Shown here: positions 1-32,807 of the stretch, one piece after another | Layout: each line of letters starts with the position of its first letter | Numbering within the stretch: the first letter of the stretch is position 1 | Origin: a virus | Virus record (IMG/VR): IMGVR_UViG_3300022602_000280 | Coordinates: 1 to 32,807 of that record | DNA length: 32,807 nt | Reading direction: 5' to 3' (one strand) | The notes under the pieces: generated by a model | Told to the model about the DNA's origin: nothing | The model's input: only the letters and a program-made list of their open reading frames with translations | Databases searched by the model: none | Position numbers and translations under genes: made by a program

Positions 1-930
1 GATTTTCAAATGACATTTGGCTTGATCTGTAGGACTGCACAGAAAATCCATTAGATTGTCGCCAGCTTCGTTGGTATAATCAGGGTTGCCACCTTGTGTG
101 TGTTGAGCACTGGTTGGCATGTAAGTTCTACGAAATTGATCTCTGTGGTCAACCAATTGCTTGTTGCTGAAATTTGCTTGTCCAATGCCGCTTATAACCA
201 ATCTATAAAGATTATTATATTCCTGCTCAAAGTTTAATATTTGTGTGTTTAATCCAGTGAACCAATAGTTGTAGCTTTTGTGACTGCCACGGTATTGGCT
301 GTCTGGAAAATATTGACTGGCAGATTGATTAATTGCATAGGGACTTATCAGGTATCTCATAGTGTAAGCATAATCATGCCTGATATGATCGTAGCCCAGT
401 GGCGTAGCTGACACTGATATTTTATACCAAGCAGTACTGTTGGTTGATGACGGATTTGGCTTGCATTGGCCATCAGCATCTACAATCTGTGATTGTTGAT
501 TGGTTATATAAGTGCTGCTACGCATGATCTGATCAATCAACTGTACTACCTGAGTTCCAGCAGTAACTTGCCAACCTTGTGTGTTGTAGTCGATAGAATT
601 GGTTGACGGATTTAGTACGCTGGCCGCAGTGTTGTTGTTTTGCATGGGAGTAGTTGCATCATTTACCTGCCCTTGTTTTTTCATCTGACTGGCTGCCAAG
701 TCAGGCGGTGCAAATTCTATAACATACTGATCTGCTAGTTCTTGTTTGTTGGCTTTGACTAGATCTTGCTGATGTTGATTCAGTGCATTTACTAGACTGG
801 CAGTTATTTCATTGGTTTTTATCTGAGCCGCAGGAGCTTTGGGTGGTGGTGTAGACGGATTGGTACTCACTGCCGCGGTAGCTCTGTCCACAGTTCTTGA
901 TAATAATCCTGAATTTAGTGTAGTAGCCAT
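1..930 (-). CDS. Virion structural protein, probable baseplate component (C-terminus beyond window)
   Basis: An open frame runs from ATG at 930 off the left edge, giving at least 310 residues. The N-terminus is a low-complexity S/T/P/Q linker (MATTLNSGLL start). From about residue 120 it becomes globular, with short aromatic-rich motifs such as LGYDHIRHDYAY, YFPDSQYRG and YNYWFTGLNTQIL. From memory these resemble the C-terminal half of a large virion structural protein of T4-type aquatic phages; I could not search. No Shine-Dalgarno lies at a useful distance: the nearest AGGA is about 21 nt upstream. The frame is the same as that of the preceding gene and is separated from it only by one TAA and one ACT codon, so it could be made by re-initiation or stop-codon readthrough. 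Virion role is likely; the exact position in the tail is inference. Confidence 0.72.
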   Translation of the reverse strand, partial: MATTLNSGLLSRTVDRATAAVSTNPSTPPPKAPAAQIKTNEITASLVNALNQHQQDLVKANKQELADQYVIEFAPPDLAASQMKKQGQVNDATTPMQNNNTAASVLNPSTNSIDYNTQGWQVTAGTQVVQLIDQIMRSSTYITNQQSQIVDADGQCKPNPSSTNSTAWYKISVSATPLGYDHIRHDYAYTMRYLISPYAINQSASQYFPDSQYRGSHKSYNYWFTGLNTQILNFEQEYNNLYRLVISGIGQANFSNKQLVDHRDQFRRTYMPTSAQHTQGGNPDYTNEAGDNLMDFLCSPTDQAKCHLKI

Positions 931-933
931 AGT

Positions 934-2421
934 TTAAAAATTAAAATTAATTCCTGTACTGGTGTCAACACCATTGGTCACTGCCAGTGTTAAATCTTTT
1001 AGTGCGTTATTAACCGAAGCAGTGGCCGGCGATGTTCCTGTCAGTGTTGTGGGTTTTGGTTGAGCTACTCTAGCGCCAGGATCAGCTGTATTGGTTTGCG
1101 TAGTCACTGGAGTTCCTACCAACATCTGCCCTACGGTACTACCAGCAATGTTAAAGTTAAACGGAATGCTTCCGCGGTCAGTACCGATGTTGTAAAAGTG
1201 AGCCTGAGGTTTGCCAGTTACTTCGTATTCAATTTGTTTGTTGGCCATGCGATATTTTAAATTTGCTATCACAAATGGATAGTATTTTTCTATCACTGCT
1301 TGAGGATCATTCTTGGCAGGTACACCATTGGGACTGTAGGAGCCAACTGCAGGTGCAACTAGATTACCCTGTTGATCATAGCCGTAAAAATGTATGACCA
1401 TGCAGTAGTGTGCCATTGGGTAATTGGGATTTTGAATAGATGTTGTGGCGTTGGTACTGTTAGTGGTGCCAGCAGTGCTTGGTTGTGGTTGTTTATACAA
1501 TGTGCTCACTGCTTGATACAAATTATTAATCAAGCTGATACCATTGGGTTCAACAACTTTGAATCGTATGTCTGTGGCACTGTGACACAGGCCTGTGCCG
1601 CCCAATGGAACAAGCGTGGTAATTTCCAGGTCGTCCATGTAGTAGTCATAGGGAAAAAATTGATTACGACCACCAACAAAAGCAGTTGCAGCCGATGCTG
1701 CAGGGTTATCTGCATACAGATCTTGTCCTGAGGTTTGACTGGGTGCTGCGCCGCCACTCTGCATCAACAACGACCACTGTGTTGAATTTTTAACTCCATT
1801 TTGAAAATCAGTGTACTGCTGAGGTGTAAGCAGATACCAGGAAAGCGCATAGGTGTAACTGGCATATTGATCCAGTTGATTTGACTGTGTGCGTATTACA
1901 CCGTTAAAAGTTTGCGTTAAAACCTGTTGTGTGGTAGGGCTATTTGTTGCTGTTAGATTATCGTCATTTTGTCGTGCCAGATTGTTGATACCAGTGCCTG
2001 CCCCTGCACCAGGCAATTGCCCAGCAGCATATTGTTGTCCAAGAGTACTGTTAGGACCTGACTGACTGCCATTTTGCCCTAGTATCCCCTGCGTTCCAAC
2101 GTCAGTGAATGTACCACTGCCTAGTGTGCCGCTGGCAAAATTTTGATTTGGGTTGTAGGGCGGTGTAGCCTGTGTTTGAGTTATGGGTTTTAGGGGCGCA
2201 TCTGTGCCTGCTTCCTCAGTGGCTGGCACAGTTTGACCATTGACCACTGTGGTATTTGCTGCACCCGGAGGAGCAGTAGGTGAGCCAGCTGGAATGATTC
2301 TACCATCCAGTGTTAAAACTGTACTTGGTTGTGTAGGATCTTGATCCAGCACACCGTCATCTTTGGCTGCTTGTTGAGCACTTACTATGTCGCCAGAACT
2401 GTCAATTTGATCAATGGGCAT
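934..2421 (-). CDS. Virion structural protein, probable baseplate/tail component
   Basis: This 495-residue protein has a long N-terminal low-complexity region (about residues 1-165, rich in Q, N, G, T and P). A folded domain follows, with the segments FKVVEPNGISLINNLY and MVIHFYGYDQQGNL and a late YYPFVIANLKYRM block. That order (EP-G-SLI, then an IEF-GYD-like strand, then a PFVI-like strand) resembles, from memory, a T4-type aquatic-phage structural protein that is a single long chain in relatives. The start has AGGA about 10 nt upstream. It is third in a minus-strand operon after the coiled-coil protein and gp53, which supports a baseplate or tail role. It ends in NFNF-TAA directly in frame with the next gene. 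No enzymatic motif is visible. Confidence 0.75.
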   Translation of the reverse strand: MPIDQIDSSGDIVSAQQAAKDDGVLDQDPTQPSTVLTLDGRIIPAGSPTAPPGAANTTVVNGQTVPATEEAGTDAPLKPITQTQATPPYNPNQNFASGTLGSGTFTDVGTQGILGQNGSQSGPNSTLGQQYAAGQLPGAGAGTGINNLARQNDDNLTATNSPTTQQVLTQTFNGVIRTQSNQLDQYASYTYALSWYLLTPQQYTDFQNGVKNSTQWSLLMQSGGAAPSQTSGQDLYADNPAASAATAFVGGRNQFFPYDYYMDDLEITTLVPLGGTGLCHSATDIRFKVVEPNGISLINNLYQAVSTLYKQPQPSTAGTTNSTNATTSIQNPNYPMAHYCMVIHFYGYDQQGNLVAPAVGSYSPNGVPAKNDPQAVIEKYYPFVIANLKYRMANKQIEYEVTGKPQAHFYNIGTDRGSIPFNFNIAGSTVGQMLVGTPVTTQTNTADPGARVAQPKPTTLTGTSPATASVNNALKDLTLAVTNGVDTSTGINFNF

Positions 2422-2422
2422 A

Positions 2423-2722
2423 TCAGAATCCTAGTGCTGATTTTAAAGTAGAAAGTTTTGGCAAGTATATGGCAACACCAGCTGCAAAATCCAGTGGTGG
2501 CGCTTGTAGAGTATTGGGATTGCGTTGATAAAACACCCACCATAATCTTGAATCACCGTACAAATCAAATGCCAACAAGTCTGGTCTATACTGGTAAGTT
2601 AAATTTAGACGAAACAATATGTCGTCAGGTTGCTTGGGTATGGGTCTATTGACCATGGTATCCAAGAAAAACTGACTGTAACCAGTGAGATAGTAGGGAC
2701 TGGTTGAATCGTAGGCAGCCAT
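2423..2722 (-). CDS. 53: Baseplate wedge protein, gp53-like
   Basis: This 99-residue protein carries the gp53 pattern: an N-terminal YFLTGYSQFF-type aromatic segment, then YRPDLLAFDLYGD, then RLWWVFYQRNPN, and a closing IYLPKL strand. In the family, the region with RPDLLA, LYGD and WWV is a small LysM-like fold in the baseplate wedge of T4-type tails. The length is shorter than T4 gp53 (about 196 residues) and matches the compact versions in environmental relatives. The start ATG overlaps the upstream stop (TAATG at 2722), and a GGAGGA Shine-Dalgarno lies 9 nt upstream. Its place between other virion genes fits the call. Confidence 0.85.
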   Translation of the reverse strand: MAAYDSTSPYYLTGYSQFFLDTMVNRPIPKQPDDILFRLNLTYQYRPDLLAFDLYGDSRLWWVFYQRNPNTLQAPPLDFAAGVAIYLPKLSTLKSALGF

Positions 2723-4134
2723 TACCAGAATCCTCCATTCAACAATGAACCACTGGCAAAATCTCTGAGATTAAAGTTTTGACTTACCTGTTGACGACTT
2801 TGTATTGGCAACAGTGATATTGATATTTCCATTTTGGTTGGCACATAAGTAGGCGAGTTCAATAAGTCCGAAGTGTTTGGTGCTGGATTTGGTGTTGCCA
2901 TGGCACCAGGAGGTAAACCGTTGCTGGTTAATCTATAATTACTGGTAGATCCATTTGTGGGAATTGTACTCTGACTGATCTGCTGATTTTGTTGATTAGT
3001 GCCAAGATTGCTGTTGCTCAAAGCTCGTATGTAATCTACACCATCAGGCAAGTTATAGGTAAAACTGCTGACCACACAGGGATGTTGTGCAAATTGATAA
3101 GACCCTAGTCCTGTTAAAAATACCAAGGGTGGCGGCGAACCCCGGTTGGGATCACTGGCACCATAAAACATTTTTGTAACTGATCTGAAAAAATGAATCA
3201 CTGCCAAAAGGTAATTTGCTTCGCTGGTATTTTGAGCAGTAAACTGAGCTCGCATGGTAACTTGATCTACATAGCTGTTTTGATAAAAATATCCACGATA
3301 GTTTGAGTGTGTTAGATCATAGTTGCTGTAGGTAGCTCGATAAGAAGTGTCAATACTAGGCATGTAAGGAAATATCACACCGCCGGTGCCACCCTGACTG
3401 CTCAGCGGTGCAAGTATGCCAGGATTGCTTGAATTGTACAAATAATCAGCACCGGGTGCCAGACTCAGTTTGACTCGCCAGTCGCCGTAGTTCACTGCTC
3501 GTTGTTGTGCAGCTATGGTTTGTTGTTGCTGGGCCAAGGCCAGGGTAGCTTGTTGTTGAATGGCAGCCAGTTGGGCATCTGAATTTACAGGTGCAGTGCT
3601 CAACAGTGAACTTACACTACCAATTGATGCTTGTTGTGCTGAAGTTATTCCAAATGCATTTGTGGCACTGGTATTAGTTCTACTTGATGTGTTTATCTGA
3701 GATGCTGGCACGCTACTGCCAGTGCCAGCAGGTACTTGAGGATTAGCATTAGGATCAACTGCACCTGCTGACGCAGTGCCAGTGGCCTGTGCTTCAACGT
3801 TTGCTAACCCTTGTTGTTGTTGGACTAAATCAGCCTGTGCATTGGCTATATTTTGATTGGCAATGGCAATGTTAGCTTGGTTGGTATCTATTGTGGTTTG
3901 AGCTTCGTCGATGTTGTTTTGAATGTCCTGGGCGGCTGCAGGATCAAGATTGGGATCAGCCAAGTTGGCTTGATCAGTTTCAATTGTGGCCTGTGCTGAA
4001 TTAATTTCTTGTTGATAGGTAGCCAGTGCCGCGGTATTTTCGTCAATGGTATTTTGATCAGTCTGAATATTCTCATTGTACTGAGCAATTGCTTGTACTT
4101 GTGCGTCAGTCGCTATATTTGATGCTGTGGCCAT
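2722..4134 (-). CDS. Virion structural protein with N-terminal coiled coil
   Basis: This is the first gene (470 residues) of the leftmost minus-strand operon. Residues about 15-112 form a heptad-like, Q/N/D/A-rich region that should be a long coiled coil (repeats of the form TIDTNQANIA). A low-complexity linker follows to about 215. The C-terminal domain starts at GDWRVKLSLAPGADYLYN and has the signature FTAQNTSEANYLLAVIHFFRS followed by TKMFYGA. That last motif recurs, from memory, in uncharacterised baseplate or tail proteins of aquatic T4-type phages. The start codon has no Shine-Dalgarno and sits 5 nt downstream of a TAAATA late-promoter core. Sure it is a virion gene; precise location unknown. 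Confidence 0.75.
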   Translation of the reverse strand: MATASNIATDAQVQAIAQYNENIQTDQNTIDENTAALATYQQEINSAQATIETDQANLADPNLDPAAAQDIQNNIDEAQTTIDTNQANIAIANQNIANAQADLVQQQQGLANVEAQATGTASAGAVDPNANPQVPAGTGSSVPASQINTSSRTNTSATNAFGITSAQQASIGSVSSLLSTAPVNSDAQLAAIQQQATLALAQQQQTIAAQQRAVNYGDWRVKLSLAPGADYLYNSSNPGILAPLSSQGGTGGVIFPYMPSIDTSYRATYSNYDLTHSNYRGYFYQNSYVDQVTMRAQFTAQNTSEANYLLAVIHFFRSVTKMFYGASDPNRGSPPPLVFLTGLGSYQFAQHPCVVSSFTYNLPDGVDYIRALSNSNLGTNQQNQQISQSTIPTNGSTSNYRLTSNGLPPGAMATPNPAPNTSDLLNSPTYVPTKMEISISLLPIQSRQQVSQNFNLRDFASGSLLNGGFW

Positions 4135-4137
4135 GTG

Positions 4138-4147
4138 TATATTTACC
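4138..4147 (-). promoter_or_regulatory. T4-type late promoter, start-codon-proximal
   Basis: On the minus strand the sequence reads GGTAAATATACAC then ATG at 4134. The TAAATA core matches the T4 late element TATAAATA, which gp55-RNA polymerase recognises without a -35 box. The core ends 5 nt before the start codon, so the transcript would begin at or very near the ATG. It faces away from the gp55 promoter in the same intergenic stretch. Confidence 0.6.
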
Positions 4148-4179
4148 AGGAAAATTATCGGCTCACATAATGATTGTGG

Positions 4180-4212
4180 TTGACAATCGTGGTTTTTGTG
4201 CTACAATAAATA
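4180..4212 (+). promoter_or_regulatory. Sigma-70 type promoter for gp55 operon
   Basis: TTGACA at 4180-4185 is a perfect -35 hexamer, followed by a 16-nt spacer and TACAAT at 4202-4207, which differs from the -10 consensus by one base. Transcription should start near 4214. An overlapping AATAAATA (4205-4212) resembles the late element and might add late transcription. The placement gives host polymerase control over the late sigma factor and the recombination genes behind it. Confidence 0.72.
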
Positions 4213-4232
4213 TATATTCAGGAGAACCATCA

Positions 4233-5135
4233 GTGGCAGAAACTATCACTAGAACCCCAGCCAAAGTCAACTATCTCAACAACAGAGATATACTCAAAGA
4301 AATTCATCTCAGCAAAAATACCTACTGTAGCTTTCGTGATCCCAAACTGGATCACCAGTACGATATTATTTTGCCAGCAGTGAACAAAATCAATCAAAAA
4401 ACTGTGGCCGAGGCCAGACGCAATCGGGCAGATAGGCTCAAACGCGAAGGAATCATTGTGGATCCCAAAAAGATTGCCAATACTGATCTGGTGTTTAGAA
4501 TAACCTGTTGGGAACATATTCCCATGGCACCCAAAAAGATCACCAAGGCCGACGCCAAAAAACAAAAGCTTCAGGATATCTTTGAGCTGGAAATGGAAGA
4601 GGAAGATCCCTTAGCAGAGCTGGTCGAAGTACCTGTGCTGGATCCCAAGCACGTTAGATTGAATTTTCCTCCGTTTTATCACTATCGCATAGATGAAAAC
4701 AAGGTACCGTATTTGGTAGGTAAAAGTCATTGGAAGGGTGATTTAGAAACAGGCGAGTTTTCAAGAGATCACGGTGAGATGACTCGCAAGTTGGCCACCA
4801 TGTTCATGAAGTTGTGTGAACGTTATGCCACAAGATCGAACTGGAGAGGGTATACTTACAATGAAGAAATGCGCGGACAAGCCTTGTTGCAACTCAGTCA
4901 AATTGGACTCCAATTTGATGAATCAAAATCGCAGAACCCTTTTGCGTATTATACTGCCGCTATTACCAATAGCTTTACTCGTATCTTGAATTTAGAAAAG
5001 AAAAATCAAAACATACGTGATGACATATTGGAAATGAACGGACTCAATCCGTCGTGGACTCGACAGAATTCTGGCAAACATTCCATGATGGCCATGTCCG
5101 GACCGGTTTACAGCAGTCTAGATGATGCAGTATAA
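4233..5135 (+). CDS. 55: Late-transcription sigma factor, gp55-like
   Basis: gp55 is the phage sigma factor that directs RNA polymerase to late promoters. I chose GTG at 4233 (300 residues) because AGGAG lies 8 nt upstream; the frame is open upstream, but a longer start would run through the promoter and the divergent gene. The N-terminus keeps the KVNYLNNRDIL motif (T4: KYNYVNNKELL). Residues 185-265 match the sigma region-2 core, including WRGYTYNEEMRGQALLQL, FDESKSQNPFAYYTAAITNS and RILNLEKKNQNI. Residues about 34-180 are an insertion absent from T4 gp55, with a lysine-rich stretch and then a very acidic LEMEEEDPLAEL stretch. The C-terminus (SSLDDAV) lacks the SLDFLYE-type clamp-binding tail of T4 gp55. 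Adjacent gp47/gp46 matches the T4 neighbourhood. Confidence 0.9.
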   Translation: MAETITRTPAKVNYLNNRDILKEIHLSKNTYCSFRDPKLDHQYDIILPAVNKINQKTVAEARRNRADRLKREGIIVDPKKIANTDLVFRITCWEHIPMAPKKITKADAKKQKLQDIFELEMEEEDPLAELVEVPVLDPKHVRLNFPPFYHYRIDENKVPYLVGKSHWKGDLETGEFSRDHGEMTRKLATMFMKLCERYATRSNWRGYTYNEEMRGQALLQLSQIGLQFDESKSQNPFAYYTAAITNSFTRILNLEKKNQNIRDDILEMNGLNPSWTRQNSGKHSMMAMSGPVYSSLDDAV

Positions 5136-5142
5136 TAGCTGA

Positions 5143-6156
5143 ATGAGTCTATTTAAAAAAGTCGCCGTCTGCACAGACATACATTTTGGGTTGAAATCAA
5201 ACAGTCTTGTACATAATCAAGACTGTGCCAATTTCATTGATTGGTTTATTGACACTGCCAAGCAACAAGGTTGCGAAACAGGCATGTTTCTAGGTGACTG
5301 GCACAATCATCGTGCGTCAATCAATTTACAAACACTACAATTTAGTCTTAGAGCACTGGAAAAACTCAGTGCCGCCTTTGATCAGTTTTACTTTATTCCA
5401 GGAAATCACGATCTGTATTATCGTGACAAGAGAGACATACACGGAGTCGAATGGGCTCGACACCTGCCCAACATAGTCATAGTAAATAACTGGTTTGAAC
5501 AAGGTGACGTAATTATTGCTCCGTGGTTAGTTGGGGATGATCACAAACGCATACCTCGAATGACAGCCAAATACATGTTTGGGCACTTTGAGTTGCCGCA
5601 TTTTAAAATGAATGCCATGGTAGAAATGCCAGATCATGGAGAGATACGTGTGGATGCGTTTGGTGGAATTGAATCAGTTTATTCTGGACATTTCCATTTA
5701 AGACAAAGCAAACGAAACGTAAACTATATTGGCAACTGCTTTCCGCATAATTTTGCCGATGCTGGCGATAACAATCGTGGTATGTTGGTCAAAGAGTGGG
5801 GTCAAGCAGACCAATACTTTAGTTGGCCTGGGCAACCGTTATATCGAGTCTTGAAATTGAGCTCAGTGATTGATCGTGCTCCAGAATTGCTAGACGCTAA
5901 TATGTATGTGCGTGTTGAGTTGGACATTGATATTAGTTACGAAGAAGCCAGTTTTATCAAAGATACTTTTGTTCGGGATTACAATCTCAGGGAGATGAGC
6001 CTGATACCAGTTAAAAACACTGCGGTAGATGCTGACATGGCACCAGGAGAAATCAGTTTTGAAAGTGTAGACCAGATTGTAACAGATCAACTGACCAATA
6101 TTGAAAGTGAATTTTACGATCCAAAATTACTATTGAAAATATATCAAAATCTATAA
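5143..6156 (+). CDS. 47: Recombination endonuclease subunit, gp47 (Mre11/SbcD-like)
   Basis: This 337-residue metallophosphoesterase is the nuclease partner of gp46. It trims DNA ends for recombination-dependent replication and helps degrade host DNA in T4-type phages. The two-metal motifs are complete: DIH (D12, H14), GDWH (D52), GNHD (N88-D90), HFE (H148) and GHFH (H183, H185). The length equals that of T4 gp47 (339). It begins 7 nt after the gp55 stop with no clear Shine-Dalgarno, so it is probably translated by coupling. Its stop overlaps the next start (TAATG at 6154-6158). In T4 genes 47 and 46 are neighbours; here an unrelated enzyme gene separates them. Confidence 0.95.
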   Translation: MSLFKKVAVCTDIHFGLKSNSLVHNQDCANFIDWFIDTAKQQGCETGMFLGDWHNHRASINLQTLQFSLRALEKLSAAFDQFYFIPGNHDLYYRDKRDIHGVEWARHLPNIVIVNNWFEQGDVIIAPWLVGDDHKRIPRMTAKYMFGHFELPHFKMNAMVEMPDHGEIRVDAFGGIESVYSGHFHLRQSKRNVNYIGNCFPHNFADAGDNNRGMLVKEWGQADQYFSWPGQPLYRVLKLSSVIDRAPELLDANMYVRVELDIDISYEEASFIKDTFVRDYNLREMSLIPVKNTAVDADMAPGEISFESVDQIVTDQLTNIESEFYDPKLLLKIYQNL

Positions 6157-7613
6157 TGCAAAATGTTATTACACGAGATTTTATAAATCCTAATTTTAAC
6201 TTACAAGGTGATAATAGTTCAATATCAAAAAGTCAATTAGTTGACATGATTCGATATTGGAAAATTCTGTTGTGGGAAAAGTATCAACTACGTAGAGGAT
6301 CAAAAGTAGGTATTGCATGCCTGGAAGTAGATGCGTATCATATATCATTAATTTTTGCCTGTTCTGAATTAGGTTGTCAGTTTGTAAGTTTAGATCATCC
6401 TATCTCTCAAGCAACCATACACAAAACAAAAGCAGCAATGTTTTCCCCAATTGATTTAGGTATTGTCGACGATATATTAGTTAAAAATTCTTTGCACCAA
6501 ACAATGTTAGAAACTTATTGTAAACAGGTGGCACCACTGAGTGTATTTGATTCGTATAATATTGCTGATCATCAATTATTTTTGACTATAGCCGATTTTT
6601 ATTTTTGTCAAGAAGATGATGTGTTGTTTTTAGCATCTACCAGTGGCACTACTTCAGAGTCGATCCGGGTACCTTATACACACAAATATACAGCACAGTT
6701 GTCCGTTAGGAATAGTAAGATTTTTAATCATAAAAATCATAGTCGAGTAATACACACGCGAAACATGCATCATGCTAGTAGTCTATTATTGCATTTTTTG
6801 CCAACATTGTATGCTTGTTCAAATCACTGGCACAAATATTTCAATTCTGATGATCATGAATCAATAGATAAATTTATAGACATTTTGACTAATTTTCAGA
6901 TTAATTTTTGTTTGGTAGATAATCGATTTAATTTAGATTTAATAATTAAAAAATTAAAATATCGAAAAATATGTTTTGATCATTCAATTGAGTTTAATAT
7001 TAGCGGATTTTTACTAGATAAACAATTACAAGATAATATCGCCGATCATAATATAACAGTAGTATCTACGTTTGGTTCGGTAGATACAGGTGTGCCACTT
7101 TTTATTAATCGATTAAATCGTGATACTGATCCGTGTTTACTAACCAATGGATTAATTGGATATTTTCCAGATGATAATTTTTATCGTTTAACAATATCAG
7201 AAGTGTCAGTGCAGGTCGATTGTCCAGGACACTGGCATGCCAGGATCCTAAATGATTGTATTGAAGAAAAAAATAACTTATACTATCACTTGCATCGAAG
7301 TAATACAATTAATTTTGAAAATTTAAGTTTTGATCTAGTTTCATTGACTGAGTTTGTACAACAACTACTTGATAACAACGATTTATCTGTAATAGTGGAT
7401 TTAAAAAATCAATCTTTATATTTGGTTATATGGAACAGTTTTGTTACCGTTGAATTACCCACACTAAAACAAGCACTACTTGATTCTAAATTTAAAAGTT
7501 GCGCATCGTTTTTTAAAAAAATAAAAAATTTAGACAAAAAACAGTTTACCATTGACACTAAAGTAAGTGTTGATCAATTACGGGGATACTTGCAAATAAA
7601 TGATACAAATTAA
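6156..7613 (+). CDS. AMP-binding (ANL superfamily) acyl-adenylating enzyme
   Basis: This 485-residue protein shows the motif order of adenylate-forming enzymes (acyl-CoA synthetases, NRPS adenylation domains, luciferases), which activate a carboxylate with ATP. The ATP-binding loop is at 160-167 (ASTSGTTS, cf. YTSGTTG). The A5 motif is at 304-312 (STFGSVDTG), with D310 in place of the usual Glu. A hinge/A8-like stretch runs from 378 to 400 (LHRSNTINFENLSFDL). Near the C-terminus, IDTKVSVDQLRGYL puts K469 where the catalytic A10 lysine sits. The usual A7 aspartate (TGD) is not evident. The gene is markedly more AT-rich than flanking gp47 and gp46 and overlaps both, so it looks like acquired cargo fixed in the operon. 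No carrier protein is encoded in the window. Superfamily fairly sure; substrate unknown. Confidence 0.78.
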   Translation: MQNVITRDFINPNFNLQGDNSSISKSQLVDMIRYWKILLWEKYQLRRGSKVGIACLEVDAYHISLIFACSELGCQFVSLDHPISQATIHKTKAAMFSPIDLGIVDDILVKNSLHQTMLETYCKQVAPLSVFDSYNIADHQLFLTIADFYFCQEDDVLFLASTSGTTSESIRVPYTHKYTAQLSVRNSKIFNHKNHSRVIHTRNMHHASSLLLHFLPTLYACSNHWHKYFNSDDHESIDKFIDILTNFQINFCLVDNRFNLDLIIKKLKYRKICFDHSIEFNISGFLLDKQLQDNIADHNITVVSTFGSVDTGVPLFINRLNRDTDPCLLTNGLIGYFPDDNFYRLTISEVSVQVDCPGHWHARILNDCIEEKNNLYYHLHRSNTINFENLSFDLVSLTEFVQQLLDNNDLSVIVDLKNQSLYLVIWNSFVTVELPTLKQALLDSKFKSCASFFKKIKNLDKKQFTIDTKVSVDQLRGYLQINDTN

Positions 7614-9363
7614 AAATTTAACTGTGCGGAACTTTATGAGTGTGGGCAACGCTATTCAGATCATCAACTTTGATCGGCGTGATCTTACTCTTGTACTAGG
7701 AGAAAATTTAGACCTTGGTGGTGATGGCAGTCGCAATGGCACAGGTAAGACCACTATTATTAACGCTCTTAGCTATAGCTTGTATGGACAAGCACTCAAT
7801 AACATACGCAAAGATAATCTGGTAAACAAGACTAACGGTAAAAATATGTTGGTCAGTTTAGACTTTGTAGTAGGATCACAACAGTACCGTATTGAGCGTG
7901 GTCGTAAACCTAATGTGCTACGATTTTTTGTCAACAGTCAAGAACAGTCAGCCACAGACAACGCACAAGGCGATTCAAGAGAAACACAAGATGCTATAGA
8001 ATCAATACTGGGCATGAGTCACAACATGTTCAAGCATATATTGGCCTTGAATACTTACACAGAACCATTTTTGAGTTTGAAAGCCAACGATCAACGAATC
8101 ATAATTGAACAGTTATTGGGTATCACTATGCTTAGTGAACGTGCTGATCGTATTAAAGAACTCAATCGCGACACTAAAGATGCAATGACTCAAGAAGAAT
8201 TTCGTGTTCGTGCAATAACCGAAGCTAACCAACGCATAGAAGAACAAATTGAAGCTATTAAACGAAGGCAGTCTTTATGGATCACTAAGCATAGTGAAGA
8301 TCTTAACAGTCTCACTAATGCGCTAAATGCACTAAAAGAAATTGATATTATCGTTGAAATACAGGCGCACAAAGATCACAAACTATGGGATCAAAAACGC
8401 AAAGACATAAATGATCTTGCAAGTGCCATTGGTCGTGTCAAACTTGACCTAGGCAGAGAAGAAAAAACTGTTGCCAAGTTAATAAAAGATATTTCTGCAC
8501 TAGAAAATCACACATGCCATGCATGTGGGCAAGACCTACATGATTCCAAGCATGAAGAAGTATTAGCAAGTAAACAACAAGACCTAGCAACTGCTCAGGC
8601 CAATGCACACACACATGCTGATGAGTTAGCACAACTTGAATCTGCACACAAAGAGTTAGGTACGTTAGGCAAACCGCCTAAGATGTTTTATGACCGAGAA
8701 GCGGATGCTATTCAACATCGTGCTACACTAGAAAATTTACAGAAACAAATTTCAGATAAGTCTGCAGAAGTAGATCCTTACGGTGAGCAGATTGAAGAGA
8801 TGCAAAGACAAGCACTGCAAATTATTGATTATACAATTCTCAATGAACTAACCAGATTACAAGAACATCAGGACTTTTTACTTAAACTACTGACCAGCAA
8901 AGACAGTTTTATTCGTAAAAAAATTATTGAGCAAAATTTAAGTTATCTCAATGCTAGATTAACTCACTATTTAGATAAAATTGGATTACCACACACTGTG
9001 GTATTTCAAAATGATCTTACTGTGAGCATTGAAGAACTGGGTCGTGAATTAGATTTTGATAATTTAAGTCGTGGCGAACGCAACAGATTGATCTTGAGCA
9101 TGAGCTGGGCATTCCGAGATGTATGGGAAAGTTTATATCAACCAATCAATGTGTTATTCATCGACGAGATGATTGATTCAGGACTAGACACACAGGGAGT
9201 AGAAAATGCACTGGCACTACTTAAAAAAATGAGTCGTGAACGACATAAATCAGTCTGGTTGGTTAGTCATAGAGACGAATTAGCTAGTCGGGTTGAAAAT
9301 ATCTTAAAAGTTGTCAAAGAAAACGGGTTTACTTCGTACAGCGCTGATATTGAACTAGCATGA
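7600..9363 (+). CDS. 46: Recombination endonuclease ATPase subunit, gp46 (Rad50/SbcC-like)
   Basis: This 587-residue SMC-type ATPase pairs with gp47. The N-terminal Walker A lies within residues 34-52 (ending NGTGKTT, K50), with a DLGGDGSR insertion typical of phage gp46. A long coiled coil is interrupted by a zinc hook, CHAC (C306, C309). The C-terminal lobe has the ABC signature LSRGERNRLILS (489-500), Walker B INVLFIDE (516-523) and the H-loop WLVSH (H557). The length is close to T4 gp46 (560). The start overlaps the ANL gene by 14 nt and the stop overlaps the next gene (ATGA), so expression is tightly coupled. Confidence 0.95.
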   Translation: MIQIKNLTVRNFMSVGNAIQIINFDRRDLTLVLGENLDLGGDGSRNGTGKTTIINALSYSLYGQALNNIRKDNLVNKTNGKNMLVSLDFVVGSQQYRIERGRKPNVLRFFVNSQEQSATDNAQGDSRETQDAIESILGMSHNMFKHILALNTYTEPFLSLKANDQRIIIEQLLGITMLSERADRIKELNRDTKDAMTQEEFRVRAITEANQRIEEQIEAIKRRQSLWITKHSEDLNSLTNALNALKEIDIIVEIQAHKDHKLWDQKRKDINDLASAIGRVKLDLGREEKTVAKLIKDISALENHTCHACGQDLHDSKHEEVLASKQQDLATAQANAHTHADELAQLESAHKELGTLGKPPKMFYDREADAIQHRATLENLQKQISDKSAEVDPYGEQIEEMQRQALQIIDYTILNELTRLQEHQDFLLKLLTSKDSFIRKKIIEQNLSYLNARLTHYLDKIGLPHTVVFQNDLTVSIEELGRELDFDNLSRGERNRLILSMSWAFRDVWESLYQPINVLFIDEMIDSGLDTQGVENALALLKKMSRERHKSVWLVSHRDELASRVENILKVVKENGFTSYSADIELA

Positions 9364-9962
9364 AAATAATAATTACTGGTGCTAACAGTGGTATTGGCCA
9401 AGGACTAGTTCACAAACTACAACACCATTGTGTAGTTGCGTTGACCAGGCAACTACTAGACTTATCAAACATATCTGAGGTATATGCATATAATTTAGAT
9501 GCTGCTGACATGTTAATTAATTGTGCAGCTACCGACATAGGCGGAAAAATTGATTTTGTAAATCATGAAACTCAGTGTATAATTGATATTATTAACACAA
9601 ATTTTTTAGCACCAATTTTACTAACAAAAAAATTATTGGCCAATAATAAAAAATGCAAAATAGTAAATATAACAAGTACCAACAACAATCGTTATTGGCC
9701 TAATGATTTAGCATATAGTTTAAGTAAACAATCACTGGCTAACTTTGGCAATATGTTGCAAATTGAATATCCCGACATATCTTATTTAGAAATAAGATTA
9801 GGATTGACAAAAACAAAATTCAATGACAATAGATATCGTCTGAGCCCAGAAAGATTTTCTGACGTTTATCAAAATTCTTATCTTGATATAGACACAGTCG
9901 TTGAAAAAATTATATCAGTATTATTTGATTCTTCAGTGAAATTTATAGAAATATCCCCATGA
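9360..9962 (+). CDS. Short-chain dehydrogenase/reductase (SDR)
   Basis: This 200-residue Rossmann-fold NAD(P)-dependent oxidoreductase has the classical SDR signatures in order: TGANSGIG (6-13) for the cofactor, NCAA (54-57), an Asn near 81, Ser106 in NITST, and YSLSK (Y119, K123) as the catalytic Tyr-Lys. It is shorter than most SDRs (about 250 residues); the loss falls between the cofactor motif and NCAA and at the C-terminus. It overlaps gp46 upstream (ATGA at 9360) and the radical-SAM gene downstream (ATGA at 9959). It is AT-rich like the ANL gene. Substrate unknown; acting in one pathway with the ANL and radical-SAM enzymes is inference from context. Confidence 0.85.
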   Translation: MKIIITGANSGIGQGLVHKLQHHCVVALTRQLLDLSNISEVYAYNLDAADMLINCAATDIGGKIDFVNHETQCIIDIINTNFLAPILLTKKLLANNKKCKIVNITSTNNNRYWPNDLAYSLSKQSLANFGNMLQIEYPDISYLEIRLGLTKTKFNDNRYRLSPERFSDVYQNSYLDIDTVVEKIISVLFDSSVKFIEISP

Positions 9963-11056
9963 CTTATCCTTGGCAACTTTATCATTGGCATTTTGAAGTT
10001 AGTGGCAAATGCACATTAAAATGTCCACGTTGCCCACGCAATGATACCAAGGCTGTACCTTGGATGAATCAAGAATTGGATTTAGAATTTTTTAAACGTA
10101 CTCTTAGTCCGGAGTTGTTAAAAACACAGGTTAAAAGAATAACAATGTGTGGCGATATAGGTGATCCTATCTATGCCAGTGAATACATTGATATTGTTGC
10201 ATATATTAAAAATATCAATCCTACAATACACATTTACACTATCACCAATGGCAGTTATCGTAAAGAATCCTGGTGGAAAGATTTTGCAAAAGTATCAAAT
10301 GAGAATGATACCGTTAACTTCAGTGTAGACGGCTACAATAATGCTAGCAATAATTTGTACCGTGTAGGCAGTAACTGGGATTCAATTATGACAGGCATGA
10401 AAATCATGTGTCAAGAAAGTGCAGCGCATGTGTACTGGGCAGCTATTTTGTTTGCTTTTAACCAAGATTATCTTGACAAAATAAAACAACAGGCTACAGA
10501 AATTGGCTGTGATGGTGTACAACTTACATACAGTACAAAATTTGGCAGCAAGTACGGAGCCGCATACGGCGGCTCAGAAGATACGCTGGAGCCAAGATCT
10601 GAATTTATCAGTAGTACTCATAGATATGAACGATCATTTATACCAATTACCAACCGGCAACAATCAAATCAACAGTATTTAAATCACAACCAAAATCAAT
10701 ACATCAAAATCAAACAACAATACAACAAATTTATAACTCCTATGTGCTCTATTGGAAATCGTGGGTTATATGTAAGTGCTGACGGTGTACTGCATCCATG
10801 CAGCTGGGTTAGTTACCCTTATACATCAATTGGCACTGAAAGAAAAACCATCGAGTTTCAGAATAGCTTTCATCAGATGTATCGAGATCAATTAAATTTA
10901 AAAAAATATTCTCTAGATCAAGTTTTAGATAATCCAATTTGGGATAAACTTTTCTCCACATTTAATAATCCAGCAAAGGCCTGGGTTGAGTGCGAGCAAA
11001 AATGTAATTGCGATCTAGTAGACAAAAACTATGCAGTAGGCTACCTAACAAACTAA
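9959..11056 (+). CDS. Radical SAM protein with SPASM-like C-terminal cysteines
   Basis: This 365-residue protein has the CxxxCxxC motif at C18-C22-C25 (GKCTLKCPRCPR), which binds the 4Fe-4S cluster that cleaves S-adenosylmethionine. It is followed by TMCGDIGDP (62-70), in the place of the usual GGEP strand, and ITNGS (95-99). The C-terminal part has C263, then GLYVSADGVLHPCSW with C281, then C345, C349 and C351 near the end, the layout of a SPASM/twitch auxiliary-cluster domain. Relatives modify peptides, sugars or other small molecules. A Q/N-rich insert occupies about 233-256. It overlaps the SDR stop. Fold assignment is secure; substrate is not known. Confidence 0.88.
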   Translation: MTYPWQLYHWHFEVSGKCTLKCPRCPRNDTKAVPWMNQELDLEFFKRTLSPELLKTQVKRITMCGDIGDPIYASEYIDIVAYIKNINPTIHIYTITNGSYRKESWWKDFAKVSNENDTVNFSVDGYNNASNNLYRVGSNWDSIMTGMKIMCQESAAHVYWAAILFAFNQDYLDKIKQQATEIGCDGVQLTYSTKFGSKYGAAYGGSEDTLEPRSEFISSTHRYERSFIPITNRQQSNQQYLNHNQNQYIKIKQQYNKFITPMCSIGNRGLYVSADGVLHPCSWVSYPYTSIGTERKTIEFQNSFHQMYRDQLNLKKYSLDQVLDNPIWDKLFSTFNNPAKAWVECEQKCNCDLVDKNYAVGYLTN

Positions 11057-11088
11057 GTAAGCAGCAAAGACATTTTATTGAATCAAAC

Positions 11089-11529
11089 ATGACATGGTAT
11101 TATCAAGACACCCCAGTTACGGTATTACCCGATGATTGTGTAGGATTTGTTTACCTAATTACAAACAATCTAACTAATCGTAAATATATAGGCAAAAAAT
11201 TAGCAAAATTTAGTAAGACAACATACAAAACAGTTAAACAAAAAAACGGAATTAAAAAGCGAAAAAAGATACGCAACAAGATTGACAGTGACTGGCAGGA
11301 ATATTATGGATCTAGTCCAGAATTAACTGCAGATATAATCAAACTAGGCAAAGAAAATTTTCGGCGAGAAATTCTTTTTTACTGTCAAAGTAAATCAGAA
11401 TGCAGCTATATTGAAGCAAGAGAACAATTTTTAAGAAAAGTATTAGAATCCGCAGATTATTATAATGGCCATATACAAGTTCGTGTACACGGCAGTCATA
11501 TTATAAAATTACAAAAAATTAAGTCATGA
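11089..11529 (+). CDS. GIY-YIG endonuclease-like protein
   Basis: From ATG at 11089 this gives 146 residues. The frame is open back to 11008, but that start would lie inside the radical-SAM gene and add 27 basic residues with no family match. The GIY-YIG core is visible as GFVYLIT (19-25) and KYIGKK (32-37). A lysine/arginine-rich strand follows, then DWQEYYGSSPELTADI and FRREILFYC, and a YIEAREQF helix whose Glu is the likely metal ligand. No separate DNA-binding module follows the core, so it may be a stand-alone phage nuclease rather than a full homing endonuclease. There is no split host gene beside it that would mark a homing site. Confidence 0.72.
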   Translation: MTWYYQDTPVTVLPDDCVGFVYLITNNLTNRKYIGKKLAKFSKTTYKTVKQKNGIKKRKKIRNKIDSDWQEYYGSSPELTADIIKLGKENFRREILFYCQSKSECSYIEAREQFLRKVLESADYYNGHIQVRVHGSHIIKLQKIKS

Positions 11530-12515
11530 CGACAATTGTTGCTGTTCTCACTGATCCTGGAAAAGGTGGAAATTTTTTAACTTGGTCTTTGCATTATTTG
11601 GCTGGACATACACATTATTTTAATACAAACACAAACAACTGGAACAAATTAACTAACAATCCATTGACTGATGTAAATGCTCATAATTTTCAAGCCAATC
11701 AAATAAATGAATATAAAAATTTAAACTCCGTACTAACAAAGTTATTAAAATGTAAAACAGATGATTTTCATACTATATACATGCACAATCTTAAAGAATC
11801 TGTTTACTCTAATGAATTTTTAGATACAAAAAAATCTGTAACTGATATTTTATTAGTAACTGATAAAATTGTTGTACTATCTAATCAATCAAAAAATTCA
11901 TTGTATGAAAAATCATTTCACACAAGATCAGCAAGGCATTCTTTTGTAGATTCTACTATTCAAAAAATATCAAGCCAAGATCAACTTGAAGATTTTGTAA
12001 ATTATTTTTTCAATGATAGTATTAACAAATGGAAAGAACTAAACCTGACAAACATATGGGATCAACGAGAATTTTTAGCACTTAATTTACGCCATAACAC
12101 TGTATCAATTGCACCTTCTATTGATCTTTCTATTAATCACTATAGTATTGATTGTATGGAATTATTTAATCTTGGTGACAAACTCATGCAAGATTTGTTT
12201 GATTATTTAAAAATTACAATTGACAATAAAAGAATTGCATCTTGGAATACTATCTATTCAAATTGGAGAAAAATACATTATAACAGATTGAATTTTTTAT
12301 GGTGTTTTGATAAAATAATTGATTACATTTTAAATAACTATTATATGGATTTATCTAGATTTAATCTAGATATAATACAAGAAGCATTTATACAACACGA
12401 ACTAATATACAAGCATAATTTAAATTTAAAAACTTTTCAACTTGAAAAATTTACAGATACTCAACAACTTCATAGTCTCTTAGAACCCAACATACATCCT
12501 TTAGGCATTTACTAA
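11526..12515 (+). CDS. P-loop sulfotransferase-like protein
   Basis: This 329-residue protein starts with a strand and a glycine-rich loop, DPGKGGNFLTWSLHYLAGH, which resembles the PAPS-binding 5'-phosphosulfate loop of sulfotransferases. A second strand near 130 (DKIVVLSNQSKNS) could be the 3'-phosphate-binding element. Near the C-terminus, YSIDCMELFNLGDKLMQDLF followed by DYLKI and IASWNTIY matches the usual late helix of the fold. It is the last gene of the plus-strand operon, overlaps the nuclease stop (ATGA at 11526) and is very AT-rich. It may sulfate or otherwise modify a surface glycan or a small molecule. Fold by motif only; activity unproven. Confidence 0.5.
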   Translation: MTTIVAVLTDPGKGGNFLTWSLHYLAGHTHYFNTNTNNWNKLTNNPLTDVNAHNFQANQINEYKNLNSVLTKLLKCKTDDFHTIYMHNLKESVYSNEFLDTKKSVTDILLVTDKIVVLSNQSKNSLYEKSFHTRSARHSFVDSTIQKISSQDQLEDFVNYFFNDSINKWKELNLTNIWDQREFLALNLRHNTVSIAPSIDLSINHYSIDCMELFNLGDKLMQDLFDYLKITIDNKRIASWNTIYSNWRKIHYNRLNFLWCFDKIIDYILNNYYMDLSRFNLDIIQEAFIQHELIYKHNLNLKTFQLEKFTDTQQLHSLLEPNIHPLGIY

Positions 12516-12535
12516 CAAACATCAAAAGACTCTGT

Positions 12536-12828
12536 GGCAAGCATTATGGCTTGCCCCCATTGAGGAACGGTGAAATACCCGGTCCAGACTTGGGCGTCGC
12601 AGGCAATTGCTAACTACAGGCAACAAATGGTTCGGGCTCTGATGAAAAAGATACAACCCGTGCTCATAGGACTTGGATTTATTGTTGGGTCACTAGGGTT
12701 CCGTTGATATGTGAAGCTTGAGTAGGGGGTACCGGTCAACCGCCTCCGTGTGTGCAAACACAATCTCATTACAATAGATGACTGCTGTCACTCAGATGAT
12801 GCTTTCTTTTCACCGTGCATACGGTGAA
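12536..12828 (+). ncRNA. Candidate structured non-coding RNA
   Basis: The 403-nt gap 12516-12918 has no gene-like frame and is clearly GC-richer than its AT-rich neighbours. Several hairpins can be drawn: GGCAAGC/GCTTGCC (12536-12555); CGGG/CCCG (12634-12660); GGGGG with CCTCC and an inner CGG-TCAA-CCG (12725-12747); TGTGT-GCAA-ACACA (12749-12762) with a GNRA tetraloop; TGAC/GTCA (12779-12790); and an 8-bp perfect stem TTCACCGT-GCAT-ACGGTGAA (12809-12828). GCTTGAG at 12715-12721 could pair with CTCAAGC at 12886-12892. The GCAA loop and a G-U pair in the 12725 hairpin favour the plus strand. Against that, a weak minus-strand promoter (TTGACT 12867-12862, 17-nt spacer, GATTAT 12844-12839) points into the element. 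I recognise no known class; ends are approximate. Confidence 0.45.
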
Positions 12829-12869
12829 TTGTGACCACATAATCTAGATGATACTAAAACAAGTCAATT

Positions 12870-12902
12870 AAAAAAAAATGTCTGAGCTCAAGCGAAAGAC
12901 AT
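12870..12902 (-). terminator. Rho-independent terminator of the minus-strand gp26 operon
   Basis: Read on the minus strand, ATGTCT pairs with AGACAT around a 13-nt loop and is followed by a run of nine T. It lies 17 nt after the stop of the last gene of the minus-strand operon. A second perfect hairpin, AGATCTC-TAA-GAGATCT (12903-12919), sits between the stop and the terminator. Confidence 0.7.
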
Positions 12903-12918
12903 AGATCTCTAAGAGATC

Positions 12919-13704
12919 TCAAACGAGTTGAGTAGTTAATGCTTTAGAAAATAATTCAAAATATAAATTATTTGATTTAATACCAGGATGTAAATCATCA
13001 GGATTGGTATCAATTTTTAGTGATGCCATTGAGTTATATAAATTTAACCAACAAGATTGATTGATACTTCCTGCATCATTTAACTTATTGTGCAATTTTT
13101 CATATAGTTGACAAACTTCTTTGCTATTTCTAGTATCTGCATCCAAAATCATTTGAGTATATTTTGTATATTGATTTGGTTCTAGATTGTTTTTCTTTGT
13201 AAAAAAATCTTCGTCCCAAGGACAAAGGCCATTTATGAAAAACGCCTTGGCTCCTATTAAATTTGCTAATTTTACTATTGAATTTGTGTATTCAACAATG
13301 TTTAAAATTTCTGGAAGAGGATGAGCTAGTGTTAAAAATCTATCACGTATTGAATTTAGATATGTTTTGCTGTAATTTAATAAATGAAGATTATGATCAA
13401 GGCATTCAACATTTGGAATAAAAAATTGTTTAGTGGCATACAATTCAAATCCTAATTCTAGTTCGTGTCTATTTAAACTGGTCCATTGTACTATAATATA
13501 CTCAACTGGATAAGATACCAGTGCTTTTATGGTATCTTGAAAAATTCCTGCATTTGATCTACCAGCTGCACCTACATTAAGTTTGATAGTGTTTGAAAAA
13601 AAATTATTGTATATTTGATTTACCCACAATGATGGCTCGTTTTTAGTTAATTCAAATCCTTCACCTTGGGTCAACGAACACCCGGAAAAAACAGTGTATT
13701 TCAT
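12919..13704 (-). CDS. SGNH-hydrolase-like protein
   Basis: This 261-residue protein has the SGNH/GDSL-type block order. Block I is FSGCSLTQGEGF with S10 as the likely nucleophile. Block II is NVGAAGRSNAG with a Gly and N51. Block III is IVQWTSLNRHE. Near the C-terminus, DDLHPG supplies the D-x-x-H pair (D236, H239). The family contains esterases and acetyl-hydrolases, often acting on acylated sugars. The gene is AT-rich, ends the gp26 operon and overlaps the previous gene by 4 nt (ATGA-type). A role in removing surface acyl groups is possible but inferred. It could also be an inactive structural relative. Confidence 0.68.
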   Translation of the reverse strand: MKYTVFSGCSLTQGEGFELTKNEPSLWVNQIYNNFFSNTIKLNVGAAGRSNAGIFQDTIKALVSYPVEYIIVQWTSLNRHELELGFELYATKQFFIPNVECLDHNLHLLNYSKTYLNSIRDRFLTLAHPLPEILNIVEYTNSIVKLANLIGAKAFFINGLCPWDEDFFTKKNNLEPNQYTKYTQMILDADTRNSKEVCQLYEKLHNKLNDAGSINQSCWLNLYNSMASLKIDTNPDDLHPGIKSNNLYFELFSKALTTQLV

Positions 13705-14036
13705 AAATTTTGGTCAGGCCAATCTCTAAATAAGGCATGCTGTATATTGCCGCTGACAAATTGATTAAATGATTTGTGTTTCTCTTCAAGGTCGCCTTTG
13801 AGTGGTGCTACTCTTTTAAACGCAGAATCCATTTGACCCATATCCTTAAATTCCATGATAATCATCCATTCAGGCATATCAGCAATGCTACGAAATCCCA
13901 TTTTACAACGAGTTATTCTGTAGTTTTCCATTCGGCCTTCCGAAATTAAATGATCAAAAAAACTTTTCATTCCGTTGACCCATTCAACATCAGTAATATC
14001 ACCTTCTTTGTCTGCCCAAATTGTATATAAATCCAT
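13701..14036 (-). CDS. Small DUF6614-like protein
   Basis: This 111-residue protein has a beta-alpha-beta pattern typical of ferredoxin-like or dimeric alpha/beta-barrel folds: an N-terminal LYTIWADKEG strand, a helix ending in FFDHLISEGRM, a YRITRCKMGF strand, a WMIIMEFKDM strand, then MDSAFKRVAPLKG and a closing helix with ALFRDWPD. The overall pattern matches my recollection of DUF6614, a small family of marine bacteria; I could not verify it. It sits 3 nt from its neighbours in the minus-strand operon. Function unknown. Confidence 0.6.
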   Translation of the reverse strand: MDLYTIWADKEGDITDVEWVNGMKSFFDHLISEGRMENYRITRCKMGFRSIADMPEWMIIMEFKDMGQMDSAFKRVAPLKGDLEEKHKSFNQFVSGNIQHALFRDWPDQNL

Positions 14037-14038
14037 GG

Positions 14039-14482
14039 TTACTCCAGTGGTCCTAGTATTTCAAATCCATCAAGTTCAGATTTGTACAGATGTGCTTGCT
14101 CAAGGTACAAGTATTTGAATCCTCGCTCCTTGTATATTGCACACTCTGTTTTCATAGTTTCAATTCCTAAACGTAGTCTAGGTTGATGATATGTCCATGC
14201 AAATTGATCGCATAGTGCATTGTGTTGATCAAAGCGTCGAATTAGGCTCCACGCCACAAGTTTATTATTATCGTAGTATCCAATGACATCAGCCATTGGG
14301 TCTTGATATCTACTGTGAAACATGGGCATGACACTGGCAAAGTGTTTGTAGATACTGTATGTTCTATAGATATCATCTAGCTTGTTTAGTGTTGCTTTGT
14401 CACGATCTGTAATATATTTCCATGCTACACTAGGAGAGTATTCAGTTTTGGCAAGATTAATTCTAGCAAATTGATATGTCAT
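14039..14482 (-). CDS. GNAT-like hypothetical protein
   Basis: I prefer ATG at 14482 (147 residues, MTYQFARINL), because it overlaps the stop of the upstream gene in the ATGA manner; a longer in-frame start at 14536 would run 54 nt into that gene. The central strand pair DVIGYYDNNKLVAWSLIRRF, the later GIETMKTECAIYKERGFKYL helix and a YLYLEQ strand suggest an acetyltransferase-like (GNAT) fold, though the acetyl-CoA loop is not obvious. It ends FEILGPLE. Function not established. Confidence 0.62.
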   Translation of the reverse strand: MTYQFARINLAKTEYSPSVAWKYITDRDKATLNKLDDIYRTYSIYKHFASVMPMFHSRYQDPMADVIGYYDNNKLVAWSLIRRFDQHNALCDQFAWTYHQPRLRLGIETMKTECAIYKERGFKYLYLEQAHLYKSELDGFEILGPLE

Positions 14483-14985
14483 AGTCCAGGATCCTGCCGA
14501 TGTTTGAACAATGATTTCAAGTATTCTTTGGGCCATGAGTCATAAAAGCCTTTGGCGGCTATTTGTTTGGCTCGGGCATCAAGATCACTCAGGCTCTGTA
14601 CCAAGGCAAGTGCATAAGTTCCTTGATTCATTGTTACACCGTTGACTATCTCTGGATCTGTAGGATGATCCTCCAAGGCCAACATGTCTCGGCGTAATAA
14701 ACATTCTTCGTTGGCCTGTGAGATACTGGCACTAAACAATTCATAAGTCCATTCTGCAGGATCATATGCATACACTATAACTTCGTACTGGCCCATGCCC
14801 CACTTGCTGCGATTTCGTAAATCATAATAGGGATCCTGGCCTGTAAAAATTCCCACTGTGTTTTTTAATCTTGCACTGCGAGCATACGGACAAGGCGGCC
14901 AGCCTCCTAGTGCTGGATGCGGACGCTCTACAAAGTTCTCACTCCAGGACAAAATATCTCTACGTACTTGTTCTTGATCTAACAT
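14479..14985 (-). CDS. Hypothetical protein with WPPCPYAR motif
   Basis: This 168-residue soluble protein is unrecognised in function. Its N-terminal region has the distinctive ALGGWPPCPYARSARL segment at about residues 25-40, which resembles the CP-[FY]-A signature of small uncharacterised bacterial proteins. The rest is mixed alpha/beta with a long acidic middle helix (ISQANEECLLRRDMLALED). The start follows the frameshift-ORF stop by 1 nt and the stop overlaps the next gene, so translation is coupled. Host-like gene content inside a tail-chaperone operon suggests acquired cargo. Confidence 0.6.
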   Translation of the reverse strand: MLDQEQVRRDILSWSENFVERPHPALGGWPPCPYARSARLKNTVGIFTGQDPYYDLRNRSKWGMGQYEVIVYAYDPAEWTYELFSASISQANEECLLRRDMLALEDHPTDPEIVNGVTMNQGTYALALVQSLSDLDARAKQIAAKGFYDSWPKEYLKSLFKHRQDPGL

Positions 14986-14986
14986 G

Positions 14987-15217
14987 TTAAAAAAATGGAA
15001 GTCCTGATTTTTTGGTAGTTTCCATGTTGTCTTTGATTATCTGCCCAATCATTTCTTTTTCACTGACACTGAGTTGCAGAGCTTGCTCGTAGCTGATACC
15101 GCCTCGCATGTACCAAGCCATTTGCAACGCCTCCCGCCGGATATTTTTTATATCTTTGTCCATCTGATCTACAATTTTACCAATTGTGTCAGCGTCCGAG
15201 ACTAGGAGGCGGGTACG
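14987..15217 (-). CDS. Minus-one frame extension of gp26 (tail-assembly chaperone-like)
   Basis: This 76-codon frame is open from the end of gp26 to TAA at 14989-14987. It reads RTRLLVSDADTIGKIV at its start, then IRREALQMAWYMRGGISY, SVSEKEMIGQIIKDN and TTKKSGLPFF at the end. It has no good start of its own: the first ATG is at 15163, with no Shine-Dalgarno, and would drop 18 residues. It is in the -1 frame relative to gp26 and joins it exactly at a T-TTT-TTC slippery heptamer, giving a 351-residue fusion. The protein looks real (helical, charged, conserved-looking ending) and probably contacts the tape measure or baseplate hub. An unmarked independent start remains possible. Confidence 0.68.
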   Translation of the reverse strand, partial: RTRLLVSDADTIGKIVDQMDKDIKNIRREALQMAWYMRGGISYEQALQLSVSEKEMIGQIIKDNMETTKKSGLPFF

Positions 15218-16041
15218 AAAAAAGTTGACATGTCCAAACTAACTGATTGCTCGTATTCGTGTGTGCACTCGTCACACACTATTTTCATAGGTTGCATTTC
15301 GGCTTGCGCTTTTAATTTTATAATGTGATCTCTGATTTGTGTAAACAAGTTGCGATCACAGTTCTTTAGGAATTCTTCTATGTATTCTGGCTCACTGACC
15401 ATGGCAGTGGGCGTTTTGATTGTGGCCACACTTTGTGCCAAAGCCGACACTGTGATATCTGTGATTTTTTTCATGGCTGCAGTCAGTGCAGTCATTTTGT
15501 CATTGTTGTTCATTTCAGTGTTGGGCAGGATCTGCAACAGTTTTTGATTTTCAAACTGCATTTGATTGTTGTCGTTGAGATTTCTATAATTCATGGGTCT
15601 GAAGTAGATCTCAACGTCACCAGCTCTAATGCTTTCACCGTAATTGGGTGCAGAAATTCTGTCTAGCACAGTTCTTAGATCAACTGATCTGTCACTGGTT
15701 GCAGCACATTTTGGACATTTGGTATCAAATTCCATGTCGTGCCCGTAGCTGGCAATGCGTATGGCAATTAGTATAGCATCCACATCCATGGCCGGAACTG
15801 CCCATCCATTGACAATGTTGGGCATGCAACTTTCAATCACATTCACAGTGGCTTGCCCGTTGAACAAGGCATCGGGAGTTCTGTAGGTTATTTCGTCGAT
15901 GGCAGTCATGGGCAACACAGGTAATTCTCCGGTGTCAGTCATGGTCAGTGTGCCAGGCGGATAAAACTGTCCGTTGCTGGGCAATCGGATGTAGATTGCA
16001 GGTTGTCTAAAATACTGTTGAAGCGGGTTGTTTGATGGCAT
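15202..16041 (-). CDS. 26: Baseplate hub/tail assembly protein, gp26-like
   Basis: This 279-residue protein matches T4 gp26 (T4 base-plate protein family) from its first residues: NNPLQQYFRQPAIYIRLPS, then LPVLPMTAIDEITYRTPDAL, FNGQATVNVIESCMPNIVNG and MDVDAILIAIRIASYG. It has a likely zinc site, CPKC (about residue 108) and CDEC (about 258), which suggests a ribbon between helices. It is longer than T4 gp26 (208). AGGA lies 6 nt before the start. The gene is divergent from the tape measure, 23 nt away. The last codons contain a frameshift heptamer; without slippage the chain ends FFVPAS. Confidence 0.85.
   Translation of the reverse strand: MPSNNPLQQYFRQPAIYIRLPSNGQFYPPGTLTMTDTGELPVLPMTAIDEITYRTPDALFNGQATVNVIESCMPNIVNGWAVPAMDVDAILIAIRIASYGHDMEFDTKCPKCAATSDRSVDLRTVLDRISAPNYGESIRAGDVEIYFRPMNYRNLNDNNQMQFENQKLLQILPNTEMNNNDKMTALTAAMKKITDITVSALAQSVATIKTPTAMVSEPEYIEEFLKNCDRNLFTQIRDHIIKLKAQAEMQPMKIVCDECTHEYEQSVSLDMSTFFVPAS
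15217..15223 (-). other. Putative -1 ribosomal frameshift heptamer
   Basis: On the minus strand the gp26 frame reads ACT TTT TTC GTA, which places T-TTT-TTC (X-XXY-YYZ) in the correct phase for tandem slippage. After a -1 shift the next codons are CGT ACC CGC, opening 76 codons up to 14987. The zero frame stops four codons later. No strong downstream stem is present; the clearest is a weak AT stem, ACAATT/AATTGT at 15171-15187. Confidence 0.65.
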
Positions 16042-16053
16042 GGTCGTCCTCGG

Positions 16054-16059
16054 TAAATA
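16054..16059 (+). promoter_or_regulatory. Late promoter core before tape measure
   Basis: The sequence is GGTAAATATAATT followed by ATG at 16065. The TAAATA core ends 5 nt before the start, and no Shine-Dalgarno is present. It lies in the 23-nt divergent gap with gp26. Confidence 0.55.
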
Positions 16060-16064
16060 TAATT

Positions 16065-18719
16065 ATGACTGATCGCTACACCCAAGAAGAAATCCAAGAA
16101 ATCGCTGACAACTATGCCAACGCATTAAAATCTGGCATTGAGCCCACGGCTGACATGACCCGTGAAATGAAAGATGCCGCAGTTGGTATCAAAGGCTATA
16201 CTGCAGCAGTCGAATCGGCTAAAAAACAATTTGTTTCTAGTTTAGGTAAAATTGCAGGCGATCTTGGCACTGCCATGTACAAAGGCACCAAGGGTGCAGG
16301 TGTCTTAGGAGACGCAGCCGAACAAGCAGGAACTGCACTAGAAGTCATGATCTTGAACATACCCGGAATTGGTCTGGCAGCCAAAGCAGCCGCAGTGGCC
16401 ATTGGTTTGTTTGCCAAAGGCGTCAACATGGCCGCCAAGCAAGGCGATGCACTGTACAAAAGCTATCAAGAACTTGGCAAAAGCGGCCAAGGGGCCGCAG
16501 GCGGTATCACTGATGTGTTCAACAGCATGCAGAAGTTGGGCTACGGAATTGAAGAACTGGATTCAGCAGTTAAATTATTGACCGGTCACTCTACAGATTT
16601 AGCTACATTTAGCGGTACTGCAGCTTCAGGAGCACAAGCATTTGCAGATTCAATGAAAGGTATCACACACGGGCCTTTCTTGGAAGAAATGATGAATCTG
16701 GGCAAAACAGTTGACGACCTCAATGCCGCTGGTGCATCATATGTCAAACAACAAGTGCTCATGGGCCGCAGTCAACGAGATGTGCAAGGTACTCAGACTG
16801 AACGTACCATGGCCTACATTAAATCTCTGGATACCCTGCAGAGATTAACTGGACAAAGCGCAGAAGCTTTGGAAAAACAACAAGAAGAAGCCTTGGATGA
16901 CGATGCCTATAATATCTACATGGAGCGATTGGAACAAAGTGGCAAAGCAGGACAAGAACAAGCGCAAAAAATAAAAGAATCATTGGCAATGTTAGATCCA
17001 AGCATACAAAAATTAGCCAGAGCGGGTATTGGTGGTAATGTCGGAGCTCAAGGCGAGCTGATGAACATGATGCCAAACTTTATTAAAGATTTGCGAGATC
17101 AAAATATGTCTCGCGATCAGACTCTTGCCAATGCCAACAAAGATCTTATAACATTCAAAGACAGATTTGGCGACAACTATATGCAGGCCGCTGATTCAAT
17201 GGAAGGCTTTGGCGTACATGTAACAGCCATAAACAAAACTATTGGGCAAACTGGCAATCTCAAAGAGCGTGAAGCATATGCTGCCAAAGAAAAAGAAATG
17301 CACGATGATGCTACAAAAAATCTTACTGCGACACAGATTGCGCAAATGAACACTAGAGACAGTTTACAAAGTTTAGTGCAACTGGGTGTAGCTCCAGTGA
17401 CTACGGCCTTCAGCAATCTTGCAGATGTGGTAGCGGATTTGACCAGTATGTTGCCAGGTGGAAAAAGTCGACCTGGCAAAGGACTCAGTGCACCTGCACC
17501 AGAATTGGGTGCACATGGCACAGGTACACGAGGCGGAAGACTAGCGGCCACTGGAGCTGGAGCGGTAGCTGGCGCAACATACGGAGCCACCCTTGGCACT
17601 GCTATTCCTATCCCGCTTGTTGGCACTGGCATTGGTGCAACAGTAGGCGGTATTATCGGCGGTATTACAGGCTATTTAGGTTATAGTAACTTTGGTGGAG
17701 CACTAGACAAACCAGAAAATTATTTAAAATTTACCGGCGAAAGCGGGTCAGTGGCTAATTTTGAGCAACTGGATCCCAATGTTCAACGGCAAATCATGGC
17801 TGCTGGCAAGGCCTACTCAGAAATGACAGGAGGCCAAAAACTCATAATCAACAGTGCCAAGCGTACCACAGAAAAACAAACTCAACTTTATAATGATTGG
17901 CTGGCCAACGGCAAACGTGGCAATCCTGTGGCACCTCCTGGCCGTAGTGCGCACGAGTCAGGGCTAGCAGTAGATATCGAACAAGGCAAAGGCGATAACA
18001 ACGCAATCTCTGCGCTGAATCAAGCTGGCCTGTATCAAACAGTGCCCAACGATCCTGTGCACTTTCAGCCCAAAGGAGCGCCACCAGAAGCAGCCATGGA
18101 ATATGGTGGTATTGTTCGAGCTAGACCGGGTGGAACCAATATTCTAGCAGGCGAAGCCGGGGATGACGAAGCATTTGTGCCCTTGCGTGGTGGCAAGATT
18201 CCTGTGGACATTAAAAATTCTAGTTTTATTAAAGAATTCACACGTGATATTCTTGGCAATATAGGAATGGATCAACCGCAAAGATCTGGTGTAACGGCCA
18301 GAGAAGGAGTGGAAAATCTTAGATTATTACTGCCAGAATTTAGTCAAGCTATCTCTGGCAGTATGGGCAATATTCAAGAAGTTCAAGCTGCATCAATAAT
18401 GTCGTCAGTTAAAACCACTCTAGATAACTTTGTCAAAACAAAAATGCCTAATCCTGGTGATTTTGCTGGCAGTTCAGTGTTGCCAAATTTCAACAAAGCA
18501 TTGCCCGAAACAGACACTGCAACCATGTTGTCTGACAGAACTGACAAACTCACACAACAGTTGGCCAAATTGGAAAAACTGCCAGTGGCTGCAGGTGGTT
18601 CTGACAACTCACAGCAACTGGCACTGATGAGTCAACAGCTAAACAAACTGGACGAACTGGTCAGAGTCATGAACAGTCAGCTAAATGTATCGGGAAAGAT
18701 ATTGGCTTACCAACACTGA
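16065..18719 (+). CDS. Tape-measure-like tail protein with M15 peptidase domain
   Basis: I take ATG at 16065 (884 residues). The open frame begins 33 nt earlier, inside the divergent gp26 start region. The protein is a long helical chain rich in A, G, K and Q, with a hydrophobic helix near 90-120 and a glycine-zipper stretch near 500-540 (GTGIGATVGGIIGGITGYLG) that could insert into membrane. At about 595-670 there is an M15 D-Ala-D-Ala peptidase: SAHESGLAVDIE gives the His and Asp zinc ligands, and DPVHFQP the final His. A typical tape-measure tail region follows (ARPGGTNILAGEAGDDEAF). It should set tail length and cut peptidoglycan at entry. T4 gp29 (590 residues) lacks this domain. Neighbouring gp26 and its frameshift product fit. 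Confidence 0.82.
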   Translation: MTDRYTQEEIQEIADNYANALKSGIEPTADMTREMKDAAVGIKGYTAAVESAKKQFVSSLGKIAGDLGTAMYKGTKGAGVLGDAAEQAGTALEVMILNIPGIGLAAKAAAVAIGLFAKGVNMAAKQGDALYKSYQELGKSGQGAAGGITDVFNSMQKLGYGIEELDSAVKLLTGHSTDLATFSGTAASGAQAFADSMKGITHGPFLEEMMNLGKTVDDLNAAGASYVKQQVLMGRSQRDVQGTQTERTMAYIKSLDTLQRLTGQSAEALEKQQEEALDDDAYNIYMERLEQSGKAGQEQAQKIKESLAMLDPSIQKLARAGIGGNVGAQGELMNMMPNFIKDLRDQNMSRDQTLANANKDLITFKDRFGDNYMQAADSMEGFGVHVTAINKTIGQTGNLKEREAYAAKEKEMHDDATKNLTATQIAQMNTRDSLQSLVQLGVAPVTTAFSNLADVVADLTSMLPGGKSRPGKGLSAPAPELGAHGTGTRGGRLAATGAGAVAGATYGATLGTAIPIPLVGTGIGATVGGIIGGITGYLGYSNFGGALDKPENYLKFTGESGSVANFEQLDPNVQRQIMAAGKAYSEMTGGQKLIINSAKRTTEKQTQLYNDWLANGKRGNPVAPPGRSAHESGLAVDIEQGKGDNNAISALNQAGLYQTVPNDPVHFQPKGAPPEAAMEYGGIVRARPGGTNILAGEAGDDEAFVPLRGGKIPVDIKNSSFIKEFTRDILGNIGMDQPQRSGVTAREGVENLRLLLPEFSQAISGSMGNIQEVQAASIMSSVKTTLDNFVKTKMPNPGDFAGSSVLPNFNKALPETDTATMLSDRTDKLTQQLAKLEKLPVAAGGSDNSQQLALMSQQLNKLDELVRVMNSQLNVSGKILAYQH

Positions 18720-18726
18720 TCTGCGG

Positions 18727-18732
18727 TAAATA
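18727..18732 (+). promoter_or_regulatory. Late promoter core before portal gene
   Basis: GGTAAATACTG occurs between the tape-measure stop (18719) and gp20. The core is followed by a 17-nt stretch with an AAGGAAAA Shine-Dalgarno (18737-18744) before ATG at 18750, so this transcript would have a normal short leader. Confidence 0.6.
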
Positions 18733-18749
18733 CTGCAAGGAAAACTCAC

Positions 18750-20573
18750 ATGTCTTGGAGAAAATATTTCAAAGTCGCTGGTCCTGAGGGAGTAGGCGGT
18801 GCACTCAGCCCAATTTCTGGTCGTAATCAATTTGGCATTCCTGGCTATGATCGTCAACGAGGCGGTGATTACACTGGCGGAACACCCAATGATTTTGCCT
18901 TTAGAAACTATGCCAGTAGACTGCCTGAAGTGTATTCTGGTCACCCAAATCGTGTTGAACGCTACAATCAGTACGAAAACATGGATCAGGATTCTGAAGT
19001 AAATGCATGTTTAGACATCATTGCTGAATTCTCCACACAACTAAACGACGACAACGAAACACCTTTTGACATACATTTTTCTGACAAGCCCACGGATCAC
19101 GAAATTGAAATTATCAAAAAACAACTGCAACAGTGGACCAAACTCAACAAGCTGGATCAGCGCATATTCAAACTGTTTCGAAATACTATCAAGTACGGTG
19201 ATCAGGTTTTTTTGCGTGATCCAGAAACATTTGAAATGTTCTGGGTTGACATGGTCAAAGTTGCCCGTGTGATTGTAAATGAATCAGAAGGTAAGCGTCC
19301 AGAACAGTACATAATCCGAGATATCAATCCCAACTTTCAAAACATGAGTGTGGCATCAAAAACCACACAGGATTACTATGTCAGCAGAGCCACAGGCGCC
19401 TCAGGACAAACCAACTATACTGCGCCCAACGGTGGCGGCTACGGTGGAGCAGGTGGCGGCGTAGGCAACAACAGATTCACACAGGCCATGAACGAAAGTT
19501 GCATAGACAGCCGTCATATTGTGCATTTGAGTTTAAATGAAGGCCTGGATTTTTTCTGGCCTTTTGGGCAAAGTATCTTAGAAAACATATTCAAAGTTTA
19601 CAAACAAAAAGAATTGCTTGAAGATTCTGTGTTGATTTATCGTGTACAACGTGCTCCAGAGCGACGCCTGTTCAAAATTGACGTGGGCAACATGCCCAGT
19701 CACATGGCCATGCAGTTTGTGGAACGTGTCAAAAATGAAATGCATCAGCGCAGAATTCCCACTACCACTGGCGGTGGCGCTAACATGATGGATGCCAGTT
19801 ACAACCCACTCAGTATCAATGAAGATTACTTTTTTCCACAGACATCTGATGGGCGCGGCAGTTCAGTAGAAGTACTACCCGGTGGTGAAAATCTTGGCGA
19901 AATTGATGACTTGAAATACTTCAACAACAAAATGGCACGCGGTCTACGTGTGCCGTCAAGTTATTTGCCCACAGGACCTGATGATTCTGGTATTGCCATG
20001 AACGACGGCAAAGTAGGCACTGCCTTGATTCAAGAGTATAGATTCAATCAATACTGTATTCGTTTGCAGAACTTGATCATGCAAAAACTGGATGATGAAT
20101 TCAAAATGTTCCTGCGTTGGAGAGGCTTCAACATTGATTCTGGCTTGTTTACTATCAAACTATGTCCGCCACAGAACTTTGCCAGCTATCGTCAAAGCGA
20201 ACTGGATACCACTAGAATCACTGCATTTTCAGCCTTAGAGCCGCTACCTTACATGAGCAAGCGTTTTTTAATGAAACGTTATCTAGGACTCACCGAAGAA
20301 GAAATCATTGAAAACGAACAACACTGGCGCGAAGAACGTGATCAACCTGATCTGGAAACCACACAAGGGCAGGATCTGCGTAGTATTGGTATTACTCCAG
20401 CTGGCATGGAAGCTGACATCGAAACAGGACAAGAATTATCTCAAAGTGAGCTAGCTGGTGCACCTGGCAGCCAACCTACACCCAGTGTGAGCCCCGGTGC
20501 CAATAGTTTAGGTGGCTCAGCTGGTGCTGCTGGAGCTCCCAGTGGCGGTGCGCCAGGCGTACCCGGAGTATAA
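18750..20573 (+). CDS. 20: Portal vertex protein, gp20
   Basis: This 607-residue protein aligns in pattern with T4-type portal proteins. There is an N-terminal low-complexity stretch, then the YNQYENMDQDSEVNACLDII motif and ECST-type core, a KYGDQVFLRDPETF strand, the SLNEGLDFFWPFGQSILENI helix and VYRVQRAPERRLFKIDVGN. These are followed by the GGENLGEIDDLKYFNNKMAR segment and an RVPSSYLPT loop. The portal is the dodecameric ring at the head vertex through which DNA enters. The C-terminus ends in an unusually long G/A/P/S-rich tail (about residues 555-607). It heads the capsid operon. Confidence 0.95.
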   Translation: MSWRKYFKVAGPEGVGGALSPISGRNQFGIPGYDRQRGGDYTGGTPNDFAFRNYASRLPEVYSGHPNRVERYNQYENMDQDSEVNACLDIIAEFSTQLNDDNETPFDIHFSDKPTDHEIEIIKKQLQQWTKLNKLDQRIFKLFRNTIKYGDQVFLRDPETFEMFWVDMVKVARVIVNESEGKRPEQYIIRDINPNFQNMSVASKTTQDYYVSRATGASGQTNYTAPNGGGYGGAGGGVGNNRFTQAMNESCIDSRHIVHLSLNEGLDFFWPFGQSILENIFKVYKQKELLEDSVLIYRVQRAPERRLFKIDVGNMPSHMAMQFVERVKNEMHQRRIPTTTGGGANMMDASYNPLSINEDYFFPQTSDGRGSSVEVLPGGENLGEIDDLKYFNNKMARGLRVPSSYLPTGPDDSGIAMNDGKVGTALIQEYRFNQYCIRLQNLIMQKLDDEFKMFLRWRGFNIDSGLFTIKLCPPQNFASYRQSELDTTRITAFSALEPLPYMSKRFLMKRYLGLTEEEIIENEQHWREERDQPDLETTQGQDLRSIGITPAGMEADIETGQELSQSELAGAPGSQPTPSVSPGANSLGGSAGAAGAPSGGAPGVPGV

Positions 20574-20576
20574 ATA
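20569..20576 (+). promoter_or_regulatory. Late promoter TATAAATA overlapping gp20 stop
   Basis: A perfect TATAAATA overlaps the gp20 stop codon (TAA at 20571-20573) and ends 5 nt before ATG at 20582. There is no Shine-Dalgarno in that gap. Confidence 0.6.
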
Positions 20577-20581
20577 CTAGC

Positions 20582-20803
20582 ATGATTCTCAACGAAATAT
20601 ACGAAAAATCTCCAGCTGCTTATCAAGATCTCAGTCAAGATAACAGTCAACTCAAACTGGGTGATTTGAGAAAAACTCGGTTGACACTACGTCAGTTAAA
20701 CAAACTACGACAAATGCAAGACGTTCGCAGTTATGAATACAAAGAAAAATTAAAATTAGTGCGTCAACAGTATGCACCTCCTCCTGTGGCTCCTGGCCTG
20801 TAA
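20582..20803 (+). CDS. Small head-module protein, conserved position between gp20 and gp67
   Basis: This 73-residue basic protein is mostly helical, with RKTRLTLRQLNKLRQMQDVR and EYKEKLKLVRQQYAPPP ending in a proline tail. Small basic proteins in this slot between the portal and core genes occur in other T4-type phages and are usually assigned as prohead components. That comparison is from memory and the role is inferred from position. Start ATG at 20582 lies 5 nt after a TATAAATA. Confidence 0.65.
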   Translation: MILNEIYEKSPAAYQDLSQDNSQLKLGDLRKTRLTLRQLNKLRQMQDVRSYEYKEKLKLVRQQYAPPPVAPGL

Positions 20804-20812
20804 TATTTTTTA

Positions 20813-20854
20813 AATATTACCAGTTTTCTACCTCAAAAGTACCAATATTACCAG
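20813..20854 (+). repeat. Direct repeat and AT hairpin in intergenic region
   Basis: The 11-mer AATATTACCAG occurs at 20813-20823 and 20844-20854, 31 nt apart. Just before it, TAATATTT-TTT-AAATATTA (20801-20819) forms a perfect AT-only inverted repeat. They lie upstream of the late promoter for the gp67-like gene. Binding or termination role unknown. Confidence 0.35.
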
Positions 20855-20861
20855 ATATATG

Positions 20862-20867
20862 TAAATA
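20862..20867 (+). promoter_or_regulatory. Late promoter core before gp67-like gene
   Basis: GTAAATATAT lies 33 nt upstream of ATG at 20901, with a GGAGGA Shine-Dalgarno at 20889-20894. It is consistent with a normal leader for the prohead-core, protease, scaffold and capsid genes. Confidence 0.55.
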
Positions 20868-20900
20868 TATCTACGAGCCATAACCTTTGGAGGATACAAT

Positions 20901-21755
20901 ATGACATCGAAATTTGAACAGTTGATTGAGTACGTAATCAACGATGAAGAACAAAAAGCTCGCGAGCTTTTCCACGATATCGTGGTAGAAAAATCTCGTG
21001 AGATCTACGAAAACCTCATGGACGAAGATGCTGAAGAGCAAGAAGAGTCCATGGAAGAATCTGATGATTCCATGGAAGAAGAAGCCATGGAAGAAGGCAT
21101 GGATTCATTTGGTGGCGACGCCAGTGATGATTTAATTGATGACGTCGAAACTGAAGAAGAAGGTATGCCCATGGAAGGTGACGAAGAGTTTGATGATGCC
21201 GCTGAAAAAGACGGACATGAACTCACACACGATATGGAAATGGATCATGATAACGAAGGCGACATTGAAGATCGCGTAGTTGATCTTGAAGACAAGCTGG
21301 ACGAACTCATGAGCGAATTTGAAGCACTCATGGGTGGTGAAGAAAGTGACGACGGAATTGACAGTGATCTCAAAGGTGACGAAGGCGAACCACTTGGTGG
21401 CGATGCACTTGCCCAAGATGATACACAAGCATTCGGTGACGAACAAGGCATGATGGAAAATGTCAAGTTGGATGCTGCTCCAAAACCTGTGACCAGTGAA
21501 CCAGCTGGAACAAATACCAAAGGCGTAGTTGCTTTTAATTCTGGTGCCAAAGGCATGCAAGGTGCTCCTGTTAAAATGACAGGTGACGTTGCTCAAGGTC
21601 GTTCAGCACCAAAAACAGGTGATTTGCCAGATGCAGGCAAATTTAAAAACGTACCAGGTAAAGGTGGGTTAGGTGCTACTTTAGCAGCCGCTCCAAAACC
21701 TGTTACAGCTCAAGCCGCTGGTGTGAATACTAAAACACCATTTCCAAGAGGCTAA
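20901..21755 (+). CDS. 67: Prohead core protein, gp67-like, extended acidic form
   Basis: The first 40 residues (FEQLIEYVINDEEQKARELF, then HDIVVEKSREIYENLM) match the N-terminal signature of gp67-type core proteins of T4-like phages. T4 gp67 is only about 80 residues; this is 284. Residues about 44-145 are extremely acidic (runs of E, D and M), which suits packing inside a prohead before gp21 cleavage. The C-terminal half is low-complexity and holds two copies of an AAPKPVT...AGxNTK unit (near residues 193 and 265). Strong Shine-Dalgarno GGAGGA lies 6 nt upstream. Confidence 0.75.
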   Translation: MTSKFEQLIEYVINDEEQKARELFHDIVVEKSREIYENLMDEDAEEQEESMEESDDSMEEEAMEEGMDSFGGDASDDLIDDVETEEEGMPMEGDEEFDDAAEKDGHELTHDMEMDHDNEGDIEDRVVDLEDKLDELMSEFEALMGGEESDDGIDSDLKGDEGEPLGGDALAQDDTQAFGDEQGMMENVKLDAAPKPVTSEPAGTNTKGVVAFNSGAKGMQGAPVKMTGDVAQGRSAPKTGDLPDAGKFKNVPGKGGLGATLAAAPKPVTAQAAGVNTKTPFPRG

Positions 21756-21764
21756 GCACTAGAT

Positions 21765-22409
21765 ATGGCTCGCAACACTTATCTAAAAGAACATCTAAGC
21801 TTTACTCAGGCCAGGGTTGAACTCTTGACTGAGGAAGCTGCAGATGGTTCTGGCAAAACCCTGTATATGAAGGGTATTTGCATTGAAGGCGGCGTGAAGA
21901 ATGCCAACGAGCGTGTATATCCTGTGCATGAAATTGCCAAAGCCGTTGATACCATCAATGAACAAATCAAAACTGGTCACAGTGTGCTAGGTGAAGTTGA
22001 CCATCCAGATGATTTAAAAATCAACCTAGATCGTGTGAGTCACATGATTGAAGGCATGTGGATGGATGGCCCATGTGGCTATGGAAAATTGAAAATATTA
22101 CCCACACCCATGGGACAACTGGTTAAAACCATGTTGGATTCAGGTGTGAAACTAGGTGTTTCAAGTCGTGGATCCGGAAATGTCAACGACTCAAACGGAC
22201 ATGTCAGTGACTTTGAAATAGTCACTGTGGATGTAGTTGCCCAACCCAGTGCTCCTCATGCATATCCTACAGCAATTTATGAAGGTCTTCTCAACATGAA
22301 GCACGGACATAAAATACTGGGGATGGCCAAAGAAGCCAGCGCGGACAACAAGGTACAGAGGTATTTGAAAGGCGAAGTAATGAAGCTGATCAAAGAACTC
22401 AAAATCTAA
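21765..22409 (+). CDS. 21: Prohead core protease, gp21
   Basis: This 214-residue serine protease cleaves scaffold and capsid proteins during head maturation. Recognisable elements are KGICIEGGVKNANERVYP (36-53), GEVDHPDD with probable catalytic H80, GVSSRGSG with the probable nucleophile at S133/S134, and FEIVTVDVVAQPSAPHA (150-166). The order and spacing match T4-type gp21 (T4: 212 residues). It starts 10 nt after the gp67-like stop without a clear Shine-Dalgarno. Next come scaffold and capsid, the usual order. Confidence 0.93.
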   Translation: MARNTYLKEHLSFTQARVELLTEEAADGSGKTLYMKGICIEGGVKNANERVYPVHEIAKAVDTINEQIKTGHSVLGEVDHPDDLKINLDRVSHMIEGMWMDGPCGYGKLKILPTPMGQLVKTMLDSGVKLGVSSRGSGNVNDSNGHVSDFEIVTVDVVAQPSAPHAYPTAIYEGLLNMKHGHKILGMAKEASADNKVQRYLKGEVMKLIKELKI

Positions 22410-22419
22410 GGAAAACATA

Positions 22420-23514
22420 ATGTTAGACATTATAAAACCATTATTAGATAGCGACCTGATCAACGAGGAAACTCGTAGCGAGATCACAGAAGCTTGGGAA
22501 GCCAAGATGACTGAAGCTCGTGAACAGGTACGTGCAGAACTACGCGAAGAGTTTGCACAACGCTATGAGCACGATAAGACAGTGATGGTGGAAGCCCTAG
22601 ATCGCATGGTTACAGAAGGTCTTGCAGTAGAACTTCAACAAGTGCAGGCTGAAAAGCAAGCATTGGCTGAAGATCGTGTCAAGTTCCAAGCTAAAATGAA
22701 AGAATCATCCACAAAGTTCAACGACTTTATGGTGACCAAATTAGCAGAAGAAATTGGTGAACTGCGCAAAGACCGCAAGATGCACACAGAAAGTTTGTCT
22801 AAATTAGAAAACTTTGTGGTACATGCACTTGCAGGCGAGATTCAAGAATTTGCACGAGACAAACGTGATGTCGTAGAGACTAAGGTTCGTTTGGTGCGTG
22901 AAGCTCGTAGAACATTGGAAAATCTCAAAGCTCGATTTGTAACAGAATCAGCCAAGAAAATGTCCGGTGCTGTCAGCCAACATCTTAGGGCCGAACTAGG
23001 CCAGTTGAGAGAAGACATTCAAGTTGCTCGCGAGAACAATTTTGGACGTAGAATCTTTGAAGCATACGCTGCAGAATTTGGTGCTACTCATTTGAATGAG
23101 AAAGCCGAAGTTCGCAAGTTGCATGATATTATCTCTGAAAAAGATAATAAACTGAGCGAAGCCATCAAACTCACACAAAGAGCAAAAGTTCTTGTGGAGT
23201 CAAAAGAACGTGAAATACGTATGATTCGAGAGTCCAACGAGCGCGAAAGCACTATGGAACTCTTACTTGCTCCTTTGAACAAAGAAAAGCAAGCAGTTAT
23301 GCGTAATTTGCTAGAAAGCGTTCAAACATCACGTTTGAAAAACGCATTCGAGAAGTATCTACCAGCTGTGTTGGAAGATCGTTCCGTAAGAGCCCCTAAA
23401 GTGATTACAGAATCATATTCCACAGAAACTGGCGATAAATCCGTCCGTGTTCAAGAAGAAGACCAAATTGCCGAAAGCAATGTAATCGATCTTAAACGCT
23501 TGGCCGGGCTGTAA
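22420..23514 (+). CDS. 22: Prohead scaffold protein, gp22
   Basis: This 364-residue protein is almost entirely charged helix and predicted coiled coil, with long E/K/R/A/Q stretches between residues 25 and 290, as expected of the scaffold that shapes the prohead and is then degraded by gp21. It lies between gp21 and gp23 and has an AAGGA Shine-Dalgarno 8 nt upstream. T4 gp22 is shorter (269). The C-terminus is acidic (VRVQEEDQIAESNVIDL). Confidence 0.88.
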   Translation: MLDIIKPLLDSDLINEETRSEITEAWEAKMTEAREQVRAELREEFAQRYEHDKTVMVEALDRMVTEGLAVELQQVQAEKQALAEDRVKFQAKMKESSTKFNDFMVTKLAEEIGELRKDRKMHTESLSKLENFVVHALAGEIQEFARDKRDVVETKVRLVREARRTLENLKARFVTESAKKMSGAVSQHLRAELGQLREDIQVARENNFGRRIFEAYAAEFGATHLNEKAEVRKLHDIISEKDNKLSEAIKLTQRAKVLVESKEREIRMIRESNERESTMELLLAPLNKEKQAVMRNLLESVQTSRLKNAFEKYLPAVLEDRSVRAPKVITESYSTETGDKSVRVQEEDQIAESNVIDLKRLAGL

Positions 23515-23536
23515 AAAAGAAAAAAAGGAGACTTAA

Positions 23537-24733
23537 ATGTCACAGGAATTATTAGAAGGTCGTTGGAACGAGACCAAAGAAGCATTGCTAGAAGGCCTGC
23601 AAGGTTCAAAGCGTACTTCAATGAGCGTTATCCTCGAGAATACAAAAAAGTACTTGCGTGAAAACGCAACATCAGGCTCTACTGCATCTGGAAACATCGC
23701 TACGTTAAACCGTGTGATTCTGCCAGTGATTCGACGTGTTATGCCAACCGTTATTGCTAACGAGTTGGTAGGTGTACAACCAATGACAGGTCCAGTAGGT
23801 CAAATTCACACATTGCGTGTGCGTTATGCTCAATCATTGCAAGATAACTCATTGGCTGCAACTAGTGTAACAGCTGGTCAAGAGGCATTGAGTCCATTCA
23901 CAATTGCCACTGCATACTCCACAGTTCCACAAGGTACTGGTACTGCTACTGGTTATACTGGTAACAATACAGCTACCATGGAAGGTACAGGCGGTAAGCA
24001 AATTTCTGTTCAAATCTTGAAACAAGCCGTAGAAGCCAAAACACGTAAGTTGCAAGCACGTTGGACATTTGAATCTGCACAAGACGCACAAGCCATGCAT
24101 GGTATTGACGTTGAAGCAGAAATCATGGCAGCTCTTGCACAAGAGATCACTGCTGAGATTGACCAAGAGATTCTCTTGAGCTTGCAAACACTTGCAGCTA
24201 CAGAGTACACATACAACCAAGCTACTGTTTCTGGTACTGCAACATTCGTTGGTGACGAGCATGCCGCATTGGCAGTTTTGATCAATCGTGTTGCTAACTT
24301 GATTGCTCAGCGTACACGTCGTGGCGCAGGTAACTGGTGCGTTGTAAGTCCAGCAAGTTTGACAGTGTTGCAATCAGCAACAACTTCAGCTTTTGCTCGT
24401 ACCACAGAAGGCACATTTGAAGCACCTACAAACACCAAGTTTGTTGGTACATTGAATGGTGCTATGCGTGTGTTTGTAAACAGCTATGCACAAGATACAC
24501 AAGCTGTGTTGGTTGGTTACAAAGGTACTTCTGAGGCTGATGCCGCAGCGTTCTATTGCCCATACATTCCATTGATGAGCTCTGGCGTTGTGTTGGATCC
24601 ATCAACATTCGAACCAGTCGTTTCATTCATGACACGTTATGGTTTCGTTGAGTTGACCAATACTGCAAGTTCGTTCGGTAATGCAGCTGACTATGTCGGC
24701 GAAATTGCTGTACAAAATCTTTCATTCTCCTAA
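23537..24733 (+). CDS. 23: Major capsid protein, gp23
   Basis: This 398-residue protein has the gp23-type N-arm, with an [IL]-x-E candidate gp21 cleavage site at 32-34 (ILE). Recognisable core blocks follow: NRVILPVIRRVMPTVIANEL, VGVQPMTGPVGQIHTLRVRY, KTRKLQARWTFESAQDAQAM, GIDVEAEIMAALAQEITAEI, NWCVVSPASLTVLQ and FYCPYIPLMSSGVVLDP. T4 gp23 is longer (521). A strong AAGGAG Shine-Dalgarno and regular codon choice fit high expression, and the gene is followed by a strong terminator. Confidence 0.96.
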   Translation: MSQELLEGRWNETKEALLEGLQGSKRTSMSVILENTKKYLRENATSGSTASGNIATLNRVILPVIRRVMPTVIANELVGVQPMTGPVGQIHTLRVRYAQSLQDNSLAATSVTAGQEALSPFTIATAYSTVPQGTGTATGYTGNNTATMEGTGGKQISVQILKQAVEAKTRKLQARWTFESAQDAQAMHGIDVEAEIMAALAQEITAEIDQEILLSLQTLAATEYTYNQATVSGTATFVGDEHAALAVLINRVANLIAQRTRRGAGNWCVVSPASLTVLQSATTSAFARTTEGTFEAPTNTKFVGTLNGAMRVFVNSYAQDTQAVLVGYKGTSEADAAAFYCPYIPLMSSGVVLDPSTFEPVVSFMTRYGFVELTNTASSFGNAADYVGEIAVQNLSFS

Positions 24734-24761
24734 TCAGAGAACTACCCAGGGATGGGAAGAC

Positions 24762-24787
24762 AAAAAGGGCCTTGCGGCCCTTTTTTT
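24762..24787 (+). terminator. Rho-independent terminator after gp23
   Basis: The stem AAAAAGGGCC pairs with GGCCCTTTTT around a TTGC loop and runs into seven T. It lies 29 nt past the gp23 stop and closes the head operon. Confidence 0.92.
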
Positions 24788-24810
24788 ATTATATAAAAAT
24801 AAATGGCTAA

Positions 24811-24816
24811 TAAATA
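24811..24816 (+). promoter_or_regulatory. Late promoter core before glycosyltransferase-like gene
   Basis: AATAAATAATAA precedes ATG at 24821; the TAAATA core ends 4 nt before the start and no Shine-Dalgarno is seen. The region is AT-rich, so chance matches are more likely here than elsewhere. Confidence 0.42.
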
Positions 24817-24820
24817 ATAA

Positions 24821-25966
24821 ATGATTATTAAAGTTCCTAAAATTATAGGATGGATGCAACCACCACTTGCATATTTTTCTAAAATCTATTTAGAATATTT
24901 TATTAATCTAAATAAGAATAAATTTTCTTCTAATGTTTTATTAATAGACGAGTATAATTTGGAGGGTATAGATTATAAAAATTGGTACAATCTAGTAGAA
25001 CAGATTAAAACTTTGGTCAAAGTCAATAATATTAACACTATTATAATAGATGCAACATTTAATCCAATAAAGTTAGATTTTAAATACTGGGAAATGGCAC
25101 CTACATATTTAGAAATGCAAAAAGAATTGTCTCAGATCATTGACACCTATATATTAACCGGCGATTTTTTATATTATTATTATAAAAATCCAGCAGTTAT
25201 ATTTTTTCCTACATTTTTATGGTTAGATTGTAAAAAATATATCATTGACACACAATATAATATTGAATATACAGACAAAACAAAGGGATTGATGAGTCTT
25301 AATTCCAATCCTCATTGGCATAGAATATATCTGTTTTCGTTACTGGTACAAAAGTCTTGGTTTAATACCATTAGTTTTACTTTTCATTCTAAAAGTCATT
25401 CCGGCTCAGATAGAAAACAAGAATTAAAATTGCAAGATAGACTTAATGATTTTGCAATCACTAAAATTTTAACTTATGAAGAACGTGAACTTGCTAAGAA
25501 TTATGCACACGTGTTGCCATGTACTTTAGATGGCGAATTAAATACAGATAAATCGCTCTGGGGCATCAATGATGATCTGTGGATTTACAAAAAACATGCT
25601 ATTAATCTTGTGACAGAAACTAGTTTAACAGACGGAATATTATTAACAGAAAAAACTTGCAAGCCATTTATGACTTATCAAATACCTATCATAGTTGGTC
25701 CAATTGGAGCAAATAAATTTTTAGAAGACATTGGCTTAGATATGTTTAGCGATTATGTGCCATGGAAAACTTGGGACAGTGAAACTGATCATAAACTTAA
25801 AATAAGAAAAATTGTAGAATTTTTAGATCAATTATTATCAAGTTCTAGTGCAGAAAAAGATATACTTACAGCACATCAAACTTTTCATACAAGATTAAAG
25901 AAAAATAAAGAATATTTTCATAGTACAGAATTTGAGCATGTTTTAGTGGAACAACTTAGATTTTAA
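24821..25966 (+). CDS. Glycosyltransferase-like protein
   Basis: This 381-residue AT-rich protein has a C-terminal segment around 275-340 (VTETSLTDGILLTEKTCKPF, then PIIVGPIGANKFLEDIGLDM, then a VPW...R-K-I-EFLDQLL helix). It resembles the nucleotide-sugar half of phage and bacterial fucosyltransferase-like or exostosin-like enzymes, where an ET...TEK-xKP motif precedes a PxIVG-G strand. The N-terminal half has a Rossmann-like alternation (VLLIDEYNL, INTIIIDATF). It may alter host or virion glycans; that is inference. Convergent with the next gene and overlapping its end by 11 nt. Confidence 0.6.
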   Translation: MIIKVPKIIGWMQPPLAYFSKIYLEYFINLNKNKFSSNVLLIDEYNLEGIDYKNWYNLVEQIKTLVKVNNINTIIIDATFNPIKLDFKYWEMAPTYLEMQKELSQIIDTYILTGDFLYYYYKNPAVIFFPTFLWLDCKKYIIDTQYNIEYTDKTKGLMSLNSNPHWHRIYLFSLLVQKSWFNTISFTFHSKSHSGSDRKQELKLQDRLNDFAITKILTYEERELAKNYAHVLPCTLDGELNTDKSLWGINDDLWIYKKHAINLVTETSLTDGILLTEKTCKPFMTYQIPIIVGPIGANKFLEDIGLDMFSDYVPWKTWDSETDHKLKIRKIVEFLDQLLSSSSAEKDILTAHQTFHTRLKKNKEYFHSTEFEHVLVEQLRF

Positions 25967-27104
25967 ACCAGCCTAAGAATTTGTGTATTTTGTCTGTAAC
26001 TGATTGCCAATCGCCCATTTTGGGTTGACGAAATAATCTTGCAGTTGAATACCAAGGACTTGAATCACGATCTAGTAGCCAACGCCAATCGGTGCCAAAC
26101 CAGTTCAACATCACCCATACTGGTCTTCCTAGTGCTCCTGCTAGATGTGCCACTGCGGTATCTACACTAAGTACAACGTCAAGATTGTGTATCAGTGCCG
26201 CAGAGTCAGCAAAGCTTTGTATTGTTCCAGGATATGCTCGCACGCCAATATCGATCAAAGTTTTTTCTTCTTCTGCAGTGCAATCACACTGTAGATTGAT
26301 CCATTCATAATTGGGATTGCGTTTTATTAGTTCAACCATGACCTCAAATGGCATACCTTTGTGACGATTGATCCAGGTGTCTCTACGACCTGACCAACAG
26401 AATCCTACTCGTAGTCGATTTTTAGGTCCTAGAATTTTTAACCACTGTTGGGAAAGATTAGCATCAGGTGTTAGATAAAATTGAACGTGACCTAAGTTTT
26501 CTAATTTGTTGCCAATTACTCCAGGAATGCTCATGATTGGAGTCCAATAGTCAAATCCAGTGGGCTCGTCTGTGGGCAGAATAAATTGTGAAACTGCATT
26601 GCCGCCTTGAAATAACGGGATCAAACTGCCATTGCACTGCATGATAATTCGTGCACCGCGATTATAAACATCTCCAACAAATCTTATGAACTGAATATTA
26701 TCACCGTGTCCTTGCTCGGCCATGATTAAAATAGTTTTATCTTTGAGATCTTGACCAGTCCATCGTGGTTGTGGAAAATTAGGAAGTAATCCATTCAAAT
26801 GTTCATATTGCCACCGTACTTCATACGCAGGCCACCCTTTTTCGTAATCACCCATTAGTAAATATGCCACCGACAGATTAAATTTTGCAGTGACATTGTT
26901 AGGGTCTAATTGAATAGCACGTTGCAAAAATGGTATGGCTCCCGCAGGATCACCGCATTCTCGTAACACATTACCATAATTGTTAAATGCACTGGCCGAA
27001 CATCGATCTTGGGCAAATGCCTGAGCATAGTAGGCCAAAGCCTGTTCGGGGTTGTTGTCTTCGCGGCATTGATTACCGTGAGCTATTAAGAGTTCTGTTT
27101 CCAT
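25956..27104 (-). CDS. TPR-glycosyltransferase fusion protein
   Basis: From ATG at 27104 the protein is 382 residues. The frame is open further upstream (to 27224), but that would cross the divergent promoters. Residues 1-105 hold three tetratricopeptide repeats (NYGNVLRECGDPAGAIPFL and similar). From about 122 a GT-B-like domain follows with AEQGHGDNIQFIRF, FCWSGRRDTWINRHKGMPF, WINLQCDC and near the end VDTAVAHLAGALGRPVWVM, the pattern of heptosyl- or O-GlcNAc-transferase-like enzymes fused to TPRs in marine bacteria. The start is preceded at 4 nt by a TAAATA core and lacks a Shine-Dalgarno. It could glycosylate a virion protein or the cell surface. Confidence 0.8.
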   Translation of the reverse strand: METELLIAHGNQCREDNNPEQALAYYAQAFAQDRCSASAFNNYGNVLRECGDPAGAIPFLQRAIQLDPNNVTAKFNLSVAYLLMGDYEKGWPAYEVRWQYEHLNGLLPNFPQPRWTGQDLKDKTILIMAEQGHGDNIQFIRFVGDVYNRGARIIMQCNGSLIPLFQGGNAVSQFILPTDEPTGFDYWTPIMSIPGVIGNKLENLGHVQFYLTPDANLSQQWLKILGPKNRLRVGFCWSGRRDTWINRHKGMPFEVMVELIKRNPNYEWINLQCDCTAEEEKTLIDIGVRAYPGTIQSFADSAALIHNLDVVLSVDTAVAHLAGALGRPVWVMLNWFGTDWRWLLDRDSSPWYSTARLFRQPKMGDWQSVTDKIHKFLGWFKI

Positions 27105-27108
27105 GTTA

Positions 27109-27114
27109 TATTTA
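27109..27114 (-). promoter_or_regulatory. Late promoter core before TPR-glycosyltransferase
   Basis: On the minus strand TTAAATATAAC is followed by ATG at 27104. The spacing from the TAAATA core is 4 nt and no Shine-Dalgarno is present. Confidence 0.45.
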
Positions 27115-27150
27115 ATTTTATAGCTGGTCATGAAAATATTTACATCACCA

Positions 27151-27156
27151 TAAATA
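27151..27156 (+). promoter_or_regulatory. Late promoter core upstream of virion-protein gene
   Basis: CATAAATACTAG differs from the T4 late consensus TATAAATA by one base. It is divergent from the promoter at 27109-27114 and would give a leader of about 85 nt before ATG at 27249. Confidence 0.6.
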
Positions 27157-27180
27157 CTAGTCAACGTAATTGTGCGTTTT

Positions 27181-27237
27181 ATGCTGAAAGGGCAACCCAA
27201 CAGCGTAGCGGCTAGAACCCGCATCGGACTTCTTTAA
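27181..27237 (+). other. Structured leader with possible 18-codon leader peptide
   Basis: The 85-nt leader can form GCTG-AAA-GGG-CAA-CCC-AA-CAGC (27183-27204) and GCGG/CCGC (27208-27222). It also contains an 18-codon frame, MLKGQPNSVAARTRIGLL, whose TAA (27235-27237) overlaps the AAGGAG of the main gene. The small frame has no Shine-Dalgarno. It may be chance; the hairpins and the coupling position make it worth recording. Confidence 0.3.
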
Positions 27238-27248
27238 GGAGAAAACAA

Positions 27249-28265
27249 ATGGGTCGTCCTTTAAAAATACAAAAATATTCACCTGGGTCTGGTGATACTT
27301 CACGCAACGGTGTGGGTGTTGCAATTGATCAAGGTTTTCCTCAATTTGCCAACATGGATCCCTCAACTCAAGTTGTTCCGGTGGGCATGACAAATTCTGA
27401 GTTTTTGGGAGTAGTAGGTGGCGCTAACGCTATTGGTGGACAGACTGTGGCTAGTTCAAGCTTTCCAGTAGTTCAAATCACTGCCAATGTCAACGGTCAG
27501 CAAGGAAACGCATATATTATCAATCAAAAAGGTCAGAACAAGTATCTAGTAGCTGGCGAAGATTCAGTGTATGCTAACAATCTCACACAAGGATTTACAT
27601 ATCAAATTACCAATTTGGGTACAGGCACAAATTGGACTGCGCTTGGTGCTGGTACCAATCCTACCGCAGGCAAAATATTCACATGCACACAACCACTTGG
27701 AACAGGCACCGGTAACGGAACTGCATCTGATTGCGGACAAGTTGTGTTAATAGCCAACAGCACAATCAGCAGTGGTCAAATGAACATGATATTCAATGCC
27801 AATGGTGGCTCAGCTTATGCTAGCCGTTTGACCAACAAATACATTTGGGATGGTTCAAACACTCGTTACGCAGTCAACTTCTTTGTAGCAGGAGCATCAA
27901 CTCCTCTTACTTTAGCCAATGTTGCTATTACAGGCAACGCTGGTGCATTTAGTTGTTCTAACACCAACATTAGCCTAGGCGAATTGATCAATGTTTCTGG
28001 TACATTATCAAACGTGGCCACAGGCACAATCACTGGTTACAGCAATCCCACTATCTATTATGTAACAGCTACCAATGGAATCAATACCTTTACATTGAGC
28101 ACCACAGAAGGCGGTGCAAATATTGTAACTGGCGCAGGTAACACAACTGGCTTGACATTTGCCACGTTGAGCTCGACCACATTCAAATCTGGTGCAGACA
28201 CTGCCACATGGTCTGGTAACAATGGTAATTTGACCTTGGCACAAGTTCAAAACTACACATCTTGA
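27249..28265 (+). CDS. Virion structural protein (MGRPL-type)
   Basis: This 338-residue protein is rich in G, N, S and T. It opens MGRPLKIQKYSPGSG, a start I associate with an abundant but uncharacterised structural protein of aquatic T4-type phages. Features are an early FLGVVGGANAIGG motif, INQKGQNKYLV (a strand in which RQKGxxKYLV is typical), FTYQITNLGTGTNWTALGAG, then LTNKYIWDGSNTRYAVNFF, and a closing TLAQVQNYTS. Placement between the head genes and the fibre genes, a perfect AAGGAG Shine-Dalgarno and a terminator behind it suggest a highly expressed virion protein. Confidence 0.72.
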   Translation: MGRPLKIQKYSPGSGDTSRNGVGVAIDQGFPQFANMDPSTQVVPVGMTNSEFLGVVGGANAIGGQTVASSSFPVVQITANVNGQQGNAYIINQKGQNKYLVAGEDSVYANNLTQGFTYQITNLGTGTNWTALGAGTNPTAGKIFTCTQPLGTGTGNGTASDCGQVVLIANSTISSGQMNMIFNANGGSAYASRLTNKYIWDGSNTRYAVNFFVAGASTPLTLANVAITGNAGAFSCSNTNISLGELINVSGTLSNVATGTITGYSNPTIYYVTATNGINTFTLSTTEGGANIVTGAGNTTGLTFATLSSTTFKSGADTATWSGNNGNLTLAQVQNYTS

Positions 28266-28282
28266 TAGTTTTTAACAATATT

Positions 28283-28308
28283 AAAATCCCGCTACGGCGG
28301 GATTTTTT
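28283..28308 (+). terminator. Rho-independent terminator
   Basis: AAAATCCCGC pairs with GCGGGATTTT around a TACG tetraloop, with the T run continuing to 28308. It follows the MGRPL-type gene by 17 nt. Confidence 0.93.
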
Positions 28309-28312
28309 CTGA

Positions 28313-28318
28313 TAAATA
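28313..28318 (+). promoter_or_regulatory. Late promoter core before fibre operon
   Basis: GATAAATAAT starts 4 nt after the terminator T run and is followed by AAAGGA (28323-28328) before ATG at 28336. It should drive the small fibre genes. Confidence 0.58.
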
Positions 28319-28335
28319 ATCAAAAGGATCTGTAA

Positions 28336-28938
28336 ATGTCTATTGTCTATAAAAATACCAACAGTGATTACACCATAACTGTCAATAACGGGGTAGGCAC
28401 TTTTACGGTTAACGCCAATACTGTGTTTAATGGTAATGTTACTTATTCAACTCCTGCCACTACTACATTTGCTTTTTTAACGGTAGCTGCCAATAACACT
28501 GGTAATATCACCGACATGGGGTTACTAGCACAAAAAAGTGCTAGTTCTTTTGCAGGTCTAAGATTTGATACCACAGCCAACACTTGGCAAATCAGCAATG
28601 CAGTAAATTCAGACGGATCTGCTATAACAAGCTATGCCAACATTGGCACAAGCACATTGTCCATTGGCGGTTCCAATACTCAAGTACAATTTAATCAAAA
28701 CAACTCACTTGGCGCCAGCGCAAATCTAACGTTTGATTATGCAAATAATGTGTTAAAAATTCAAGGAGCAGGAGTTTTAGGAAACATTGGTACCACTCCT
28801 AGCACTCCTTCAAATGCAGTGGCCCTATATAACAACACCATTGGTGATGGGGCCACAGGTGTGTATGCTTTATCAAGTTCAGTCAACGACGAACTAATCA
28901 GTGCAACACAAGCTAAAAAATTTGCTATTATATTTTAA
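28336..28938 (+). CDS. Virion adhesin/fibre-associated protein
   Basis: This 200-residue protein is beta-rich and N/T/S/G-biased. It has GSNTQVQFNQNNSLGASANL near 111-130, a phage fibre motif (unstructured Q-F-N loop before a DYANNVLKIQG strand), and ends in EL-ISATQAKKFAIIF. The motif resembles a segment of the long fibre gene 1.4 kb downstream (VQYHLPYYATTGAVLSDSGS). Shine-Dalgarno AAAGGA is present. Function as a tail or capsid appendage is inferred from composition and context. Confidence 0.62.
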   Translation: MSIVYKNTNSDYTITVNNGVGTFTVNANTVFNGNVTYSTPATTTFAFLTVAANNTGNITDMGLLAQKSASSFAGLRFDTTANTWQISNAVNSDGSAITSYANIGTSTLSIGGSNTQVQFNQNNSLGASANLTFDYANNVLKIQGAGVLGNIGTTPSTPSNAVALYNNTIGDGATGVYALSSSVNDELISATQAKKFAIIF

Positions 28939-28947
28939 GGAACATTT

Positions 28948-29259
28948 ATGACTATCGCAACATATAGTGTAACTACTGCAACAGGTAATGCTTACACCAG
29001 CAGTGGAAATACTGCTATAACTTCACTTACGCTGTGTAATTGGAGTGCTGGAAACATAACAGCCAATTTATTTGTTGTTCCCAGCGGTGGATCAGCAGGA
29101 ACTTCAAATCAAATGTTATATTCATTACTGATAAACAGTGGAGACACATATCAAATCTACTCTGCCGCAGAAAAAATAGTGTTGGCCAATGGTGATTCAA
29201 TACGTGTAAATGCCAGTGCTAATTCTATCACTGCTATAACTTCATATACTTCTGTGTAA
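28948..29259 (+). CDS. Small beta-rich virion protein
   Basis: This 103-residue protein is built of short beta strands (NAYTSSGNTAITSLTLCNWS, LFVVPSGGS, YSLLINSGDTYQI) and could be a small sandwich domain of a fibre or collar. An AAGGA Shine-Dalgarno lies 9 nt upstream and its stop overlaps the next start (TAATG at 29257-29261). No family is recognised with certainty. Confidence 0.6.
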   Translation: MTIATYSVTTATGNAYTSSGNTAITSLTLCNWSAGNITANLFVVPSGGSAGTSNQMLYSLLINSGDTYQIYSAAEKIVLANGDSIRVNASANSITAITSYTSV

Positions 29260-29672
29260 TGGGGTATTATGTCAAAAATCGTCAATTACAATCTGGCAGC
29301 ACAGGTGTAGTATTGCCTACGGGCACTTCTACTAATCGTCCAGAAAATCCATTTTTTGGCACAATACGTTATAACACCACAGTTCCAGCAGTAGAATATT
29401 TTGACGGAACACAATGGGTGTATCTACTAAGTAATTCAGGATCAATTTATACAGTAGACGACTTCACTGGTGACGGATCTACCACAGTATACACAATGAG
29501 TGTGCAAGTGGCAGATGCCAATCAAATTATTGTTTTTGTAGGATCAATTTATCAAACTCCAGGCGGCAACGGTACACCAAATGCCTACACAGTCAATGGT
29601 GGTTACGACATAACATTTACTTCGCCTCCTCCAGATCAATCAGTTATTAATGTGATTCATACCAACATATAA
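29259..29672 (+). CDS. Short fibre protein sharing a module with the long fibre
   Basis: This 137-residue protein holds FFGTIRYNTTVPAVEYFDGT, QWVYLL, then DGSTTVYTMSVQVADANQII and VGSIYQTPG, ending INVIHTNI. The same arrangement occurs inside the 1029-residue fibre gene (GTIRYNTDTPAVEVYNGNTW, then DGSTTTFTLDQSTDAERILV and IEIRYI), so the two share a duplicated module. Its start overlaps the upstream stop. Likely a virion fibre component or a connector. Confidence 0.66.
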   Translation: MGYYVKNRQLQSGSTGVVLPTGTSTNRPENPFFGTIRYNTTVPAVEYFDGTQWVYLLSNSGSIYTVDDFTGDGSTTVYTMSVQVADANQIIVFVGSIYQTPGGNGTPNAYTVNGGYDITFTSPPPDQSVINVIHTNI

Positions 29673-29679
29673 AACCCGC

Positions 29680-29685
29680 TAAATA
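29680..29685 (+). promoter_or_regulatory. Late promoter core before long fibre gene
   Basis: GCTAAATACC resembles the CTAAATA form of the late element. AGGA at 29696-29699 and a 6-nt spacer precede ATG at 29706. Confidence 0.55.
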
Positions 29686-29705
29686 CCTTATCACCAGGAT
29701 AATTT

Positions 29706-32700
29706 ATGTCAATTAGTCGTATTGCGGGTCAAATGCTTCAAGCCAATCTTTATAGAGATGGCAACAATTTATCATTTTCCAATACGTCTACTTCTGGCTC
29801 TCTTTTGTATATTGATGTTGGCAATAGTTTTGTAGGTATCAACACTAACTCTGCCAATGTGGCGTTGACAGTCAATGGCGATATATATGCCAATAATTTA
29901 ACAGGACTCGCAGTAAGTGTTGCTGGAAACATCAATAGCGGAAATATAAACACCAGCGGTGATGCTAGTGTTATTGGAAATGTTAACAGTGGTAATATCA
30001 ATACCAGTGGTGATGCCAGTGTTGCTGGTAATATAATTGCTGTTGGAAACATAACTGGTGGTAATATTTTTACCAGTGGTCCCAGCGGAAACATATCTGG
30101 CGCCAACGTTATTTCGGCAAACACAATCAGTGCCAGTGGCAATGTAATAGGTGGTAATTTATTAACCTCAGGATCTGGTGGTAATATCACTGGTGCAGAT
30201 TATGTTTTTGCCAATGTGTTTTCTGCCAATGTTTCTTTTGTGGCAGGAAATATAACTATTCCTGCCACAGGAAATATTGATGCTGGTACCAATTATATTG
30301 GCAATATCATTGATCCAGTACAACCACAAGATGCAGCAACCAAATACTATGTGGATCAGCTAACTGGAAATACACATCTTGGTAATTTGGCAATATCTAA
30401 TACCACTATTAGTTCCAATCTTGCCAATGCCACGATTGTTATTCAACCCACTGGCACAGGTGTCGTATTGATTGATACTACTACTGGGTTGATTATTCCA
30501 GTAGGTAATACTGCACAAGAACCCAGTGCAGCAGTCGAAGGAACCATAAGATACAACACTGATACACCTGCAGTTGAAGTTTACAATGGAAATACTTGGG
30601 TAGCAGTTGGTGCCACTGATTATAGTATAACCAGTCAAACTATCAGTACTGCTGACGGATCAACTACAACTTTTACACTGGATCAATCCACAGACGCTGA
30701 ACGCATATTGGTTGCAATCAACGGTCTGGGACAGAATCCTGGTATCAACTACACTGTAGTTGGCGATCAAATTACTTTCTTTGAAGCACCACAGATTTCT
30801 GATATTATTGAAATTCGCTATATAAGCCCAATACCTTCATCCGGCGGTGTTAACTCAGGCGTGCAATATCACTTGCCTTATTATGCAACCACTGGTGCTG
30901 TACTCAGTGACAGCGGCAGCAATTTGACCTGGAATGGCAGTAATTCACTGGCAGTGGGAGGAACAATAACCGCCACTGGCAATATCTCTGGCAATTACAT
31001 ACTAGGTAATGGCAGTCAGCTCACAGGAATATCGGCTAGCTACGGAAATTCAAATGTTCAAGCATGGTTGTCAACTAATTCAGTAAGTAATATCTTTTTT
31101 AGTACCAGTGGAAGCTATGTTGGTCCACCAACCACTGGCAATTCAAGTTCAGGATCTAAACTGGTATTGTATCCACAAGCCGGAGTCGGCAATGCTGACT
31201 ATGCATTAGGTATTGATGACTATACATTATGGCAATCAGTTCCATCCAATGCACCATTTTTAGGTGATCCCTACTACTTTAGTTGGTGGGGCGGCAATAC
31301 GTTGGCAGCCACATTGACTGGTGCAGGTGTTTTTAGTGCAGTTGGTGATATTTTGACTGCTGGGAATATCAGTGTCACTGGTAATGTGTATGGCAATAAC
31401 TTTATTATAACTGTAACAGAAACTGTAACTGGAAATGTCACTGCTGGAAATATTTTAACCAGTGGGCTGGTTTCAGCCAGTGGTAATGTCACTGGTAACT
31501 ATATTCTTGGCAACATCTCATTTGCCAATGGTATTCCATCAACATACAGTAATTCAAATGTTCAAGCCTATGGTGAAACAGGCTGGGCCGGAAATATCAT
31601 ACCCAGTGCCAACGTCACATACACTTTAGGAAACAGTACCAATTGGTGGGCCAATGCTTGGTTTGGTGCCAACACAATTTACATAGGTGGCGCACCACTT
31701 AGTCAGGCAAATGGTAATTTATCATTCAACGGCAATTCTGTAGTGACTGCCAATGCAACAGGCACATCAACCACTGCTGGCAATGTCAGTATAATTGGCA
31801 ATATAACAGCCAGTTATGTATTGGGCAATGGTAGTCAGCTCACAGGATTACCGGCCTCATACAGTAATTCAAATGTGACAACTTTGTTGGCTGCATACGG
31901 TAGCAATACAATTTCAACCACTGGTAATATTAATGCAGGTAATGTGATTACATCTGGAGCATTGCAAGGCGGAACTGGTACACAGGGTATTGCTTTGCGC
32001 CCCTGGACCGGCGGCGGAAGTTATGCAGCCTTGTACTCAACTGCAATTACTCCAGCTGATGGAAATTACAGTATTTTGGTAAATGGCACCAATACTTGGC
32101 TAAATGCTGGGGCCAGTGGCAGTTTGTTCTTTAGAATCAACAACAATGTATCACCAACTGCATTTACTATCAATGCAAGTCAGGCCACTGTGGGGTCAAT
32201 TGGCACTGCTAATGCCAATGCGTATGCAACACAGACTCTGGTAGTGGCAGGCGGCGGACTTGGAGTAGTTGGCAATAGTTATTTTAGCAACACTGTAGGA
32301 GTTGGTGGTAATATCAGTGTGACAGGTAATATTTCTGCTGGTAATATTACTGTAACTACCGGATTGATTGTAAACGGAACTCCACTTGTGGCAAATAATG
32401 CGGCAAATTTAAATAGCATAGTTTCAATTACTACAACTGGTAATGTAGGGATTGGCGGCAATTTAACGGTAACCGGTGGTGTTGTTAAGAGTTCCAGATT
32501 AATTTCATCTGCTACTTCATTAACTGTGGCAGATGCCAGTGGATTTATTGAATTCAGTAGTGGGCCATATACTGTAACATTACCAAATCCAACACAAGCA
32601 GCAAACAATGGTATTGGATATAGATTCTGGCAAAACACCTCACAAGATATTACCTTAAGTACACCAGCTGGTAACTTCTATGGACCAAGCGGCAGTAGTG

Positions 32701-32795
32701 CCAGTACCAAAGTACTGGCACAAGCAACAACTCAATATTGGGATGTGTGGTCGGATGGCTACAATTGGGCAGTGTTTGGAATCAAAACAGTATAA
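29706..32795 (+). CDS. Long tail fibre / adhesin protein
   Basis: This 1029-residue protein is dominated by G/N/S/T repeats of the SAGNI-type beta solenoid. An N-terminal start (MSISRIAGQMLQANLYRDGN) is followed by SGNINTSGDASV repeats (74-107), a DAATKYYVDQ segment, and the RYNTDTPAVEVYNGN module near 280-380. Three [NS]Y[IV]LGN...YxNSNV units follow (near 430, 600 and 705). The C-terminal domain (IEFSSGPYTVTLPNP to NWAVFGIKTV) looks like a receptor-binding tip. It lacks a recognisable S74 intramolecular chaperone. Shine-Dalgarno AGGA is present. Fibre identity is secure; receptor not predictable. Confidence 0.85.
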   Translation: MSISRIAGQMLQANLYRDGNNLSFSNTSTSGSLLYIDVGNSFVGINTNSANVALTVNGDIYANNLTGLAVSVAGNINSGNINTSGDASVIGNVNSGNINTSGDASVAGNIIAVGNITGGNIFTSGPSGNISGANVISANTISASGNVIGGNLLTSGSGGNITGADYVFANVFSANVSFVAGNITIPATGNIDAGTNYIGNIIDPVQPQDAATKYYVDQLTGNTHLGNLAISNTTISSNLANATIVIQPTGTGVVLIDTTTGLIIPVGNTAQEPSAAVEGTIRYNTDTPAVEVYNGNTWVAVGATDYSITSQTISTADGSTTTFTLDQSTDAERILVAINGLGQNPGINYTVVGDQITFFEAPQISDIIEIRYISPIPSSGGVNSGVQYHLPYYATTGAVLSDSGSNLTWNGSNSLAVGGTITATGNISGNYILGNGSQLTGISASYGNSNVQAWLSTNSVSNIFFSTSGSYVGPPTTGNSSSGSKLVLYPQAGVGNADYALGIDDYTLWQSVPSNAPFLGDPYYFSWWGGNTLAATLTGAGVFSAVGDILTAGNISVTGNVYGNNFIITVTETVTGNVTAGNILTSGLVSASGNVTGNYILGNISFANGIPSTYSNSNVQAYGETGWAGNIIPSANVTYTLGNSTNWWANAWFGANTIYIGGAPLSQANGNLSFNGNSVVTANATGTSTTAGNVSIIGNITASYVLGNGSQLTGLPASYSNSNVTTLLAAYGSNTISTTGNINAGNVITSGALQGGTGTQGIALRPWTGGGSYAALYSTAITPADGNYSILVNGTNTWLNAGASGSLFFRINNNVSPTAFTINASQATVGSIGTANANAYATQTLVVAGGGLGVVGNSYFSNTVGVGGNISVTGNISAGNITVTTGLIVNGTPLVANNAANLNSIVSITTTGNVGIGGNLTVTGGVVKSSRLISSATSLTVADASGFIEFSSGPYTVTLPNPTQAANNGIGYRFWQNTSQDITLSTPAGNFYGPSGSSASTKVLAQATTQYWDVWSDGYNWAVFGIKTV
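29925..30026 (+). repeat. 51-bp tandem repeat, two copies, in fibre gene
   Basis: Two adjacent 17-residue units (GNINSGNINTSGDASVI and GNVNSGNINTSGDASVA) make up codons 74-107. The copies differ mostly at third codon positions, so the duplication is not new. Such repeats can change fibre length by slippage. Confidence 0.7.
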
Positions 32796-32798
32796 AAT

Positions 32799-32807
32799 AT
32801 GGCACTG
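32799..32807 (+). CDS. Possible start of next gene (partial)
   Basis: ATG GCA CTG begins 3 nt after the fibre stop and runs off the window. The position fits a next fibre or fibre-assembly gene, but only three codons are visible. Confidence 0.3.

Follow-up and report, generated by a model that had tools for sequence, protein, structure and literature searches.

The gp26-like gene of this T4-type phage most probably encodes a G/GT-type pair of tail-assembly chaperones, in which both a short and a long form would be made from one gene by programmed -1 frameshifting at its 3' end. We give this reading a probability of about 0.92; the slippage, its efficiency and the chaperone role are what we infer from the sequence. 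The window (the whole stretch of DNA that was analysed, 32,807 nucleotides) derives from a phage of the T4 superfamily, as judged by a gp20-type portal, a gp23-type head protein, a late sigma factor and a gp46-type nuclease subunit, and no near-identical cultured phage was found. An earlier note on this DNA had proposed that a programmed -1 frameshift fuses gp26 to a 76-codon extension. The slippery site, its phase, a conserved coding extension and a conserved RNA stem now lend support to that proposal.

The main features of the locus are the following.

16065-18719, plus strand: tape-measure-like gene, divergent from gp26, 884 aa from its ATG, with Gly-rich hydrophobic stretches and a VanY-type peptidase domain
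16047-16051, minus strand: Shine-Dalgarno sequence of gp26, GAGGA
15202-16041, minus strand: gp26-like baseplate-hub/tail-assembly-chaperone gene, with a zero-frame short product of 279 aa
15217-15223, minus strand: in-phase slippery heptamer, U UUU UUC (ACU UUU UUC), recognised by sequence and conservation
14987-15217, minus strand: -1 frame extension, 76 codons and TAA, with base 15217 read twice
14987-16041, minus strand: predicted long fusion, 351 aa (275 + 76), deduced from both frames together with the heptamer

The gp26 gene, its slippery site and the -1 extension

The gp26 product belongs to the PF12322 (T4_baseplate) family, against which it scores 54.7 bits (curated cut-off 24.5), and it matches PHROG 150 (baseplate hub) with an E-value of 5.7e-16. 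Its AlphaFold2 model (pLDDT 86) shares the fold of phage hub proteins: the best Foldseek match in BFVD, at E 1.3e-24, is 'Baseplate hub assembly protein, bacteriophage T4-like', with other hub proteins among the remaining matches. Alignment of the model to PDB entries gives scores only at the helical-bundle level (Z at most 7.8), which is uninformative. In the window clade, gp26 carries two invariant CxxC pairs (C109/C112 and C256/C259), which suggests a metal site.

The ATG of the tape-measure-like gene (16065) is 23 nt from the gp26 start, in the position and divergent orientation described in the earlier note. The naming of this gene depends on its features and not on a strong family match. 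An N-terminal relative of its product is present in 36 of the 63 relatives with enough upstream DNA, and in all 36 it is divergent and upstream of gp26. The VanY/endolysin-type peptidase domain (about residues 547–671) resembles putative peptidases of Campylobacter phages. The minus-strand genes that follow gp26 include 14479-14985, which overlaps 14039-14536 by 58 nt, and 13701-14036, which encodes a DUF6614 protein (E 1.6e-21).

The 3' end of gp26 reads ATG TCA ACT TTT TTC GTA CCC GCC TCC TAG, with ACT at 15225-15223, TTT at 15222-15220, TTC at 15219-15217 and TAG at 15204-15202. The heptamer is in the X XXY YYZ phase, exactly as needed for -1 tandem slippage, and is located four codons ahead of the stop; the coordinates, codon counts and phase given in the earlier note are all correct.

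The earlier note had named conservation of the heptamer and of the -1 phase across relatives as a check on its proposal. Relatives were collected twice, with the extension and, independently, with gp26 alone. This produced 157 loci with a readable junction (some contigs are counted twice), from which a non-redundant set of 71 sequences with extensions <90% identical was derived. Of the 157 loci, 77 were recruited by gp26 similarity alone, so that this part of the sample is not biased by the extension or the heptamer. An in-phase T TTT TTC followed by a -1 extension is present in 157/157 loci, those recruited by gp26 alone included, with one of them carrying T TTT TTT. The non-redundant set contains TTTTTTC in 70/71 sequences and TTTTTTT in 1/71, and its members reach down to 30% gp26 identity. 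The codon ahead of the heptamer varies (AGT, AAT, GAT, ACT, GGT, CTT or CGT, encoding Ser, Asn, Asp, Thr, Gly, Leu or Arg), and its final T is always kept. The gp26 stop also moves among relatives (3, 9 or 12 nt past the heptamer), while the site and the extension stay in register. Given independent codon choice at the genes' own codon usage, a heptamer universal in sequence and phase in 71 relatives has a chance probability of ~1e-32, a figure that is overstated since the relatives are not independent. The conclusion that, by these alignments, the conservation of the heptamer is not due to chance does not hang on it. Close to the 3' end of the short-form gene, a conserved slippery site is in phase to join a second frame.

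Matching junctions are found in the cultured jumbo T4-type phages Atu_ph07, Phosso, RaK2, PA5oct, BF, Munch, CBB, XbC2 and Kaldavass, and in XacN1, another cultured jumbo T4-type phage, in the form T TTT TTT. P-SSM2, S-PM2, HTVC008M, Cr30, phiM12 and KVP40 share the junction, three of the six as T TTT TTT. In cyanophage-type contigs, collected by a gp26 profile search alone, TTTTTTC is located 3 nt ahead of the stop in 80/80 cases. None of the annotated records examined marks a frameshift; the extension appears there as a separate hypothetical protein, as gp51, or is unannotated. The gp26 homologue of Rhodothermus phage RM378 ends TCC TTT TTT TGG AAT AAG TTA TGA, and the frame that stays open beyond it is +1 (or -2), not -1, possibly reflecting a different direction of shift.

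Past the slip point, the -1 frame of the window reads FF-RTRLLVSDADTIGKIVDQMDKDIKNIRREALQMAWYMRGGISYEQALQLSVSEKEMIGQIIKDNMETTKKSGLPFF. It is 231 nt long including the stop, from the re-read C at 15217 to TAA at 14989-14987. The claim that this frame is open for 76 codons and encodes a plausible protein holds, and relatives provide a coding signal: substitution past the gp26 stop is 0.27, 0.15 and 0.56 at codon positions 1, 2 and 3 of the -1 frame. By this excess of third- over second-position change, the extension evolves as a protein-coding frame. In relatives, it usually comprises 71–75 codons beyond the gp26 stop, and its relatives are detectable down to about 28–40% identity. The AlphaFold2 model of the extension is all-helical (pLDDT 92). 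On its own, the extension has no significant match among PHROG, Pfam and PDB profiles. In BFVD, a fold search yields a number of small phage proteins with probability 1.0 but E-values of at least 7e-3, and TAC-named matches appear only at E >3 and were given no weight. Joined to the 275 residues encoded up to the slip point, the 76 codons would give the fusion of about 351 residues that had been predicted. Its junction would be ..MSTFF-RTR.., compared with ..MSTFFVPAS for the zero-frame product.

Putative RNA signals flanking the heptamer

The lack of an obvious strong stem, initially seen as a weakness of the frameshift proposal, does not stand. A stem with the two arms listed below is present in the window and conserved, and pairing covaries in a sister clade.

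15204-15211, minus strand: 5' arm of the putative stimulatory stem, CGCCUCCU (also written CGCCTCCT), 5 nt past the heptamer
15128-15135, minus strand: 3' arm of the stem, GGGAGGCG, pairing with the 5' arm over its full length with one G-U

The arms enclose further helices, and in the window the 95 nt fold at -29.8 kcal/mol (z -3.3 relative to dinucleotide shuffles). Averaged over the 71 relatives, the 95-nt folding z-score is -2.33 directly past the heptamer, and six other offsets give values from -0.7 to 0. The score of the best contiguous helix peaks exactly 6 nt past the heptamer (19.5 against a background of 9.1 +/- 1.0 in the same 71 relatives). By sequence and folding, then, an RNA structure is positioned a few nucleotides 3' of the slippery site. 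Its 5' arm is fixed 4–6 nt past the heptamer in most relatives, whereas the position of the 3' arm depends on the clade (about +17, +36, +47–51, +60, +71 or +81–85 nt). As the 3' arm relocates between clades, different sequences must build the same element. About 10 of the 71 relatives have no stem that rises above background at the fixed position, and 13 of the 71 do not surpass the top 5% of their own background.

In a divergent sister clade, neither pairing nor covariation is equalled by any of 500 shuffles (0/500) or by any slid control. In the window clade, most stem pairs are invariant, leaving little variation for a covariation test. The GCCTC of the 5' arm is the same in 31/31 relatives of this clade, and all 31 use GAG for the Glu codon of the 3' arm, compared with 25% GAG and 75% GAA at other Glu codons of the extension.

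Cyanophage-type sites are organised differently. All 80 of them carry a Shine-Dalgarno-like G/AAGG 9–10 nt upstream of the heptamer, within an LEGL motif, whereas such a motif is found in 0/71 of the window-type sites. As far as sequence motifs define it, the cyanophage-type layout is that of a site stimulated by an internal Shine-Dalgarno sequence.

Other routes to the extension

The extension might instead be a separate gene, as gp51 is annotated to be in cyanophages and KVP40, with translation beginning at a start of its own or resuming past the gp26 stop by reinitiation. We consider this very unlikely. The first start to be weighed is the following.

15161-15163, minus strand: first possible start in the -1 frame, ATG, which would give 58 aa and has no Shine-Dalgarno sequence

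This ATG exists, and Met is common at its position in the window clade. In Atu_ph07 and Phosso an ATG overlaps the gp26 stop, and the cyanophage gp51 is annotated as a CDS of its own. However, ATG 15163 is 18 codons past the shift point, inside the conserved extension, with the conserved FR.RLL residues upstream of it, and the sequence that precedes it (GGTAAAATTGTAGATCAG) contains no Shine-Dalgarno. The -1 ORF of 23 of the 71 relatives lacks any ATG, GTG or TTG from its beginning to codon 20 of the extension. These results agree with the earlier claim that the extension has no start equipped with a Shine-Dalgarno sequence. With the conserved phase of the heptamer, the outcome favours the frameshift on both of the refuting conditions that the earlier note had named. 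Upstream, the -1 frame is blocked by a stop 15 nt from the window heptamer, and in several relatives it is closed immediately 5' of the heptamer. Reinitiation would select neither an in-phase U UUU UUC nor a stem at a fixed spacing of 5–6 nt. Atu_ph07, Phosso and nearly all cyanophage-type relatives do have a start codon close to the junction, and in those phages the extension may also be initiated separately or by coupling.

RNA polymerase, and not the ribosome, could slip on the T run and make a frame-shifted mRNA. The run of six T, extended to T7–T8 in Cr30 and HTVC008M, is what would speak for such an event, but six T are short for transcriptional slippage, and evolution has kept the TTC ending and the phase, not a longer homopolymer. 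The spacing of the stem is that of ribosomal -1 sites, and the Shine-Dalgarno-like motif is conserved upstream of every cyanophage-type site. We consider polymerase slippage very unlikely as well. An assembly error or a decayed frame, i.e. a single ORF of gp26 and extension broken by an indel, might be suspected as a single-base shift would join both frames, and is refuted by the two-frame arrangement in every relative, in many independent assemblies and in the genomes of cultured phages.

With programmed -1 frameshifting as the preferred reading, most ribosomes would translate gp26 to its UAG and release the short form. A minority would pause at the stem-loop 5–6 nt beyond U UUU UUC and slip back by one base on the two Phe codons, with UUU UUC re-paired as UUU UUU. 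The shifted ribosomes would then read 76 more codons, giving the long form with its helical C-terminal domain.

T4 gp26/gp51 and other chaperone systems

PF12322 and PHROG 150, the families of the window gp26, contain both T4 gp26 (short) and T4 gp51 (long). PHROG 150 is covered from position 3 to 281 by gp51 and from 10 to 236 by gp26, and in S-PM2, P-SSM2, HTVC008M, Cr30 and phiM12 its part at about 227–281 is encoded directly downstream in the other (-1) frame. The cyanophage/KVP40 extension matches residues 207–244 of T4 gp51 (E 2.6e-5). This match and the PHROG 150 coverage show that the short and the long gene of T4 correspond to one gene with a -1 site in these relatives. The window-type gp26 is clearly homologous to the cyanophage-type gp26 (E 2e-8). 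The window extension matches the cyanophage extensions marginally in a profile comparison (P 0.016), in the same register; it has no profile match to the C-terminus of T4 gp51, with which it is equated by position.

T4 encodes both a short and a long form of the same family, as is predicted for the window. Unlike the window, where one gene carries a -1 site, it has two divergent genes, 26 and 51, and gene 26 ends without a slippery site. T4 gp26 ends in GLKEFFELL at the point where the slippery site of its relatives encodes FF; the stretch is encoded by GAG TTC TTT GAG and looks like a slippery site that has been lost. Campylobacter phage F360 has a tandem pair of PF12322 genes, similar to T4 26/51, of which one is short and the other has an extra C-terminal tail, with no obvious slippery site. 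With two genes, T4 and Campylobacter phages do without the frameshift.

In cyanophages and KVP40, the ORF called 'gp51 baseplate hub assembly catalyst' lies where the window has its extension: it follows a conserved T TTT TTC and is read in the -1 frame. A counterpart of the extension was already known in these phages, but as a separate gene 51.

A conserved frameshift of long-tailed phages was reportedly described by Xu, Hendrix and Duda in 2004. In lambda, G and GT are a short form and a -1 extended form encoded near the tape-measure gene, and the slippery site is G GGA AAG. The window is predicted to have the same two forms near a tape-measure-like gene, and no sequence relation of its gp26 to lambda G/GT was detected. 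The window gp26 is larger than its lambda counterpart, has the two CxxC pairs and uses U UUU UUC, and its tape-measure-like gene is divergent, whereas that of lambda is downstream.

The statement that no such arrangement had been reported for a T4-type gp26 was too strong. T4 gp26 and gp51 were identified as tail-assembly chaperones by Vladimirov, Gautam and Davidson in 2022 (doi 10.1016/j.virol.2021.11.003, as cited in PMC10885494 and PMC12846349), in a paper whose title proposes a non-frameshift mechanism for T4-like phages. According to the PRFect paper (PMC10885494), which draws on that study, a short gene and a longer, fused one are both present in some T4-like phages. PMC12846349 credits the same study with poly-T slippery sequences in T4-like chaperone homologues, and the frameshift version has thus probably been recognised in some T4-like phages. 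A literature search for a frameshift in T4-like hub genes returned no direct match, and this prior art was reached via the PRFect paper (PMC10885494). The TACs of Vandenendeviridae and Andersonviridae, which are different phage families, also end in a poly-T slippery site (GTTTTT motif) with a -1 extension of >200 nt (PMC12846349). No homology between these TACs and the window extension was found; the tape-measure chaperone of Citrobacter phage Moogle is present only in the fold list, at E 3.5. Given the prior reports, the class of system is known, and what is added here is the lineage, the breadth of its distribution, the stems and the existence of two types of stimulator.

On the model of lambda G/GT, the role of the short form would be to coat the tape-measure protein, and that of the long form, through its C-terminal domain, to bring in the tube protein, so a fixed ratio of the two would matter. 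We lean towards the view that short and long chaperones made by frameshifting are a widespread and probably ancestral state of the T4 superfamily, found in cyanophages, pelagiphages, KVP40, rhizobial phages, jumbo phages and this metagenomic lineage. T4 26/51 and the Campylobacter tandem pair would then be derived duplications that fixed both isoforms, and the stimulator would evolve with its 5' arm in place, its 3' arm jumping and an internal Shine-Dalgarno exchanged for a long-range stem. Many proteins annotated as 'hypothetical protein' or 'gp51' in T4-type and jumbo phages would become the C-terminal part of a frameshift product. These sites, with the same heptamer and different stimulators, would form a natural series of recoding sites for comparison. 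The direct contrast with T4, which has a gene of its own for each of the two chaperone forms, could make the need for a fixed ratio testable.
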